Assembly (NCBI RefSeq): GCF_918731615.1
Contig: NZ_OU957226.1
Location: 1,550,001-1,614,000, forward strand
Direction: 5' to 3'
Source of the DNA: Flavobacterium sp. CECT 9288
GTDB lineage: Bacteria; Bacteroidota; Bacteroidia; Flavobacteriales; Flavobacteriaceae
DNA: 64,000 nt
Part shown: positions 1 to 64,000 of the stretch, one piece after another
Layout of the letters: every line of letters begins with the position of its first letter
How positions within the stretch are numbered: the first letter of the stretch is position 1
Notes under the pieces: generated by a model
What the model was told of the DNA's origin: nothing
What the model saw: only the letters and a program-made list of their open reading frames with translations
Database searches by the model: none
Position numbers and translations under genes: made by a program

Positions 1-65
1 AAAAATCAGTTTAAATTAGATTAATAAAAAATTATAGAACAATTATTGTGTCGTTCCGCATGCAT

Positions 66-2231
66 TTACTTTTTTCCTGCCTCTACAAATTCTAAAACGT
101 CTAAGCTTGCTTTTGAAGTAAAAACACCATAATTGACTGTGGCTTTGTTTTTTTCGATACTATCAATCGTTCCAATGGCTTTTCCGTCAAACATACGCAC
201 ACGATCACCTACTTTTAGCACTGGTTTTGGCTTTTCAACAACTACTTTTTGTTTTTTCTCTTTCTTTTCCTTTCGAATTTCTTCCACCTGAACGGTTACT
301 TCTTGGATGACTTCTTTCTTTTTTTCAATCTGCGCTTTTGTTTCTTTAGCAGTTGCTTTTTTACGCTTAGAATTTTCAATTTCAATAATTTTCAAAAACT
401 CACCCAGTAATTCTTTTTTATTTTTGTTATTGAAATACTTTTCAGAAATGTCTTCAATCTTTTGTCCAATATAAATGGTCTTTTGATTGCTATCGTACAA
501 CTCTTGGTAACTTTCCAGTTTTTGCTTGATTTTTACATTGATATTTTCCATTTTTTTGCCCTCTTCACGTGCTTTGCTTTCTTCTTCTTTTAGCGTTTGC
601 GACGTTTTTTCAAGCTTAGAGCGTTCCTTTTGTAAGGTGGCAATGGTTTTATCAAATCGTACTTTACCAACTTCAATTTTCTTTTTGGCGCGATTAATCA
701 AGCTAAAAGGAATTCCGTTTTTGAGTGCAACCTCAAATGTAAAGGAACTTCCTGCCTGACCCAGAACTAATTTATATAACGGTTCAAGTGTTTTCTCGTC
801 AAAAAGCATGTTGGCATTCGTTGCAAAGGGCAATTCATTCGCAAGAATTTTCAAGTTCGAATAATGGGTTGTGATTATACCAAAAGCTTCTCTGTGATAG
901 AACTCCTCTAAGAAAATTTCAGCCAAAGCACCTCCTAATTCAGGATCAGATCCAGTTCCAAATTCATCAATTAAAAACATAGTCTTTCTGTTGCACTTTT
1001 TCAGAAAGTAATTCATGTTTTTTAATCGATAACTATACGTACTTAAATGATTTTCAATAGATTGATTGTCTCCAATATCGGTAAGGATTCTGTCAAATAA
1101 GAAGGTTTCACTGCGCTCGTGTACGGGAATCAACATGCCAGATTGCAACATCAATTGCAATAAACCAACAGTTTTTAATGAGATGGTTTTTCCACCAGCA
1201 TTAGGTCCTGAAATTACAATAATTCTATTTTCTTGTTCTAACTCAATGGTTTGTGGATGTGTTATTTCGTTTTTTTGCTTGTTATTTAGATATAAAATAG
1301 GATGAAAAGCATCTCTAAAATACAATCTGCGATCTTCAGTAATATTTGGAAGAATTCCGTTTATTTTATTGGCATATTTGGCTTTTGCAGCAATAACATC
1401 GATGTCACTTAAGAAATCTTGATACTCAACTAATAAAGGCAAAAAAGGTCTGATTTGATTGGATAAAAGTTTTAGAATTCGGGTTATTTCCTCTTTTTCT
1501 TCATATTCTAGATTGCTCAATTCTCTGGAATATTGCAAAGTTGCTTCGGGTTCAATATACGCAATACTACCCGTTTTTGAACTTCCCATGATAGAGCCTT
1601 TTACTTTTCGGCGGTACATGGCCAGAACAGCCAAAACTCTTCTGTTTTGCACAAAACTCTCTCTAATGTCATCTAGGTAACCCAACGAATTATAGTGTGT
1701 CAGTGCTGTTCCAAAACTCTGATTTACTTTTCCGCGCACCGCATTCATACTTCTACGGATATTCAATAAATCTGGAGAAGCATTGTCTTTTATTTCGCCG
1801 TATTTATCAACCACATCGTCAATCATAGTGATAATGTCTTTGGTCAATTCTACTTGATTAGCTCTAAGATTTAAGTTTGGATAATAGTCTTCGAATTTTT
1901 TTAAAAATTGCAATAAAAAATTTACGGTACTCGAAAGGCTTGCAATTTTTCTAAAACTACCTACTTCAAGAAAACTATCTTCAATAGCAAGAAATTTGAT
2001 TTCGTGTGATATGGCTTCAAAACCATGATTTGGGATGGCATTGTTATTTTGAAAAGACGATACATACTCTGAGGTTTGCAATAAAGCTTGCATCAAAGTT
2101 TCTTTGTCTTTAAAAGGAGTTATTTCAAGTGCTTTTTCTTTTCCAATATCAGTATTGCAAATAGAAGATATTGTTTCTAGTACAGTTGGAAATTGTAAAT
2201 CTTGTAATGTTTTTTCGGTAATGGAGATCAT
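66..2231 (-). CDS. mutS2: MutS2 family DNA-binding ATPase (no Smr domain)
   Basis: 721 residues. The N-terminal half is the helical clamp/core typical of MutS2. It is followed by a MutS-type ATPase with Walker A GPNAGGKT at residues 342-349, Walker B IDEFGTGSDP at 421-430 and the ITTHYSNLK switch motif near 455. Residues about 515-680 are very Lys/Glu-rich and likely coiled coil. The last 50 residues form a small KOW-like beta module (KVGDRVRMFDGKAIGTI). The Smr nuclease domain that ends classical MutS2 (about 785 residues in Bacillus) is absent. MutS2 proteins act on branched DNA, suppress recombination or rescue collided ribosomes; which role applies here cannot be read from sequence. The ATG start at 2231 directly precedes the conserved N-terminus. 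Family call is firm. Confidence 0.93.
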   Translation of the reverse strand: MISITEKTLQDLQFPTVLETISSICNTDIGKEKALEITPFKDKETLMQALLQTSEYVSSFQNNNAIPNHGFEAISHEIKFLAIEDSFLEVGSFRKIASLSSTVNFLLQFLKKFEDYYPNLNLRANQVELTKDIITMIDDVVDKYGEIKDNASPDLLNIRRSMNAVRGKVNQSFGTALTHYNSLGYLDDIRESFVQNRRVLAVLAMYRRKVKGSIMGSSKTGSIAYIEPEATLQYSRELSNLEYEEKEEITRILKLLSNQIRPFLPLLVEYQDFLSDIDVIAAKAKYANKINGILPNITEDRRLYFRDAFHPILYLNNKQKNEITHPQTIELEQENRIIVISGPNAGGKTISLKTVGLLQLMLQSGMLIPVHERSETFLFDRILTDIGDNQSIENHLSTYSYRLKNMNYFLKKCNRKTMFLIDEFGTGSDPELGGALAEIFLEEFYHREAFGIITTHYSNLKILANELPFATNANMLFDEKTLEPLYKLVLGQAGSSFTFEVALKNGIPFSLINRAKKKIEVGKVRFDKTIATLQKERSKLEKTSQTLKEEESKAREEGKKMENINVKIKQKLESYQELYDSNQKTIYIGQKIEDISEKYFNNKNKKELLGEFLKIIEIENSKRKKATAKETKAQIEKKKEVIQEVTVQVEEIRKEKKEKKQKVVVEKPKPVLKVGDRVRMFDGKAIGTIDSIEKNKATVNYGVFTSKASLDVLEFVEAGKK

Positions 2232-2388
2232 TTATGCTACAGTCTTTTGAACTACAAAAATAAGCTTATTTTAAGAAAGAAACGAGTAGTTATTCTACAT
2301 AGATTCAAAGAAATAAAAACAGAAAGAAACTCACATATATATAACGCTTTGTTTTACTAATTTTAGGAAAGTTACTTCTATCTTCTTG

Positions 2389-2396
2389 TATATTTG
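2389..2396 (+). promoter_or_regulatory. Possible -7 promoter box (TATATTTG)
   Basis: TATATTTG matches the Bacteroidota -7 consensus TAnnTTTG and lies 35 bases before the ATG of the NTF2-like gene. No TTG lies at the expected -33 distance, so this is a half match only. Confidence 0.35.
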
Positions 2397-2430
2397 TACC
2401 AATAAATTTTATAAAAAAGCACTATTTTTA

Positions 2431-2766
2431 ATGGATCCAATTACCATCATTCAAGGACAACTAGACGCATACAACAAGCAAGATTTAGAGTTGTTTTTAA
2501 GTTTTTTTTCAGACAATATTGAAATATATACTTTTCCAAATGAGTTACTTTACACAGGAATCCAAAATATGAGAGACTATTATGAAAATGCTTGGAAACT
2601 TAATCCAAATCAAAAAGCTATTGTAAACGAAAGGATGTTTCTTGACAATACAGTAATAGACAAAGAACTTGTGATTGGGAGAGCAAATGGTATTGACATA
2701 AATGTTATAGCAATTTATACAATTAAAGACAATATCATCATTAAAGTGTTTTTTATTCGACAATAG
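2431..2766 (+). CDS. NTF2-like / SnoaL-like fold protein
   Basis: 111 residues from the ATG at 2431. An earlier in-frame start would add 15 residues that do not fit the fold and would overlap the putative promoter. The opening DPITIIQGQLDAYNKQDLELFLSFFSDNIEIYTFP is the classic start of a SnoaL/NTF2-like domain: a helix, then the conserved xxAYNxxDxxxFxxxFxxD pattern. The protein covers one such domain. Members are steroid isomerases, small hydrolases or ligand-binding proteins, and no substrate can be assigned. It lies 48 bases before ung and on the same strand, so co-transcription is possible. Confidence 0.75.
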   Translation: MDPITIIQGQLDAYNKQDLELFLSFFSDNIEIYTFPNELLYTGIQNMRDYYENAWKLNPNQKAIVNERMFLDNTVIDKELVIGRANGIDINVIAIYTIKDNIIIKVFFIRQ

Positions 2767-2814
2767 TCAAGTTTAATACATACATTTTTTAAAAAGTTCC
2801 TAAAAGAAATCATT

Positions 2815-3495
2815 ATGCTACGAAATTTAAATCCTGCTTGGCAAACCATTATTGCAGATGAAATAGAAAAAACTTATTTTCAAGACTTAATGAAGGAAGT
2901 GGCGGTAGAATATCAAAATCAAATCTGTTTCCCTCCTAAAGAATTGATTTTTGAGGCTTTTAATCAATGTTCTTTTGATGTTGTAAAAGTGGTGATTATT
3001 GGCCAAGACCCTTATCATGGAGTGGGAGAGGCGAATGGTCTATGTTTTTCGGTGGCTGATGGGGTGCGCATACCGCCATCATTAAGAAATATTTTTAGAG
3101 AAATGAGTGACGATTTGGGAACTGTTTTTTTGCCTACATCAGGTAACTTAGAGTCGTGGGCCCAACAAGGTGTTTTGTTGCTCAATGCTACTTTAACAGT
3201 GAGACAAGATAGCCCTAATAGTCATAAGCATTTAAAATGGAGTCAGTTTACTGATGCAGTAATTGAGTTCATCAATTCTAAAAAAGAAGGTATTGTATTT
3301 GTACTTTGGGGTAGTTTTGCTCAAAAAAAAGGAGTAAAAATAGACCGAAACAAACATTTAGTTTTAACATCGGGTCATCCATCACCATTGAGTGCTAATC
3401 AAGGGAAATGGTTTGGAAACAAGCATTTTAGTCAAGTGAATGATTACCTTGAAGCGAATAATAAAGAGGCTATTATTTGGAATACAAATAGTTAG
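2815..3495 (+). CDS. ung: Uracil-DNA glycosylase (family 1)
   Basis: 226 residues, the normal length for family 1 UDG. It removes uracil from DNA to start base-excision repair. The water-activating motif GQDPYHG is at residues 63-69. The uracil-binding LLLNATLTV segment follows and the C-terminal HPSPLS motif contains the catalytic His. The ATG at 2815 lies close to the conserved N-terminal W-x5-E region. The gene ends before an intergenic repeat that contains a GC hairpin and could end transcription. Confidence 0.97.
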   Translation: MLRNLNPAWQTIIADEIEKTYFQDLMKEVAVEYQNQICFPPKELIFEAFNQCSFDVVKVVIIGQDPYHGVGEANGLCFSVADGVRIPPSLRNIFREMSDDLGTVFLPTSGNLESWAQQGVLLLNATLTVRQDSPNSHKHLKWSQFTDAVIEFINSKKEGIVFVLWGSFAQKKGVKIDRNKHLVLTSGHPSPLSANQGKWFGNKHFSQVNDYLEANNKEAIIWNTNS

Positions 3496-3528
3496 CCTAA
3501 GTCAAGATGTTTAATGTTATTTGGTTGT

Positions 3529-3637
3529 TTTGCGTGACTGATGGCAGTGGAGCTCTTTTTAGGCGGGCTTTTTTGCCCGACTAGAAAAGCGGGAACGTAC
3601 AGCAGGACCCGAAGCTTTTGCGTAGGGGCACGCCCAA
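3529..3637 (-). repeat. Intergenic repeat, family A copy 1 (degenerate)
   Basis: A GC-richer block in the convergent gap between ung and the DUF4258-like gene. Read on the minus strand it starts TTGGGCGTGCCCC and ends with CCATCAGTCACGCAAA. The block at 8030-8139 on the plus strand has the same start (TTGGGCGTGCCCC), the same middle word GCTGT and the same end (CCATCCTTCACGCAAA). It contains an internal hairpin CGGGC-TTTTTT-GCCCG at 3564-3579. These look like two diverged copies of one dispersed element; the hairpin may also act as a terminator. Confidence 0.55.
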
Positions 3638-3658
3638 AAAATGATTAATCTCTGAAAA

Positions 3659-4033
3659 TTATTTTTTGATAATATCTTCTAGTACAGCTTTGTCACTGTA
3701 ATTGATGATTTTTAAAACAACCTCTTGATTTTTGATTGTTTTGCCTTCAATGGTGTACATTTTTCCTTTTTTTACAATTAGGTTACTGTTGTCAAAATCA
3801 ACATCACCATATTGCAAAGAGTTTTTTATATCAGCAGTATCAATCCATTTTTGCGCCAATATTGTAGATGCTTTATCAGAGTAATAGAAAGGTTTGTTTC
3901 TCAAGTCATTTAAGACTCTGGCATTTGGAAAATAGTTACAACGAGTGTCTTTCCCACTGAAAACAAGGGCTACAAAAAAAAGTCCGATCACTAAACCAAC
4001 TAAATAATAAGCAAAACGCTGAAAAAATTTCAT
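3659..4033 (-). CDS. DUF4258-like small membrane-anchored protein
   Basis: 124 residues. Residues about 8-26 (YYLVGLVIGLFFVALVFSG) form one hydrophobic segment, a signal anchor, followed by a soluble domain of about 95 residues beginning DTRCNYFPNARVLNDL. The soluble part resembles DUF4258-type small domains by general appearance; that assignment is from memory of similar Flavobacterium proteins. No catalytic motif is visible. It is the gene after ald on the minus strand with a gap of 35 bases, so it may be co-transcribed. Confidence 0.6.
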   Translation of the reverse strand: MKFFQRFAYYLVGLVIGLFFVALVFSGKDTRCNYFPNARVLNDLRNKPFYYSDKASTILAQKWIDTADIKNSLQYGDVDFDNSNLIVKKGKMYTIEGKTIKNQEVVLKIINYSDKAVLEDIIKK

Positions 4034-4068
4034 AAAATATTTTTGTGCAAAGGTACTTGAAAAATTTC

Positions 4069-5268
4069 TTAAAAAACTATTAAATTTATATCACTATGAG
4101 GCAGGTCAAACCAGTCTGCAATGGCACTATTGGTGTGGATACCGTGGTACATATAAACTCCATTTTTTAAGCCTTTATCACAACGAATGGCGCGTTCAAT
4201 GCCGCCATCTTCGGCAATTTTCATTAAGTAGGGTGAAATAATATTACTAATGGACAAGGAAGCCGTTTTTGAGTAACGAGACGGAATGTTAGGTACGCAG
4301 TAATGCAACACATTACTCTTTATAAAGGTAGGTTTTTCATGTGAGGTTACTTCTGAAGTTTCAAAACAACCTCCAGTATCAATACTAACATCAACAATTA
4401 CGGCACCATTTTTCATGTGTTCTACCATTGTTTCTGATACTACCACGGGACATCTGTCTTTTCCTTTCATGGCACCAATGGCTACATCACAACGTCTTAG
4501 AGCTTTTAAAAGTGCTTTTGGTTGAATGGTTGATGTAAAAATGCGTTGGTTTAAATTGTTTTGTAATCTTCGCAATTTAGTAATAGAATTGTCAAAAACT
4601 TTGACACTAGCTCCAAGACCTATGGCTGTTTTTGCAGCAAATTCGCCCACAGTTCCAGCTCCTAAAATTACAACATCAGTAGGAGGAACTCCTGTAATAT
4701 TACCAAATAATAATCCTTTTCCTAGGTCATTAGTGATCATTAATTCGGCAGCAATTAGAATAGAGGCCGTACCAGCAATTTCACTTAATGATTTTACTGC
4801 AGGATAGGTACCATCCTCATCTTTAATATATTCAAAAGCTAATGCAATGATTTTCTTTTTGGATAAAGCTTCAAAATAGGCTTTTGTTCTCGTTTTTAGT
4901 TGAATGGCTGAAATTATGATCGTTTGCGGATTCATCATTTCAATTTCACTAAGTGTGGCAGGTTCCACTTTTAAAATCATGGGACATCCAAAAACTTTTT
5001 TGGTATCACTTGTTATTTCGGCACCAGCATTGCTGTATTCTTTGTCAGTATAACTAGAACTAAGTCCAGCTCCAGCTTCAATCATCACGCGATGTCCTTG
5101 AAAAGTTAAGGAGTTTACGGCATCAGGTGTAAGGCAAATACGTCGTTCTTGAAAACTAGTTTCTTTTGGAATACCAATAAAAAGTTCACTTTTATGTCTA
5201 GCAATCTCTAGCTTTTCTTCTTGTGGTAAAAGCTGCTGTTTGGTGAATGGCGTAGTAGTAATTGACAT
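4069..5268 (-). CDS. ald: Alanine dehydrogenase
   Basis: 399 residues. Catalyses reversible NAD-dependent oxidative deamination of alanine to pyruvate and ammonia. It carries the AlaDH/PNT N-terminal signature (GIPKETSFQERRICLTPDAV near residues 33-52, with RHKSEL just before) and a Rossmann domain with GAGTVGEFAAKTAIGLGASVKVFD near 203-226. The protein is somewhat longer than the 370-residue Bacillus enzyme, with about 30 extra N-terminal residues, as in other Bacteroidota. A NAD(P) transhydrogenase alpha subunit is unlikely because no membrane domain or beta subunit is nearby. Upstream on the same strand are a GNAT, tsaE and porX. Confidence 0.88.
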   Translation of the reverse strand: MSITTTPFTKQQLLPQEEKLEIARHKSELFIGIPKETSFQERRICLTPDAVNSLTFQGHRVMIEAGAGLSSSYTDKEYSNAGAEITSDTKKVFGCPMILKVEPATLSEIEMMNPQTIIISAIQLKTRTKAYFEALSKKKIIALAFEYIKDEDGTYPAVKSLSEIAGTASILIAAELMITNDLGKGLLFGNITGVPPTDVVILGAGTVGEFAAKTAIGLGASVKVFDNSITKLRRLQNNLNQRIFTSTIQPKALLKALRRCDVAIGAMKGKDRCPVVVSETMVEHMKNGAVIVDVSIDTGGCFETSEVTSHEKPTFIKSNVLHYCVPNIPSRYSKTASLSISNIISPYLMKIAEDGGIERAIRCDKGLKNGVYMYHGIHTNSAIADWFDLPHSDINLIVF

Positions 5269-5348
5269 TTTTTATGATGAATTAAGCGTCCAATTTACGT
5301 AAATTTTGCTAATTAAAGCACTACATTTTAGTAAATTAAAACTCAAAT

Positions 5349-5822
5349 TTAAGCTATTATTTTTTCCATTTTGATATCGGCTCTTTCGTAAATTCCTGAT
5401 TCGAGCGGAATTTCTGCAAAGCCAAACTTTTCATACAAGTGAATTGCTGATTTCAATTTTCTGTTGGAGTATAAAATGATCTTTTCTATTCCTTTTTCTT
5501 TAGCAATTGCAAAACAGTGTAAAATCATTTTTTTTCCTACTCCCAGTCCTTGAAATCCATCTGTTACCGCCATTTTACTCAATTCAAAACAACTGTTGTC
5601 TATTTTGATTAAGGAAACGGTGCCAATTATTGCATCGTTGAACTTGGCATAAAAAATCATTCCGCCTTTGTTAATAATCTCTTTTTTAGGATCCGAAAGT
5701 ACAATTTCATCTTTAGGTTCTACCTTAAAATATTTCTGCAACCATTCGAGATTTAAATCCTTTATTGGCGCTGCCAAATCATCCGAAAAAGGAATTATGG
5801 TAACCAAGTTTTCTTGTATCAT
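5349..5822 (-). CDS. GNAT family N-acetyltransferase
   Basis: 157 residues forming one GNAT domain. The acetyl-CoA loop is visible as GLGVGKKMILHCFAIAKEKG (pattern Q/RxxGxG/A), preceded by the beta4 strand FELSKMAVTDGFQG. The C-terminal part ALYEKFGF-like (HLYEKFGFAEIPLESG) is standard. Substrate unknown. It begins 6 bases after the tsaE stop, so the two are almost certainly translated from one message. Confidence 0.85.
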   Translation of the reverse strand: MIQENLVTIIPFSDDLAAPIKDLNLEWLQKYFKVEPKDEIVLSDPKKEIINKGGMIFYAKFNDAIIGTVSLIKIDNSCFELSKMAVTDGFQGLGVGKKMILHCFAIAKEKGIEKIILYSNRKLKSAIHLYEKFGFAEIPLESGIYERADIKMEKIIA

Positions 5823-5828
5823 ACTTTT

Positions 5829-6236
5829 TTATGTCAAAGTTAACTTTCTAGTTCCATCTGCTAAAGCATCGATATGAATTACAGAGTGTGTATCAGGAAT
5901 TAAGTTTTCAATCTTTTCAGCCCATTCTATAAAACACCAATGCCCAGAGTACAAGTATTCATCAACACCCATATCAAGAGCTTCCTCTTCTTTGTTTACT
6001 CTATAAAAATCAAAATGATAAACCAATTGATTTTGAGATGCTTCGTATTCGTTAACTAAAGAAAAAGTTGGACTACTTGTAGCGCCTTGTACGCCTAATG
6101 ATGTACAAAGTTGCTTAATCAAAGTAGTTTTTCCAACACCCATTTCACCGTGAAAAAGTATGACTTTATTCGGGTTCTGGGCAATAATTTGTTGTGCTAC
6201 TTCTTCAAGCTGTTCTATTGAAAAAAGGATATCCAT
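5829..6236 (-). CDS. tsaE: tRNA threonylcarbamoyladenosine biosynthesis ATPase TsaE
   Basis: 135 residues from the ATG at 6236. A TTG start 27 bases further upstream is possible, but the family begins near MDILFSIEQLEEVAQ. TsaE is the small P-loop ATPase that works with TsaB and TsaD to make t6A at position 37 of ANN-decoding tRNAs. Walker A is GEMGVGKTTLIKQL, and TSSPTFSLVNEY and HFDFYRV are the characteristic TsaE motifs; the C-terminal IEWAEKI is also typical. It sits between porX and a GNAT, an order I recall from other flavobacteria. Confidence 0.93.
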   Translation of the reverse strand: MDILFSIEQLEEVAQQIIAQNPNKVILFHGEMGVGKTTLIKQLCTSLGVQGATSSPTFSLVNEYEASQNQLVYHFDFYRVNKEEEALDMGVDEYLYSGHWCFIEWAEKIENLIPDTHSVIHIDALADGTRKLTLT

Positions 6237-6308
6237 TCTGATAAAATTTTTTAAAGTTGACAATTTAAGTTTTTAGTCTTAGATTGAAAACTGAGACTGA
6301 TTGCTTTT

Positions 6309-7889
6309 TTATTTCGGATTAAAAACTAAAAACGGAATAATCATTTCTTCCAGAGAAATGCCTCCGTGTTGATATGTGTTTTTATAATAACTCACATAGT
6401 GATTGTAATTGTTGACATAAGCCAAAAACAAATCACTTTTTGCAAAAATAAACGAACTACTCATATTAATTGCAGGTAAGCCAATATTTTTTGGATCTTT
6501 TACAGCATAAACATCTTTGTATTCGTACGTAAGACTTCTGCCTGTTTTATATCTCAGATTTAGACTCGTATTTTTATCTCCCACAACCTTTGATGGGTTT
6601 TTCACATTTATAGTGCCGTGGTCTGTAGTGATAATCAATTTGAAGCCCATTTTTTGTGCCTGCTGAATAATTTCTAGCAAAGGCGAATTTTTAAACCAAC
6701 TTAATGTCAAAGAGCGATAGGCTTTATCATCAGATGCTAATTCTTTCACTACGTCCATTTCTGTTTTGGCATGCGATAACATATCCACAAAATTATAAAC
6801 AATGGTGACTAAATCATTATCTTTTAAAGCCTTGAAACTTTCAGCTAATTTTTTACCACCAGCAAGACTCGTAATTTTAAAATAATCTTCTTTAATATTA
6901 AGTCCTAATCGCTTGATTTGCGCAGTCAAAAATTCAGCTTCAAACAAGTTTTTACCACCTTCTTCAGGATCGTTTTTCCAGTATTGCGGAAACTGTTTTT
7001 CCATATCTAACGGCGTTAAACCAGAGAAGATTGCGTTCCTTGCATACTGCGTGGCAGTTGGTAAAATAGAGTAGTAGGGAACCTCTTTTTCTAATTTATA
7101 GTAATTTCCTACCACCGTTTCAAAGGTTTTCCATTGGTCGTAGCGCAAGTTGTCAATCACTACAAATAAAATAGGCTTGTCTTTTTTCTTAAGTTCCGGC
7201 AACACGAGCTCCTTGAATAAGGTATGCGATTGTATTGGTCGGTCGGCATCGGTAACACTTGCGACTTTTTTAGGCATCGGTGCAAACCAATCTTCGTAAT
7301 TGCGTTCGATAAACTTACCAAACTGCGAGTTGGCTTCTACTTTTTGAGATTCTAAAATTTGAATCATCCCTTGATCATCAATGTTTTCTAACTCAAGTTC
7401 CCAAAAAATCAATTTTTTGTACAATTCTATCCAATCTTCAAAGGAATTCACCATCCCCATTTCCATCGCTATTTTGCGAAACTCTTTTTGATAATCGAGT
7501 GTTGTCTTTTGAGAAATCAATCGCGAATGATCTAAGTTTTTCTTCAAACTCAGTAAAATTTGGTTCGGATTTACGGGTTTGATTAAATAATCTGCAATTT
7601 TAGACCCAATCGCCTCCTCCATGATATACTCTTCCTCACTTTTCGTAATCATGATCATAGGAATTGCTGATTTTTTTTCCTTCATTTCTGAAAGTGTTTC
7701 CAATCCGCTCATTCCAGGCATGTTTTCATCCAAAAAAACGATGTCAAAATTGTTTTCTTCAAATATCGCAATTGCATCTAAGCCATTGTTACAGGTAGTA
7801 ACCTCGTAGTTTTTCTTTTCTAGAAATAATATATGTGGTTTCAAAAGGTCAATTTCATCATCAACCCAAAGTATTTTTATCGCTTCCAT
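6309..7889 (-). CDS. porX: PorX: response regulator with PglZ-type phosphatase domain
   Basis: 526 residues from the ATG at 7889; an in-frame TTG 36 bases upstream was rejected because the receiver domain begins at MEAIKILWVDDE. Residues 1-120 are a CheY-like receiver: acidic pair D10-D11, phospho-acceptor D54 in FLDENMPG, and the conserved Lys in LIKPVNP. Residues about 200-526 are an alkaline-phosphatase-superfamily PglZ domain, with metal-binding motifs FVVIDNLRYDQW and TTDHGTINV. In Porphyromonas and Flavobacterium PorX works with sensor PorY and controls the type IX secretion system. No porY or secretion gene is in this window. No DNA-binding domain is present. Confidence 0.92.
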   Translation of the reverse strand: MEAIKILWVDDEIDLLKPHILFLEKKNYEVTTCNNGLDAIAIFEENNFDIVFLDENMPGMSGLETLSEMKEKKSAIPMIMITKSEEEYIMEEAIGSKIADYLIKPVNPNQILLSLKKNLDHSRLISQKTTLDYQKEFRKIAMEMGMVNSFEDWIELYKKLIFWELELENIDDQGMIQILESQKVEANSQFGKFIERNYEDWFAPMPKKVASVTDADRPIQSHTLFKELVLPELKKKDKPILFVVIDNLRYDQWKTFETVVGNYYKLEKEVPYYSILPTATQYARNAIFSGLTPLDMEKQFPQYWKNDPEEGGKNLFEAEFLTAQIKRLGLNIKEDYFKITSLAGGKKLAESFKALKDNDLVTIVYNFVDMLSHAKTEMDVVKELASDDKAYRSLTLSWFKNSPLLEIIQQAQKMGFKLIITTDHGTINVKNPSKVVGDKNTSLNLRYKTGRSLTYEYKDVYAVKDPKNIGLPAINMSSSFIFAKSDLFLAYVNNYNHYVSYYKNTYQHGGISLEEMIIPFLVFNPK

Positions 7890-8373
7890 AACTGTGTCAA
7901 ATTTTGTTGAATAATAGGTAATCAAAGTGCCAAATTACATCATTTTGTCACTCCAATCTACTAATATTTTGATAAAATTTTAGGACATCTACTGGTAAAC
8001 TAATCCATTTATTTTTTTTCTTTTTCTCATTGGGCGTGCCCCCAAGTTCCGTAAACTCCACTTGGGGCAGGCTGTGCGCTGTATCTTTGCTTTTTTAAAG
8101 AAAAAAAGCAAAGGATGCCGCTTCCATCCTTCACGCAAATCACATTTTGAAATGAAAAATTTCCATTACTAGTACTGAAATACAATATATCTATTCCTTT
8201 TTTAGTTAATTGTATTGTAAAAATAAAGATTTTGTGCCTAAACTTTAATAAAAAATTAGGACTACAAGCACGTTAATAGTACACTTTGTTTAGTAAATTG
8301 TAAGAACAAATAATTTTATTTTCAAAAACATTAAATATCACCCTAACTAATTGTTAATTAAAACAGTACTATC
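7890..8373. other. Gene-free stretch between porX and an unknown gene (484 bases)
   Basis: Divergent intergenic region. It holds repeat family A copy 2 (8030-8139) and, on either side, AT-rich DNA expected to contain the promoters of porX and of the plus-strand gene at 8374. No open frame with coding character was found. Confidence 0.6.
8030..8139 (+). repeat. Intergenic repeat, family A copy 2
   Basis: Starts TTGGGCGTGCCCC and ends CCATCCTTCACGCAAA, matching both ends of the inverted copy at 3529-3637. Internally it can fold: GCTTTTTT near 8089 pairs with AAAAAAAGC near 8101, and GGATG-CCGCTTC-CATCC (8113-8129) is a second hairpin. This is the kind of palindrome-rich dispersed repeat that flavobacterial genomes carry between genes. 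Confidence 0.55.
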
Positions 8374-8655
8374 ATGACCGAAGATTTTATAACAATCGAC
8401 AAAGAAGCCATTGCTGCACTTAAATTCCCTAATACTGATGTTTTAGAGGATAATGACCAAATAAAAATGAGAATTAGCGAAGTCAACAGAGCGTTATCAT
8501 TAGGAAACCTAGAACATTCTAAAATAAAAATATTTTTTGAAGATGTTGAATCAAAGAAAGTAGTTGATACCACGGTTTGGGCTGTAACGGACAAAAATAT
8601 CATCTTGAAACAAGGAGTGATGATTCCTATTAACCGTATTCATAAACTATTTTAA
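8374..8655 (+). CDS. Conserved-looking small protein of unknown function
   Basis: 93 residues, acidic in the N-terminal half (MTEDFITIDKEAIAALKFPNTDVLEDND), with a likely all-beta C-terminal part (VDTTVWAVTDKNIILKQGVMIPINRIHKL) that could be a small PH-like or Sm-like barrel. No signal peptide, membrane segment or cysteine. I do not recognise a named family. Base use matches the neighbours and the gene is well separated, with 484 bases upstream and 152 downstream, suggesting its own transcript. Confidence 0.7.
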   Translation: MTEDFITIDKEAIAALKFPNTDVLEDNDQIKMRISEVNRALSLGNLEHSKIKIFFEDVESKKVVDTTVWAVTDKNIILKQGVMIPINRIHKLF

Positions 8656-8746
8656 AAACAAGAAGCTATGCGAAACAAAATTTTTAAAATCTAAAACAAG
8701 ATGCTATCAATTTTGTTTCGCGTTTCAATCAATATGTAAAAAGTTG

Positions 8747-8780
8747 TTGTAGTGTAAATGATAGTTAATATGTACCTTTG
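8747..8780 (+). promoter_or_regulatory. Bacteroidota-type promoter upstream of the helicase gene
   Basis: TTG at 8747-8749, 23 bases, then TACCTTTG at 8773-8780, matching TTG/TAnnTTTG. The helicase ATG follows at 8808, giving a leader of about 20 bases. Confidence 0.55.
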
Positions 8781-8807
8781 ATACTCATTTATGCCAACAA
8801 AATCCCT

Positions 8808-10229
8808 ATGAATTCCTCCTTGTTTTACAGTCTTTTACAGAGAAAATTTCCATTTCAGCCCACTTACAAACAAGATGTCTTTTTTCAAAAAATAGCCATT
8901 TTTTTGACTGAAACAGAGAATAAGACCATTTTTGTACTCAAAGGATATGCAGGAACAGGAAAAACTACTGTGATATCAACCATTGTTAACAGCTTAATAG
9001 ACATTAATAAAAAATATGTTCTACTTGCCCCAACAGGTCGTGCAGCTAAAGTAATTGCTAATTATTCTGACAAACCTGCTTTTACCATTCATAAAAAAAT
9101 CTATTTCCCTAAAAAATCTTCTGGTGGTGGCGTATCTTTTACTTTACAGCCCAACAAACATAAAAACACCATTTTCATCGTCGATGAAGCCTCGATGATT
9201 TCGGATACGAATTCAGATTCTAAGTTGTATGAAAACGGCTCTTTATTAGATGACTTGATTTCATACGTTTACTCAGGTACGAATTGCAAAATGATTTTAT
9301 TAGGAGATACGGCTCAGTTGCCTCCGGTGAATTTGGATATCAGCCCAGCGCTTGATATTCGAACACTTAGTATGAATTACGATAAAGAAGTTGAACATAT
9401 TGAGCTAGACGAAGTAATGCGTCAAGAAGAAAATTCAGGAATTTTATTCAACGCCACAGAATTGCGCGAAGTACTCAAAGAATCTTTTATCACTGATTTT
9501 AAATTCGATCTCAAAAAATTCAAAGATATTGTGCGTTTGACAGACGGCTACGATATTCAAGACGCCATTAATTCTGCTTACAGTAATTATAGCATCGAAG
9601 ATACCGCTTTTATTGTGCGCTCTAATAAAAGAGCTAATCAATACAACGAACAAATTCGAACTAAGATTCTGGACAAAGAAAGTGAGCTTTCTACTGGGGA
9701 TTTTTTAATGGTGGTGAAGAACAATTATTTTTGGCTAAAGGATTCTGACCAGGCAGGTTTTATCGCCAATGGTGATATTATCGAAGTACTCGAAATTTTT
9801 AGCATCAAAGAGTTGTACAGCTTCAAATTTGCCAAAGTAAAAATCAGAATGGTGGATTATCCAGATCAAAAACCAATTGAAACTGTTTTGCTTTTGGACA
9901 CCATCAAAAGCGAATCTCCTTCGCTTACGTACGAAGAATCAAACCGACTTTATCAAGAAGTTTTGAAGGATTACGAGGGCGAAACCAAATTCAAACAATT
10001 CCAAAAAGTAAAAGCGAATGAATATTTTAATGGCTTGCAGGTAAAATTCTCTTATGCCATTACTTGTCATAAATCACAAGGAGGGCAGTGGAATACGGTT
10101 TTTATAGAGCAACCTTATTTGCCAGATGGTATTAACCGTGATTACATTAGATGGTTGTATACAGCCATGACACGTGCCAAAAATAAATTGTACTTAATTG
10201 GTTTTAAGGATGATAGTTTTGTAGAGTAA
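8808..10229 (+). CDS. RecD/Dda-like superfamily 1B DNA helicase
   Basis: 473 residues from the ATG at 8808; an in-frame TTG at 8778 is unlikely because it falls inside the promoter -7 box. Walker A is GYAGTGKT (about residues 46-53), motif Ia and the LLAPTGRAAKVI segment follow, Walker B is FIVDEASMIS and motif III is GDTAQLPPV. The UvrD_C_2 end carries SYAITCHKSQGGQW and YTAMTRAKNKLYLIG. This is the short RecD2/Dda-like architecture (AAA_30 plus UvrD_C_2) without the long N-terminal domain of RecD2. It is expected to unwind DNA 5' to 3'. No recB/recC-like genes are nearby, so a stand-alone role is likely. Confidence 0.85.
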   Translation: MNSSLFYSLLQRKFPFQPTYKQDVFFQKIAIFLTETENKTIFVLKGYAGTGKTTVISTIVNSLIDINKKYVLLAPTGRAAKVIANYSDKPAFTIHKKIYFPKKSSGGGVSFTLQPNKHKNTIFIVDEASMISDTNSDSKLYENGSLLDDLISYVYSGTNCKMILLGDTAQLPPVNLDISPALDIRTLSMNYDKEVEHIELDEVMRQEENSGILFNATELREVLKESFITDFKFDLKKFKDIVRLTDGYDIQDAINSAYSNYSIEDTAFIVRSNKRANQYNEQIRTKILDKESELSTGDFLMVVKNNYFWLKDSDQAGFIANGDIIEVLEIFSIKELYSFKFAKVKIRMVDYPDQKPIETVLLLDTIKSESPSLTYEESNRLYQEVLKDYEGETKFKQFQKVKANEYFNGLQVKFSYAITCHKSQGGQWNTVFIEQPYLPDGINRDYIRWLYTAMTRAKNKLYLIGFKDDSFVE

Positions 10230-10325
10230 ATCAAACAAACATTTAAGTCATGAAAGGAAAATCAAAGAAAACTTTAATGATCTTATAAGACTTATATGGT
10301 TCAATAATTTTAAAATAGTTTAGTT

Positions 10326-11156
10326 ATGAATGCTTTAAACGATTTACATAAGATTTCAGGCTCTTTTTCAAACACCGAGAAAATGCCAGTTTTGTTTCTT
10401 GGTCATGGCAGTCCCATGAATGCCATTGAAGAAAATCAGTTTGTAACAGGATTTCGGAATTTAGCCAAATCCTTACCACAACCGAACGCTATTTTGTGTA
10501 TTTCGGCGCATTGGTATACCAACGGCACCAAGGTTACAGCAATGGAAATGCCGCGAACAATTCATGATTTTGGAGGTTTTCCGCAAGCGTTATTTGACGT
10601 GCAATATCCTGCAAAAGGTATTCCAGAATTAGCAGTAGAAACTAAACAATTATTGACGCCGATTTCGGTTGAACTCGACGAACATTGGGGATTAGACCAC
10701 GGTGCTTGGAGTGTTATTAAACATTTATATCCGGATGCCAATGTTCCTGTAATTCAGCTAAGTATTGATTATACAAAACCTGCGCAATACCATTTTGATT
10801 TGGCACAAAAATTAAGTGCTTTACGTACGAAAGGAATTTTGATTGTAGGAAGCGGAAATATTGTTCACAATTTGAGATTAGTCGATTTTCCGAATTTAGA
10901 TAAAGATAATTACGGCTATGATTGGGCAATTGAAGTTCGTGAAACTATCAATTCCTATTTGCTAGACGGAAATTTTCAACCACTCCTAGATTTTGAAAAA
11001 CAAAGCCGAGCTTTTCAATTAGCGATTCCAACTCCAGAACATTATTTACCTTTGATTTATACTTTGGGTTTAAAAGGAAAACAAGAAGAACTCAGTTTGT
11101 TCAATGATAAGTTACTGGGAGGATCGTTGAGTATGACTTCGGTAAAAATAATGTAA
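10326..11156 (+). CDS. ygiD: Extradiol ring-cleavage dioxygenase, YgiD/DODA type
   Basis: 276 residues, the usual LigB-fold (class III) length. YgiD of E. coli opens L-DOPA at the 4,5 position in vitro. The metal-site histidines are seen in FLGHGSPMNAI (about residue 30), SAHWYT (about 62), and LDEHWGLDHGAWSVIKHLYPD, with the active-site HDFGGFPQALFDV. Function beyond in vitro DOPA cleavage is unclear for the family. Standing alone between the helicase and kdsB, it has no pathway context here. Confidence 0.88.
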   Translation: MNALNDLHKISGSFSNTEKMPVLFLGHGSPMNAIEENQFVTGFRNLAKSLPQPNAILCISAHWYTNGTKVTAMEMPRTIHDFGGFPQALFDVQYPAKGIPELAVETKQLLTPISVELDEHWGLDHGAWSVIKHLYPDANVPVIQLSIDYTKPAQYHFDLAQKLSALRTKGILIVGSGNIVHNLRLVDFPNLDKDNYGYDWAIEVRETINSYLLDGNFQPLLDFEKQSRAFQLAIPTPEHYLPLIYTLGLKGKQEELSLFNDKLLGGSLSMTSVKIM

Positions 11157-11259
11157 CATTGGTAAACCAAACCAATCAAAACCAACTCTAAAATAGCACG
11201 AAAATAATTTCATCCTTGGTTGCAATGATGTATTTTTGAACTCAAACTTTTTAAACTAC

Positions 11260-11985
11260 ATGAAGATAATAGCAGTTATTCCCGCACGTTACGCCTCTAC
11301 ACGATTTCCCGCTAAACTGATGCAAGATCTTGGAGGGAGAACCGTAATCCTAAGAACCTATCAAGCAGCCATAAACACGCAATTGTTTGATGATGTTTTT
11401 GTAGTGACTGATTCCGATTTGATTTATGAAGAAATTATTTCTAATGGTGGAAAAGCTATTAAGAGTGTAAAAGAACACGAATCTGGGAGCGATCGAATTG
11501 CCGAAGCAGTTGAAAATCTCGATGTTGATATTGTGATTAATGTGCAAGGTGATGAACCCTTTATTGATGCCGAACCCCTTGCCAAAGTCATTGAAGTTTT
11601 TAAAAACGATTTGGATAAAAAAGTAGATTTAGCTTCGTTAATGCGCGAAATTACTAATCAAGAAGATATCAATAATCCGAATAATGTTAAGGTTGTAGTG
11701 GATCAAAACGGATTTGCTTTGTACTTCTCCCGATCTGTAATTCCGTATCCGCGAGAACAAAATGTTGGTGTTCGATACATGCAGCATATTGGTATTTATG
11801 CTTTTAGAAAACAAGCTTTGTTGGATTTTTATAGTTTACCAATGCAATCTTTGGAAGCATCCGAAAAACTAGAGCAATTGCGCTATTTGGAGTTTGGCAA
11901 ACGAATCAAAATGGTCGAGACCACACATGTAGGGATTGGAATTGATACGGCAGAAGATCTCGAAAAAGCACGAAAAATACTTTAA
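11260..11985 (+). CDS. kdsB: 3-deoxy-manno-octulosonate cytidylyltransferase
   Basis: 241 residues from the ATG at 11260; the in-frame TTG at 11236 was rejected because the family starts at [20 protein letters not shown] and a TATTTTTG promoter-like box overlaps that TTG. Activates Kdo as CMP-Kdo for lipid A core assembly. Visible motifs: the nucleotide loop [30 protein letters not shown] and [11 protein letters not shown], and a C-terminal [14 protein letters not shown]. Shows that the organism makes a Kdo-containing outer-membrane lipid. Confidence 0.95.
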
Positions 11986-11997
11986 AATAAGGAGTTA

Positions 11998-12663
11998 CTA
12001 CGCTAATTTTTCAATTACAATGAGTTCGTTGTGAATTTCTATTCGGGGAATAGTTCTAATTTGAAATTGCGGATGGACAAAATCGGTAATATATTTTTTA
12101 TTTCTATTATTCTGATCATCGTTCAAAATCATGGTATTAAATAGAATAAAACCTTTTGATTTAAGGAGGTAACAAAGTCTATTGGTAAAAAAAGTTTCAA
12201 ATAAAAAATTAGGCATGGTCGTGTCTTGAAATATATCAATGATTATTAAATCGTATTTTTCTTTAGTTTTTAACACAAATTCAAAAGCGTCGTCGATTAT
12301 AATTTCCAGATTTTCAACTTCATTCAATTTGAAATAGGTATTTGCAATATGAATAATTTCGGGATCTATCTCAACTCCAGTTAGTTTGCCTTTAAATTTT
12401 ACATCGTCAACTAGTGTTTTAATAACGCTTCCTCCGGCAACACCTAGTAGTAAGATGCGTTCCATTTTTACTATTTTTTCAAAACCAATACTTTTCAATC
12501 CGAGTCTTAAAATACGTTGTAAACTACCATAAGAGTAGTTCGCATTTTTTGAATCTAAAACCAATTCTCCATTTGCCCAAGTAACTTCAATTAACTGGTT
12601 AATACTTGATTTTGTTTCAAAAATTTTAATTGGAAGTAAATAACTCAATATTTTTTTAATCAT
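11998..12663 (-). CDS. Spermidine-synthase-like methyltransferase-fold protein
   Basis: 221 residues. Rossmann motif ILLLGVAGGSVIKTL, acidic ribose-binding stretch GVEIDPEIIHIA, DDAFEFV and DLIIIDIFQD match the spermidine synthase/SAM-methyltransferase fold. It lacks the N-terminal beta domain of true SpeE and is about 60 residues shorter. The usual GGGD motif is replaced by GVAGGS. So a polyamine role is not supported; many such orphan SpeE-like proteins have unknown substrates. It is convergent with kdsB and divergent from the acyltransferase gene 61 bases away. Confidence 0.7.
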   Translation of the reverse strand: MIKKILSYLLPIKIFETKSSINQLIEVTWANGELVLDSKNANYSYGSLQRILRLGLKSIGFEKIVKMERILLLGVAGGSVIKTLVDDVKFKGKLTGVEIDPEIIHIANTYFKLNEVENLEIIIDDAFEFVLKTKEKYDLIIIDIFQDTTMPNFLFETFFTNRLCYLLKSKGFILFNTMILNDDQNNRNKKYITDFVHPQFQIRTIPRIEIHNELIVIEKLA

Positions 12664-12724
12664 TACGAATGGTTTTAACCAAAAATAAGTTTTTTATCAT
12701 TTATTTTGTCACAAAATCTAAGTA

Positions 12725-13276
12725 ATGAAAAAAATAATATACCAATTCCTGTTTTTTAAACTTATGGGTTGGAAAATAGTAGGCGGAATAGATCCTAATT
12801 TAAGAAAGTGCGTGATGATGGTTATGCCACACACCAGCGCGCATGATTTTTACTTGGGCATTTTTACAAGAGGAATTACGGGACTTGAAATGAATTGGGT
12901 AGGCAAGAAAGAGTTGTTTCGTTTTCCACTCGGAATTTATTTTAGATATATGGGTGGGGAACCTTTGGATAGAAGTGGAGGGTTGAACAAAGTGGATTCA
13001 ATAGCTGCCATATTTGATAAAAAAGATACTTTTAGATTGGCTGTGGCACCAGAAGGGACTCGTAAAAAGGTAAGTGAATTAAAAACGGGATTTTATTATA
13101 TCGCTTTAAAAGCTAAAGTCCCTATTGTTCCTGTTTCGTTTGATTTTGGGAGAAAACAAGTTCATTTAGGACAACCGGTTAAGCCGTCTGGCAATATTGA
13201 GGAAGACTTAACAATACTGAAACAACACTACAAAGGAGTCTTGGGTAAAATACCCGAAAATGGAATTCAATTCTAA
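12725..13276 (+). CDS. PlsC-type 1-acylglycerol-3-phosphate acyltransferase family
   Basis: 183 residues, a minimal LPLAT domain. Catalytic HX4D is HTSAHD (about residues 38-43) and the substrate-binding motif is VAPEGTR (about 111-117); the VPIVPVSFD strand also fits. No long N-terminal membrane segment, unlike E. coli PlsC. Flavobacteria carry several such paralogues, so the acceptor could be lysophosphatidic acid, an ornithine/glycine lipid or another amphiphile. Ends before a strong bidirectional hairpin. Confidence 0.78.
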   Translation: MKKIIYQFLFFKLMGWKIVGGIDPNLRKCVMMVMPHTSAHDFYLGIFTRGITGLEMNWVGKKELFRFPLGIYFRYMGGEPLDRSGGLNKVDSIAAIFDKKDTFRLAVAPEGTRKKVSELKTGFYYIALKAKVPIVPVSFDFGRKQVHLGQPVKPSGNIEEDLTILKQHYKGVLGKIPENGIQF

Positions 13277-13321
13277 AATTAAAATTTAGAAATTGATACA
13301 AGATTGAATTATCACAAAAAT

Positions 13322-13354
13322 AAATGCTTTTCTAGAGTTTCTAGAGAAGCATTT
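13322..13354. terminator. Bidirectional rho-independent terminator
   Basis: A 15-base-pair stem, 13322-13336 with 13340-13354, with a 3-base loop; one G-T wobble. It is flanked by A-rich DNA on the left and a T run on the right, so it serves the acyltransferase (+) and the XRE gene (-). Confidence 0.8.
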
Positions 13355-13825
13355 TTATTTTGGAGTATATTGTTTAAAGGTGCCGTTTTTATAAAAAATC
13401 ATGATTGTTTCAATTTCTTCCTGGTTTGAATCAGTTGGGTCTTTTACTGGAAATGGAATTTCCGAAATTATGTTAGGAATAGGAGGTATAAAGTCAGTAA
13501 ACAAATCGGCAGCGGGAATATTGTTTTTATCTTCGATACCAAAATTGGAACTGTTTTTATTTTTGATGACATTTAAGTTATTTGCATCAAATTCCTGTAA
13601 TTTAGGAAAACTTCCTTTCCCGTTTAGAATCCAATATAAATCAACTTCGGGAAAAACATCTAAAATTTTCAAGATAAAATCCAAACTTGGTTTGTTTCTT
13701 CCAGATAGGAGGTGTGACAAGCTAGAACGTTGTACACCTATTTTATCTGCAAAAGAAGAGGCATTAAGTCCGTAATAATCCAATATAATTTCTAACCTTT
13801 TAATAAAATCTTCGATGTTTACCAT
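13355..13825 (-). CDS. XRE-family (lambda-repressor-like) transcriptional regulator
   Basis: 156 residues. The HTH_3 domain covers about residues 5-60: FADKIGVQRSSLSHLLSGRNKPS is the helix-turn-helix, followed by LDFILKILDVFPEVDLYWILNG. The rest is a low-complexity linker and a short conserved-looking tail (IMIFYKNGTFKQYTP). No peptidase or ligand domain is recognisable. Four TTTAC-N4-GTAAA palindromes occur in the gap to the divergent M14 peptidase gene, one straddling this gene's own ATG and one covering its -7 box. Autorepression and control of the peptidase gene are the simplest inference. Confidence 0.85.
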   Translation of the reverse strand: MVNIEDFIKRLEIILDYYGLNASSFADKIGVQRSSLSHLLSGRNKPSLDFILKILDVFPEVDLYWILNGKGSFPKLQEFDANNLNVIKNKNSSNFGIEDKNNIPAADLFTDFIPPIPNIISEIPFPVKDPTDSNQEEIETIMIFYKNGTFKQYTPK

Positions 13826-13831
13826 TGTAAA
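13818..13831. promoter_or_regulatory. Candidate XRE operator 1 (TTTACCATTGTAAA)
   Basis: Half-sites TTTAC and GTAAA separated by 4 bases. The site covers the ATG of the XRE gene (13823-13825), so binding would block its translation start region and transcription. Confidence 0.55.
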
Positions 13832-13851
13832 TTATATTTAAATTACATCTA

Positions 13852-13865
13852 TTTACAAATGTAAA
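13852..13865. promoter_or_regulatory. Candidate XRE operator 2 (TTTACAAATGTAAA)
   Basis: Inverted repeat TTTACA-AA-TGTAAA. It contains the minus-strand -7 box TACATTTG (13856-13863) for the XRE gene, the position expected for autorepression. Confidence 0.6.
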
Positions 13866-14084
13866 AAATATAAGTGAATAAATGGTAAATTAGGTCTAAA
13901 AAGAATTTAAAATTACCATTTGTATTAAAGTAACAGTACTTTAAAAACAATATAAGTTCTTAATAATAAACGTTTTAATAATCTTTAACTAAAGTTAATC
14001 CTTTTGTTTACAAATATCTCTTATAGAAGTCTTTTTTGAGAACTGAAAGTGTTTACAATATTAAAAATAATTGTTTTTTGTCTG

Positions 14085-14098
14085 TTTACAATTGTAAC
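14085..14098. promoter_or_regulatory. Candidate XRE operator 3 (TTTACAATTGTAAC)
   Basis: Inverted repeat with half-sites TTTAC and GTAAC, one mismatch from the common form. Its TTG (14092-14094) lies 16 bases before the -7 box of the M14 peptidase gene, so it overlaps the presumed -33 region. Confidence 0.55.
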
Positions 14099-14108
14099 TT
14101 TAAAGATG

Positions 14109-14122
14109 TTTACTTTTGTAAA
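14109..14122. promoter_or_regulatory. Candidate XRE operator 4 (TTTACTTTTGTAAA)
   Basis: Half-sites TTTAC and GTAAA around TTTT. It fully contains the plus-strand -7 box TACTTTTG (14111-14118) of the M14 peptidase gene, whose ATG is at 14136. Confidence 0.6.
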
Positions 14123-14135
14123 TTAAATAGTAATT

Positions 14136-15290
14136 ATGAATTTAGAAGCTTTACATAGTCACAACCTAGTACAATCACTTAAAGGGAAATACATAATGCT
14201 TGATCATATTGAGCACATATTAGTTGATTTGAATACTTCAGATGAATTGGCAATTATCGGTAAGTCCGTTTTAGATAAACCTATTTATTCCTATACAATT
14301 GGTAAGGGTAAAATTAAAATTTTCCTTTGGTCACAAATGCACGGAAATGAAAGTACTACTACAAAAGCATTGCTTGATTTTTTGTTTTTTTTAAAGAGTG
14401 ATGACATTTTAGCGACGCAAATGCTAGATAGCATCACTTTTTTATGTTTACCGATGTTAAATCCTGATGGAGCGCAAGCGTACACTAGAGAAAATGCAAA
14501 TGGTATTGATTTAAATAGAGATTCTCAACTTTTATCTCAGCCAGAAAGCAACATTTTAAGACAAGTTTTTGATGATTTTAAACCCGATTATTGTTTTAAC
14601 CTACATGATCAAAGAACTATTTTTGGAGTTGCTGATAGTGGACTTCCTGCTACACTTTCTTTTTTGGCTCCTTCTTATAATGAAGCGCGCGAAGTGAATG
14701 AATGTAGGTTAAAAGCAATAAACTTAATTGCTACTATTAATGACGGAATGCAGTCGTTTTTACCAGGTCGAATAGGTAGATTTGACGATTCTTTTAATAT
14801 CAACTGTATTGGTGATACTTTTCAGTTTTTAGGAGTTCCAACACTTTTATTTGAAGCCGGTCATTTTCCTAATGATTATAATCGAGAAATTTCTAGAAAA
14901 TTTGTCTTTATTGCTTTTGTTTTGGGTTTTAAAGCGTTAAGCGAAAACGTTATAGTTAGCAATGGAATCAATAAATATTTGAATATTCCTCAAAATAAAA
15001 TCGTTTTTTATGATTTTATTTATAAAAATGTCAAGATAAATTATGATGGTATTGAAAAAATAACGAATTTTGCAGCACAATATAAAGAAGAAATTGTTGA
15101 TAATCAGCTGTTTTTTAATGCTTATTTTTCTAAAATAGATGAATTGGAAAAGTATCATGGTCATTATGAGTATGATGCAAATGGCGCAAAGTATTCTGAC
15201 AACACAGGTTTTTTACCTGTTTTGAATCAAAAAGCCGATTTTTATTTAGATAATAACATAAAATTTGTTAATGGAATGATAAATATTTAA
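14136..15290 (+). CDS. M14-family zinc carboxypeptidase-like protein
   Basis: 384 residues. The zinc site is HGNEST (HxxE, about residues 69-74) with the third ligand in FNLHDQRT (about 154-161). NPDGAQAYTRENANGIDLNRDS is the typical M14 substrate-binding loop including the Asn-Arg pair, and TLLFEAGHFPNDY near 240 supplies the catalytic Glu. No signal peptide is visible, so it is probably cytoplasmic, like murein-peptide or succinylglutamate-desuccinylase-like members. The last 120 residues show no known domain. The promoter is overlapped by two candidate XRE operators, so expression is likely conditional. Confidence 0.85.
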   Translation: MNLEALHSHNLVQSLKGKYIMLDHIEHILVDLNTSDELAIIGKSVLDKPIYSYTIGKGKIKIFLWSQMHGNESTTTKALLDFLFFLKSDDILATQMLDSITFLCLPMLNPDGAQAYTRENANGIDLNRDSQLLSQPESNILRQVFDDFKPDYCFNLHDQRTIFGVADSGLPATLSFLAPSYNEAREVNECRLKAINLIATINDGMQSFLPGRIGRFDDSFNINCIGDTFQFLGVPTLLFEAGHFPNDYNREISRKFVFIAFVLGFKALSENVIVSNGINKYLNIPQNKIVFYDFIYKNVKINYDGIEKITNFAAQYKEEIVDNQLFFNAYFSKIDELEKYHGHYEYDANGAKYSDNTGFLPVLNQKADFYLDNNIKFVNGMINI

Positions 15291-15366
15291 TATTTTTGTC
15301 TTTTTATTGTTTTTATGTATAATTTTATGCTTTGTTAAAGCAATTAATAATGTTAATTAGAGAGTT

Positions 15367-15846
15367 ATGAGTAAATTTCGTTTAGATGAAGTAGATCACC
15401 AAATTTTAGATATGTTGATAGACAACACAAGAGTACCTTTTACAGATATTGCAAAAAAATTATTGATATCAGCGGGTACTGTTCATGTTAGGGTAAAAAA
15501 GATGGAGGATGCAGGAATCATAATGGGTTCTTCGCTTGTATTGGACTATGATAAATTAGGTTACTCTTTTATAGCATATGTAGGTGTATTTTTGAACAAC
15601 ACTTCTCAAACAAAATTTGTTTTGGAGCGCATTAATGAAATTCCATTTGTAACCGTAGCTTCTGTAACTACTGGTAAGTTTAATATTTTTTGTAAAATAA
15701 GAGCCAAAGACACTAAACATGCAAAGGATGTTATTTTTATGATTGATGATATTGATGGAGTTTACCGTACAGAAACTATGATCTCTCTTGAAGAAAGCAT
15801 CAATGATAAGAAGCGCTTAATGCATACCATATTCAAAAACATGTAA
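15367..15846 (+). CDS. Lrp/AsnC family transcriptional regulator
   Basis: 159 residues. N-terminal winged HTH (LDEVDHQILDMLIDNTRVPFTDIAKKL, then LISAGTVHVRVKKMEDAGII) followed by an AsnC-type RAM/ligand domain (AYVGVFLNN..., VASVTTGKFNIFCKIRAKD). Normal family length. Lrp/AsnC proteins sense amino acids, but the effector here is unknown. A terminator follows, so it is transcribed separately from ppc. Confidence 0.92.
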   Translation: MSKFRLDEVDHQILDMLIDNTRVPFTDIAKKLLISAGTVHVRVKKMEDAGIIMGSSLVLDYDKLGYSFIAYVGVFLNNTSQTKFVLERINEIPFVTVASVTTGKFNIFCKIRAKDTKHAKDVIFMIDDIDGVYRTETMISLEESINDKKRLMHTIFKNM

Positions 15847-15874
15847 TTCTTGAATGCGCTGTAATTAAATACAA

Positions 15875-15902
15875 CCTCAAGTTTATTCTTGGGGTTTTTT
15901 TA
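15875..15902 (+). terminator. Rho-independent terminator after the Lrp/AsnC gene
   Basis: 7-base-pair stem CCTCAAG (15875-15881) with CTTGGGG (15888-15894), 6-base loop, then a T run. Confidence 0.75.
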
Positions 15903-15934
15903 TGAAAAATTAACTAAACCAACCACTCAAAACT

Positions 15935-18520
15935 ATGTATACTTTACCTAAAATAGAACGTTTTAATCAAGATGTTTTATCTAAATACCATATTTACAAT
16001 AGTGTTTTTATTACTTTGCCTTTTCACTCTATAGATAATACAGGAGCGTTATTACCGCTTTTTACAGATATATGTGATACTGGGTTTAAAAAACAAGAAA
16101 CTCCTAAAGAAATTGTTGATTTTTTTACGGAGCGATACTTACACAATGCCTCTGAGCAAGAGAAAATTGATATTATGTTTCGTTTTATTCAATACATCGA
16201 ACGACAAATTGTGCTTTTTGATGCTATTGAAGATGCTGCTTTCCCTGTGGTAAATAATATGGAGGGTATTGGTTCTTTGAGAGATATCAAAGAAAAGTCA
16301 GATGTAAAAGATAATGAAGAAGAATTAGTAGAGTTTTTAGAGAATTTTAATGTTAGAACGGTTTTAACGGCGCATCCTACTCAGTTTTATCCTGGAGCAG
16401 TGCTTGGAATAATTAATGATTTAACCGAAGCCATTCGTAAAAATGATCTTCTTGATATTAAACAATTATTAGCCCAATTAGGAAAAACTCCTTTTATTCA
16501 AAAAGACAAGCCTAGCCCATTTGATGAAGCAGTAAGTTTGATTTGGTTTCTTGAAAACGTTTTTTATCAAACCTCTGGAGAGATTGTTCAGTACTTACAA
16601 AAAAATATTTTTAATTCCTTATCTATAAAAAATCCTTTAATAAAACTAGGCTTTTGGCCAGGAGGAGACCGTGATGGAAATCCATTTGTAACTACTGAGA
16701 TTACTTTGAAGGTTGCTGAACGTCTAAGAACCTCTATTTTAAAATGTTATTACATCGAAATAAGAAATTTAAAAAGAAAGTTAACGTTTTCTGGTGTAGA
16801 TACTTTGATTACGGAACTTGAACAAAAACTATATCGTTCTGTTTTTTATTCAAAAGGTGATATTTATATAACTCTTGAAGATTTCAACACTCAATTATTA
16901 AAAATCAAACAAATAATTATTGAGCAGCACCAATCCTTATATTTGGACGAATTAGATGCTTTGCTGATTAAGTTGAACTTATTTGGTTTTCATTTTGCTA
17001 CGTTAGACATTAGACAAAATAGTAAAATTCATGATGCTGTTTTTAGTGATATCGTTGATTACTTCCATCAAGTAGAATCGACTATTTTTCCAAAAAACTA
17101 TAAGAATCTTTCTGAGACTGAAAAGATTTTAGCTTTAGAAACTATCAAAGGAAATGTAGACCCAAAAGTATTTCAAAATGAGATTACCCAATCTACGTTA
17201 GAATCAATTAATGCTATTCGTGTTATACAATCAAATAATGGTGAATTTGGGGCAAATCGTTATATCATAAGTAATAATGAAAGTGCGCTAAATGTTTTAG
17301 AAACCTTGGCCATGTTTCGATTGAGTGATTGGGAAAATCCTACAGTTGATATTGTTCCTCTTTTTGAATCAGTTGATGATTTGCAAAATGCTGATGTAAT
17401 AATGGAAAAATTATACACCAATACTATTTATGCTGAGCATTTGAAAAACAGGAACAATAAGCAAACTATTATGCTTGGTTTTTCTGACGGAACTAAAGAC
17501 GGTGGTTATTTAATGGCAAATTGGAGTATTTATAAAGCAAAGGAAATGCTTACTGAGATTTCGAGAAAATACAACATTAAAGTTATTTTCTTTGACGGTA
17601 GAGGCGGACCTCCAGCTCGTGGTGGAGGAAAAACGCATAAGTTTTACGCTTCATTAGGACCAAATATTGAGAACAATGAAATTCAAGTCACTGTTCAAGG
17701 TCAGACAATTAGCTCTAATTTTGGAACTTTAGATTCCTGTCGATACAATTTAGAAAACTTATTGAGTGCCGGAGTGAGTAATCAAGTTTTTGATAAAAAT
17801 CAAAACGAATTGTCCATTAATGATAAGAATATTCTAGATCAGCTGGCAAATTTGGGTTACGACAAATATTTAAGTTTTAAAAATCATCCTCATTTTATTC
17901 CTTATTTAGAGGAAATGAGTACGCTTAAATATTATGCTAAGACTAACATTGGTAGCCGACCTGCAAAGAGAAATAAATCAGCACAGTTAGATTTTGCAGA
18001 TTTACGTGCAATTCCGTTTGTAGGTTCTTGGAGTCAATTAAAGCAAAATGTACCTGGTTTTTTTGGAGTAGGTACAGCTTTAAAACACTTTGAAGATTCA
18101 AATCAGTGGAATAAAGTTCAATATTTATATGATAATTCATTGTTCTTTAAAACATTGCTTGAAAACAGTATGATGTCACTGGCTAAATCATTTTTCCCTT
18201 TGACCGCTTACATGAAAAAAGACCCTAAATTTGGTCCTTTTTGGCAAATTATTTACGACGAATTTTTAGAAACAAAACGATTATTATTAAAAATTGCTGG
18301 TCATAAAGAATTAATGGAGAATTACCCTGATGGTAAAGCATCAATTCAAATAAGAGAACGTATTGTATTGCCATTGTTAACAATACAACAATATGCATTA
18401 TTAAGAATAAATGAATTAAATAAAGAATCGCAACCAGACGAAGCCTTAATAAAAGTATACGAGAAAATAGTAACCCGTTCTTTATTTGGAAATACAAACG
18501 CCAGTAGGAACTCCGCTTAA
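15935..18520 (+). CDS. ppc: Phosphoenolpyruvate carboxylase
   Basis: 861 residues, usual length for the bacterial enzyme. Carboxylates phosphoenolpyruvate to oxaloacetate to refill the citric acid cycle. Signature 1 is LTAHPTQFYPG with the catalytic His at 147; GGDRDGNPF is at 243-251; the mobile-loop signature FDGRGGPPARGGGKTHKF lies near 555-575. All key catalytic motifs are present. It is followed 11 bases later by a DinB-like gene on the same strand. Confidence 0.96.
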   Translation: MYTLPKIERFNQDVLSKYHIYNSVFITLPFHSIDNTGALLPLFTDICDTGFKKQETPKEIVDFFTERYLHNASEQEKIDIMFRFIQYIERQIVLFDAIEDAAFPVVNNMEGIGSLRDIKEKSDVKDNEEELVEFLENFNVRTVLTAHPTQFYPGAVLGIINDLTEAIRKNDLLDIKQLLAQLGKTPFIQKDKPSPFDEAVSLIWFLENVFYQTSGEIVQYLQKNIFNSLSIKNPLIKLGFWPGGDRDGNPFVTTEITLKVAERLRTSILKCYYIEIRNLKRKLTFSGVDTLITELEQKLYRSVFYSKGDIYITLEDFNTQLLKIKQIIIEQHQSLYLDELDALLIKLNLFGFHFATLDIRQNSKIHDAVFSDIVDYFHQVESTIFPKNYKNLSETEKILALETIKGNVDPKVFQNEITQSTLESINAIRVIQSNNGEFGANRYIISNNESALNVLETLAMFRLSDWENPTVDIVPLFESVDDLQNADVIMEKLYTNTIYAEHLKNRNNKQTIMLGFSDGTKDGGYLMANWSIYKAKEMLTEISRKYNIKVIFFDGRGGPPARGGGKTHKFYASLGPNIENNEIQVTVQGQTISSNFGTLDSCRYNLENLLSAGVSNQVFDKNQNELSINDKNILDQLANLGYDKYLSFKNHPHFIPYLEEMSTLKYYAKTNIGSRPAKRNKSAQLDFADLRAIPFVGSWSQLKQNVPGFFGVGTALKHFEDSNQWNKVQYLYDNSLFFKTLLENSMMSLAKSFFPLTAYMKKDPKFGPFWQIIYDEFLETKRLLLKIAGHKELMENYPDGKASIQIRERIVLPLLTIQQYALLRINELNKESQPDEALIKVYEKIVTRSLFGNTNASRNSA

Positions 18521-18531
18521 ACAATACAAAT

Positions 18532-19047
18532 ATGAAATCAACACAGTTACCAATTAATGAATATGCACCCTTCTATGCTCAATATATTCAAGCTTTAGGA
18601 GAGGTAGATCTTATTGAAGAATTAGAAATTTCATTACATGAGTTCATTAAATTTGTTCAAAACATTCCTATGGATAAGTTTGACTACAGGTATGCTGATG
18701 GAAAATGGGATATTAAAGAAATTATTCAACATGTAATTGATACGGAACGTATTTTTGCTTATAGAGCGTTACGAATCTCTAGAAACGATCAAACGCCTTT
18801 ACCTGGTTTTGATGAAAATATCTATGTTATCAATACTGAAGCCAACAAAAGAAGCATTCAAGAATTGCTTACAGAATTATCGGCAGTGCGCCATTCAAGT
18901 TTGTTGTTTTTTAAAAGCTTAAGTTCTGATCAATTTCAAAGAATTGGAACAGCATCCAACTCAGCAATATCAGTTAGAGCAATTGGATTCATTATGATTG
19001 GTCATCAAAAACATCATCAAAAAGTTTTTGAAGAAAGATATTTATAA
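18532..19047 (+). CDS. DinB-like / YfiT-type four-helix metalloprotein
   Basis: 171 residues. The DinB_2 fold is suggested by four amphipathic helices and the three metal-ligand histidines: one in IIQHVIDTERIFAYRALRI and two in IGHQKHHQKVFEERYL (HxxxH). Members include bacillithiol/mycothiol transferases and DNA-damage-induced proteins of unknown activity. Short gap to ppc (11 bases) suggests read-through from ppc. Confidence 0.82.
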   Translation: MKSTQLPINEYAPFYAQYIQALGEVDLIEELEISLHEFIKFVQNIPMDKFDYRYADGKWDIKEIIQHVIDTERIFAYRALRISRNDQTPLPGFDENIYVINTEANKRSIQELLTELSAVRHSSLLFFKSLSSDQFQRIGTASNSAISVRAIGFIMIGHQKHHQKVFEERYL

Positions 19048-19051
19048 TGTA

Positions 19052-19525
19052 TTAAAAAGCAGTTGACCAAATTTTAAGTTTATTATCAAACGACATAGTA
19101 TTTGCAGGACTTGTAGAAGGCATCACATAATACGTAATGCCTTTTATTTGTCCAAATTTCTTGAAAAAGTACTTATGACTCTCTTTTCCGTTGAATACAA
19201 TTGTTTTTATAGATGGAAATTGTGTAAATAATGTTTCAAAATCATTTATTTCGTGATTCTTTATATGAATATCCAAACTTCCGTTTCTATCACAACTTTT
19301 TAAAACATCCCAAAGCCCAATTTTACTCTCTTGTAGTACTTGTATTTTTAGTTCAAATTCTTCAGTTGCAGGAAAACTATCTAATAGTGTAAACATTATT
19401 TTCCAAAAATGATTTCTTTGATGCGCATAATATTCTTGCTTTTCTAATGATGCAATTCCAGGCATAGTTCCTAAAATTAAAATTTTAGTTTGTGCATTTA
19501 CAAAAGGTGGGAATGAATGAATCAT
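19052..19525 (-). CDS. Hypoxanthine-DNA glycosylase-like (UDG superfamily, family 6)
   Basis: 157 residues. Begins HSFPPFVNAQTKILILGTMPGIASL, where GTMPG replaces the GQDPYHG/GExPG loop of other UDGs, followed by YYAHQRNHFWKIM, typical of the DNA-deoxyinosine glycosylase group. The C-terminal YVMPSTSPANTMSFDNKLKIW fits the motif-2 loop (PSTSPA). Expected to excise hypoxanthine (deaminated adenine). It starts 8 bases downstream of the recQ stop, so it is probably co-expressed with that helicase. Confidence 0.85.
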   Translation of the reverse strand: MIHSFPPFVNAQTKILILGTMPGIASLEKQEYYAHQRNHFWKIMFTLLDSFPATEEFELKIQVLQESKIGLWDVLKSCDRNGSLDIHIKNHEINDFETLFTQFPSIKTIVFNGKESHKYFFKKFGQIKGITYYVMPSTSPANTMSFDNKLKIWSTAF

Positions 19526-19533
19526 ATTAAATT

Positions 19534-21645
19534 TTAAAGTACTGCATTTTCTTTTTCTAAAATTGCCAATCCTAACCTGATTTTTCCATAGTCTAGTTTT
19601 TCTTCAAAGTAATCAAAATAAGGTTTTAACGTACTTGGTGCTTCTAGTTTCGTTTTGGCTACTGCAATTTCTATAACTTCATCATCAGATATAAATGGAG
19701 TTAAATCAATATTTTTACCGTCAACAAAAAGTTTTGCTAGATGGGACATAATCGTACTTAAACCCAGTTTTCTTTTTTGAGCAATTTCTTCAACTGATAA
19801 TCCTTGTTGATACAGATCAAAAGTTTCTTTGTATGTTGTTGCCTCTTTTTTCTTTTTAACCCCTTTGGCTTTTTGAAAATCAAGTATAGCTTGTATAAAT
19901 GCAGCACCGTATTTTTCTAATTTAGCTTTACCCACACCATCTATGGCTAGTAATTCATTTTCACTAGTAGGTCTTTCGGTTTCCATTTGGCGTAAAGCCG
20001 CATCACTAAAAATCACATACGCAGGAACTGCTTCTTCTTTAGAAATTTCGTAACGCAATTTCCTTAAATTTTCAAAAAGAGAATTTGCTACTGTTTTACT
20101 TTTATTTACTTTAGTTTCTTGTTTTTCTACATTTAATTTTTGAACAGCCGTTAATTGAACCTTTTCATTATCGAATAAAACTTTTTTTGCCAAAGTGGTA
20201 AGTCTAATCTTGTTCTGTCTATGAAATGCAATTTCACAATAGCCCAAATTGATTAGCTGAATTAAGTATTGGTTCCAATCGTACCAAGATTGATCAGAAC
20301 CTACACCATAAGTTTTCAAATTTTGGTATTCTTTTTCAAAAATATAAGCATTTTTGGACCCTCTTAAAAAATCAATAATTACGGGTAAAGGCTCTAATTC
20401 TTGCAAACGAACTATAGCGGAAAGTGCTTTTTGAGCCAGAACAGTTCCGTCAAAAAACAAGGGTGGATTTTTACAAATATCACAATTTCCACAATTTTCT
20501 GTTACCAATTCACCAAAATAGGATAAGAGTATTTTTCTCCGGCAGCTAAGTGCATCAGCATATTGCTTCATACGCTCCAGTTTTGCTAGTTGCACTTCGG
20601 CGTTTAATCCTTGTGATGCAAATTTTTGAAGCTGAATAACGTCTCCGTAACTTTCAAACATAACTGTTTCTGATGGCAAACCATCTCTACCCGCACGACC
20701 AATTTCTTGATAATAGCCTTCAATGTTTTTCGGTAAATTGTAGTGAATAACCCAGCGCACATTTGATTTGTCAATCCCCATTCCAAAAGCAACAGTAGCG
20801 CAAATGATATTACAATCATCATTTATAAATTCATCTTGGGTTTTAGAACGAACGGAGCTATCTAAACCAGCATGATAAGCTTTAGCATGAATACCATTTT
20901 TCTTTAGTTTTTCTGCAAGTTCCTCGGTTGTTTTCCTGCTCAGGCAGTAAATTATTCCAGCTTCATTTGGTTTATCTTGAATAAATTTTATAATTTGTTG
21001 TACTCGATCAAGTGCGGGACGAACCTCTAAACTTAAATTTTTTCTGTCAAAAGAAGCTACAAATAACTGTGGATTTTTTAAATTCAACTGACTGCTAATG
21101 TCTTTTCGAGTTGCTTTATCGGCTGTGGCGGTCAAGGCCAAAATAGGAGTGGAGGGAAACCTGTTTTTTAAATAACCCAAATTAGTATAAGCAGGTCTAA
21201 AGTCATGTCCCCATGATGAAATACAATGTGCCTCATCGATAGCAATTAAACTAATAGTTAAGGTATTAAAGAGATTGTCCAAAAAAGACAAGCTTTCCGG
21301 TGCAACATAAACTAGTTTTATAGTATTTGATTGTAAGCGTTCCGTATAAAAGCTTCTTTCACTTTCTGTTTGACTGCTATTGATAAAGCAAGCTTCAATT
21401 CCATTAGCTCTTAAACTGTCCACTTGATCTTTCATCAAAGCGATCAAAGGTGATATAACGATTGTAATCCCCGGAAAAAGTAAAGCAGGCAATTGAAAAC
21501 AAATTGATTTCCCGCCACCTGTAGGCATAATGGCAAGCGTATCTTGTCCTGAAAGAATGCTATTTATTATGTCTTCTTGATTAGGTCTAAATTTTTCAAA
21601 TCCAAAATTTTCTTTCAATTTGGCGTGTAAAATTTCTTGAGTCAT
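19534..21645 (-). CDS. recQ: ATP-dependent DNA helicase RecQ
   Basis: 703 residues, full-length RecQ. Walker A MPTGGGKS (residues 40-47), DEAHCISSWGHDFRP (137-151) and the helicase C-terminal motif IGRAGRDGLPS are intact. The zinc-binding cysteines appear in LSCRRKILLSYFGE and NCGNCDICKNPP. An HRDC domain follows (LRQMETERPTSENELLAI...), and the end has a helix-turn-helix-like segment (LYQQGLSVEEIAQKRKLGLST). Unwinds DNA 3' to 5' in recombination repair. A terminator belonging to the next upstream gene lies just before its start. Confidence 0.96.
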   Translation of the reverse strand: MTQEILHAKLKENFGFEKFRPNQEDIINSILSGQDTLAIMPTGGGKSICFQLPALLFPGITIVISPLIALMKDQVDSLRANGIEACFINSSQTESERSFYTERLQSNTIKLVYVAPESLSFLDNLFNTLTISLIAIDEAHCISSWGHDFRPAYTNLGYLKNRFPSTPILALTATADKATRKDISSQLNLKNPQLFVASFDRKNLSLEVRPALDRVQQIIKFIQDKPNEAGIIYCLSRKTTEELAEKLKKNGIHAKAYHAGLDSSVRSKTQDEFINDDCNIICATVAFGMGIDKSNVRWVIHYNLPKNIEGYYQEIGRAGRDGLPSETVMFESYGDVIQLQKFASQGLNAEVQLAKLERMKQYADALSCRRKILLSYFGELVTENCGNCDICKNPPLFFDGTVLAQKALSAIVRLQELEPLPVIIDFLRGSKNAYIFEKEYQNLKTYGVGSDQSWYDWNQYLIQLINLGYCEIAFHRQNKIRLTTLAKKVLFDNEKVQLTAVQKLNVEKQETKVNKSKTVANSLFENLRKLRYEISKEEAVPAYVIFSDAALRQMETERPTSENELLAIDGVGKAKLEKYGAAFIQAILDFQKAKGVKKKKEATTYKETFDLYQQGLSVEEIAQKRKLGLSTIMSHLAKLFVDGKNIDLTPFISDDEVIEIAVAKTKLEAPSTLKPYFDYFEEKLDYGKIRLGLAILEKENAVL

Positions 21646-21667
21646 GGTTGGTTTTACCTATTTATAC

Positions 21668-21702
21668 AAAAAAGGAACTCTTTTTAGGAGTTCCTTTTTT
21701 AA
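21668..21702 (-). terminator. Terminator after the acidic-tailed protein gene
   Basis: Stem GGAACTC (21674-21680) with GAGTTCC (21688-21694), 7-base loop, with an A run before it (T run on the minus transcript) and a T run after it. It separates 21719-22123 from recQ. Confidence 0.8.
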
Positions 21703-21718
21703 TTATTTTAAAAACTAA

Positions 21719-22123
21719 TTAATCTTCGTCTTCATCTTCTTCATCTTCATCAGAAAAATCTCTGTCATTATCATCTTCGTCATCTTCATCATCACCAGAA
21801 TCTGTATCAGGTTTATCGATAGCCTCGTCTTCATCATCATCGATGTCATCATCTAGATCTAAGCCTTTGATTGGTTCTACTACATCATCTAAGATAATTT
21901 CATCATCTTCGTCATAGTTCTCAATTCTATCAGCTAGTTTAGTACTTACTTTTACTAAATAAATTGTATCTTCAGTTCTAACTTCTACTGCTTCAACTAA
22001 TTCATTTTTTGCGTTTCTAAAACTAATAATGTTTGAATCATCATAACCATCTGGAAATTTATCAACAAGAAGGTTTAAAATTTCATTGGTAAGTTTTGCG
22101 TAATCAACAATTACTCTTTTCAT
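21719..22123 (-). CDS. Small protein with a long acidic C-terminal tail, function unknown
   Basis: 134 residues. Residues 1-72 form a compact mixed domain (MKRVIVDYAKLTNEILNLLVDKFPDGYDDSNIISF..., ending VKVSTKLADRI). The last 55 residues are almost entirely Asp and Glu (DDEDDEDDNDRDFSDEDEEDEDED-like, with short breaks). Such tails often mimic nucleic acid or bind basic proteins. Similar flavobacterial proteins have been labelled DNA primase by automatic pipelines; nothing here supports that. It ends at a strong terminator and starts 9 bases downstream of the DHS-like stop, so it belongs to the polyamine transcript. Confidence 0.75.
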   Translation of the reverse strand: MKRVIVDYAKLTNEILNLLVDKFPDGYDDSNIISFRNAKNELVEAVEVRTEDTIYLVKVSTKLADRIENYDEDDEIILDDVVEPIKGLDLDDDIDDDEDEAIDKPDTDSGDDEDDEDDNDRDFSDEDEEDEDED

Positions 22124-22132
22124 AAATGTATA

Positions 22133-23104
22133 TTATAGATCTAATAAATAAGCGAATATTAATGGGGCAACAATGGTTGCATCAGACTCAATAATAAATT
22201 TAGGTGTTTTGATATCTAATTTACCCCAAGTAATTTTTTCATTTGGTACAGCTCCTGAGTAGGAACCATAACTTGTAGTTGAATCAGATATTTGACAGAA
22301 ATAGCTCCAAAAAGGGACATCATGCATTTCCATGTCTTGATATAACATTGGCACCACACATATAGGAAAATCACCTGCAATACCACCACCAATTTGAAAA
22401 AATCCTATTCCATTTGAACTGTTTTTTGGGTACCAATCAGCAAGGAAAGTCATATACTCAATTCCTGATTTCATTGTAGATGCTTTCAAATCTCCTTTAA
22501 GTACATAAGAAGCAAAAATATTACCCATAGTGCTGTCTTCCCAACCTGGAACAACAATTGGTAAATTTTTCTCTGCTGCAGCATACATCCAACTGTCTTT
22601 CAAATCGATTTCATAGTATTCTTCAAGAACACCTGATAATAACATTTTATACATAAATTCATGTGGAAAATAGCGCTCTCCTTTATCATCAGCATCTTTC
22701 CAAATTTTATAAATATGCTTTTGTAAACGTCTAAAAGCTTCATGTTCAGGAATACAAGTATCCGTAACACGATTTAAACCGCGCTCTAATAAATCCCATT
22801 CATCTTGAGGAGTTAAATCTCTGTAGTTTGGAACTCTTTCATAATGTGAGTGAGCAACAAGATTCATGATATCTTCCTCTAAATTTGCTCCTGTACAAGA
22901 TATAATATGAACTTTATCTTGGCGGATAATTTCAGAGAATATCTTTCCAATCTCAGCAGTACTCATAGCGCCAGCCATACTCACCATCATTTTTGCACCA
23001 TTTGCTAATTGGTCTTCATATGCCTTTGCGGCGTCAACTAAAGATGCAGAGTTGAAATGCAAATAATGCTTTTCGATAAACTGACTGATTGGTCCTTTAC
23101 TCAT
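22133..23104 (-). CDS. Deoxyhypusine-synthase-family enzyme (probable polyamine synthase)
   Basis: 323 residues covering the whole DHS fold. The active-site Lys is kept as ITWGKLDIKTPKF (K295), matching the lysine that forms the aminobutyl intermediate in eukaryotic DHS, and GIGFFQIGGGIAGDFP is the NAD-binding region. Bacteria lack the eIF5A substrate; bacterial members transfer aminobutyl to putrescine or agmatine-type acceptors and can make homospermidine. Flavobacteria are known to contain sym-homospermidine as main polyamine, and speA lies directly upstream, so homospermidine synthesis is the best inference. Confidence 0.82.
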   Translation of the reverse strand: MSKGPISQFIEKHYLHFNSASLVDAAKAYEDQLANGAKMMVSMAGAMSTAEIGKIFSEIIRQDKVHIISCTGANLEEDIMNLVAHSHYERVPNYRDLTPQDEWDLLERGLNRVTDTCIPEHEAFRRLQKHIYKIWKDADDKGERYFPHEFMYKMLLSGVLEEYYEIDLKDSWMYAAAEKNLPIVVPGWEDSTMGNIFASYVLKGDLKASTMKSGIEYMTFLADWYPKNSSNGIGFFQIGGGIAGDFPICVVPMLYQDMEMHDVPFWSYFCQISDSTTSYGSYSGAVPNEKITWGKLDIKTPKFIIESDATIVAPLIFAYLLDL

Positions 23105-23195
23105 TTTATATAAATTTTAAAATCTTTTTGTAATTAATGTTAAAATTATCTCAAATTTAACATTTTTTTTGAAATCGTCCCTTAATTGATATAGA

Positions 23196-24596
23196 TTATT
23201 TTCGATCGTAACCTAAAATTTTTAAAACATCTTGAGACGTTTGTTGCTCAGAAAACACCTCAGTAGCAAGAATTCCGTTTTCATCTCTATCAATTAAGAT
23301 ATGTTTTGGTTGCGGAATCAAACAGTGATGCAAACCACCATAACCTCCAATAGTTTCTTGATAGGCACCAGTATTGAAAAACCCGATATACAATGGTTTT
23401 TCTTTGTTGTATTTAGGCAAATAAATGGCATTCATATTTTGCTCAGAGTTGTAATAATCATCACTATCACAAGTCATTCCACCTAGTAATACCCGCTCAT
23501 AAGTATCATTCCAACGGTTAACTGCAAGCATAATAAACCTTTTGTTAATGGCCCAAGTATCTGGCAAAGTGGTAATAAATGAAGAATCAATCATATTCCA
23601 CTTTTCTCTATCATTTTGTTGCTTTTGATACAAAACTTGGTAAATAGCTCCACCACTTTCACCTACCGTAAAGGATCCAAATTCAGTAAAAATATTTGGA
23701 ACATCAACTTCAGCTTCGTCACAAGCAATTTTAATTTGATTAATGATTTCATCAATCATGTATTGGTAATCATATTCAAAAGCTAATGAATTTTTTATTG
23801 GAAAACCTCCACCTATATTTAATCCATCAAGTGTAGGGCATTCTTTTTTAAGTGCAACATAAACCTTAATACATTTTACTAATTCGTTCCAGTAATATGC
23901 ATTATCATTGATTCCAGTATTGATAAAAAAGTGTAACATTTTCAGTTCCAATTTTTTATTCTCTTTAATTTCTTTTTTGTAAAATGGAACTATGTTTCTA
24001 TAGCCAATACCGAGTCTAGAGGTATAAAACTCAAATTTAGGTTCTTCCTCAGCTGCAATACGAATACCTATTTTAAACTTATTTTTGATTTGACCTTGTA
24101 ACAAGTCTAATTCCTCAAAATTGTCAATGATTGGTATTGTATTTTTATGTCCGTTATTTATTAAACGAGCAATGTTTTCTATGTATTGATCTCTTTTAAA
24201 ACCATTACAAATTACATAGGTACTTTTGTTAATCTTACCTTTCTCCATTAGGTTTTCAACAATATTAATGTCAAAAGCCGAAGAGGTTTCTATGTGAATG
24301 TTATTCTTGAAAGCTTCATTCATAATATATTCAAAATGAGAGCTTTTAGTACAGTAGCAATAGTAATATTTTGCTTCGTACTTGTTTTTTTCCATTGATT
24401 TTCTAAACCAGCTTTTTGCTTTGCTGATGTTATTAGAAATTTGAGGTAAATAGGTAAACTTTAAAGGCGTACCATATTGCTCTACTAATTTCATTAAATC
24501 AATATTATGAAAAAGTAAATGATCTTTATTTAATGTAAATTCTTCTTGTGGAAAATAGTATGTTTGATTTATTAAGTCAGAATATTTTGTATTCAT
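23196..24596 (-). CDS. speA: Biosynthetic arginine decarboxylase
   Basis: 466 residues. A PLP fold-III decarboxylase producing agmatine from arginine. The Schiff-base lysine is K84 in YYYCYCTKSSHF; LHFFINTGIND, LNIGGGFP, and the C-terminal GMTCDSDDYYN (substrate-contact Cys/Asp) match the SpeA family. It is much shorter than the 658-residue E. coli SpeA, as in other Bacteroidota. A promoter with excellent match lies 230 bases upstream. The next gene is the DHS-like enzyme; no agmatinase is in this cluster. Confidence 0.88.
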   Translation of the reverse strand: MNTKYSDLINQTYYFPQEEFTLNKDHLLFHNIDLMKLVEQYGTPLKFTYLPQISNNISKAKSWFRKSMEKNKYEAKYYYCYCTKSSHFEYIMNEAFKNNIHIETSSAFDINIVENLMEKGKINKSTYVICNGFKRDQYIENIARLINNGHKNTIPIIDNFEELDLLQGQIKNKFKIGIRIAAEEEPKFEFYTSRLGIGYRNIVPFYKKEIKENKKLELKMLHFFINTGINDNAYYWNELVKCIKVYVALKKECPTLDGLNIGGGFPIKNSLAFEYDYQYMIDEIINQIKIACDEAEVDVPNIFTEFGSFTVGESGGAIYQVLYQKQQNDREKWNMIDSSFITTLPDTWAINKRFIMLAVNRWNDTYERVLLGGMTCDSDDYYNSEQNMNAIYLPKYNKEKPLYIGFFNTGAYQETIGGYGGLHHCLIPQPKHILIDRDENGILATEVFSEQQTSQDVLKILGYDRK

Positions 24597-24648
24597 GGAT
24601 ATGGATTTTGTAGATTAAATATTTAAATAAAATAGATTAATCTATAAT

Positions 24649-24828
24649 TCAAACCCTAATATTAGCATACACAATTTGAAGTTTCTCAGTATCTGATTTC
24701 ATGTATTGAAAAACATCAAAACTAAAATTTCCCTTTATAGAATAAAAACGTTTTAACATCCTTAAAAAAGACATTTTGTTACTGTTTTTATTAGAGCAAT
24801 ACTTGAATTTGTTTCGACTTTTTTTCAT
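24649..24828 (-). CDS. Possible 59-residue basic leader ORF upstream of speA
   Basis: An open frame from ATG (24828-24826) to TGA (24651-24649), coding a Lys/Arg-rich peptide beginning MKKSRNKFKYCSNKN and ending KLQIVYANIRV. It lies wholly between aroB and speA and immediately downstream of the promoter at 24834-24865, so that the predicted transcript starts at or within a few bases of its ATG (leaderless or nearly so). It could be a real small protein or simply the speA 5' untranslated region. Basic composition would suit a polyamine- or nucleic-acid-related role, but that is speculation. Confidence 0.4.
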   Translation of the reverse strand: MKKSRNKFKYCSNKNSNKMSFLRMLKRFYSIKGNFSFDVFQYMKSDTEKLQIVYANIRV

Positions 24829-24833
24829 TGGTG

Positions 24834-24865
24834 CAAATGTAAAAAATAATATATACGTGATGCAA
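24834..24865 (-). promoter_or_regulatory. Promoter for the speA transcript
   Basis: On the minus strand: TTG (24865-24863), 21 bases, then TACATTTG (24841-24834), a full match to the Bacteroidota consensus. It lies after the aroB stop and directs transcription into the 59-residue frame and speA. Confidence 0.65.
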
Positions 24866-24885
24866 TCCTTTTTTATAAAAAATAT

Positions 24886-25953
24886 TTAGTTTTTATAATC
24901 TTGAAATGCTTGAAGAATCATTTCATTTTCAACCAATTGATTTATTTTGATTTTACCAATGCCTTCGATTAAGGCAAATTGTATCTCTCCAAATTCATTT
25001 TTCTTGTCATGAACTAGTAATTCAAGTATAGGATCTATGTCTTTTTGATCAAATACTATATCCTCATAAATGTGTTTAATACACGCTTTTATTTGAGAAT
25101 ATTCGTCTACTTTCAATAGCCCTTTTTGCCATGAAAGATAACTTTCTAATATCATACCAGCTGCTATTGCCTCTCCATGTAGAAGTGTTTTTTTAGAATC
25201 GTTTTCCAGAAAATAGCTTTCAATAGCATGGCCTAATGTATGTCCAAAATTAAGCGATTTTCTAATATTATTTTCTGTAGGGTCTTGCATTACTATTTCA
25301 TTTTTGATTTCAACAGATCGATATATGAGATTGTCAAAATCAGCAAAATCAAATGCATCAAGATCGGTAAATGTTTTCCAATAACTTGCATCATAAATTA
25401 AGCCATGTTTAAGCATTTCTGCAAGACCAGAACGCATTTCGTTTTGTGGTACGGTTTCTAAATATTGTGTATCTATCAATACCATTTTAGGAACATTAAT
25501 AACCCCAATTTGATTTTTGAGATTACCAAGATCAACACCATTTTTTCCACCTACAGAAGCATCAACCATAGCCAAAAGAGTGGTAGGGATGTGGATAAAT
25601 TCAATACCTCTTTTAAAAGTAGATGCAACAAAGCCTCCTAAATCTGTAACTACACCACCACCTAAATTGAGAACTAGTGATTTTCTATCGGCTTTTAATT
25701 CTGTTAAAACATTCCAAATTTGAACACATGTTTCAATATTTTTATTTTCCTCTCCAGATTCAAATTCTATAATTTCAATTGTTAAATCAGTTTCTAAATT
25801 TGATAGAAAAATTGGTAAACAGTGTTCATTTGTATGATTATCTACAATAATAAAAATATTAGAAAATTTATTATTACTAATATATTCATTAAGCGCTGTA
25901 TAAGCATTTTCATTGAAGTATATGGGATAGTTATTGGCGTGTATGGTTTGCAT
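24886..25953 (-). CDS. aroB: 3-dehydroquinate synthase
   Basis: 355 residues, full length. Second step of the shikimate pathway, converting DAHP to 3-dehydroquinate with NAD and zinc. Visible: the NAD loop LNLGGGVVTDLGGFVASTFKRG, PTTLLAMVDASVGGKNGVDL, and zinc ligands in the NFGHTLGHAIES motif and LLHGEAIAAGM. It starts 8 bases after the stop of the O-antigen-ligase-like gene, so it shares that message even though the functions differ. Confidence 0.96.
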   Translation of the reverse strand: MQTIHANNYPIYFNENAYTALNEYISNNKFSNIFIIVDNHTNEHCLPIFLSNLETDLTIEIIEFESGEENKNIETCVQIWNVLTELKADRKSLVLNLGGGVVTDLGGFVASTFKRGIEFIHIPTTLLAMVDASVGGKNGVDLGNLKNQIGVINVPKMVLIDTQYLETVPQNEMRSGLAEMLKHGLIYDASYWKTFTDLDAFDFADFDNLIYRSVEIKNEIVMQDPTENNIRKSLNFGHTLGHAIESYFLENDSKKTLLHGEAIAAGMILESYLSWQKGLLKVDEYSQIKACIKHIYEDIVFDQKDIDPILELLVHDKKNEFGEIQFALIEGIGKIKINQLVENEMILQAFQDYKN

Positions 25954-25961
25954 TTTTATTT

Positions 25962-28289
25962 TTATTTACAAAGTTTATTAAAGAGGTCTGTTGTTCCTGG
26001 ATAATTTTTATTAACTGCAATCCCTAGGTACTTACAAGCATTTATTTTGTCTTGCATTTTATAATAACAACCTGAAAGCAAATATTCGGTTTTACCATCA
26101 TTTAGTGTTGGTTCGTTTACTATTTTTAGCAAATAACTAATAGCGGTTTCACTTCTATTTAAACTAAAATAACAAACGGCTATATCTTGGTAAATTACCT
26201 TTTTTTCGGGATGTAACGCTAGTTCTTTTTCATAAAGTACAATAGCTTTTTCAAATTGTTTAGCGTCTCCCAATTTTTTTGCCTCAATCATATAATTTAT
26301 TGTTTTTGGGGCATTTTCTAGAGGTTCAGAAGTATTGTTTTGAATAGTAGAAGCTGATGTTTCTTGATTTATTTTTTTAGTTAATGTAGAATCATTAGGA
26401 TAAATTTTCACCCCTTCTTTGATAAAAGCCTCTATTTTGTTTGGATTGTAACCCGCCTGTTTGAGAGCAACTGCTGTATTTTTCCAGTTCGAAGGCATAC
26501 TTCTATATTGACTAAAAAGTTTGTGTAGCTTAAATATTTCAGCAGTATCCTTATGTACAACTGCCATTCTAAGGCCATCTAAATAAAAATTAAGTGTTCT
26601 TGGTCTAGCATAAAAAGCTGATTTTACGTACTCATAAGCTTTTTGTTGATTGCCTTTTAATTTTTCTATTTTATGTAAATACCAATTTGAAATACCCATA
26701 AATGGATTTATTGTATTTGATAATTTAAAATATTTTTCAGCTTCCTCTAAGTTATTCTCATTAAACAATGCAATTGCTGTGTGTTGGTAAAATGTTTCTC
26801 CATAAATACCTACTCTTGTAATAGCTGGGAATTCATTAAGGATTGCATTAGAAGATACTGGGGTTTTATCAAATTTTATTCTGTATTCTAACTGAGCAGC
26901 TCTCCAGTCCATAAAAGAGACGCAAGTTGTAACCACGCTAACAATAATTAAAAGTAAACCTAACTTTTGTGAGCTACTATTTACAGCTAAATACTTGGTT
27001 GAATTTAAAACTGTAAATACAATCATCAATGCAAAAGCCAGTTGCATTGTAGGTCTGTACAACGGAAAGTTAAAAAAGGCATCTATGAAATACCCTGTAA
27101 AAAGCATTAAAACAAGTAATGAAATAGTTTTATCGGTATCGTTTTTTGTGAAAATATTTTTAGCGTTGATAAAAAATATTAAAACAAAAAGACTCAAATA
27201 GACTAAGCCGTTAATAATTCCCGTTTCGGCTGCAATTTCAAGTAAATCGTTGTGAGTATGTGAAGAAATTAATGCTTCATCAATGGTGGTTCTTTCATAA
27301 GGAATACTTTCAACTCTCCAATTTCCTAGACCGATGCCCGTTATGGGGTCTTTTGAAATCATTTTCGCTGCATTGTTCCAATAATTCAACCTCGCAGATG
27401 CAGAAGCTTCATTTGTATCTGCAATTTGCACAATTCTAGTACTTACGGATTCAAACCTTCCAACACTATCACTATTTTTAAAAACGATACTACTTAAAAA
27501 AACAGCCAACGCTATTGGAATTAGAATATAGATTGTTTGTTCAGCTGTTTTTTTCGCGAATGAATGTATTTTAAAATAGACTATTAGAAAGACTACAACT
27601 TGAAAAAATAACCCCAAATAAGCAGCTCTAGAACTAATTAAGATTACTGTAAAACTTGCTAGCAACAAACATAAAGCTAAAAACCATTTCTTCCAGTTGT
27701 TGTAGTGTAAAATTCCTAGTACTAAAAAAGGAATTTTAACATTAAGACTCGCTGCAAAAATATTAACGTTTCCTGTATTCCCTTTTAAGTTGTTTAAAGC
27801 ATTAGTTACACTTTCAAAGTCTTGCAATATAGTACTTAATTGAAATACGGTTTGTAAAAAAACACTTATTCCCACAAGCACAGCAATATGATACAATAAA
27901 TGCAATTTATCTCTAAATAAAAGAATCAAATTAAGAATCATTACAACAACAATCAGTAATTGAATAAAGCTATTGATTGACAGTGAAAGATTTTTACTAA
28001 AAAATAGTGAGCAACCACAAAGAATAATAAACAAAAAATAGATTTTTAAAACTAAACCTTCACTAGAGAAGAATTTAGTCTTTTTGTAAGCTACTTTTTT
28101 ATTGCTAAAAAGGTAGAGTAATGCAACAATATTGACCACAGCCATGTAAACAAACTGCGTGTTTAGTATTTCAATACTTTTAAAATGAGGCAAAAAATCA
28201 ATCAAAAAATAACAAAAAAGAAAAAATAATGCCATGAAATTTTCATAAAATGAGCTTTGTACTGTATCGTTTTTAATTTCTGTATTCAT
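25962..28289 (-). CDS. O-antigen ligase/polymerase-like membrane protein with TPR tail
   Basis: 775 residues from the ATG at 28289; an in-frame TTG 27 bases upstream was rejected. Residues about 15-450 contain around 11-12 hydrophobic segments. Between them lies the Wzy_C/WaaL-type periplasmic loop with GIGLGNWRVESIPYE and SSHTHNDLLEIAAETGIINGL, which holds the conserved His of this family. Residues about 480-775 are soluble TPR-like repeats (for example NNLEEAEKYFKLSNTINPF and DAKQFEKAIVLYEKELALHPEKK). It could ligate or polymerise surface glycan, or glycosylate protein. No glycosyltransferase genes are adjacent. Confidence 0.8.
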   Translation of the reverse strand: MNTEIKNDTVQSSFYENFMALFFLFCYFLIDFLPHFKSIEILNTQFVYMAVVNIVALLYLFSNKKVAYKKTKFFSSEGLVLKIYFLFIILCGCSLFFSKNLSLSINSFIQLLIVVVMILNLILLFRDKLHLLYHIAVLVGISVFLQTVFQLSTILQDFESVTNALNNLKGNTGNVNIFAASLNVKIPFLVLGILHYNNWKKWFLALCLLLASFTVILISSRAAYLGLFFQVVVFLIVYFKIHSFAKKTAEQTIYILIPIALAVFLSSIVFKNSDSVGRFESVSTRIVQIADTNEASASARLNYWNNAAKMISKDPITGIGLGNWRVESIPYERTTIDEALISSHTHNDLLEIAAETGIINGLVYLSLFVLIFFINAKNIFTKNDTDKTISLLVLMLFTGYFIDAFFNFPLYRPTMQLAFALMIVFTVLNSTKYLAVNSSSQKLGLLLIIVSVVTTCVSFMDWRAAQLEYRIKFDKTPVSSNAILNEFPAITRVGIYGETFYQHTAIALFNENNLEEAEKYFKLSNTINPFMGISNWYLHKIEKLKGNQQKAYEYVKSAFYARPRTLNFYLDGLRMAVVHKDTAEIFKLHKLFSQYRSMPSNWKNTAVALKQAGYNPNKIEAFIKEGVKIYPNDSTLTKKINQETSASTIQNNTSEPLENAPKTINYMIEAKKLGDAKQFEKAIVLYEKELALHPEKKVIYQDIAVCYFSLNRSETAISYLLKIVNEPTLNDGKTEYLLSGCYYKMQDKINACKYLGIAVNKNYPGTTDLFNKLCK

Positions 28290-28551
28290 TTTAATTTTGG
28301 TAAGAATTAGTTTCAATATCTAAAGAGATACGCTAGGTTAATACTATTTTTATTTCTATTCAAAACACTTTAATTTACTCTTTTATTTTTTTTAAAAGGC
28401 ATTTGATAATTTCGCATTTTTGAATATAAAACTTTTAATTGTCAAATGTATAAATTTATCAATTCTTAAATTATTTAATACCATAAAAAAGTTCCTATTG
28501 CATTTTTCTTTTTTTTGACATCAAATTTTATAAAAATATTCAAAGTCTGCC

Positions 28552-28559
28552 TATATTTG
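28552..28559 (+). promoter_or_regulatory. Possible -7 box (TATATTTG) for proline dehydrogenase
   Basis: TATATTTG lies 19 bases before the ATG at 28579. No TTG at the expected distance, so only half of the consensus is met. Confidence 0.4.
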
Positions 28560-28578
28560 TATAAAATTAGAACAGATA

Positions 28579-29748
28579 ATGGAAAAGATATTTGATAATA
28601 CACAAGTTGCCTTTGCATTAAAAAGCGATACAGAACTTGATCGTGCATATTTTTTATTTAAAATGATAGCTAATCAACCTCTTGTTAGAATAGGAACAGC
28701 AGTTACCAATTTTGCAATCAAAGCAAATTTACCAGTAGAAGGATTAATAAGAGCAACGGTTTTTGATCATTTTTGTGGAGGTGTTAACGAAATGGACTGT
28801 CTTAGCGTTGTTGATAAAATGTTTACTAAAGGCGTGACTTCTGTATTGGATTACTCAGTAGAAGGAAAAGAAGAAGAAGATCAGTTTGATGCTGCTTTGA
28901 AAATGACATTAAAAACAATCGACTTTGCTAAGAAAAGAGATGCAATTCCTTTTGCCGTTTTTAAACCAACAGGTTTTGGACGATTTGAATTGTATGAAAA
29001 GCTAGGTAACAATGAGAAATTAAATGAAGAAGAACAAATTGAATGGAATAGAGTGGTAGCTCGATTTGATTTGGTTTGTAAGGAAGCTCATGAAAAAAAT
29101 GTATCATTATTAATAGATGGTGAAGAAAGTTGGATGCAAGATGCTGCCGATGATCTTGTTACTCAAATGATGCGCAAATACAATAAAGAAAAAGCAATTG
29201 TTTTTAATACTTTACAAATGTACCGTTGGGACCGATTGGATTACCTGAAAAAATTACATGAGCAAGCTAAAAATGAAGGATTTCATATAGGTATGAAAAT
29301 AGTTCGTGGTGCGTATATGGAGAAAGAAAATGTACGTGCTCAAGAAAAAGGATATCCTACACCTATTTGTGCCTCAAAAGAAGCTACAGATGTTAATTAT
29401 GATGCGGCCATTAGTTACATGACTGAAAACTTAGATATGATGTCAATATTTGCTGGTACTCACAATGAGTCAAGCACGTATACACTCATGAATTTAATGC
29501 ATGAAAAAGGAATTAAATCTAATGATAATAGAATATGGTTTGGGCAATTATACGGCATGAGTGATAATATCAGTTATAATCTAGCCAATTCAAATTATAA
29601 TGTTTCTAAATATTTACCTTTTGGTCCTGTAAGAGACGTTATGCCTTATTTAATTCGTCGTGCGGAAGAAAATACATCAGTAGCTGGTCAAACAAGCCGC
29701 GAGTTAATGATGATTAAAGCGGAAAGAAATAGAAGAAAAGGAAAATAA
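28579..29748 (+). CDS. Proline dehydrogenase (monofunctional)
   Basis: 389 residues. The FAD-dependent TIM-barrel enzyme oxidises proline to pyrroline-5-carboxylate. Motifs: VFKPTGFGRF, LLIDGEESWMQ, ALKMTLKTIDFAKKR, GMKIVRGAYMEKEN and the C-terminal YLIRRAEENTSVAGQTSRE with the Arg pair that holds the proline carboxylate. No P5C dehydrogenase domain or gene is present here, so the second step is elsewhere. Own promoter region and strong terminator: single-gene transcript. Confidence 0.93.
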   Translation: MEKIFDNTQVAFALKSDTELDRAYFLFKMIANQPLVRIGTAVTNFAIKANLPVEGLIRATVFDHFCGGVNEMDCLSVVDKMFTKGVTSVLDYSVEGKEEEDQFDAALKMTLKTIDFAKKRDAIPFAVFKPTGFGRFELYEKLGNNEKLNEEEQIEWNRVVARFDLVCKEAHEKNVSLLIDGEESWMQDAADDLVTQMMRKYNKEKAIVFNTLQMYRWDRLDYLKKLHEQAKNEGFHIGMKIVRGAYMEKENVRAQEKGYPTPICASKEATDVNYDAAISYMTENLDMMSIFAGTHNESSTYTLMNLMHEKGIKSNDNRIWFGQLYGMSDNISYNLANSNYNVSKYLPFGPVRDVMPYLIRRAEENTSVAGQTSRELMMIKAERNRRKGK

Positions 29749-29755
29749 TAAAACC

Positions 29756-29794
29756 AAAAAACTCCAATTTGTTATCAAATTGGAGTTTTTTTTG
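29756..29794. terminator. Strong bidirectional terminator
   Basis: 16-base-pair perfect stem, 29756-29771 with 29776-29791, loop of 4 bases (TTAT), A/T-run flanks. Serves proline dehydrogenase (+) and the ABC transporter (-). Confidence 0.88.
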
Positions 29795-29808
29795 GTTCTA
29801 AAAATAAT

Positions 29809-31596
29809 TTAAGAATTACTAAACTGCAGGTTGCTTAAATTTTTATAAATTCCATTTTCAAGGACAATTAAATCTTGATGTGTTCCTTTTTCGGCAATTA
29901 TACCATTATCTAAAACTAATATTTGATCAGCAGAGCGAATTGTTGAAAGTCTATGTGCAATAATAATACTGGTTCTACCTTCCATTAAAATTTCAAGAGC
30001 TTCTTGAACTAATTTTTCACTTTCACTATCAAGAGCTGAAGTTGCTTCATCTAGGATTAAAACTCTAGGATTTTTCAATAAAGCTCTAGCAATTGCAATG
30101 CGTTGACGTTGTCCGCCTGAAAGTTTTATTCCTCTTTCACCTACTATTGTCTCAAATTTTTCTGGAAAACTTTCTATAAATTGATATGCATTAGCTTGTT
30201 TTGCAGCCACTAAAATTTCTTGGTCCGTTGCATTAGGTTTTCCGTAAGCAATATTCTCTTTAATAGTTCCTCCAAAAAGAATAACATCTTGAGGAACAAT
30301 ACTCATATTACCGCGAAGGTTTTCAAGATCGTAGTCGTAAATACTTTTTCCATCAATTAAAATTTCGCCATTATCAATATTATAAAAACGAAGCAGGAGT
30401 GAAGCTATTGTAGATTTCCCCGTTCCACTAGGTCCTACAATTGCTATTTTTTGACCAAAACTAGCCGAAAAATTCACGTTTTTCAAAACTTTTATTTCCT
30501 TTCTTGATGGATAACTAAATGCAACATTTTTAAATTCTACTGTTCCCTTTATTTTTTGTACTTCAACTTTCTCTTTGTTAGAGTTTATTTTTTCTGGAGT
30601 TTCGTCAAGCAGTTCAAAAACACGTTCTGTAGCTCCTATTGCTTTTTGAATTTGTGCATAAAGCTCTGCTATACCGCCAAAAGATGCGCCTACAAAGGTG
30701 GAGTATAATACAAATGAAATCAATTGACCCACACTCATTTCGCCACTAATACTCAAATGAACTCCGTACCAAACTACGGCCACAATAGCCCCAAAAAGGC
30801 AGAAAATTATAAAGGAAGCAAAATAACCGCGATATTTTCCACCTTTTATTGCAATTGAAACAACTTCTTTAATTTTTAAATTGTATCGAGCAATTTCATA
30901 CCATTCATTCGCAAAGGCCTTTACAATACTAATACCTTGCATTGTTTCTTCTACAATAACCTGACTTTCAGCTACTTTATCTTGAACATTTTTAGAATAT
31001 TTTCTGATAAATCTACCGAATACAACAGCTGCAATTGCAACCAGCGGTACAACAGATAACATCAATAAGGTAAGCTTTATACTTTCATTAGCTAATAGAA
31101 GTACTCCTCCAACAATTAAGATAAACTGGCGTAAAAATTCAGCAATGGTTGATGTAAGTGTATCTTGTATTTGCGTAATATCTGAGCTAATACGACTATT
31201 AAGTTCTCCTACACGTTTTTGTGAAAAGAATGACATCGGTAATTTTACCAAATTTGAATAAAGCGCTAACCTAAGATTTGCTAGAGTATTTTCAGTAAAA
31301 TTCACAAATAAAGACAATCTAAAAAAGGAGAAAATAGATTGAAGAAATAAGATAACAAGCAATCCGCCTGCAATTAGGTTTGCTTGGTCATTGTCTTTAT
31401 TCTTAACACAATCAATTAGCATTCCCATCAGCTTAGGAAATGCCAGAGCCGTACCCCCCGTAAAAACTAAAAAAAGTAAACCTACATAAAATTTCCATTG
31501 ATGCTTTCCAGCAAAACGAAAAATAACAGTTGCTTTTTGCAGAGATGATGCCGTAATTTTCGATTTTGGTAAATCGTTTTCTTTGAACCTAGCCAT
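29809..31596 (-). CDS. ABC exporter, fused permease-ATPase (MsbA-like)
   Basis: 595 residues from the ATG at 31596; an in-frame TTG at 31617 adds only 7 residues. Residues 1-330 are a type I exporter membrane domain with six hydrophobic helices. The ATPase has Walker A GPSGTGKST (about 388-396), signature LSGGQRQR (about 492-499) and Walker B VLILDEATSALD, ending IIAHRLSTIRSADQILVL. This half-transporter layout homodimerises; MsbA-type lipid flippase or a drug exporter are both possible. No accessory genes nearby. Confidence 0.88.
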   Translation of the reverse strand: MARFKENDLPKSKITASSLQKATVIFRFAGKHQWKFYVGLLFLVFTGGTALAFPKLMGMLIDCVKNKDNDQANLIAGGLLVILFLQSIFSFFRLSLFVNFTENTLANLRLALYSNLVKLPMSFFSQKRVGELNSRISSDITQIQDTLTSTIAEFLRQFILIVGGVLLLANESIKLTLLMLSVVPLVAIAAVVFGRFIRKYSKNVQDKVAESQVIVEETMQGISIVKAFANEWYEIARYNLKIKEVVSIAIKGGKYRGYFASFIIFCLFGAIVAVVWYGVHLSISGEMSVGQLISFVLYSTFVGASFGGIAELYAQIQKAIGATERVFELLDETPEKINSNKEKVEVQKIKGTVEFKNVAFSYPSRKEIKVLKNVNFSASFGQKIAIVGPSGTGKSTIASLLLRFYNIDNGEILIDGKSIYDYDLENLRGNMSIVPQDVILFGGTIKENIAYGKPNATDQEILVAAKQANAYQFIESFPEKFETIVGERGIKLSGGQRQRIAIARALLKNPRVLILDEATSALDSESEKLVQEALEILMEGRTSIIIAHRLSTIRSADQILVLDNGIIAEKGTHQDLIVLENGIYKNLSNLQFSNS

Positions 31597-31739
31597 TGAT
31601 ATTTGTTTATACTGCAAATGTAGGACTAACAGATATCAATACAAAACATATCATGTGTTTCGTTTTATTTGTAGAATTCTGTCTGCTAGATTATTACAAT
31701 TTAATTCAATTTTTTTTTTGATTTTTTTTCAAAAAGGCC

Positions 31740-31769
31740 TTGCAGAATCAAATTCTAACACTATATTTG
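31740..31769 (+). promoter_or_regulatory. Promoter of tRNA-Val
   Basis: TTG (31740-31742), 19 bases, TATATTTG (31762-31769). Full consensus match 38 bases before the mature tRNA 5' end. Confidence 0.7.
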
Positions 31770-31807
31770 CACTCGCAATAAGGTAATGATGGCAACCTAA
31801 TAAAATA

Positions 31808-31882
31808 GGGCGATTAGCTCAGCTGGTTCAGAGCACCTCGTTTACACCGAGGGGGTCGGGGGTTCGAACCCCTCATCGCCCA
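31808..31882 (+). tRNA. tRNA-Val (anticodon UAC)
   Basis: A 75-base cloverleaf: acceptor GGGCGAT (31808-31814) pairs with ATCGCCC (31875-31881) plus discriminator A. D arm has AGCTCAGCTGG. The anticodon arm is CCTCG-TTTACAC-CGAGG with anticodon TAC at 31843-31845, and the T arm is GGGGG-TTCGAAC-CCCTC. The 3' CCA is not encoded. Promoter upstream and hairpin terminator downstream make it a single-gene unit. Confidence 0.97.
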
Positions 31883-31888
31883 CAAGAT

Positions 31889-31918
31889 AAACTCCATTAG
31901 AAATAATGGAGTTTTTTA
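31889..31918 (+). terminator. Terminator after tRNA-Val
   Basis: Stem AAACTCCATTA (31889-31899) with TAATGGAGTTT (31904-31914), GAAA tetraloop, then T run. Confidence 0.88.
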
Positions 31919-32017
31919 TTTTCTAAAATATTTTTCTATTCTTCATTTATTTTTTTTTAAAATTCCAATAAACTATAAAAATAGAAAGTCGCAAGTGTAT
32001 TAAAAAAACAAATCTAT

Positions 32018-33457
32018 TTATCTGTTCAAACATCTTCCCCTTGGTTCATCACCCTCATGAAGCACAATTTCGGAATGCAAAAACTGAGCTGCAGCTGCAG
32101 AGTCATTTACTTTTGTAGCACTACGTTCTAACATTTCTAATTCAAACTCGGTTAATACAATTTCCCTTATTCCAACTTTTCTCCATTGCGATAATGGCCT
32201 GCATCCTCTTGTTATTACGCGAGCCAAATAAAGTGCATCAAGCAAAGCTTGATTCGCACCTTGACCTTTAAATGGACTCATAGGATGAGCTGCATCTCCA
32301 ATTAAGGTTACTGGTCCGGCTTTCGCCAAAATCTCCGACTTAAGTAATTCTCGGTCATAAACAGGATAGCCTGAAATCTGAGCTTCTAGTGTTGCTAGTA
32401 AAATTTGAGGAATAGGATTATGCCACAGTGTTCTACGACACGCTTCTTCTTTTAATGCTTGAGCTCCTTGAGCACTCAAAGCCTTAGCTTCTTCTTCGGG
32501 CATTGGGAAACTCAATTGCCACATTACTGAGTATGAATCATAAGGCATAACATAGATTCGTTCTTTGCCATTGGCAGTTTGAAATACAGTAGCCGAATCA
32601 AGTAGCGGACTATCGAGACCTTCAAGGGTTTTTAAAGGGCAAATACCTAATATTACAATACAACCGAGATAGCGTAAAGTACTACTATCATCACCAATCA
32701 GTAACCTCCGTACCGAACTACGAATTCCATCGGCCCCAACGACGAGGTCTGCTTTATAGCTTTTTATTTTTCCATCCACTTGAAAGTTTAAATCAATACT
32801 TTCATCGTTACATATTTTAAAATCTGTTAATTGGTGACCCCAATGTATTGGATCATGCCCGCCTAACTGCTCCAGAAGTGCTAAGCGCAAAGATTGTCGT
32901 GCAATATGAATGTTGGTGCGTTTTTGAAAAGTTTTCGCATCCGATTGTATCCATTTTCTAACTCCCCATTCGCCAATAACTGTTCCATCAATCGTGTGAA
33001 CTACATGTCTTGTTGAAACTACTCCTTCATTTAATGAAATGATTCCCAAGCCTTCAATAGCTTTGCTGGCTTGTTGCAAAGTAAGCCCGTAACCTTGAGA
33101 TCTTGCTTCAAAGTTGTTATCGCGTTCAAATATTGTAAAAGGAATTCCACGATGTAAACAAGCAACAGCAAGAGCAACTCCGCCAATACCACCGCCAATA
33201 ATGGCAACATGTGGGTAATTTTCTTTGTCTGCTTTTGGTGCATGTATCGTTTTAACTAAGCCAGATCCGCTGCAGTGTGAGCAAGCATACAAGTGTCCTT
33301 TGGGTGGGGTTGGAGCTGGCTTATCTTGATTGTTTTTGTTAAAAATCTCTAGTTCAATTAAATATTTATTTCGAACCTTCTTACTTAGCCCTTTACTTTT
33401 TTTACCACGTCCTTTACATTCGAGACAAAGAGTCCAATATGTTTTTGTATTTTCCAC
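32018..33457 (-). CDS. FAD-dependent monooxygenase with N-terminal DnaJ-like zinc module
   Basis: 479 residues with a GTG start at 33457; no in-frame ATG lies nearby and the zinc motif begins at residue 11. Residues 11-18 (CLECKGRG) and 59-66 (CSHCSGSG) are a pair of CxxCxGxG motifs exactly like the DnaJ central domain. The remainder is a group A flavin hydroxylase: GGGIGG (88-93), GADGIRS (241-247) and LIGDAAHPMSPFKGQGANQALLDA (385-408). Substrate unknown. The gene looks richer in G and C than its neighbours, hinting at acquisition. It is not close to Tet(X) outside the shared flavin motifs. Confidence 0.82.
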   Translation of the reverse strand: MENTKTYWTLCLECKGRGKKSKGLSKKVRNKYLIELEIFNKNNQDKPAPTPPKGHLYACSHCSGSGLVKTIHAPKADKENYPHVAIIGGGIGGVALAVACLHRGIPFTIFERDNNFEARSQGYGLTLQQASKAIEGLGIISLNEGVVSTRHVVHTIDGTVIGEWGVRKWIQSDAKTFQKRTNIHIARQSLRLALLEQLGGHDPIHWGHQLTDFKICNDESIDLNFQVDGKIKSYKADLVVGADGIRSSVRRLLIGDDSSTLRYLGCIVILGICPLKTLEGLDSPLLDSATVFQTANGKERIYVMPYDSYSVMWQLSFPMPEEEAKALSAQGAQALKEEACRRTLWHNPIPQILLATLEAQISGYPVYDRELLKSEILAKAGPVTLIGDAAHPMSPFKGQGANQALLDALYLARVITRGCRPLSQWRKVGIREIVLTEFELEMLERSATKVNDSAAAAQFLHSEIVLHEGDEPRGRCLNR

Positions 33458-33536
33458 TATTCTCGTTACTTTTTTTCTAAAACAAATTACACTTTTGATT
33501 TGACTTATTTTAAAGAATTACAAAAAAGATGTTCAT

Positions 33537-34469
33537 TTAATCTAATGTCAAGGCACCCAAAATTTCTTCTGACAAAAAGGGTCCACCCGGATATTGAGCC
33601 GTATAATCTAAGTTCATCCAAATTTGCCCGCGTTCATCAACGTGATAATGTAATTTTTGATTGGCGCTTTCCTTGGGGAAAAGAATATTCTTGATCAAAA
33701 AATTGACTTTTTCTAAATCGGCTTCAGTTCCAATTAAAATTTCTGGATAAATGTGTCCTGTCGTGTGTATCAGTCGTGGTGTTCCACCAATGGATTTGAT
33801 AGTTGCTGCCATTAAAATAGAATGATCGTCACAATCTCCTGAAAAATAAAGCAAAGATTCTGATGCAGTTGCAATGTAATCACGCGCTTTTGGGTCGCTT
33901 ACGTAATTCCAACGGCTATTAATTTCTTTAAAAACGGCAAAACATTGAATAATGGTTCTGTAATCTGAATAGCCTTTTAGTCCTTTAAAATGCTTATTCG
34001 TGGCCATTAAGGCAAAATTTCTAATTTTTGGATTTTGATATTCTATTGCGTTGACAATTTTTGATTTATTTGGAAAAGGCAACAATTTTGCAATGATAAT
34101 ATCTTGAGGATATGGATTATCAGACATGGTGTAAAGCATGGAATTGTAATCTTCATAAACACTATTAAAACCATAATTACCAATAGTAGAACCGTAAATT
34201 AAAGCAAGTAGGTAAACAAATATACAAAGTATGATAATGGTACGTAATAACCTTAAAATTAACTGAATTATTACGACCATAACGATAAAAATCACTACGC
34301 GATCAATGTTCAAAAACCAATTGGGATTGATTAAGTTTTGATGTAAAATGATAAAAAGAGGAATGGCAATTAATACATTCAGTACAAAAATGATCACATC
34401 ATCCCAAGGTTTTTTGACCTGAAAACGATGTTTAATTCCCTGAAAATTAATTTCTTTTTTTTGTATCAT
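33537..34469 (-). CDS. Membrane-anchored transglutaminase-like protein
   Basis: 310 residues. Two hydrophobic blocks (about 25-45 and 57-95) give two or three membrane segments. The C-terminal domain keeps a transglutaminase-like triad: C213 in SGDCDDHSIL, H239 in HTTGHIYPE and D288 in WMNLDYT. Such domains act as proteases or amidases rather than cross-linkers in bacteria. It is 21 bases downstream of the substrate-binding-like gene and likely in its message. Confidence 0.8.
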   Translation of the reverse strand: MIQKKEINFQGIKHRFQVKKPWDDVIIFVLNVLIAIPLFIILHQNLINPNWFLNIDRVVIFIVMVVIIQLILRLLRTIIILCIFVYLLALIYGSTIGNYGFNSVYEDYNSMLYTMSDNPYPQDIIIAKLLPFPNKSKIVNAIEYQNPKIRNFALMATNKHFKGLKGYSDYRTIIQCFAVFKEINSRWNYVSDPKARDYIATASESLLYFSGDCDDHSILMAATIKSIGGTPRLIHTTGHIYPEILIGTEADLEKVNFLIKNILFPKESANQKLHYHVDERGQIWMNLDYTAQYPGGPFLSEEILGALTLD

Positions 34470-34490
34470 AGTTACAATAAAAACAGTTCC

Positions 34491-35342
34491 CTATACTGTT
34501 TTTACAATGTCCTCAAAAGTACCTTTTTTATCAATAATTCCGAGTTCAAAAAGTTGATTTTGAACTTTGTTTAACATTTGATGTTCTAATCCTTTTTGAG
34601 ACCAACGCGTTAATCGCAACCATTCTTGAATATCTTCTATTTTTTGGTTGTACGCTTGAGCTAATGTTTTGTCAATGCTTGGTATGTCTTTGAATTCTTG
34701 TGTGGTTTGATTGATAATCTCTAATACTTTCGTAACTATTTCGGGTTGTTCCAGCAGAACTTCATCGCGAACTGCAATTACAAAGCAGGGCCAAGGAGTA
34801 GGACAATCTGCAACTCGTCTGAAAATACCTTGATCAACCAATGGTTTAGTCATAAAACGTTCCCACATAAAATAATCTGCTGTTCCATTGGTTAATGCTT
34901 CAACAGCTCCGTCGATAGTATTTACGATTTCAAATTGTAAATTAGTTGTATCCCAATTTTGATTACTAGCGTTTACGTAAGCCATCAATTGCGAACCAGA
35001 GCCCAATCGGGAAATAGCAATTTTAGCGTTTTCTAAATCTGCTAAGGTTTTAAAACTTGAATTAGCAGCAACATGAATACCCCAAATTAAAGGACTTTCA
35101 ACATATACTTGCACTATTTTACTCGGATTTCCAGCTGTGATGTCTTTTACAATTCCTTCAGTAAGGATAACAGCAATATCAGTTTCGCCATCCCGAAGCA
35201 TTTGACACATTTTACCGGTTCCCTCAGGAACATCTGTCCATTGTAAGTCTATATTTTCATTTTCAAAATCGCCGTTTTCAATGGCTAAATGCCAAGGCAA
35301 ATTGAAATGTTCAGGAACTCCTGCTATTTTTAATGTTTTCAT
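34491..35342 (-). CDS. Substrate-binding-protein-like protein without signal peptide
   Basis: 283 residues. The fold is periplasmic-binding type II (SsuA/Thi5/NMT1-like): LKIAGVPEHFNLPWHLAIENGDFENE, GETDIAVILTEGIVKDI, AKIAISRLGSGSQLMAYV and TADYFMWERFMTKPLVD. No signal peptide or lipobox precedes residue 1, so it is expected in the cytoplasm. The ATG at 35342 shares its A with the TAA of the upstream GNAT gene (TAATG), a tight translational coupling. No ABC permease or ATPase is beside it. Ligand sensor or enzyme are both possible. Confidence 0.78.
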   Translation of the reverse strand: MKTLKIAGVPEHFNLPWHLAIENGDFENENIDLQWTDVPEGTGKMCQMLRDGETDIAVILTEGIVKDITAGNPSKIVQVYVESPLIWGIHVAANSSFKTLADLENAKIAISRLGSGSQLMAYVNASNQNWDTTNLQFEIVNTIDGAVEALTNGTADYFMWERFMTKPLVDQGIFRRVADCPTPWPCFVIAVRDEVLLEQPEIVTKVLEIINQTTQEFKDIPSIDKTLAQAYNQKIEDIQEWLRLTRWSQKGLEHQMLNKVQNQLFELGIIDKKGTFEDIVKTV

Positions 35343-35869
35343 TATAAAAAAGGATTTTTTAATTCGTACCAGTTCCAAGAGACACCGTCTTCTAAGTAGG
35401 TTTCGGTCATTTGAAGGCCAATTTTTTGCAAAATTCGGTTTGAAGCAATGTTATCCGAATGCGCTGCCGCTTCCATAACCGGAATTTTCATAGTTTTGAA
35501 ACCGTAGTCCAACCACGAAAAACTAGCTTCACTGGCGTAGCCTTTGCCCCAGAATTTTTCATCTAAGCGATACCCAATATCGTAAAAATGGATTTTGTTA
35601 TTGACCATTTCGGTGTTGAATTTGAGTCCAGCCCAACCAATGACCTCATTAGTTTCTTTCAAAACCATTACAAAACGTCCAATTTTGTTTTGCTTGTATT
35701 GCTCTTGAACGGAGTTGATGATGTTTTTTACCTCATTTACATCTGTTAATGGAGTGTTCCAAAGGTATTCGTGTACTTTTGGATTTCGGTCCATTTCGAA
35801 CAAGGCTTCAGCATCTGAAAGTTTCATTTCTCGCAAAAGTAATCGGTCAGTTTCTAGAATTAAGTCCAT
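35342..35869 (-). CDS. RimJ/RimL-type GNAT N-acetyltransferase
   Basis: 175 residues. Starts LETDRLLLREMKLSDAEALFEMD and contains YRLDEKFWGKGYASEASFSWLDYGF (the acetyl-CoA loop) and ASNRILQKIGLQM, all characteristic of the RimJ/RimL group. Substrate unknown. Its stop overlaps the start of the substrate-binding-like gene by one base, so the two products are probably made in equal amounts. Confidence 0.88.
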   Translation of the reverse strand: MDLILETDRLLLREMKLSDAEALFEMDRNPKVHEYLWNTPLTDVNEVKNIINSVQEQYKQNKIGRFVMVLKETNEVIGWAGLKFNTEMVNNKIHFYDIGYRLDEKFWGKGYASEASFSWLDYGFKTMKIPVMEAAAHSDNIASNRILQKIGLQMTETYLEDGVSWNWYELKNPFL

Positions 35870-35906
35870 AGTAAATTAATTTTAAGTCTTTAGCACAATT
35901 TCCCTT

Positions 35907-35984
35907 AGCCCTGATATAAGCGGTATCCTCTTGTGGTAGCGCTAGTGAACACAAGAGATATAGCGGATAGCAGGAAACAGCTCC
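35907..35984. repeat. Intergenic hairpin repeat, family B
   Basis: Begins AGCCCTGATATAAGCGG and ends GGATAGCAGGAAACAGCTCC. Arms CTCTTGTG (35928-35935) and CACAAGAG (35950-35957) pair with a 14-base loop, extended by weaker pairing outside. I recall near-identical blocks in many Flavobacterium genomes; only one copy was seen in this window. Confidence 0.5.
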
Positions 35985-35989
35985 TAAAA

Positions 35990-37114
35990 TTAAACATTTA
36001 TATCTTTAAAATGTTGATTTTTTGCATAACGAATCATGTTGGTAAAAGCGTCGTCATCTAAACTCGGAATTTCTAAAATTTGATTTAAAATCTCGGTGTC
36101 GTACTCGTTAGCCGCTGTTGTAAAATACGGACTCAAATGCTTACCAATGCTCTCGTAATACAGTTTTTCGATCGTGTTTTGATAGGTAAAGTCTTTGATG
36201 TTTTCTATTAAAGTAAAATTAGAATAGCCAACCTCTTTCATAATCAATTTCAATCCGTTAGCCATGTTAAAGCTTTTTCTGTGGACTATGTTTAACTGTT
36301 CAATATCTTTTCGTTGAAAAACTGAAACAATAACTTTTGCAACATAATCTACAGGAATAATGTTTAAAACCGTATCGGGATTGACAATAAACCTCACGTT
36401 TTCTTGATCGCCTTTGCGTTGCGAGGTAAAGTGGAAAAATTTGGCCAACAAATAAAACACCATGTATTTTGAGATAAAATAGGGGTTTTCAGGAGTAAGC
36501 AAGTTGCCGCCGATAACGCTGGGACGCAAAATTTGAAAAGGCAAACCTATTTTTGTACAAGCTGTTGCAATGAAATTTTCAGAAGCAAATTTCGCGTTTT
36601 CGTAAGCATTGCGGTGTTCAGGCTCAAAATTTAAGGAATGAAAATCGTTATCAATCATTCCTGTTCGGTTGCCTGATGAAAATGCTGTTCCGATGTAAAT
36701 AAATTTGGTAATAAACGGATGAAAAAGTTCAAAAATAGACTTGGTGATCGTAGTGTTTTCGTTAAAAATTCTTTCGCGCTGGGATTCGTCTGTAGACAAA
36801 TTGACCAAACCAGCCGAGTGAATAAAATACGCTCCTTTGATTTTTTCGGTTACCGTATTTTGAATATCAGCTAAATCTGTATCAATGATTTCGATAAATT
36901 TTTGAAGTTTTTCAAAACCTTGCTGAAGCAAAACAGAAGGTGTGTAGCTGCTTGTCAGTAATTCTTTGATACGATCGTGGGCCGATTTTTTTCCTTTATT
37001 TCGCGCTATCAAAAAGAGTTTCCCATCGGGATTAGAAGTACTAAAAAGTTCTAGAATTTCATACATGACGTGCGATCCTAAAACGCCCGTGGCACCGGTA
37101 AGTATTATTTTCAT
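35990..37114 (-). CDS. NAD(P)-dependent thioester-reductase-like SDR
   Basis: 374 residues from the ATG at 37114; an in-frame TTG 15 bases upstream is disfavoured. An extended short-chain dehydrogenase (NAD_binding_4, male-sterility/fatty acyl reductase type): GATGVLGSHVMYEIL, IHSAGLVNLSTD, and the catalytic Tyr-Lys pair in AYENAKFASENF. Family members reduce acyl-CoA or carrier-bound thioesters to aldehyde or alcohol. Without a carrier domain the substrate is probably a free acyl-CoA. No pathway neighbours. Confidence 0.8.
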   Translation of the reverse strand: MKIILTGATGVLGSHVMYEILELFSTSNPDGKLFLIARNKGKKSAHDRIKELLTSSYTPSVLLQQGFEKLQKFIEIIDTDLADIQNTVTEKIKGAYFIHSAGLVNLSTDESQRERIFNENTTITKSIFELFHPFITKFIYIGTAFSSGNRTGMIDNDFHSLNFEPEHRNAYENAKFASENFIATACTKIGLPFQILRPSVIGGNLLTPENPYFISKYMVFYLLAKFFHFTSQRKGDQENVRFIVNPDTVLNIIPVDYVAKVIVSVFQRKDIEQLNIVHRKSFNMANGLKLIMKEVGYSNFTLIENIKDFTYQNTIEKLYYESIGKHLSPYFTTAANEYDTEILNQILEIPSLDDDAFTNMIRYAKNQHFKDINV

Positions 37115-37202
37115 TCGTTGTTTGTTCAAAAAACAAATGTAGTTTTAAAAAAGAATAAATTGTTTTTTAAAACTACAAATGTGTATATCAAGAATTGTAA
37201 AT

Positions 37203-38075
37203 TTAGATTCCTGCGGCCAGTTTATCTAGTGTATACGCAATTAAGGCATCTACTGCTTTATAAGGATCCTCGCTAAAAGTTCCAGATGCACGATTGGCAA
37301 TAATGGCATTTAATGACAAGGCATTGTGTCCTAAAAGTGCCGAAAGTCCATAAATTGCAGCGGTTTCCATTTCTAAATTGGTAATTTGACTTTCTCCAAA
37401 TTTAAAATTATCCATTTTTGAATTCAATGCTTCATCTTGAATGTTCAAACGGAGAACGCGTCCTTGTGGTCCGTAAAAACCTCCAGCAGTTGCTGTAATT
37501 CCTTTGTGCATTTGGTCACTTTCAATCATTTTCTCTAATTTTTCAGAACAAGCAATTACATACGGTTTTCCTTTTCTGAGATCCCAATTAGTATGTTGAA
37601 CGAAAGCGTCCTCTATTTCTAGATTCGAAACTTCCTCAATTAAATAGGAGCGAAGCATGTTGTCTAATCCCAAGCCAAATTTAGATAGTACAAAACTATC
37701 CACAGGAATATCAGCCTGCAAAGAACCTGAAGTTCCAATACGGATGATGTTCAAGGATGTTAAATTTTCTTTTGGCTTACGCGTTTCTAAATCGATGTTA
37801 ACCAAAGCATCAAGCTCGTTGATTACAATGTCAATATTATCTGGACCAATTCCAGTAGACATCACGGTAATGCGCTTGCCTTTAAAAATTCCGGTTTGGG
37901 TTTTGAATTCTCTTTTTTGAGTCGAAAACTCAATACTTTCGAAAAATTGGGTGATTTTCTCCACTCGATTTTGATCTCCTACAAAGATGATATCGTGCGC
38001 AATATTTTCGGGTTTTAAATTCAAATGGTAAACGCTACCGTCTGGATTTAATATTAATTCTGATGATTGTATCAT
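37203..38075 (-). CDS. Nucleoside phosphorylase (uridine phosphorylase-like)
   Basis: 290 residues. PNP_UDP_1 fold: VGDQNRVEKIT is the phosphate-binding loop, STGIGPDNIDIVINEL, RIGTSGSLQADIPVDSFV, and NLEMETAAIYGLSALLGH carries the ribose-contact Glu-Met-Glu. The active-site region SGTFSEDPYKAVDAL is near the end. Splits a nucleoside with phosphate; uridine is the most likely substrate but purines cannot be excluded. Confidence 0.85.
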   Translation of the reverse strand: MIQSSELILNPDGSVYHLNLKPENIAHDIIFVGDQNRVEKITQFFESIEFSTQKREFKTQTGIFKGKRITVMSTGIGPDNIDIVINELDALVNIDLETRKPKENLTSLNIIRIGTSGSLQADIPVDSFVLSKFGLGLDNMLRSYLIEEVSNLEIEDAFVQHTNWDLRKGKPYVIACSEKLEKMIESDQMHKGITATAGGFYGPQGRVLRLNIQDEALNSKMDNFKFGESQITNLEMETAAIYGLSALLGHNALSLNAIIANRASGTFSEDPYKAVDALIAYTLDKLAAGI

Positions 38076-38085
38076 TTATTTTTTT

Positions 38086-38150
38086 GTTTAAAGTTTAAAG
38101 TTTTAAGTTGCTCAACTGAATATTAAAACTGAGACTGTATACTGAGACTG
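38086..38150. repeat. Short intergenic repeats (GTTTAAAGTTTAAAG and AAAACTGAGACTG types)
   Basis: GTTTAAAGTTTAAAG at 38086-38100 recurs, with its inverse, at 49816-49897. AAAACTGAGACTG at 38125-38137, with a partial second copy at 38141-38150, recurs exactly at 6287-6299. All lie between genes. Confidence 0.45.
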
Positions 38151-38164
38151 CAAACAGCTTACTA

Positions 38165-38494
38165 TCAACCTCCAACACGTTTTACTTTGAATCCTTTTAG
38201 TTTTAATATTTCCATTATTTTATCTCGGTAATCTCCTTGAATGATAATCGAATCGTCTTTGAAAGTACCGCCAACACTCAGTTTAGTTTTAATTTCTTTG
38301 GCTAGAATTTTAAAATCTTCGTCCGTACCTTCGTAACCTTCAATGATTGTGGTTGCTTTTCCTTTACGTTTTTCAAATTTACATATCATAGGTTCTTTTT
38401 GAACGTATAATTCGTGGGGTTCCTGTGCTTCAACCTCTTCTGGCAAGGGTTCGTGATCAGGGAAAAGGTTTTTTAATTGGTCTTGTAAGTCCAT
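38165..38494 (-). CDS. SUI1/YciH-type translation initiation factor homologue
   Basis: 109 residues. C-terminal SUI1 domain about residues 35-109: CKFEKRKGKATTIIEGYEG, LAKEIKTKLSVGGTFKDDSIIIQGD, and KIMEILKLKGFKVKRVGG. In bacteria YciH may influence start-codon selection. The N-terminal 34 residues are acidic and Pro-rich, probably disordered. Normal length. Confidence 0.92.
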   Translation of the reverse strand: MDLQDQLKNLFPDHEPLPEEVEAQEPHELYVQKEPMICKFEKRKGKATTIIEGYEGTDEDFKILAKEIKTKLSVGGTFKDDSIIIQGDYRDKIMEILKLKGFKVKRVGG

Positions 38495-38581
38495 AACTTT
38501 ATAATTATTGATTATTTAACCATTAAGAAATTTAAGGTAAATTAAGTTTTAAAAACGTTTAATTTCTAGCTAGTTAAAAAC

Positions 38582-38612
38582 AAAAAGACATCAAGCGAAC
38601 TCGATGTCTTTC
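38582..38612 (-). terminator. Terminator after the 2OG-Fe(II) oxygenase gene
   Basis: 12-base stem with one mismatch, 38584-38595 with 38600-38611, 4-base loop. The left flank is A-rich, so it gives a T run on minus-strand transcripts. Confidence 0.78.
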
Positions 38613-38632
38613 TTGAACTATTGAATTAAAAT

Positions 38633-39583
38633 TTATTTTTTGATTAAACCTAAATCTACTAAACGCTCATAAAGGTAATCACCTGCAGTGATGTCTTCAA
38701 ATTGTTTTGGATTTTCAGCGTTAATACAGTTTTCTAGGCAATTCAATGGCATATCGCTCACTGGGTGCATAAAAAACGGAATTGAGTAACGAGAAGTTCC
38801 CCATAATTCACGTGGCGGATTCACTACTTGATGAATAGTCGACTTTAATTTGTTGTTGGTATGACGTGATAGCATGTCACCTACATTAATTACCAATTCA
38901 TCTGGTTCAGCAATTGCGTCAATCCATTCTCCGTTGTGGTTTTGTACTTGTAAGCCTTTGCCTTGAGCACCCATCAACAACGTAATCAAATTGATGTCAC
39001 CATGAGCAGCAGCTCTAATAGCGTTTTCAGGCTCTGATGTAATTGGAGGGTAATGAATAGGTCTTAGGATAGAATTTCCATCTTTGGCATAATTGTCAAA
39101 ATAAAATTCATCTAATCCTAATCGTAAAGCCAAAGCTCTTAATACATACACACCTGTTTTTTCTAACATTTGGTAGGCTTCTTTTCCGACTACATTAAAA
39201 CGAGGTAGTTCGTTTACTTCAACATTTTCAGGATATTCTGCAGCGTACTTTGAATCTTCAGACACGTATTGTCCAAAATGCCAAAATTCTTTCAAATCTC
39301 CTTCTTTTCTGCCTTTGGCGTGTTCTGTTCCAAAAGAAACATAACCTCTTTGTCCGCCAATTCCAGGAATTTCATAACTGCGTTTGGTTTCTAATGGTAG
39401 GGCGAAAAAATTTCTGATTTCACCATACAATTCTTCAACTAACTGATCATTTAAAAAATGCCCTTTGAGTGCTACGAAGCCAATGTCTTCAAATGCACTT
39501 CCGATTTCATTTACAAATTTTTGTTTACGTGCCGGGTCATCCGACAGGAAATCACGCAAGTCAACACTAGGAATGTTTTGCAT
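38633..39583 (-). CDS. Isopenicillin-N-synthase-family Fe(II) oxygenase
   Basis: 316 residues. N-terminal DIOX_N domain (IPSVDLRDFLSDDPARKQKF, KEFWHFGQY), then a 2-oxoglutarate/Fe(II) domain with the iron triad H194, D196 (AAAHGDINLITLL) and H251 (KSTIHQVVNP), and the 2-oxoglutarate anchor R265-x-S267 (TSRYSIPFF). All catalytic residues are present. It is not an actual isopenicillin N synthase, because no peptide synthetase is nearby. Housekeeping role unknown. Confidence 0.88.
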   Translation of the reverse strand: MQNIPSVDLRDFLSDDPARKQKFVNEIGSAFEDIGFVALKGHFLNDQLVEELYGEIRNFFALPLETKRSYEIPGIGGQRGYVSFGTEHAKGRKEGDLKEFWHFGQYVSEDSKYAAEYPENVEVNELPRFNVVGKEAYQMLEKTGVYVLRALALRLGLDEFYFDNYAKDGNSILRPIHYPPITSEPENAIRAAAHGDINLITLLMGAQGKGLQVQNHNGEWIDAIAEPDELVINVGDMLSRHTNNKLKSTIHQVVNPPRELWGTSRYSIPFFMHPVSDMPLNCLENCINAENPKQFEDITAGDYLYERLVDLGLIKK

Positions 39584-39750
39584 ACTTAAATAATTTTATA
39601 AATTGCAAGGAATAAATCTTGCAGTTACAAATGTAAAGAATAATTTTATATCTGAATTTTAAATTTTATAAACAACATGAAAAAATATAACAAAATAATA
39701 CAAAACTGTTATATTTTTTTATCTTTGAGCCATACATTAAAACCGCAACC

Positions 39751-41727
39751 ATGATCTTCGACAGAAAAAATCTTACTGACATTCAATTATTAGATTTATA
39801 TAAACGAATACTAAAACCACGACTAATAGAGGAAAAAATGTTAATCCTTATTCGTCAAGGTAAAGTTTCAAAATGGTTCTCAGGAATTGGTCAAGAGGCA
39901 ATTTCTGTTGGGGTTACCGCAGTTTTAGATTCAGATGAATACATTTTGCCTATGCATAGAAATTTGGGAGTATTTACAGGAAGAGATATTCCGTTATACC
40001 GCCTTTTTTCGCAATGGCAAGGCAAAGCCAATGGTTTTACAAAAGGTCGTGATCGTAGTTTTCATTTTGGCTCGCAACAATATAAAATTATCGGAATGAT
40101 TTCGCATCTCGGACCACAATTGGGTGTGGCTGACGGAATTGCTTTGGCAAATAAACTTAATAAAAACGGTAAAGTTACAGCTGTTTTTACCGGTGAAGGA
40201 GCAACAAGTGAAGGGGATTTTCATGAAGCCTTGAATATTGCTTCGGTATGGGAATTACCTGTTTTATTTGTAATTGAAAATAATGGATACGGACTTTCTA
40301 CACCTACAAATGAGCAATACCGCTGTGAAAATTTAGCAGATAAAGGCATTGGTTACGGAATGGAAAGTCATATTGTAGACGGAAATAATATATTGGAAGT
40401 ATTTAATTTATTATCTGAATTAAAGGCTTCAATGAAAGATAATCCAAGACCTGTTCTATTGGAATTTAAAACCTTCCGAATGCGCGGGCACGAGGAGGCG
40501 AGTGGAACAAAATACGTTCCGCAGGAATTAATGGATATGTGGGCTGAAAAAGATCCTGTAGAAAACTTTAGAAACTTTTTGTCAGAGAACAAGATTCTTA
40601 CAAGTGAATTTGATGAAGCACTACGATTAGAAATTAAGAAAGATATAGACGACAGTTTGGCTCTAGCCAATGCAGAACCTGAAATAGAGGCTTCCTTAAC
40701 TGAAGAGCTAAATGATGTATACAAACCATTTATATATGAGGAAGTTAAACCTTCAACGGAAAAAGAAAACATCCGCTTTATAGATGCTATTTCCAGTGCT
40801 TTGAAACAGTCTATGGAGCGCTTTGAAAACTCAGTCATCATGGGGCAAGACATTGCTGAGTATGGTGGAGCATTCAAAATTACTGATGGATTTGTAGCGC
40901 AATTTGGCAAAGAGCGCGTGATCAATACACCTATTTGCGAAAGTGCAGTAGTTTCAGCGGGAATGGGACTTTCTATTAATGGTTACAAAGCGATTGTTGA
41001 AATGCAATTTGCTGATTTTGTTTCGACAGGATTCAATCCAATAGTAAATTTATTGGCCAAATCGCACTATAGATGGCTAGAAAAAGCCGATGTTGTAGTA
41101 CGAATGCCTTGTGGCGGTGGAACTCAAGCGGGACCGTTTCATTCGCAAACTAATGAAGCATGGTTTACTAAAACTCCAGGTTTAAAAGTAGTTTATCCTG
41201 CCTTCCCGTATGATGCTAAAGGCTTGTTGAATGAGTCTATTAATGATCCAAATCCAGTATTGTTCTTTGAGCACAAGCAATTGTATAGAAGCGTATACCA
41301 AGACGTTCCTAAAGATTATTACACCTTACCATTAGGAAAAGCGGCTCTATTGAAAGAAGGAAATTCGGTAACTATTATCGCTTTTGGAGCGGCAGTGCAT
41401 TGGGCTTTAGAAACTTTATCAAAAAATCCAGAAATTTCAGCAGATTTATTGGATTTAAGAACGCTTCAACCTTTGGATACAGAGACCATTTTTGCCTCTG
41501 TTAAAAAAACAGGAAGAGCAATAATTTATCAAGAAGATAGTTTGTTTGGGGGAATAGCTAGTGATTTATCAGCATTGATTATGGAAAATTGTTTCCAATA
41601 TTTGGATGCACCAGTAAAACGAGTGGCCAGTTTAGACACGCCAATTCCTTTTACAAAAGCACTTGAAGATCAGTATTTACCAAAAGATCGTTTTAAAAAT
41701 GAGCTACTTGAGTTATTAGCTTATTAA
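39751..41727 (+). CDS. Fused E1 alpha/beta branched-chain-type 2-oxoacid dehydrogenase
   Basis: 658 residues. Residues about 1-325 are E1 alpha: the thiamine diphosphate motif [15 protein letters not shown]...IENNGYG, and the phosphorylation-loop-like [13 protein letters not shown]. Residues about 340-658 are E1 beta: [49 protein letters not shown]. The order alpha-beta in one chain is common in Bacteroidota. It probably feeds the branched-chain (isovalerate) complex that makes iso-branched starters; pyruvate is less likely. E2 and E3 are not here. Confidence 0.88.
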
Positions 41728-41750
41728 AATTAAGCAAAGTAATTCGGATT

Positions 41751-41867
41751 TTAAAAATATCCTAAAATCCAATAGATAATTATGAATAGGAGGATGGTTC
41801 CAAAACAACCGCCTCCTAATTTTTTTGCGCCATATCCGGCGATGATAGTTTTAAAAAATCCGTTCAT
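41751..41867 (-). CDS. 38-residue single-span membrane microprotein
   Basis: ATG at 41867 to TAA at 41751. The peptide starts MNGFFKTIIAGYGAKKLGGG, then continues CFGTILLFIIIYWILGYF, with one hydrophobic span at the C-terminus. A run of Gly and basic residues precedes the span, as in small membrane proteins. It lies alone in the 278-base gap and is antisense to no gene. The sequence resembles small unannotated flavobacterial proteins I recall, but I cannot name one. An annotation pipeline with a length cut-off would miss it. Confidence 0.6.
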   Translation of the reverse strand: MNGFFKTIIAGYGAKKLGGGCFGTILLFIIIYWILGYF

Positions 41868-41952
41868 ATTTTTTTATTAAAAGTAACTATAAGTTTTTAC
41901 ATTCCAATCTTTTTATTGTTGTGCATTTTTTTCGAAAATAATTCAATTGAAT

Positions 41953-41983
41953 TTGTAGTAACAAAATGATGTTTCTATTTTTG
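41953..41983 (+). promoter_or_regulatory. Promoter upstream of the 74-residue protein
   Basis: TTG (41953-41955), 20 bases, TATTTTTG (41976-41983). The ATG is at 42006. Confidence 0.6.
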
Positions 41984-42005
41984 GAAAAAAAATAAAAACG
42001 TTGTC

Positions 42006-42230
42006 ATGAAGCCGCTTAACGAAAAATTATTAGTCAAAGATGCCACTATAAATAAAGTACAATTTGACAAAGAATGGTTTTATAAATTAGATGATATGGC
42101 TTTTTACTTGAAAGAAGACCTTTCAGAAGTAGAATTTATTTATTTACCAATGCTTATTGATGGTGAACAAGAGTTTGTAAAATGTTCCAGTTTTGAGGAT
42201 ATATTGCGCGGTCGTAAAGAAATTGAATAG
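42006..42230 (+). CDS. Small protein of unknown function (74 residues)
   Basis: Acidic, no membrane span or signal peptide. The segment VQFDKEWFYKLDDMAFYLKEDL followed by VEFIYLPMLIDGEQEFVKC resembles a small wHTH- or Bro-N-like module only in general pattern. It has a good promoter and a terminator of its own, which supports it being a real transcript. Family not recognised. Confidence 0.72.
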   Translation: MKPLNEKLLVKDATINKVQFDKEWFYKLDDMAFYLKEDLSEVEFIYLPMLIDGEQEFVKCSSFEDILRGRKEIE

Positions 42231-42257
42231 AAAAGGAGGCATTTTAGCCTCCTTTTT
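42231..42257. terminator. Bidirectional terminator
   Basis: 10-base-pair perfect stem AAAAGGAGGC (42231-42240) with GCCTCCTTTT (42247-42256), 6-base loop. Between the 74-residue gene (+) and the 514-residue gene (-). Confidence 0.88.
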
Positions 42258-42262
42258 GTTTT

Positions 42263-43807
42263 TTACCGATTGTTTAGTTTTGCTTTTTCCTTTATTATGA
42301 CGCTAATCTTGCGATTTTCTATTTTACTTTCTAACCAGGAAATGATATCGAGATATAAAAAGGCACGTTTTTCATAGGTATTTTGTTCTAATTCGACAAA
42401 ACGAGTTCGCATTTTGATAAACTCTTTCTTGATATCTGTCGGATAAATAGAGTTTAAATTTTTGAGGAATTTAATAATTTCTTTTTGTACCTCATGCAAG
42501 TCGTTCATTTTGAGTAAAAACTTATACGTATTTTTGAGTTGATTTTCTAAGTAGTAATCTTTCCCTAATTCATAATGTGCTATCAAGCACAGCAAGCGTG
42601 CAAAACACATTAAATCCTCACGCATACTAAGATTTTTGTTGTTGATAATTTTCTCCAAGTACAAAATGCATTCTGCATATTTTTCGTTACCAAAATAAAT
42701 AGAAGCAAATTTGTAGTAAAACAACATTTCGTGATGCTCGTCAAGGTGATCCGTATGCATTTTCAATTTATACAATACTTCTGGAATCAAATATTCACTT
42801 TCTGCAAAAGTACCTTCCAAAATGTGTAAATTAAGTTTATTGTTGTACACATATAAAAAGGACAAACTCGCAATATTATCATTTACAGGAAAGCGGGAAT
42901 TTTTAATGGTTTCCTCCAGCAATTCAAGATATTCTTTGAACTTGGTTTTGTACTTCAACATATACAAGGATTCCAATAAGTAATGATTCCCTTTTAAGAA
43001 AAAAACGGGATTCAAGTATATCATACTTGGATTTTCGTAAAATAGAGTCACCCATTTTAAGGCATATTTATAACAAGACAAAAAATCTTGTACCAAAAAA
43101 CTACGCCACAAATTAGCATTGTAAAACCAGTATTTTTCTCGAAAACCAAATTTATTTTGGTCGAGTTTAGCGATATGTTTTTTGAAATAATCATCAATGT
43201 AGGTATACTCTTCATCGGATTTTACGTAACCTGTTTTAAGCATGATTCCGTACAGCTGCAACGACAAATTAGATAACTTACTTGATATAGTATTGCGATA
43301 GTTCAGCTCCTTCGCTTGCACCACTAATTCATCTGCGCGGCCTTGAATACTTCGAGTAATATATTGTGATTCGATTAGTTTTTCGAATTCTACAATCTCA
43401 TAGGCCATTAACTTTTCATCATTCTCCAAAGCCAAAATTTTGGTTTTATCCAAGATTTTCAAACTTTGTTTATACAAACCTTTGTTATACAAAATAGCTG
43501 CAAAATCAATTTGTTCTCGCAATTGGTAGCGCATATTTTGACTCGGAATATTTAACCGAATACTCACTAAAATTTGTTTGTACAAATAGGATTTAAGATT
43601 TGACAATTGCACTTTTTTGATACTCCCACTTTTTAAAATCAGTTTTTCATCATAAGCTTCTGATTTATCTAAAATAGTAAAGAGTTCGATAAATTTTGTA
43701 TTAGAACTAGTCTCTAATCTACTTGCAAAAATTTTAAATTGTCTTTTCTCAGATTTAGAAAGGGACTTTATTAATACAAATAAAAAATCTTTTTGATGGT
43801 TAGCCAT
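42263..43807 (-). CDS. Large helical protein of unknown function (TPR-like)
   Basis: 514 residues, almost all alpha-helical, rich in Leu, Tyr, Lys and Glu. The N-terminus (FLFVLIKSLSKSEKRQFKIFASRL) is followed by helical pairs such as YNKGLYKQSLKILDKTKILALEN and FGNEKYAECILYLEKIINNK, spaced like degenerate TPR units. No enzymatic motif, no signal peptide. This looks like a lineage-specific Bacteroidota family, but I do not recognise its name or role. Confidence 0.72.
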   Translation of the reverse strand: MANHQKDFLFVLIKSLSKSEKRQFKIFASRLETSSNTKFIELFTILDKSEAYDEKLILKSGSIKKVQLSNLKSYLYKQILVSIRLNIPSQNMRYQLREQIDFAAILYNKGLYKQSLKILDKTKILALENDEKLMAYEIVEFEKLIESQYITRSIQGRADELVVQAKELNYRNTISSKLSNLSLQLYGIMLKTGYVKSDEEYTYIDDYFKKHIAKLDQNKFGFREKYWFYNANLWRSFLVQDFLSCYKYALKWVTLFYENPSMIYLNPVFFLKGNHYLLESLYMLKYKTKFKEYLELLEETIKNSRFPVNDNIASLSFLYVYNNKLNLHILEGTFAESEYLIPEVLYKLKMHTDHLDEHHEMLFYYKFASIYFGNEKYAECILYLEKIINNKNLSMREDLMCFARLLCLIAHYELGKDYYLENQLKNTYKFLLKMNDLHEVQKEIIKFLKNLNSIYPTDIKKEFIKMRTRFVELEQNTYEKRAFLYLDIISWLESKIENRKISVIIKEKAKLNNR

Positions 43808-43955
43808 TGTAGAATAGTGTAACTTAATGTTTTAATAATCAGTATTTTATAAAGTTTAAATACCCCTTATGAGCAGTATATTTCAGGAAATAGTGTTTTC
43901 TATCCAACTAATGAAAGATATTTTTGTTTCAAGTTGTGCAAATTACATTAAATAA

Positions 43956-45137
<1,182 letters not shown>

Positions 45138-45166
45138 ACAAATCCCCTAAACTAAAATCAAATATT

Positions 45167-46270
45167 ATGAACTTAAAAATAGCAGCACTTGCAGGAGATG
45201 GAATAGGACCAGAAGTAATTTTACAAGCCAAGAAAGCTTTGTATGCTATTGGTGTCGTTTTCGATCATGAATTTGTTTTTGAGGATGCCTTAATTGGGTC
45301 GATTGCAATAGAAAAGACGGGAAATCCATTACCGGAACAAACTTTAAATCTTTGTTTAAATACGGATGCCGTGTTATTTGGCGCCGTAGACGATACTGTT
45401 TCAAGTACTAAATTACGTCCTATTCAAGGTTTATTAAATCTGCGTCAAGCCCTCGGTTTATATGCAAACATTAGACCTGTAAAGCCTTATGCCGACTTAC
45501 TTGATTTGTCTCCATTAAAAAGAAAGATAATTGAAAATACTGATTTCATCATCTTTAGAGAAATATCAGGAGGATCGTATTTCAGTGAGAAAAAAAGCAA
45601 TGAAACAGGCACTTTTGCCTCTGATCTTTGCGAATACTCTGAAGAAGAAATTATCCGAATCAGTCATTTAGCTTTTCGAACTGCTCAAAAAAGAAACAAA
45701 AAATTAACCTTAGTTGACAAGGCAAATATATTAGAAACCTCGCGTTTGTGGCGCAAGGTTGTCACTGAACTAGCTGAAGGCTACCCAGACGTTGTTCTAG
45801 AATTTTTACTAGCGGATGCTGCTGCAATGCAAATCATAATTAATCCAAAACATTTTGATGTGATTTTAACAGAGAATTTATTTGGAGATATTTTATCTGA
45901 CGAAGCTAGTGTTATTACGGGTACAATTGGATTGTTACCATCGGCTTCTTTAGGAAGTTCATCGGCGCTTTTTGAACCCATTCATGGTTCTTTTCCAGAA
46001 GGAAAAAATAAAAACATTGCCAATCCTATTGCCTCAATTATTTCAGCAGCAATGTTATTAGAGCACTTTGGCTTGCATGCCGAATCATTAAAAGTGTACG
46101 AAGCGGTGCAAAAAGCAATTGAATTAAATGTAGTCACCGCTGATTTGAATCCGTATTCTAAATTCGGAACTAATGAAGTAGGCGATTTTATTGCAAATTA
46201 TATTCTTAGCAAAGACGATTTATATTTTAAGAGCGATAACGTGTACATCGGTCAGTCAACCATAGTTTAA
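45167..46270 (+). CDS. leuB: 3-isopropylmalate dehydrogenase
   Basis: 367 residues. Oxidative decarboxylation in leucine synthesis. The nucleotide-binding start [41 protein letters not shown] and [14 protein letters not shown] are clear; the C-terminal [27 protein letters not shown] and [20 protein letters not shown] give the metal and NAD sites. Gap to ilvD is 37 bases. Confidence 0.95.
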
Positions 46271-46307
46271 AACAAACAAAACTATTTTCAAAAACGAAAC
46301 ATCAATA

Positions 46308-47981
46308 ATGGAATTAAATAAATACAGCAAAACGATTACTCAAGACGAAACGCAACCTGCAGCGCAAGCCATGTTGTACGGAATTGGTTTAACTGAAGCT
46401 GATTTGAATAAAGCCCAAGTGGGTATAGTAAGTATGGGATATGAGGGAAATCCCTGTAACATGCATCTTAATGATTTAGCAAAAGACATTAAAACTGGGG
46501 TTTGGCAAGAAGATTTAGTAGGATTGATTTTTAATACAATCGGAGTGAGTGACGGAATGTCAAACGGTACCGATGGTATGCGTTTTTCATTGGTGTCTCG
46601 AGATGTTATTGCTGATTCTATCGAAACAGTTGTAGGAGCGCAGTGGTACGATGCCGTGATTGCCATTCCGGGTTGCGATAAAAATATGCCAGGTTCAGTT
46701 ATGGCAATGGGACGCCTTAATCGTCCTTCGATCATGGTGTACGGAGGTAGCATCCATTCTGGAAAATGGAAAGGAGAATCACTAAACATTGTATCGGCTT
46801 TTGAAGCCCTTGGGAAAAAGTTTAACAATACGATTTCACCTGAGGATTTCAAAGGTGTAATTCAAAATTCCTGTCCTGGTGCGGGTGCTTGTGGCGGAAT
46901 GTATACAGCAAACACCATGTCCTCAGCTATCGAAGCTTTGGGAATGAGTTTACCTTACAGCTCGTCGAATCCAGCTTTAAGCCCAGAAAAAAAGCAAGAA
47001 TGCCTTGATGCGGGCAAAGCCATTAAAATTCTGTTAGAAAAAGATATCAAACCTAAAGATATCATGACGCGCGAAGCCTTTGAAAATGCCATTACAATGG
47101 TAGCAGTTTTAGGCGGATCAACCAATGCTGTGATGCATTTAATCGCTATGGCGCATTCAGTAGATATCGAAATCACTTTGGATGATTTTCAAAGAATTAG
47201 TGACAAAACGCCTTTGCTTGCCGACTTAAAACCTAGCGGAAAATACCTCATGGAAGACCTTCATGCGGTAGGCGGAGTTCCTGCTGTCATGAAATATTTA
47301 TTAAAAGAAGGTCTATTACACGGACATTGTTTGACGGTTACGGGTAAAACTTTAGCCGAAAACTTAGCTTCTGTACCTGACTTAAATGATGGTCAAGATG
47401 TTATTCATAAAATTCAAAAAGCATTAAAAAGTACTGGAAATATTCAAATTTTATATGGAAATCTAGCTTCTGAAGGCTGTGTGGCTAAAATTAGCGGTAA
47501 CGAAGGCGAATATTTCGAAGGCGATGCTATTGTTTTTGAAAATGAGCATGATGTAATTAAAGGTGTCCGAAATGGAGAGGTTAAACCCGGAAATGTAGTC
47601 GTCATTAGATACTGCGGACCAAAAGGTGGGCCAGGAATGCCTGAAATGCTAAAACCTACGTCAGCCATTATGGGTGCAGGTTTAGGAAAAAGTGTTGCTT
47701 TGATTACAGATGGCAGATTTTCTGGTGGTTCGCACGGTTTTGTAGTAGGACATATTACTCCCGAAGCTTATGATGGTGGCGGTATTGCATTAGTTCAAAA
47801 TGGGGATATTATCACCATTGATGCAGTCAAAAACACCATCAATCTTAAAATTTCGGATGAGGAATTTGCAAATCGAAAATCACAATGGAAACAACCAGAA
47901 ACACCAATAAAAAAAGGTGTTTTACTAAAATATATTCGGTCAGTTTCAAGCGCCTCAACAGGTTGCGTAACTGATAAATAA
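46308..47981 (+). CDS. ilvD: Dihydroxy-acid dehydratase
   Basis: 557 residues. Third step of valine and isoleucine synthesis. Cys residues for the iron-sulfur cluster are in [13 protein letters not shown] and [16 protein letters not shown]. The C-terminal [21 protein letters not shown] and [21 protein letters not shown] are typical. Full length. Followed by a 136-base gap with inverted-repeat character before ilvB. Confidence 0.96.
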
Positions 47982-48117
47982 AAACCAATAGCAATTTCAA
48001 AAGGCAATATCAACAGTGTAATTATTTAATTGTTAGTATCACAAATTTTGAAATTGATATTGAAATTACTGTTGCTTCTGAAATTTATAAGAGGCAGCAG
48101 CTAAATAAAAATAGAAA
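47982..48117. repeat. Imperfect inverted repeat in the ilvD-ilvB gap
   Basis: Words such as GCAATTTCAA (47991-48000) and CAATATCAACAGTG (48005-48018) are partly mirrored by TTGAAATTGATATTGAAATT (48049-48068) and CTGTTG. Pairing is imperfect. It could be a diverged dispersed repeat or an RNA structure that tunes expression within the operon. Confidence 0.35.
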
Positions 48118-49812
48118 ATGGAAAATAATAAAATATCTGGTGCAGAAGCCGTTATAAAATGCTTGCTAGAAGAGGGCGTAGATGTAATTTACGGCTATCC
48201 TGGCGGAGCAATCATGCCGGTTTATGATGAACTATACAAATTTAAAGACGAATTACATCACGTATTGGTGCGTCACGAGCAAGGAGCTACGCACGCTGCA
48301 CAAGGATACGCACGCGCAACTGGTAAAGTAGGCGTTGCAATTGCGACTTCTGGCCCTGGAGCTACCAATTTAGTTACTGGAATTGCTGATGCTCAAATCG
48401 ATTCGACACCAATGGTTTGCATCACAGGTCAAGTTGGTAAACATTTATTGGGTTCGGATGCATTTCAAGAAACTGATATTATCGGAATTTCAACTCCAGT
48501 TACCAAATGGAATTACCAAATTACCGAAGCATCTGAAATCCCAGAAATAATAGCGAAAGCATTTTACATCGCCAAATCGGGTCGTCCTGGTCCGGTATTA
48601 ATTGACATTACCAAAAATGCGCAGTTTGATGAAATGGAATTCAGGTACAAAAAATGTACAAGTATTCGAAGTTATCATCCCAAACCAATACTTAATATAT
48701 ATAAGGTACAGGAAGCCGCAGCTTTAATTAATAACGCTAAAAAACCTTTTATTATTTGGGGTCAAGGTGTCATTTTGAGCCAAGCCGAAGCCGAATTAAA
48801 AGCTTTGGTAGAAAAATCAGGTATTCCAGCTGCATGGACTATTTTAGGTTTATCAGCATTACCAACTTCCCACCCGTTAAATGTAGGAATGGTAGGAATG
48901 CATGGTAATTACGGCCCCAATGTACTCACAAATGAATGTGATGTATTGATTGCTCTGGGAATGCGTTTTGATGACCGCGTAACCGGAAACCTTGCTACCT
49001 ATGCCAAGCAAGCCAAAATAATTCATTTTGAAATTGATCCAGCGGAAGTGGATAAAAACGTAAAAACAGATGTAGCCGTGGTAGCCGATTTGAAAGAATC
49101 TTTAACCGCTTTGCTACCGCTTATTGAAAACAATACGCATGATTCTTGGCACAATGAATTCAAAGCTAAATATGAAATTGAATTAGAAGCTGTCATAAAT
49201 GAGGAGTTGCAACCCAAGAAGGAAGGAATTTCAATGGGTGAAACGATCGAAATGATTAACAAACACTCAAAAGGAGATGCTATTTTGGTTTCGGATGTGG
49301 GGCAACACCAAATGTTTGCTTGCCGTTACGGGAAATTCAATTCTACCAAAAGTAATGTCACATCCGGTGGTCTAGGAACGATGGGATTTGCATTACCTGC
49401 GGCAATTGGAGCGAAAATGGGAATGCCAAATCGTGAAGTAGTAGCTATAATTGGTGATGGTGGATTTCAAATGACCATTCAAGAATTAGGAACTATTTTC
49501 CAGACCAAAGTTCCCGTTAAAATTGTGGTTTTGAACAATGAGTTTTTAGGAATGGTCCGTCAGTGGCAGCAATTGTTTTTTGACAAAAGATACGCTTCTA
49601 CCGAAATGATCAATCCAAATTTTATTGCTATTGCCGAAGGCTATTACATAAAAGCAAAAAAAGTCACTAAAAGAGAAGATTTAGATAGCGCTGTCGCAGA
49701 AATGTTAGCATCACCAGATTCTTATTTCTTAGAAGTGATGGTTGAAAAAGAAAATAATGTATTCCCAATGATCCCAACAGGAGCATCGGTATCGGACATT
49801 CGTTTGTCCTAA
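48118..49812 (+). CDS. ilvB: Acetolactate synthase large subunit
   Basis: 564 residues. Thiamine diphosphate enzyme joining two pyruvates or pyruvate and 2-oxobutyrate. GYPGGAIMPVYDEL and RHEQGATHAAQGYARATGK carry the catalytic Glu; the middle FAD-binding part includes GMVGMHGNYGPN; the C-terminal GDGGFQMTIQELGTI...VLNN motif binds thiamine diphosphate. Full length; partner IlvN follows. Confidence 0.96.
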   Translation: MENNKISGAEAVIKCLLEEGVDVIYGYPGGAIMPVYDELYKFKDELHHVLVRHEQGATHAAQGYARATGKVGVAIATSGPGATNLVTGIADAQIDSTPMVCITGQVGKHLLGSDAFQETDIIGISTPVTKWNYQITEASEIPEIIAKAFYIAKSGRPGPVLIDITKNAQFDEMEFRYKKCTSIRSYHPKPILNIYKVQEAAALINNAKKPFIIWGQGVILSQAEAELKALVEKSGIPAAWTILGLSALPTSHPLNVGMVGMHGNYGPNVLTNECDVLIALGMRFDDRVTGNLATYAKQAKIIHFEIDPAEVDKNVKTDVAVVADLKESLTALLPLIENNTHDSWHNEFKAKYEIELEAVINEELQPKKEGISMGETIEMINKHSKGDAILVSDVGQHQMFACRYGKFNSTKSNVTSGGLGTMGFALPAAIGAKMGMPNREVVAIIGDGGFQMTIQELGTIFQTKVPVKIVVLNNEFLGMVRQWQQLFFDKRYASTEMINPNFIAIAEGYYIKAKKVTKREDLDSAVAEMLASPDSYFLEVMVEKENNVFPMIPTGASVSDIRLS

Positions 49813-49815
49813 ATA

Positions 49816-49897
49816 GTTTAAAGTTTGGAGTTTAAAGTTGTTAGAACCTGAAAATAATGTTGCGCAACTTTAAACTTTAAACGCATAAACTTTAAAC
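49816..49897. repeat. Inverted TTTAAAGTTT-type repeat in the ilvB-ilvN gap
   Basis: Left arm 49816-49840 (GTTTAAAGTTTGG...TTTAAAGTTG) and right arm 49865-49897 (CAACTTTAAACTTTAAAC and CATAAACTTTAAAC) can pair. Shares GTTTAAAGTTTAAAG with 38086-38100. Confidence 0.5.
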
Positions 49898-49907
49898 ATA
49901 AAAAAAA

Positions 49908-50426
49908 ATGGAAAATAAAACATTTACCATCTCCGTATATTCAGAGAACAACGTGGGTTTATTGAACAGAATATCAGGTATATTCTTAAAACGCCACATC
50001 AATATTTTAAGTTTAAACGTGTCTGAATCCGAAATTGAAAACGTGTCTCGATTTATAATCGTGGTAAACACTACTGAAAAATGGGTACATAATATTGTGG
50101 GTCAAATTGAAAAACAAATTGAAGTAATCAAGGCGTTTTACCACGTTGACGAAGAAACAATTTTTCTTGAAAACGCGCTTTTCAAAATAGAATCCAGTTT
50201 ACTTTTTGACGAAAAACAAATTCAAAATATTATCAAAGAAAGTCATTCTGAAATTGTGACTGTAGCACGTGATTTTTTTGTGATTTCAAAATCAGGACAA
50301 CGTGCTGAAATTCAAGATTTATACGAAAAGCTTCGTCCATTTGGAATCATGCAATTTGTTCGGTCAGGCCGAATTTCAGTCTCTAAAGAAAAAATGCAAA
50401 TTTCAGCTATGCTAGAGCAATTATAA
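49908..50426 (+). CDS. ilvN: Acetolactate synthase small (regulatory) subunit
   Basis: 172 residues. N-terminal ACT domain: FTISVYSENNVGLLNRISGIFLKRHINILSLNVS, with the valine-binding loop, followed by the ALS_ss_C domain ending at residue 172. Normal length for the ilvN/ilvH group. Stabilises IlvB and gives valine feedback. Gap to ilvC is 52 bases. Confidence 0.93.
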   Translation: MENKTFTISVYSENNVGLLNRISGIFLKRHINILSLNVSESEIENVSRFIIVVNTTEKWVHNIVGQIEKQIEVIKAFYHVDEETIFLENALFKIESSLLFDEKQIQNIIKESHSEIVTVARDFFVISKSGQRAEIQDLYEKLRPFGIMQFVRSGRISVSKEKMQISAMLEQL

Positions 50427-50478
50427 TTGATCAAAAAAAACATAAAACTAAACCTATACTTTTCTTAAAAAATAAAAA

Positions 50479-51948
50479 ATGGCAAATTATTTCAACTCAC
50501 TACCACTTCGATTACAATTAGAACAATTAGGCGTTTGCGAATTCATGGACCAATCTGAATTTTCAGACGGTATCAATGCATTGGCAGGCAAAAAGGTTGT
50601 AATTGTGGGGTGTGGAGCCCAAGGTTTAAACCAAGGCTTGAATATGAGAGACTCCGGTTTAGATATTTCATACGCCTTACGTGCGGATGCAATTGCAGAA
50701 AAAAGAGCCTCTTTTAACAACGCATTCGATCACGGATTTACGGTTGGCACGTACGAAGAATTAATTCCAACTGCTGATTTGGTTTGTAATCTAACACCAG
50801 ATAAGCAACACACAGCTGTAGTAACTGCTATTATGCCTTTGATGAAAAAGGGAGCTACTTTGGCGTATTCACATGGTTTTAATATTGTAGAAGAAGGAAT
50901 GCAAATTCGCAAGGATATCACAGTTATCATGTGTGCTCCAAAATGTCCTGGATCAGAAGTTCGTGAAGAGTACAAGCGTGGTTTTGGTGTACCAACTCTA
51001 ATTGCAGTACATCCCGAAAATGATCCAGAAAATGTAGGTTTGGCTCAAGCCAAAGCTTATGCAGTAGCTACAGGAGGTCATAGAGCAGGAGTTTTGCTTT
51101 CCTCTTTCGTAGCGGAAGTAAAGTCTGATTTAATGGGTGAACAAACCATTTTGTGTGGCATGTTGCAAACCGGATCTATTTTGTGTTTTGATAAAATGGT
51201 GGAAGAGGGTATTGAGCCTGCTTATGCCTCGAAACTAATTCAGTACGGCTGGGAAACGATTACTGAAGCTCTAAAACATGGCGGAATTACAAACATGATG
51301 GATCGTCTTTCTAATCCTGCTAAAATTGAAGCTTTTCGTTTGGCCGATGAGCTAAAAGAAATCATGCGCCCGTTATTTCAAAAGCACATGGATGATATCA
51401 TTTCGGGTGAATTTTCAAAAAACATGATGATTGACTGGGCAAATGATGATGTAAATCTTTTAACTTGGAGAGCGGCAACGGCTCAAACTAATTTTGAAAA
51501 AACAGCTCCAACTGCAGCTCATATTTCGGAGCAAGAATATTTTGATCATGGTACTTTACTAATTGCGATGGTGAAGGCAGGAGTAGAATTGGCTTTTGAG
51601 ACTATGACCGAATCTGGAATTATCGAAGAATCTGCATATTACGAATCATTGCATGAATTGCCTTTGATTGCAAATACTGTTGCTCGAAAAAAATTATATG
51701 AAATGAACCGAATCATTTCTGACACAGCAGAGTATGGTTGTTATTTATTTGATCACGCTTGCAAACCATTATTGGGTGATTTTATGAAAACCGTAAATAC
51801 AAATGTAATTGGTAAATCATTTGCAACTTCAAACGGAGTTGATAACAGCGTATTGATTGCGGTAAATAAAACCATTAGACAACATCCAATTGAAGAAGTT
51901 GGGGAATGGCTTCGTACTTCTATGACTGCTATGAAAAAAATAGGATAG
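50479..51948 (+). CDS. ilvC: Ketol-acid reductoisomerase, class II
   Basis: 489 residues, the long class II type with duplicated knotted domain, as in E. coli and plants. Rossmann start [31 protein letters not shown]; metal-binding residues lie in [23 protein letters not shown] and the second repeat [17 protein letters not shown]. Converts acetolactate to 2,3-dihydroxyisovalerate with NADPH. Last gene of the operon; no T-rich terminator was recognised after it. Confidence 0.95.
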
Positions 51949-52070
51949 CTTCAATATAATTTACCACATATGAGGATGTGGCGGGATTGGCATTATATCA
52001 TTTATTATAATAATATCTTGAGTTAGTTAAAAAGTGTTACAATGATCAACAGATATGGATGCTTTTACAT

Positions 52071-52103
52071 TCACTTAACTTTGATTTTTTCAAAGTTAAG
52101 TGA
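52071..52103. repeat. Perfect 14-base-pair inverted repeat
   Basis: TCACTTAACTTTGA (52071-52084), loop TTTTT, TCAAAGTTAAGTGA (52090-52103). No T run follows, and the stem is AT-rich, so it is not a typical terminator. Confidence 0.7.
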
Positions 52104-52209
52104 GGCAATCCCATTATTAATCAAAAAATGAATTTTGGGAACTTAATTCATTTTATGATTAGTATTGAATCCTTTTGTGAATCGTTTTCTTAAACTTTAG
52201 AAAACGCTT

Positions 52210-52243
52210 TTGAAAAAAAATTAATTGTTTTTATATATTTTTG
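52210..52243 (+). promoter_or_regulatory. Candidate acs promoter
   Basis: TTG (52210-52212), 23 bases, TATTTTTG (52236-52243). Leader to the acs ATG is about 190 bases. Confidence 0.45.
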
Positions 52244-52439
52244 TTTGCAACTAGGCGCGAAGATTTTTTCTTTTGTGCCTTTTTGTATACTTGAACTTTT
52301 ATTCAAAATCAATTAAAACAAGTTAATTGCTAATAAAATCAGTCTAAATTTTTCACTTTTACTTTTTTTTAGCAGTATTTATGATTTAAATAATTTTCTC
52401 AATAGACATAGATTTAATACTTTTATAAAAAATTACACT

Positions 52440-54347
52440 ATGAGTTACTACAAAATTGACAATCTAGAACAATACTTCAAGCATTATAATAAATCAGTAC
52501 GTGAACCTAGAAAATTTTGGGGAAAAATAGCCGAAGAAAATTTTACATGGTACCAGCAATGGGATAAGGTTGTTGAGTTTAATATGGCCGAAGCCGATAT
52601 AAAATGGTTCACCGAAGCTAAGGTTAATATTGTTAAAAATTGTATCGATAGGCACTTGGCCAAAAGAGGCGAAAAAACCGCTATAATTTTTGAACCAAAT
52701 AATCCAGATGAAGAAGCTCTGCATATAACCTATAATGAGTTACACCAAAGAGTGTGTAAAATGGCTAATGTTTTGCGTGAACAAGGCATCAAAAAAGGAG
52801 ATCGCGTTTGTATTTATCTACCAATGATTCCTGAGTTAGCTGTTTCAGTTCTTGCTTGTGCTCGTATTGGTGCAATTCACTCTGTAGTTTTTGCTGGATT
52901 TTCAGCATCGGCAGTAGCCAGTCGTATTAATGATAGTTCTTGCAAAATGGTGATAACGGCTGACGGTGGTTTTAGAGGAAACAAAACAATAGACTTGAAA
53001 AGTATTATTGATGAAGCAATAGAGAAGTGTACATCTGTCGAAAAAGTTTTAGTTGCCAAAAGAATTCATTCTAATGTTACTATGGTTGAAGATCGTGATC
53101 AATGGCTTCAACCATTATTAGATCAAGCCTCAGACAATAATGTTGCCGAAATAATGGATGCCGAAGATCCTTTATTCATTTTATACACATCTGGTTCTAC
53201 TGGAAAACCAAAAGGAATGGTACATACCACAGCGGGTTACATGGTGTATACGGCGTATACTTTCAAAAATGTTTTTAACTACGAAGAAAGTGATGTGTTC
53301 TGGTGCACGGCTGATATCGGTTGGATCACGGGTCATTCCTATATACTTTACGGACCATTATTGAACGGTGCAACGACCGTTATTTTTGAAGGAGTTCCTT
53401 CTTATCCTGACTTTAGTCGTTTTTGGGAGGTAATCGAAAAACATAAAATCACTCAATTTTATACCGCGCCAACTGCCATTCGTTCTTTGGCGAAAGAAAA
53501 TATAGAATTTGTACAAAAATATCCTTTAAAATCTTTAAAAGTAATTGGTTCTGTTGGAGAACCTATCAATGAAGAGGCTTGGCACTGGTACAACGATCAT
53601 GTTGGGGACAAAAGATGTCCAGTTGTAGATACTTGGTGGCAAACAGAAACAGGAGGAATTATGATTGCACCAATTGCTTTTGTAACGCCCACAAAACCAA
53701 CTTATGCAACTTTGCCTCTTCCTGGAGTTCAAGCGGTATTAATGGATGACAAGCGCAACGAAATTGAAGGCAATCAAGTCGTTGGAAGTTTGTGTATCAA
53801 ATTTCCTTGGCCAGGAATTGCCAGAACAATTTGGGGCGATCATCAAAGATATAAAGACACGTATTTTTCTGCATTTCCAGGTAAGTTTTTTACTGGTGAT
53901 GGTGCTTTGCGTGACGAAGTAGGATATTACAGAATTACTGGAAGAGTTGATGATGTGGTTATTGTATCGGGGCATAATTTGGGGACAGCTCCAATTGAGG
54001 ATGCAATTAATGAACATCCTGCGGTAGCTGAATCAGCAATTGTAGGCTTTCCGCATGATATTAAAGGAAATGCTTTGTACGGTTTTGTTATTTTAAAAGA
54101 AACTGGGGAAACGCGTAATAAAGAAAATTTAAGTAAAGAAATCAATCAGCATATTTCAGATCATATCGGACCTATTGCTAAGTTGGATAAAATTCAGTTT
54201 GTTTCTGGTTTACCAAAAACGCGCTCTGGAAAAATTATGAGGCGAATTTTACGTAAAATTGCCGAAGGAGATTATTCTAACTTTGGTGACATTACAACTT
54301 TATTAAATCCTGAAATTGTTGAAGAAATTAAAGAAGGAAAAGTTTAA
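52440..54347 (+). CDS. acs: Acetyl-CoA synthetase
   Basis: 635 residues, full length. Adenylates acetate and transfers it to CoA. Signature YTSGSTGKPKGMVHTT, the acyl-binding region WWQTETGGIMIAP, VSGHNLGTAPIEDAI and the C-terminal LPKTRSGKIMRRILRKIAEG, whose Lys is the acetylation/catalytic residue. Followed by a terminator, so it is not co-transcribed with the lipid cluster that starts 130 bases later. Confidence 0.97.
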   Translation: MSYYKIDNLEQYFKHYNKSVREPRKFWGKIAEENFTWYQQWDKVVEFNMAEADIKWFTEAKVNIVKNCIDRHLAKRGEKTAIIFEPNNPDEEALHITYNELHQRVCKMANVLREQGIKKGDRVCIYLPMIPELAVSVLACARIGAIHSVVFAGFSASAVASRINDSSCKMVITADGGFRGNKTIDLKSIIDEAIEKCTSVEKVLVAKRIHSNVTMVEDRDQWLQPLLDQASDNNVAEIMDAEDPLFILYTSGSTGKPKGMVHTTAGYMVYTAYTFKNVFNYEESDVFWCTADIGWITGHSYILYGPLLNGATTVIFEGVPSYPDFSRFWEVIEKHKITQFYTAPTAIRSLAKENIEFVQKYPLKSLKVIGSVGEPINEEAWHWYNDHVGDKRCPVVDTWWQTETGGIMIAPIAFVTPTKPTYATLPLPGVQAVLMDDKRNEIEGNQVVGSLCIKFPWPGIARTIWGDHQRYKDTYFSAFPGKFFTGDGALRDEVGYYRITGRVDDVVIVSGHNLGTAPIEDAINEHPAVAESAIVGFPHDIKGNALYGFVILKETGETRNKENLSKEINQHISDHIGPIAKLDKIQFVSGLPKTRSGKIMRRILRKIAEGDYSNFGDITTLLNPEIVEEIKEGKV

Positions 54348-54357
54348 ATATAAGAAT

Positions 54358-54385
54358 AGCCGTTTTATTTTAAAGCGGCTTTTTT
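54358..54385 (+). terminator. Terminator after acs
   Basis: 9-base-pair stem, 54358-54366 with 54372-54380 (one G-T pair), 5-base loop, then a run of T. Confidence 0.82.
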
Positions 54386-54478
54386 TTGTTGCTCTATTTT
54401 TTTAGACCATAATTATGTAAGTTTTTTTAAGTTTTATATAGCAAATGGTAATAAACTTATCCATAAATTTACTTCCAG

Positions 54479-55609
54479 ATGAAAGACAAAGAAGTACTTA
54501 TTATTGGTGGTGGTTTAGCTGGTTTGACTGCTGCAATTCATTTGTCTAAAAATGGACTTCAAGTAACGGTTATTGAAAAAAATGGTTTTCCAAAACATAA
54601 AGTTTGTGGAGAATATATTTCTAACGAAGTTTTACCTTATTTCAACTGGCTTGGTCTTGACCTATCTCATTTAAATCCTACACATATTACTATTCTTGAA
54701 TTTTCAACATCAAGTGGAAAAACTATTAAAAGTAATCTCCCGCTTGGAGGTTTTGGCATTAGTCGTTTTGCATTGGATTATTACTTGTATCAAAAAGCAA
54801 TCAAAAATGGTTGTACCTTTTTGCAAGATACTGTAGAGGAAATTGTCTATTCAAACAATGAATTTAATGTTAGAACAGTAAATAATAGTATTTTAAAATC
54901 TGAAATTGTTATTGGTGCTTTTGGTAAACGTTCTAATATTGACCAAAAAATGAACCGGGATTTCATAACTAAAAAGTCTCATTGGTTGGCAGTTAAGGCG
55001 CATTATAAGGGTGATTTCCCTAATGATTTAGTAGGGCTTCATAATTTCAAAGGTGGATATTGTGGCGTCTCTAAAGTGGAAAATGATAGTATTAATATAT
55101 GTTATCTTGCAGATTATGATACATTTAAAAAATATAAAAATATTGAAGAGTTTCAAAGTCATGTTCTAAAGCAAAACCCTCATTTGAACGAAATTTTCAA
55201 AAAAACAAAAATGCTTTTTGAAAAACCATTAACGATAAGCCAAGTATCGTTTGAAAAAAAACAAGCTGTTGAGAATCATATTTTAATGATTGGAGATACT
55301 GCAGGACTTATTCATCCTTTATGCGGCAACGGAATGGCAATGGCAATTCATAGTGCTAAAATTGTTTCAGAATTAGTTGATAAATACTATACCAGTGAAA
55401 TTAAATCTCGAGAAAAATTAGAAGAAGAATACATACAGGAATGGAATTTCAACTTTAAAGATCGACTAAAAATGGGTCGGTTTTTATCAAATATTTTGCA
55501 AAACCAAAAACTTTCAGGGGTATTAATGCGTTTATTAAGTATATTTCCTTTTTTATTACCTAAAATAATTAAAAAAACACACGGAAAACCAATCCTTTTA
55601 CAATCTTAA
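54479..55609 (+). CDS. FAD-dependent oxidoreductase, geranylgeranyl-reductase-like (cluster gene 1)
   Basis: 376 residues. FAD-binding GGGLAG at 10-15 and the distal flavin motif GDTAGLIHPLCGNGMAMA at 272-289 place it in the geranylgeranyl reductase/flavin monooxygenase group. The intermediate CGEY (43-46) is characteristic. The stop is directly joined to the methyltransferase ATG (0 bases). In the Streptomyces srs operon the third enzyme is a flavin hydroxylase acting on a type III PKS phenol; the same role is inferred here. It could equally reduce double bonds in a lipid. Confidence 0.85.
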   Translation: MKDKEVLIIGGGLAGLTAAIHLSKNGLQVTVIEKNGFPKHKVCGEYISNEVLPYFNWLGLDLSHLNPTHITILEFSTSSGKTIKSNLPLGGFGISRFALDYYLYQKAIKNGCTFLQDTVEEIVYSNNEFNVRTVNNSILKSEIVIGAFGKRSNIDQKMNRDFITKKSHWLAVKAHYKGDFPNDLVGLHNFKGGYCGVSKVENDSINICYLADYDTFKKYKNIEEFQSHVLKQNPHLNEIFKKTKMLFEKPLTISQVSFEKKQAVENHILMIGDTAGLIHPLCGNGMAMAIHSAKIVSELVDKYYTSEIKSREKLEEEYIQEWNFNFKDRLKMGRFLSNILQNQKLSGVLMRLLSIFPFLLPKIIKKTHGKPILLQS

Positions 55610-56320
55610 ATGGCATTAAATACTAAGTATAGAACTGATAAACCAGAAATAATGGACGATTTTGCCTTAGAAGGCGAGATTTTACGTGATGCTTTAGACA
55701 AAATAGCAAAAATTAATCAACTATTAGGTGGAAATAAGTTAACGTTAAAAGGAGTACAAGAACTTCTTAAACAATCTAAAAAAGAAGAAGTTACAATTGT
55801 GGATGTAGGTTGTGGCAATGGTGATATGCTGCGAACTTTAGCTGATTTTGGCATTAGTAACAAACTAAATTTTAAGTTGATAGGTATTGATGCTAACAAT
55901 TTTACAATTTCTCATGCAATACAATTATCAGAAAAATATACGAATATCAGTTATCGGTGTGAAGATATTTTTAAGGATTCTTTTAAGGAATTAAAATACG
56001 ATATTGTCTTGTGCACATTAACATTACATCATTTCAAAAACCATGAAATTGAAGATTTATTAAAAGTTTTCTATAAGAATTCATCGATAGGAATTGTAAT
56101 TAATGATTTACATCGAAGTCCAATTGCATACCGCTTATTTCAAGCATTATGTTTCGTGTTTCAATTAAATGATATGTCTAGAGAGGATGGATTAACTTCG
56201 ATTTTAAGAGGTTTTAAAAAAGAAGAATTAGTAGATTTCTCAAAAAAATTAAATTTTAAAAGGTATACAATTCACTGGCGATGGGCTTTTAGATACCAAT
56301 GGATAATTTCAAAAATATGA
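55610..56320 (+). CDS. SAM-dependent methyltransferase (cluster gene 2)
   Basis: 236 residues. The SAM motif IVDVGCGNGDML is at about 63-74, LIGIDANNF follows as motif post-I, and the CTLTLHHF acidic/aromatic segment is motif III. It overlaps the type III PKS start by 4 bases (ATGA). A methyltransferase accompanies type III PKS in other phenolic lipid operons, where it O-methylates the ring. Substrate not proven. Confidence 0.88.
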   Translation: MALNTKYRTDKPEIMDDFALEGEILRDALDKIAKINQLLGGNKLTLKGVQELLKQSKKEEVTIVDVGCGNGDMLRTLADFGISNKLNFKLIGIDANNFTISHAIQLSEKYTNISYRCEDIFKDSFKELKYDIVLCTLTLHHFKNHEIEDLLKVFYKNSSIGIVINDLHRSPIAYRLFQALCFVFQLNDMSREDGLTSILRGFKKEELVDFSKKLNFKRYTIHWRWAFRYQWIISKI

Positions 56321-57369
56321 GCGTAAAAATCAAAACAGTTACTAAACAGTTACCCAAATATTCTAAAAATACGGATGAAATTATCCCTTTTTTGGATGCT
56401 TGGCTTGTAGGGCAAGACGAGCGTTTTATTAGAAAAGTAAAGAAAATTTTTGAAGGAGCTGCAGTTGATAAACGATATTCTATTATGGATCCAATTGAAG
56501 TGTTTACCAAAACTTCTTTTGAAGAAAGAAATGACATCTATGTACGCGAAGTGATTGATTTAGGCGAAAAAGTTTTAGAAAAAGCCTTAAAAAAAGCCAG
56601 CTGGAACCCTGAAGATTTAGATTACATTATCACAGTAAGTTGCACTGGAATTATGATTCCGTCACTGGATGCCTATTTAATTAATAAGTTAAAACTACGC
56701 CATGATATAGTGCGACTTCCAGTTACTGAAATGGGTTGTGCTGCTGGAATTTCGGGGATAATTTATGCTAAAAACTTTTTGCAGGCTAATCCCGGAAAAC
56801 GTGCCGCTGTAATTGCAGTTGAAAGTCCAACAGCTACATTTCAATTGGATGATTTTTCTATGGCCAATATTGTGAGTGCCGCCATTTTTGGTGACGGAGC
56901 AGCTTGCGTTTTATTATCTTCTCATGAGGACGATGAAGGTCCAGAAATTCTAGCTGAAGAGATGTATCATTTTTATGACAACATACACATGATGGGCTTC
57001 AAATTAACGAATTCTGGATTGCAAATGGTCTTGGATATTGAAGTTCCCGAAACGATTGCTTCGCATTTCCCTGATATTATTCATCCCTTTTTAGAAAAAT
57101 ATAATTTAAAAATGGAAGATATTGATCATTTGATTTTTCATCCTGGAGGAAAGAAAATAGTACAAACAGTAGAAAGTTTATTTTCAAATTTGGGTAAAAA
57201 TATAGACGATACAAAAGAGGTTTTACGATTGTACGGAAACATGTCTAGTGCAACGGTTTTATATGTTTTAGAACGAATAATGGACAATCAGCCTAAAAAA
57301 GGGGAGAGGGGTTTAATGTTAAGTTTTGGTCCAGGATTTTCTGCCCAAAGAGTTTTGTTACAATTTTAA
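56317..57369 (+). CDS. Type III polyketide synthase (cluster gene 3)
   Basis: 350 residues from the ATG at 56317, whose ATGA overlap with the previous stop decides the start; an ATG at 56299 would add six residues. The catalytic triad is intact: Cys141 (TEMGCAAGISG), His275 (IFHPGG) and Asn308 (YGNMSSAT), and the C-terminal SFGPGFSAQRVLL matches the GFGPG loop. Such enzymes extend a starter acyl unit with malonyl-CoA and cyclise it to a resorcinol, pyrone or phloroglucinol. With the adjacent ACP and fatty-acid-type enzymes, a long or modified acyl starter is likely. Product unknown. Confidence 0.95.
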   Translation: MSVKIKTVTKQLPKYSKNTDEIIPFLDAWLVGQDERFIRKVKKIFEGAAVDKRYSIMDPIEVFTKTSFEERNDIYVREVIDLGEKVLEKALKKASWNPEDLDYIITVSCTGIMIPSLDAYLINKLKLRHDIVRLPVTEMGCAAGISGIIYAKNFLQANPGKRAAVIAVESPTATFQLDDFSMANIVSAAIFGDGAACVLLSSHEDDEGPEILAEEMYHFYDNIHMMGFKLTNSGLQMVLDIEVPETIASHFPDIIHPFLEKYNLKMEDIDHLIFHPGGKKIVQTVESLFSNLGKNIDDTKEVLRLYGNMSSATVLYVLERIMDNQPKKGERGLMLSFGPGFSAQRVLLQF

Positions 57370-57385
57370 TTCACTTTTAAATATA

Positions 57386-57820
57386 ATGACAAACCAAGAG
57401 ATCATATCCAAGTTACCGTATTCTAAACCGTTTCTCTTTGTAGACGAAATAATTTCAATTGATGAAAATGGAGTAGAAGGAACCTATACTTTTGATGAAA
57501 ATCTTGATTTTTATATAGGACATTTTAAAGACAATCCAGTGACACCAGGAGTAATCTTGACAGAGGTGATGGCACAAATTGGTCTAGTATGTTTAGGTGT
57601 ATTTTTATTAAATGAAAGCTTAACTAAAAACATAGTAATTGGCTTAACATCTACAGATATTGAATTTTTAAAACCTGTTTTTCCTAACGAAAAAGTAACC
57701 GTTTTTTCCCAGAAAATTTATTTCAGATTCGGAAAATTAAAATGTAAAGTAATCATGAAAAATGAAAAAGAAGAAGTGGTGTGTACAGGAACAATTGCTG
57801 GAATGATAATTTCTAAATAA
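57386..57820 (+). CDS. FabZ-like 3-hydroxyacyl-ACP dehydratase (cluster gene 4)
   Basis: 144 residues from the ATG at 57386, 16 bases after the PKS stop; an earlier frame start inside the PKS gene was rejected. Hotdog fold with His46 in IGHFKDNPVTPG and Glu60 in LTEVMAQIG, the FabZ catalytic pair. It begins with PYSKPFLFVDEI, standard for FabZ. The stop TAA is directly followed by the ketosynthase ATG. A second FabZ beside the housekeeping one suggests a dedicated acyl chain. Confidence 0.88.
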   Translation: MTNQEIISKLPYSKPFLFVDEIISIDENGVEGTYTFDENLDFYIGHFKDNPVTPGVILTEVMAQIGLVCLGVFLLNESLTKNIVIGLTSTDIEFLKPVFPNEKVTVFSQKIYFRFGKLKCKVIMKNEKEEVVCTGTIAGMIISK

Positions 57821-59101
57821 ATGAAAAAGAGAGTTGTTATTACTGGGCTAGGTGTTGTTGCTCCGAATGGAGTTGGACTTGATGCGTTTACACATGCCAT
57901 CAAAAACGGAATTTCAGGAATTAAGCATGAACCAGAATTGGAACGATTGAAATTTTCTTGTCAAATAGCGGGAAAACCTGAAATTTCTAATGAATTAGCT
58001 TTACACTATTTTTCAGAACTAGAGTTAAGAAATTTCAATTCATCTGGAATTTTGTATGGTGTAATAGCGGGTATTGATGCATGGAAAGATGCCGGATTAT
58101 CTTTAGAAATAAATGAAGAACCAGATTGGGACAGCGGAACTATTTTTGGAACTGGAACATCTGGGATTGAAAAATTTCGTGAAAGCATCTATAAAATTGA
58201 TGATTATCAAACCAGAAGATTGGGTAGTACTGCCGTAGCGCAAACTATGAATAGTGGTGTAAGCGCTTATTTAGGAGGTAAATTAGGTTTAGGTAATCAA
58301 GTCACTACAAATTCCTCGGCCTGCACAACGGGTACAGAAAGCATTTTGATGGCCTATGACCGCATAAAATCAGGTCAAGCCACACGTATACTAGCAGGAA
58401 GCACTAGTGATTCTGGCCCATACATTTGGGGCGGATTTGATGCGATGAAAGTATGTACTTTTAAGCATAATTACCATCCAGAACACGGCTCAAGGCCAAT
58501 GTCAGTAAGCGCTTCGGGTTTTGTACCCGGAAGTGGAGCAGGAGCTTTAGTTTTGGAAGATTTACAAACAGCACTTGCAAGAAACGCAACCATTTACGCA
58601 GAAGTTTTGGGAGGCAATTTAAATTCAGGTGGTCAACGCGGTTTAGGAACAATGACTGCTCCAAATCCTGTTGCTGTGCAGAAATGTATTCAAAATGCCT
58701 TAACAAATGCTGGAATTTCAGCAAATGAAGTTGATGCAATCAACGGACATTTAACAGCTACATCAAAAGATAGTTTAGAAATTCAGAATTGGAGTGAAGC
58801 TTTGGGCAGAAAAGGAAAAGATTTTCCGTATATAAACTCGTTGAAATCAATGGTAGGCCATTGTTTGTCTGGGGCGGGTAGTATAGAAAGTGTGGCATCG
58901 GTATTGCAATTGCATCATGGATTTGTTTTTCCGAATATTAATTGTGACGATTTGCATCCCGAAATTACAACAATAATTGATGAATCGAGAGTACCACAAC
59001 AACTAATAGAAAAAGAATTAAATATCATTGCTAAAGCTAGTTTTGGTTTTGGTGATGTAAATGGGTGTGTAATATTTAAGAAATATAAATCCCATAATTA
59101 A
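57821..59101 (+). CDS. FabF-like beta-ketoacyl-ACP synthase (cluster gene 5)
   Basis: 426 residues. Cys168 in TTNSSACTTGTESI is the acyl-binding nucleophile, with His310 in INGHLTATSKDS and His347 in MVGHCLSGAGS completing the Cys-His-His triad. In housekeeping FabF the first His lies in an NxHGTGT-type motif; here the Gly and Thr are replaced (HLTATSKD), indicating a specialised branch. It starts at ATG 57821 with zero gap. It may elongate an ACP-bound acyl chain for the type III PKS. Confidence 0.9.
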   Translation: MKKRVVITGLGVVAPNGVGLDAFTHAIKNGISGIKHEPELERLKFSCQIAGKPEISNELALHYFSELELRNFNSSGILYGVIAGIDAWKDAGLSLEINEEPDWDSGTIFGTGTSGIEKFRESIYKIDDYQTRRLGSTAVAQTMNSGVSAYLGGKLGLGNQVTTNSSACTTGTESILMAYDRIKSGQATRILAGSTSDSGPYIWGGFDAMKVCTFKHNYHPEHGSRPMSVSASGFVPGSGAGALVLEDLQTALARNATIYAEVLGGNLNSGGQRGLGTMTAPNPVAVQKCIQNALTNAGISANEVDAINGHLTATSKDSLEIQNWSEALGRKGKDFPYINSLKSMVGHCLSGAGSIESVASVLQLHHGFVFPNINCDDLHPEITTIIDESRVPQQLIEKELNIIAKASFGFGDVNGCVIFKKYKSHN

Positions 59102-59199
59102 CCATTAAAAAAGGGAATGAAGCCTTGGTCAAAATTATTAAATAGTAATTAGGAATGACTTTTAAAATTTTAAAAACTCTAAATTAAACAACATTAAGT

Positions 59200-59457
59200 A
59201 TGAATAAAGAACAAACCATTCAAGAATTAAAAAATATAGTAAAACCATACATTCAAAATCAAGAAGCATTTGATTTAATGACTATTAATACTGATTTTAT
59301 AAATGATTTAAAGATAAACTCAGCAAATTTAGTGGATGTAATTTTAGACATAGAGGAGAAGTACGATATTATAATTGATAATGAAGCTATGGAACGCATG
59401 ATCAACGTAGAGGCAGCATTAGAAATTATTGAGGCAAAATTATCCGAGAAAAACTAA
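59200..59457 (+). CDS. Acyl carrier protein (cluster gene 6)
   Basis: 85 residues, acidic. Aligned to AcpP, the phosphopantetheine Ser is Ser41 in LKINSANLVDVILDIEEKYDI, where the usual DSL is NSA. The helix II region LVDVILDIEEKYDI and the C-terminal MINVEAALEIIEAKL are typical. A 98-base gap separates it from the ketosynthase gene and 26 bases from the PPTase. It is likely the dedicated carrier for the cluster. Confidence 0.85.
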   Translation: MNKEQTIQELKNIVKPYIQNQEAFDLMTINTDFINDLKINSANLVDVILDIEEKYDIIIDNEAMERMINVEAALEIIEAKLSEKN

Positions 59458-59483
59458 CAATTGCAAAATTAAAAATTTGTAAA

Positions 59484-59978
59484 ATGATTGGAAACGATAT
59501 TGTAGATTTGGCTTTAGCCAAAAAAGAAAGTAACTGGAAACGTAACGGATATTTAGATAAAATTTTTACTGCAAAAGAGCAATTCTTAATCAAAAATGCT
59601 GTTGATTCAGATTTAATGGTTTGGAATTTATGGACTAGAAAAGAAGCAGCCTATAAAATTTTTAATAGAGAAACAGGTAAAAGAGGCTTTTTTCCATTAC
59701 TTTTAGAGTGTATCCTTGATGATGAAAAAACCGGAAAAGTGGTTATTCTAGATAAAAGCTATTTCACTAAAACTATTATAGATGATAACGCTGTTTATTC
59801 TGTTGCTGTAATTCATGAGCTTGATTTCAAAAAAGTAACAATCATAAATCCAGAAACAGCATCAATTGTAAAAAAGAATTCTATTCCATTTATCATTGAT
59901 GCTGCTACATCAACAGAAAAACCAATTTCTATTACACATCACGGTAGGTTTTGGAAAGGGGTAATGCTTGTTGGCTAA
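59484..59978 (+). CDS. 4'-phosphopantetheinyl transferase superfamily protein (cluster gene 7)
   Basis: 164 residues. GNDIVD (residues 3-8) supplies the metal-binding Asp and WTRKEAAYK (50-58) the catalytic Glu-Lys motif, as in AcpS-type transferases. Converts apo-ACP to holo-ACP, presumably the adjacent carrier. The C-terminal tail (SITHHGRFWKGV) has no counterpart I recognise. It ends only 3 bases from the stop of the convergent DnaQ-like gene, with no terminator between. Confidence 0.85.
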   Translation: MIGNDIVDLALAKKESNWKRNGYLDKIFTAKEQFLIKNAVDSDLMVWNLWTRKEAAYKIFNRETGKRGFFPLLLECILDDEKTGKVVILDKSYFTKTIIDDNAVYSVAVIHELDFKKVTIINPETASIVKKNSIPFIIDAATSTEKPISITHHGRFWKGVMLVG

Positions 59979-59981
59979 GTG

Positions 59982-60578
59982 TTATTTAATACCTAATCTA
60001 GATTTTAATTTTAAAAACAACAGCGCTGTTTTATATGCATCATCTGCAGCAGAATTGCGATCACTAACCGGAATTTTATAAAACTCACATAGCTCATCAA
60101 GCGGACAGTCTTTATCAGTACTATCTTGAAGTTTTCTATGCATAACATCAATGTCTAGTGCTTCATTTTTCAACCTTCCACAATCCATTCTTTCTAAAGC
60201 TTCATTGATCATATCTACATCAAAATCAACATGGTGTCCTACTAGAACTGCATTGCCTATAAACTCTAAAAATGACTTTAAGGCTTCGGGCTCACTAACT
60301 TTTTTAATTTTACTTTCTACTAAAAATTCATTAGTTAAACCGTTGTCATGAAAATATTTATACTGTGTTAAAACAGCCTCAAAATTATCCCCAACCAAAA
60401 TTGAATTATTAACCACCGAAAAAGATCCAATAGATAAAATAACATCATTTTTAGGATTTAAACCCGTAGTTTCAGTTGAAAACACAACAAATCTGGATGA
60501 TTTTTTATCAAATTTAGCTACATAAGCTTTCCAGAAATCTGGATATTCTTTATTGATATTTTTTAACCAATCTAACAT
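59982..60578 (-). CDS. DnaQ-like exonuclease-fold protein with altered active site
   Basis: 198 residues. RNase H-like DEDDh fold with motif I written VFSTETTG: the first acidic residue of DxE is Ser34 (codon TCA), while Glu36 remains. Motif II VGHHVDFD keeps Asp120. Motif III should be HxAxxD; it reads NSAADD, so the His is Asn175. Two of five catalytic positions are lost. It starts one base after the DUF294 stop. Probably inactive or repurposed; a different metal chemistry cannot be excluded. Confidence 0.8.
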   Translation of the reverse strand: MLDWLKNINKEYPDFWKAYVAKFDKKSSRFVVFSTETTGLNPKNDVILSIGSFSVVNNSILVGDNFEAVLTQYKYFHDNGLTNEFLVESKIKKVSEPEALKSFLEFIGNAVLVGHHVDFDVDMINEALERMDCGRLKNEALDIDVMHRKLQDSTDKDCPLDELCEFYKIPVSDRNSAADDAYKTALLFLKLKSRLGIK

Positions 60579-60579
60579 A

Positions 60580-62496
60580 CTATGAAAATTGTGTAAGTTG
60601 AAATTTACTTTTTATTAATTCCTCTAAATCGCGCATAGGAGCGAGAGCATTTTTTAATTTTTCCTTGTCAATTTTTGATAATTCTTCAAGTTTAATGTAT
60701 TGTCCATCAGAATCATTTTTCAACCCTTCAAGAGTTCTAAATTTAGATAAAGTAAGAAAAGCTTCGGCGCAGTTCAAATACGTTTCAGCATGCTTGGGAT
60801 CAGCTATTGACAATTGTTTAAAACGCTGGAATGTATTGTTAATTCCTTTTATTTCAAAAGATAAACAAAACAATCTAGCACCATCTATTAAAGGCATAAG
60901 AGCACGGGTTTTAATATCAAATTGATCTTTATGTTCACCTTCTTCTACTACATTAAATTTCTTGAAAAATGTTAAAGGAGAATTGTCTCTCAAGGCATCA
61001 TTCCCTAGAAAATCAAAGAAAAGGGTACTGTTTTTGACATTTTTAAATATTACTGAACTAATTGCATCTTCTATTTTTTGTTCTCCAAAAATGATTTCAT
61101 AATCAAAAAATATACTACTCAAATCAGCGCTGTTTTCACCTGGAGTATTCATCCAGTTATCATATTGTTTTATCCAGTCTGTCAATGATTTACACCACAA
61201 CATATTACTACCCATGTGTCCATTAGGACAGGATGAGTATCCTATTTTTTCAAGGGTTGCGGTAGTCTTTTTTCCTAATTTCAAGAAATAATCTTTTACA
61301 TCTCGGTACTTATCAGCAGCTACATCTTCAAAAATTAAAATACTATCCTGATCTGTAAGTAATAATTGCTCTTTTCTACCTTGACTCCCTATACCTAACC
61401 AAGCAAAACGGGCAGGAGGAGAGCCTAAATCTAAAATTGACAATTCAACAGCACGTTTTAGTAAAGCCAAATTAATCTCACTAGTTATATTAAAAATATG
61501 AGACAAAGGCACGTTTTTAGTGATAGATTTTTGTATCAAATCAGTAACTCTATCTCTAATTTGTTTCAGTTCTTTAGGAGTTTGACTGCGTTTGATTTCT
61601 TTAATAAGTACTCCAGGACTATTTGCTTGTGCTACTATTAAATCGTGCTCACTAATTACGCCTTTTACATAAGATCTGTCTGTGCCATCTTGAGTCACAC
61701 ACAAGTGAGTAACATTGTTTTTTAGCATTAATAATTGCGCTTCGGCAAGTGATACATTTTCAAGTACAGTAACTACTGGTGAAGACATGATCTTGTCAAT
61801 AGTAACTGTGATGGGAAATCTGCCTGTAGCTATCTTGGTTCGCATATCAGTATCTGTAACAATACCAATAGGGTAATCATTTTCACAAATCAAGATGTTG
61901 TTAGTTAAAGAAGCTGTCATTTGTTGTGCTACATCCTGAATGGTAATGTTTACAGTCGTTTTTAACGGATTTATATTGTAGGTCAATGATTGGAAATATT
62001 GCATTTCTGATTGTTGATCAGAATAAAAAACATTATCAGAAATTAACTTACCTATTAAATTTTCTTTGTCTTTTGGATTTCTAGTGTTAACAGCAAAACT
62101 TTCTAGTAAAAAATTTAATACCTCTGGATTATTGGCTACAAAAGGTCTAAATGAAACAATTGGGATGGCATATACAATAGCTTCCTCTCTAGATTTAGCC
62201 GTCATCATATAGTTATTTTTAGCAAAAAATGGTCTTAGACCAAAAATGTCTCCAGGAGCACACTTATTTAACAAAGTCTCTTCAGAATCTGAAATAACAG
62301 ATAAATTAATTACGCCCGAAGCTACTACATAAAAACTATCATGAAGCAAATCATTTATTTGAAATAAAGTTTGATTTTTTTCTAAAACAACAACTTTTAT
62401 ATCACTCGCTATTTTCGAAAGTTCTTCAAATCCTAAAAAATTAAAAGGTGGATATTCACTTAAAAAGTCAGCAATTTGCTCAGCAATTGAATTCAT
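60580..62496 (-). CDS. cNMP-binding, CBS and DUF294 nucleotidyltransferase-like sensor protein
   Basis: 638 residues from the ATG at 62496; an in-frame TTG 48 bases upstream was rejected. Domains in order: cyclic-nucleotide-binding-like domain (about 15-125, PGDIFGLRPFF), a CBS pair (about 175-295), and a DUF294 nucleotidyltransferase domain with GSQGRKEQLLLTDQD at 370-384, the GS and paired Asp active-site motif. The tail is the DUF294 C-terminal helical domain. This architecture is often adjacent to acs and a DnaQ-like gene in other bacteria, as here except for the inserted cluster. Biochemical role unknown. Confidence 0.88.
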   Translation of the reverse strand: MNSIAEQIADFLSEYPPFNFLGFEELSKIASDIKVVVLEKNQTLFQINDLLHDSFYVVASGVINLSVISDSEETLLNKCAPGDIFGLRPFFAKNNYMMTAKSREEAIVYAIPIVSFRPFVANNPEVLNFLLESFAVNTRNPKDKENLIGKLISDNVFYSDQQSEMQYFQSLTYNINPLKTTVNITIQDVAQQMTASLTNNILICENDYPIGIVTDTDMRTKIATGRFPITVTIDKIMSSPVVTVLENVSLAEAQLLMLKNNVTHLCVTQDGTDRSYVKGVISEHDLIVAQANSPGVLIKEIKRSQTPKELKQIRDRVTDLIQKSITKNVPLSHIFNITSEINLALLKRAVELSILDLGSPPARFAWLGIGSQGRKEQLLLTDQDSILIFEDVAADKYRDVKDYFLKLGKKTTATLEKIGYSSCPNGHMGSNMLWCKSLTDWIKQYDNWMNTPGENSADLSSIFFDYEIIFGEQKIEDAISSVIFKNVKNSTLFFDFLGNDALRDNSPLTFFKKFNVVEEGEHKDQFDIKTRALMPLIDGARLFCLSFEIKGINNTFQRFKQLSIADPKHAETYLNCAEAFLTLSKFRTLEGLKNDSDGQYIKLEELSKIDKEKLKNALAPMRDLEELIKSKFQLTQFS

Positions 62497-62666
62497 AATG
62501 TTTATTTTTCTATTGTAAAAATAGCAAATATTAGATAGATACAATAGCTTTGTAAATGGTTTACCATTAAATTATACATTCCTTAATTTTTTCATAAAAT
62601 AAGTCTTTGTTTGTATGTTTATGGCACACTTTTTTTAATTTTATATTGAACTAATAAATAAAAATT

Positions 62667-63173
62667 ATGAAATCAATTATCAAGACTGGTTTGGCAATGG
62701 TTGCATTACTAGTAGTAAATGTAATGGGAGCTCAAAGTAAGCCTACAAGTAGTAAAGAGACAATCACGGGTAAGATTAAAGATGCCACAATAACTGTTGA
62801 CTACGGAAGTCCATCTATGAATGGTAGAAAAATTTGGGGCGAATTAGTGCCATTTGACAAAATTTGGCGTGCTGGTGCAAATGATGCAACCACATTTGAA
62901 ACAGATAAAGATATAACTGTGCAAGGTTCTAAACTGCCAGCTGGAAAGTATTCCTTTTTTATTATTCCAAATGAAAAAGAATGTACAATCATTTTTAATA
63001 AAGTAGCCAAACAATGGGGTGCTTATAAATACAAACAAGAAGATGATCAGTTGCGAGTTGTGGTAAAAACGCAAGTTGTAAGACCTATTACCGAAAAACT
63101 AACTTATCAAATTAACGAAAATATTTTAAGTTTGAAATGGGATCATTGGTATATTCCAATACAAATTAAATAA
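62667..63173 (+). CDS. DUF2911 family exported protein
   Basis: 168 residues. The signal peptide MKSIIKTGLAMVALLVVNVMG, cleaved near AQS, targets it to the periplasm. The mature part has the DUF2911 pattern: VDYGSPSMNGRKIWGELVPFDKIWRAGANDATTFETDKDI, LPAGKYSFFIIPNEKECTIIFNK and QWGAYKYKQEDD. Members are beta-rich proteins of unknown function found widely in Bacteroidota. Its hairpin terminator indicates a single-gene unit. Confidence 0.92.
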   Translation: MKSIIKTGLAMVALLVVNVMGAQSKPTSSKETITGKIKDATITVDYGSPSMNGRKIWGELVPFDKIWRAGANDATTFETDKDITVQGSKLPAGKYSFFIIPNEKECTIIFNKVAKQWGAYKYKQEDDQLRVVVKTQVVRPITEKLTYQINENILSLKWDHWYIPIQIK

Positions 63174-63209
63174 ATCAATAGATTAATTGAATAGGTAGAA
63201 TTATTCAAA

Positions 63210-63236
63210 AAACACTGCTAAATGCAGTGTTTTTTT
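63210..63236 (+). terminator. Terminator after the DUF2911 gene
   Basis: 9-base-pair stem AAACACTGC (63210-63218) with GCAGTGTTT (63224-63232), 5-base loop, then T run. Confidence 0.88.
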
Positions 63237-63310
63237 TATTTCAATAAATTCTATTTTACATAATATAAATTATAGTTCATAATACATATATCTAAAAAAA
63301 AAGCCAATCA

Positions 63311-63733
63311 CTAAATATCATCTTTTAGATTAGACAATATTAAATGAGTTGTTGGTTCACCGTAAACTAATAATCGATCAATATATTTTTGTAAATGCAA
63401 TTGATTATTTAGAATTACTTTCATAAAAATATTATGAGTACCTGTAATTCGGTGAATTTCAAAAATCTCAGGAAATTGATCTAAATTTTCACAAAAAACA
63501 GTCAATTTACCACTGTACAATTTAAACATAATGAAAACCTCAAGTCCGAATCCTAGTTTTGTATAGTCTAATCTTACTCGATATCCTTTGATAACTTCTA
63601 AGTCTTCTAGTTTTTGAATGCGTTCTCTAACTGCAGATGGCGAAAGTTCTACTTGCTTGCCAATTTCTACAAATGAATATCGGGCATTTTGTTTTAGACA
63701 TTCAATAATTTTTAAATCTAATGTATCAACCAT
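63311..63733 (-). CDS. Lrp/AsnC family transcriptional regulator
   Basis: 140 residues from the ATG at 63733; an in-frame TTG 21 bases upstream was rejected. Winged HTH (VDTLDLKIIECLKQNARYSFVEIGKQVELSPSAVRERIQKLED) followed by an AsnC ligand-binding domain (VFIMFKLYSGK..., RITGTHNIFMKVILN). It is divergent from the TauE/SafE permease gene with about 105 bases between starts, so the permease is a plausible target. Confidence 0.9.
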   Translation of the reverse strand: MVDTLDLKIIECLKQNARYSFVEIGKQVELSPSAVRERIQKLEDLEVIKGYRVRLDYTKLGFGLEVFIMFKLYSGKLTVFCENLDQFPEIFEIHRITGTHNIFMKVILNNQLHLQKYIDRLLVYGEPTTHLILSNLKDDI

Positions 63734-63826
63734 AAAAAAGTTTTTAAAATACAAATTTACAATTTAAAAATGTGTTTTTTAACTTTTTTACCATTGAAAC
63801 CATTTCCCACGAAGTTGTTCTTCATT

Positions 63827-63834
63827 TAATTTTG
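63827..63834 (+). promoter_or_regulatory. Possible -7 box (TAATTTTG) of the permease gene
   Basis: TAATTTTG lies only 4 bases before the ATG at 63839, which would give a leaderless transcript. No TTG sits at the -33 distance, so it may be chance. Confidence 0.25.
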
Positions 63835-63838
63835 CAAA

Positions 63839-64000
63839 ATGGATACGATGATGATTTTACTTTCACTAGGAATTTTTACAGGTTTTTTTGTTCAAACAAT
63901 TACTGGATTTGCTGGCGCTCTAATTGCATTACCTTTTTTATTATTTGCCATGCCATTGCCAGACGCTGTTGGATATTTATCTATTTTTTACATGATTTCT
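63839..64000 (+). CDS. TauE/SafE-type sulfite exporter/permease, partial
   Basis: 54 residues before the window ends; the gene is incomplete. It begins MDTMMILLSLGIFTGFFVQT and continues ITGFAGALIALPFLLFAMPLP, which matches the first membrane helices of the TauE/SafE family, including the GxxxxxGFxG motif. Members export organic anions such as sulfite or sulfoacetate. Cut by the window edge. Confidence 0.8.
   Translation, partial: MDTMMILLSLGIFTGFFVQTITGFAGALIALPFLLFAMPLPDAVGYLSIFYMIS

Follow-up and report, generated by a model that had tools for sequence, protein, structure and literature searches.

A type III polyketide synthase block of Flavobacterium with its own chain-building proteins: a putative phenolic-lipid pathway

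Type III polyketide synthase (PKS) clusters make up 10.74% of the biosynthetic clusters in 2,680 Flavobacteriaceae genomes (PMC10734526) and 9% in 66 bacteria that include groups besides this family (PMC7440613), and the portions of both papers cited here name no product for those of Flavobacteriaceae. In the window, a stretch of 64,000 nucleotides from Flavobacterium sp. CECT 9288 (contig NZ_OU957226.1, positions 1,550,001 to 1,614,000), such a PKS lies in one block with a FAD-dependent oxidoreductase, a methyltransferase (MT), a dehydratase (DH), a ketosynthase (KS), an acyl carrier protein (ACP) and a phosphopantetheinyl transferase (PPTase), which raises the question of what a type III PKS does with chain-building proteins of its own. 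The answer that we consider fairly probable is a phenolic-lipid pathway in which the PKS receives its chain from a dedicated acyl-ACP and the ring is then methylated and oxidised, with product, starter and transfer from the ACP being predicted parts of this reading. One conserved type III PKS cluster type is defined in this way in 106 of 200 Flavobacterium genomes, and a dedicated acyl-ACP supply, a replaceable enoyl reductase and a changed cyclisation residue follow from the block as concrete predictions. No pathway with this seven-gene set has been found in those parts of the open-licence PubMed Central literature that were covered.

The block, its borders and its conservation

According to the listing of open reading frames of the window, the seven genes occupy the plus strand from 54479 to 59978 (Table 1). 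This agrees with the single strand of the original prediction. Six of the seven proteins exceed the curated Pfam cut-offs, the ACP being the one left over with no Pfam match at all, and the Pfam and NCBIfam matches support the functions that the original prediction had assigned. The spacings from the oxidoreductase to the PPTase have likewise been matched by the coordinates: 0 bases, a 4-base ATGA overlap, 16, 0, 98 and 26 bases. The overlap has this length with the PKS start at 56317 and would span 22 bases with the first ATG at 56299; the former is favoured, because for a good number of relatives the alignment begins only at residue 4-7.

Table 1. Features of the block and its flanks (positions in the window)
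Feature	Position	Strand	Basis or remark
Acetyl-CoA synthetase (acs), left flank, outside block	52440..54347	+	NCBIfam AcsA 953.7 bits, cut-off 725
Terminator-like hairpin 3' of acs, predicted upstream edge of transcription unit	54358..54380	+	10 pairs, 4 G-C, T run next
FAD-dependent oxidoreductase, geranylgeranyl-reductase/UbiH-like; predicted ring hydroxylase (or reductase)	54479..55609	+	PF01494
SAM-dependent methyltransferase, PRK06202/UbiG-like; predicted ring O- or C-methyltransferase	55610..56320	+	PF13649
Type III polyketide synthase	56317..57369 (start preferred; ORF open from ATG 56299)	+	PF00195 + PF02797
FabZ-like 3-hydroxyacyl-ACP dehydratase	57386..57820	+	PF07977
FabF-like beta-ketoacyl-ACP synthase	57821..59101	+	PF00109/PF02801
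Dedicated acyl carrier protein, motif INSA, Ser41	59200..59457	+	NCBIfam ACP, E. coli ACP alignment
4'-Phosphopantetheinyl transferase, ACPS superfamily; predicted ACP activator	59484..59978	+	PF01648
DnaQ-like exonuclease, right flank, outside block	59982-60578	-	PF00929; neighbour kept in relatives
Second protein of right flank, cyclic-nucleotide/CBS-domain by eye, outside block	to 62496	-	Neighbour kept in relatives

The block looks like a separate transcription unit, because the hairpin parts it from acs; five terminator-like sites have been counted between 54300 and 60100, against 2.4 (sd 1.7) in shuffled sequences. In 12 block-free genomes examined, the flanking genes are joined in six, and acs directly adjoins the exonuclease gene in four. 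Membership of acs or the ilv genes in the pathway has been rejected, because both remain in place where the block is absent (ilvC and acs in L194, ilvC in L195 and L197).

Among the related loci, of which 96 are non-redundant and not cut by an end, 90 hold the complete set and all 90 show the identical order, so that the conservation of gene order, named earlier as a check on the original prediction, has been found to be uniform and to exceed what chance would give. The PPTase is missing in five of the 96 and both DH and PPTase in one, so these parts appear dispensable or replaceable. The PKS orthologue and the block KS occur in the identical 106 of 200 Flavobacterium genomes and the KS in none of the 94 others; it has been seen in all 114 PKS orthologue loci except those cut short, and among 395 Bacteroidota in 33 of 33 genomes with the PKS orthologue and in five further ones. 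This distribution, together with the conserved order, upholds the earlier claim that KS, DH, ACP and PPTase belong with the PKS. A plasmid search for type III PKSs has returned distant ones only, with identities below 60% in all 254 records.

The type III polyketide synthase and its tailoring pair

The PKS matches PF00195 with 81 bits and PF02797 with 70 bits (cut-offs 27), and its Cys147, His281 and Asn314, which had been read as an intact triad, are each invariant in the 114 orthologue loci, as is Phe234 (all PKS residues being counted from the ATG at 56299). Where this clade carries Phe, 40 of 41 other sampled type III PKSs carry Trp. The column, placed by the MGW motif and an alignment without the ArsB sequence, so that ArsB numbering is provisional, probably corresponds to the site that has been reported to decide between resorcinol and pyrone formation; according to the cited part of PMC9927152, PkqA and the MNU77 enzyme have Trp at the ArsB-281 position. 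Since the residue at this probable cyclisation position is still aromatic, an alkylresorcinol appears somewhat more likely than a pyrone as judged from the sequence. A resorcinol product should nevertheless be taken as a guess, because of the Phe in place of Trp and because the PKS shares no more than 26-33% identity with its counterparts in the MT/FAD clusters compared.

The nearest solved relatives are Pks11 alpha-pyrone synthases (closest Pks11, E 8e-53), with CylI also being a solved relative (E 7e-37), and the best NCBIfam match is DpgA at 182 bits, below its cut-off of 425. The product of DpgA is an aromatic acyl-CoA and not a lipid. Such a match would suit a reversed order of events, in which the PKS makes a small aromatic starter that, once on the ACP, KS and DH lengthen to an aryl chain in the style of aryl polyenes; double bonds could remain in this chain, as the block encodes no enoyl reductase alongside KS and DH and no FabL-like one is found elsewhere in the genome (E 1e-40). 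We regard the reversed order as improbable, as the DpgA score lies far under its cut-off with Pks11 enzymes as nearest solved relatives, the block holds no ketoreductase and, apart from acs at its flank, there is no acyl-CoA ligase, and the FabL-like enoyl reductase of relatives would erase the polyene.

The FAD enzyme reaches 46.4 bits for PF01494 (cut-off 22) and 111 bits for NCBIfam GG-red-SF, below its cut-off of 158.8, and the MT reaches 50.1 bits for PF13649 (cut-off 27) and 126 bits for PRK06202, below its cut-off of 243. With identities of 31-45% (FAD) and 27-43% (MT) to their counterparts in seven type III PKS-MT-FAD clusters of other Bacteroidota, the srs-type likeness put forward in the original prediction holds for this pair; the PKS itself has the low identity and the Phe described above. 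The nearest non-orthologous PKSs among the fetched loci (36-37% identity, e.g., L119 and L128) have no adjoining MT or FAD gene, whereas FAD enzyme and MT are closer to the PKS-MT-FAD clusters, which in an unrooted comparison of three groups with long branches and no outgroup gives a hint that the PKS may have been swapped into such a cluster.

As in hid-, pkq- and srs-type sets, PKS, MT and FAD oxidoreductase genes are adjacent on one strand, and this has been kept in all 90 complete loci. Compared by description, hidABC of cyanobacteria, a planctomycete operon and pkqABC of Mycobacterium and Streptomyces are three-gene type III PKS-methyltransferase-oxidoreductase operons, and the likeness of the block to them lies in the FAD-MT pair being homologous to such pairs in Bacteroidota. 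In the parts of the literature cited here, planctomycete PKSs made alkylresorcinols, HidC is called an alkylresorcinol synthase (PMC10896814, PMC8086630), and the pkq product is given as alkyl benzoquinones (PMC9927152). The same parts mention no ACP, KS, DH or PPTase for these operons, unlike the block, and the order is MT-oxidoreductase-PKS in hid and most planctomycetes versus FAD-MT-PKS here.

The chain-building module and the reductase of relatives

The DH scores 48.4 bits for PF07977 (cut-off 23), has FabZ enzymes as solved relatives and keeps His46 and Glu60 in 113 of 113 loci, while the KS, which is 32% identical to the housekeeping FabF of the same genome, keeps Cys168 in 110, His310 in 108, Lys342 in 107 and His347 in 106 of 113, the rest being gaps. 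The ACP aligns with E. coli ACP, matches the NCBIfam acyl carrier protein model at E 3e-9, below the model cut-off, and carries Ser41 in 97 of 97 loci. For the PPTase (PF01648, 47.5 bits, cut-off 25), Asp5, Glu54 and Lys58 are found in 91 of 91 loci, and a sequence search at E 0.01 gave no solved relative. Because a housekeeping ACP and FabF are encoded elsewhere in the genome, along with another PPTase and a FabZ within an ORF of 468 aa, the block copies look dedicated. Neither a ketoreductase nor an enoyl reductase has been found among the ORFs and Pfam matches of this block; the chain-building set is thus incomplete, and the housekeeping fatty-acid synthase must contribute. Of the proposal that KS, DH and ACP build the acyl-ACP, the association with the PKS has stood and the sufficiency of the set has not.

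An eighth gene, encoding a FabL-like enoyl reductase, lies between PKS and DH in 12 of 16 orthologue genomes outside Flavobacterium; it is present in 17 of the 114 orthologue loci and in 6 of 200 Flavobacterium genomes, Flavobacterium sp. GT3R68 (L024) is a strain that carries it, no homologue is found in this genome at E 1e-40, and its presence changes nine times on the PKS tree. Its best NCBIfam family is FabL at 161 and 150 bits, below the cut-off of 328, and its best structure match is B. subtilis FabL (3oic). FabL enzymes have Tyr-x6-Lys as their active-site motif, and all 17 proteins show it in the form Y(A/G)AVS(A/V/S)AK. Though FabG-type models match too, assignment as a ketoreductase has been rejected on this motif and the best family. 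The scarcity of the gene in Flavobacterium, its absence here and its repeated changes would also fit a starter that keeps double bonds, enoyl or short polyenoyl, in genomes without it, including the present one, and hence a product that varies by lineage; we think this rather unlikely, as a housekeeping enoyl reductase could serve and repeated change without loss of other genes suggests replaceability.

The module, whole or partial, has been found away from the PKS in six loci (L171, L189-L193), where its neighbours include darB, a GNAT-like protein and a hexapeptide-repeat protein. As a general rule the module is therefore not bound to the PKS, and the PKS-MT-FAD trio also occurs without the KS/DH/ACP module. 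Both separations would agree with two pathways in one operon, the trio making a phenol from acyl-CoA while the chain of the KS/DH/ACP/PPTase set goes to another acceptor or esterifies the phenol. This arrangement is unlikely in our view, given that the block holds no acyltransferase and that PKS and KS share the same Flavobacterium genomes, the KS being missing only from PKS loci that are cut short.

Twice, a reductase-DH-KS-ACP(-PPTase) set adjoins darB of the dialkylresorcinol genes, a neighbourhood that would connect two distinct ways in which bacteria make resorcinol lipids. A bolder and tentative proposal, possible rather than probable, is that Bacteroidota possess a portable mini fatty-acid synthase (ACP, FabL-like reductase, DH, KS, PPTase) that serves end enzymes of unrelated kinds, and that Flavobacterium has coupled it to a type III PKS whose active site went from Trp to an invariant Phe to handle ACP-bound chains; no type III PKS before it would have had a type II fatty-acid synthase to itself, and its products would be a new lipid class.

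The proposed route and known systems

In the preferred phenolic-lipid pathway, the PPTase would, going by the motifs, place the phosphopantetheine arm on Ser41 of the ACP, on which KS and DH would extend the acyl chain, with beta-keto reduction coming from housekeeping FabG and enoyl reduction from a housekeeping enzyme or, in relatives, the FabL-like reductase. The PKS would accept the acyl-ACP as starter, add malonyl units and cyclise, and methylation by the MT and ring hydroxylation by the FAD enzyme may lead to a methylated hydroquinone or quinone lipid. This reading draws on the uniform order (90/90), the joint occurrence of PKS and KS (106/200), the dedicated-looking module genes, the reductase that adds to the chain-building set in 17/114 loci, the module lying beside darB, another resorcinol-ring former, in two genomes, the homology of FAD enzyme and MT to type III PKS-MT-FAD clusters, and the precedent for acyl-ACP starters. 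It is weakened by the missing ketoreductase, enzyme substrates that are predictions, the loss of PPTase or DH in some loci, the absence of the reductase and of the resorcinol-linked Trp here, DpgA as best NCBIfam match, and the six loci with the module away from the PKS.

As precedents, the cited part of PMC6274091 describes ArsB and ArsC receiving acyl-ACP starters from ArsA, and SCO7671 and GCS using hexanoyl-ACP. The direct handover of ACP-bound starters from a fatty-acid synthase to type III PKSs in Azotobacter ars (same source) is the likeness predicted for the block, but ars employs the type I synthase ArsA, whereas the block encodes separate type II-style proteins; no type I fatty-acid synthase gene lies beside the PKS, and all chain-builders of the block are single-domain. 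In the cylindrocyclophane pathway, the type III PKS CylI is fed a carrier-protein-bound chain (PMC8086630); a free-standing ACP takes up this chain and type I PKSs lengthen it, and the cited part mentions no FabF/FabZ set.

In the flexirubin/dialkylresorcinol case, two Bacteroidota loci (L189, L190) hold a reductase-DH-KS-ACP-PPTase module back to back with darB-containing genes, and the ring former is DarB, not a type III PKS. The block has no DarB ketosynthase, its PKS scoring 25.6 bits for the DarB model (cut-off 550) and no other block gene being of that type. Aryl-polyene type II PKS clusters contain several KSs, a ketoreductase and two ACPs; the block contains one KS, one ACP and no ketoreductase. 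Membership in a flexirubin or aryl-polyene cluster has been rejected, the three clear ketosynthases of the genome being FabF, the block KS and one lying among genes that resemble bioF/bioD/bioA by eye. Two more PF00109 matches in the genome are weak, with 25.9 and 21.3 bits exceeding the cut-off (20.8).

Gene content and conservation of the block

The block is filled by seven open reading frames on the plus strand, of which Pfam has named, above curated cut-offs, an FAD-binding oxidoreductase (FAD), a SAM methyltransferase (MT), a type III PKS (with matches to the two halves of chalcone/stilbene synthase), a FabA/FabZ-type dehydratase (DH), a FabF-type ketosynthase (KS) and an ACPS-superfamily phosphopantetheinyl transferase (PPTase). 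The Pfam search with the window's ACP has given no match; in NCBIfam the model for acyl carrier protein is matched with an E-value of 3e-9, under that model's cut-off, and the protein can be aligned with E. coli ACP. The gene spacings of the original prediction agree with the ORF coordinates, the 4-base MT/PKS overlap holding only with a PKS start at 56317. A terminator-like hairpin lies between acs and the block. Outside the block, the genome has genes for a housekeeping ACP and FabF and for another FabZ and PPTase, and the block's KS shares only 32% identity with this FabF, so that the block's own ACP, KS, DH and PPTase copies look specialised. The other FabZ is located inside a 468-residue ORF with the size of an LpxC-FabZ fusion.

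In a genome-collection scan, the best 80 of 409 loci encoding a PKS relative were kept, almost all of them bearing the label Flavobacterium or Flavobacteriaceae; their PKS identities are 84-97%. The identity of up to 97% to the PKS of named Flavobacterium species is the ground on which the window is assigned to this genus. Including whole-genome-search loci, 114 non-redundant orthologue loci have been compared, 18 of which are cut by locus or contig end; among these 18 the locus of the window itself recurs once, as a 4-kb copy. All seven genes occur in 90 of the 96 uncut loci, in identical order throughout; the PPTase is missing in five (L116, L117, L118, L177, L183), and DH and PPTase in one (L172). 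Read from alignment columns, the catalytic residues are kept in the PKS (Cys/His/Asn, 114/114), DH (His/Glu, 113/113), ACP (Ser, 97/97) and PPTase (Asp/Glu/Lys, 91/91), and the KS Cys, His, Lys and His in 110, 108, 107 and 106 of 113, the remainder being gaps with no substitution. Single foreign-looking ORFs, named by eye, are seen within three blocks: VOC-like (L164) and MepB-like (L180) after the PKS, and GIY-YIG-like between DH and KS (L178). The ketosynthase of L018, a metagenome-derived contig, reads as two pieces, by assembly error or as a broken gene. Locus L064 has DH, KS, ACP and PPTase together with a PKS of 90% identity; its contig bears the label MAG Klebsiella pneumoniae, but most likely comes from a Flavobacterium and was binned wrongly.

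At E 1e-20, a type III PKS is matched in 110 of 200 evenly drawn genus genomes (at least 95% complete): 106 hold the orthologue (at least 67% identity), and four only a relative at 27-32%. The block's KS (E 1e-100) is found in 106 genomes, identical to the orthologue set. The search of 395 phylum genomes has returned some type III PKS match in 174, with the orthologue (at least 67%) in 33 and the next match at 37%. In many relatives the block is flanked by ilvC and acs to its left and by an exonuclease to its right; the latter, sought in 24 of the 94 genus genomes lacking the orthologue, is present in 18, and in the 12 of these fetched its direct neighbour is acs in four, ilvC in two and something else in six.

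The predicted chain-building module and an eighth gene in relatives

From this gene content, the PPTase would arm the ACP, on which KS and DH would lengthen an acyl chain with the help of a ketoreductase and an enoyl reductase of housekeeping fatty-acid synthesis; the PKS would take the ACP-bound chain, add malonyl units and close a ring, to be finished by MT and FAD. The use of acyl-ACP as starter by a type III PKS has precedents in ArsB/ArsC, GCS and SCO7671 (excerpts of PMC6274091) and CylI (excerpts of PMC8086630).

In the phylum search, the KS (E 1e-80) occurs in 38 genomes, the 33 with the orthologue and G099, G391, G046, G077 and G127. G099 and G391, two Bacteroidota lacking the PKS orthologue, have reductase-DH-KS-ACP-PPTase back to back with genes including darB (634.8 and 614.7 bits, cut-off 550). 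DH, KS and ACP, in G077 together with a reductase, stand in G046, G077 and G127 beside a protein of ~380 residues, which Pfam assigns to GNAT in G077 (25.6 bits against a cut-off of 20.7) and which looks alike by eye in the others; G077 has a BioF/Kbl-type PLP enzyme some genes away. These loci possibly represent an amino-lipid route using the same module. G577 has ACP-reductase-DH-KS-PPTase apart from its PKS block, from which DH and PPTase are missing; the block looks split in two. Since the chain-building set is also found, whole or in part, away from the PKS in these six genomes, it is portable, and its place in two of them beside darB, another resorcinol-forming enzyme, is the most telling indirect hint that it makes chains for ring formation.

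Coordinates of the block and of compared features
Location	Feature	Remark
54479-59978 (+)	seven-gene block	window
54358-54380	terminator-like hairpin	window
L189:7776-11286	module beside darB-containing genes	dialkylresorcinol/flexirubin
L190:8155-11706	module beside darB-containing genes	dialkylresorcinol/flexirubin
L191:8597-12603	DH-KS-ACP beside GNAT-like protein	with enoyl reductase
L192:8724-11856	DH-KS-ACP beside GNAT-like protein	
L193:6825-10071	DH-KS-ACP beside GNAT-like protein	
L171:6341-10405	second, PKS-free module copy, then hexapeptide-repeat protein	same genome as PKS block L172
L187:4001-7036	PKS, MT and FAD monooxygenase in a row	Deinococcus plasmid
G000:C1:1665427-1665801	other FabZ	window's genome

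In 17 of the 114 loci, PKS and DH are separated by an ORF of ~260 residues. This FabL-like reductase occurs in 6/200 genus genomes; of the 16 orthologue genomes that the phylum search has given outside the genus, 12 have it (absent in G080, G107, G138 and G226). At E 1e-40 nothing is matched in the window's genome. The protein is an SDR with Y-x6-K in all 17 copies; among the NCBIfam families FabL fits it best (161 and 150 bits, under the cut-off of 328), and B. subtilis FabL is the best solved relative (E 1.7e-25). On a quick-method PKS tree of 56 orthologues (all 17 with the reductase, 39 without) and 18 others, its presence changes nine times, a count that cannot separate loss from gain. 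As the reductase sits in several branches near the tree's unresolved base, several losses are the more natural reading than several gains.

Probable cyclisation position and the PKS-MT-FAD core

The motif MGF is found in all 114 PKS orthologues; its Phe234 (numbered from the ATG at 56299) is, by motif and numbering, probably the position of ArsB Trp281. The same column holds Trp in 40 of the 41 non-orthologous type III PKSs of a chosen sample, the exception (L136) having Phe in a poorly aligned stretch. According to excerpts of PMC6274091 and PMC9927152, the aromatic residue at this ArsB position is a steric wall, Trp281 favouring resorcinol and Gly in ArsC pyrone. Because Phe would keep this wall yet alter it, a resorcinol product may be weakly favoured.

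PKS, MT and FAD occur together without the module, in varying order, in other Bacteroidota (L142, L144, L146, L147, L148, L151, L174; in L148 and L151 with an opposite-strand ORF between FAD and PKS), with identities to the window's proteins of 31-45% (FAD), 27-43% (MT) and 26-32% (PKS); in one further, more distant locus the PKS identity is 33%. The FAD family (E 1e-40) is present in 82/395 phylum genomes, and of 51 matches outside the 33 orthologue genomes, by distances compared by hand, 25 have a listed PKS match no more than 5 kb away and 13 do not, the PKS place not being given for another 13. The excerpts of PMC8086630, PMC10896814 and PMC9927152 describe operons of this kind in cyanobacteria (hid), planctomycetes and actinobacteria (pkq), whose products are alkylresorcinols or alkyl quinones.

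Type III PKS clusters of Flavobacteriaceae and other Bacteroidota have been counted in genome surveys, and the available survey text gives no product for them (PMC7440613, PMC10734526, PMC9323603, PMC10752948); no pathway with the block's gene set has been found in the open-licence papers searched. Each part is already known; what sets the block apart is how the parts are combined, along with the Phe shared by the whole clade and the portability of the module.

On the Deinococcus plasmid locus L187, the MT matches PRK06202 (314.7 bits, cut-off 243), and a glycosyltransferase follows the three genes.
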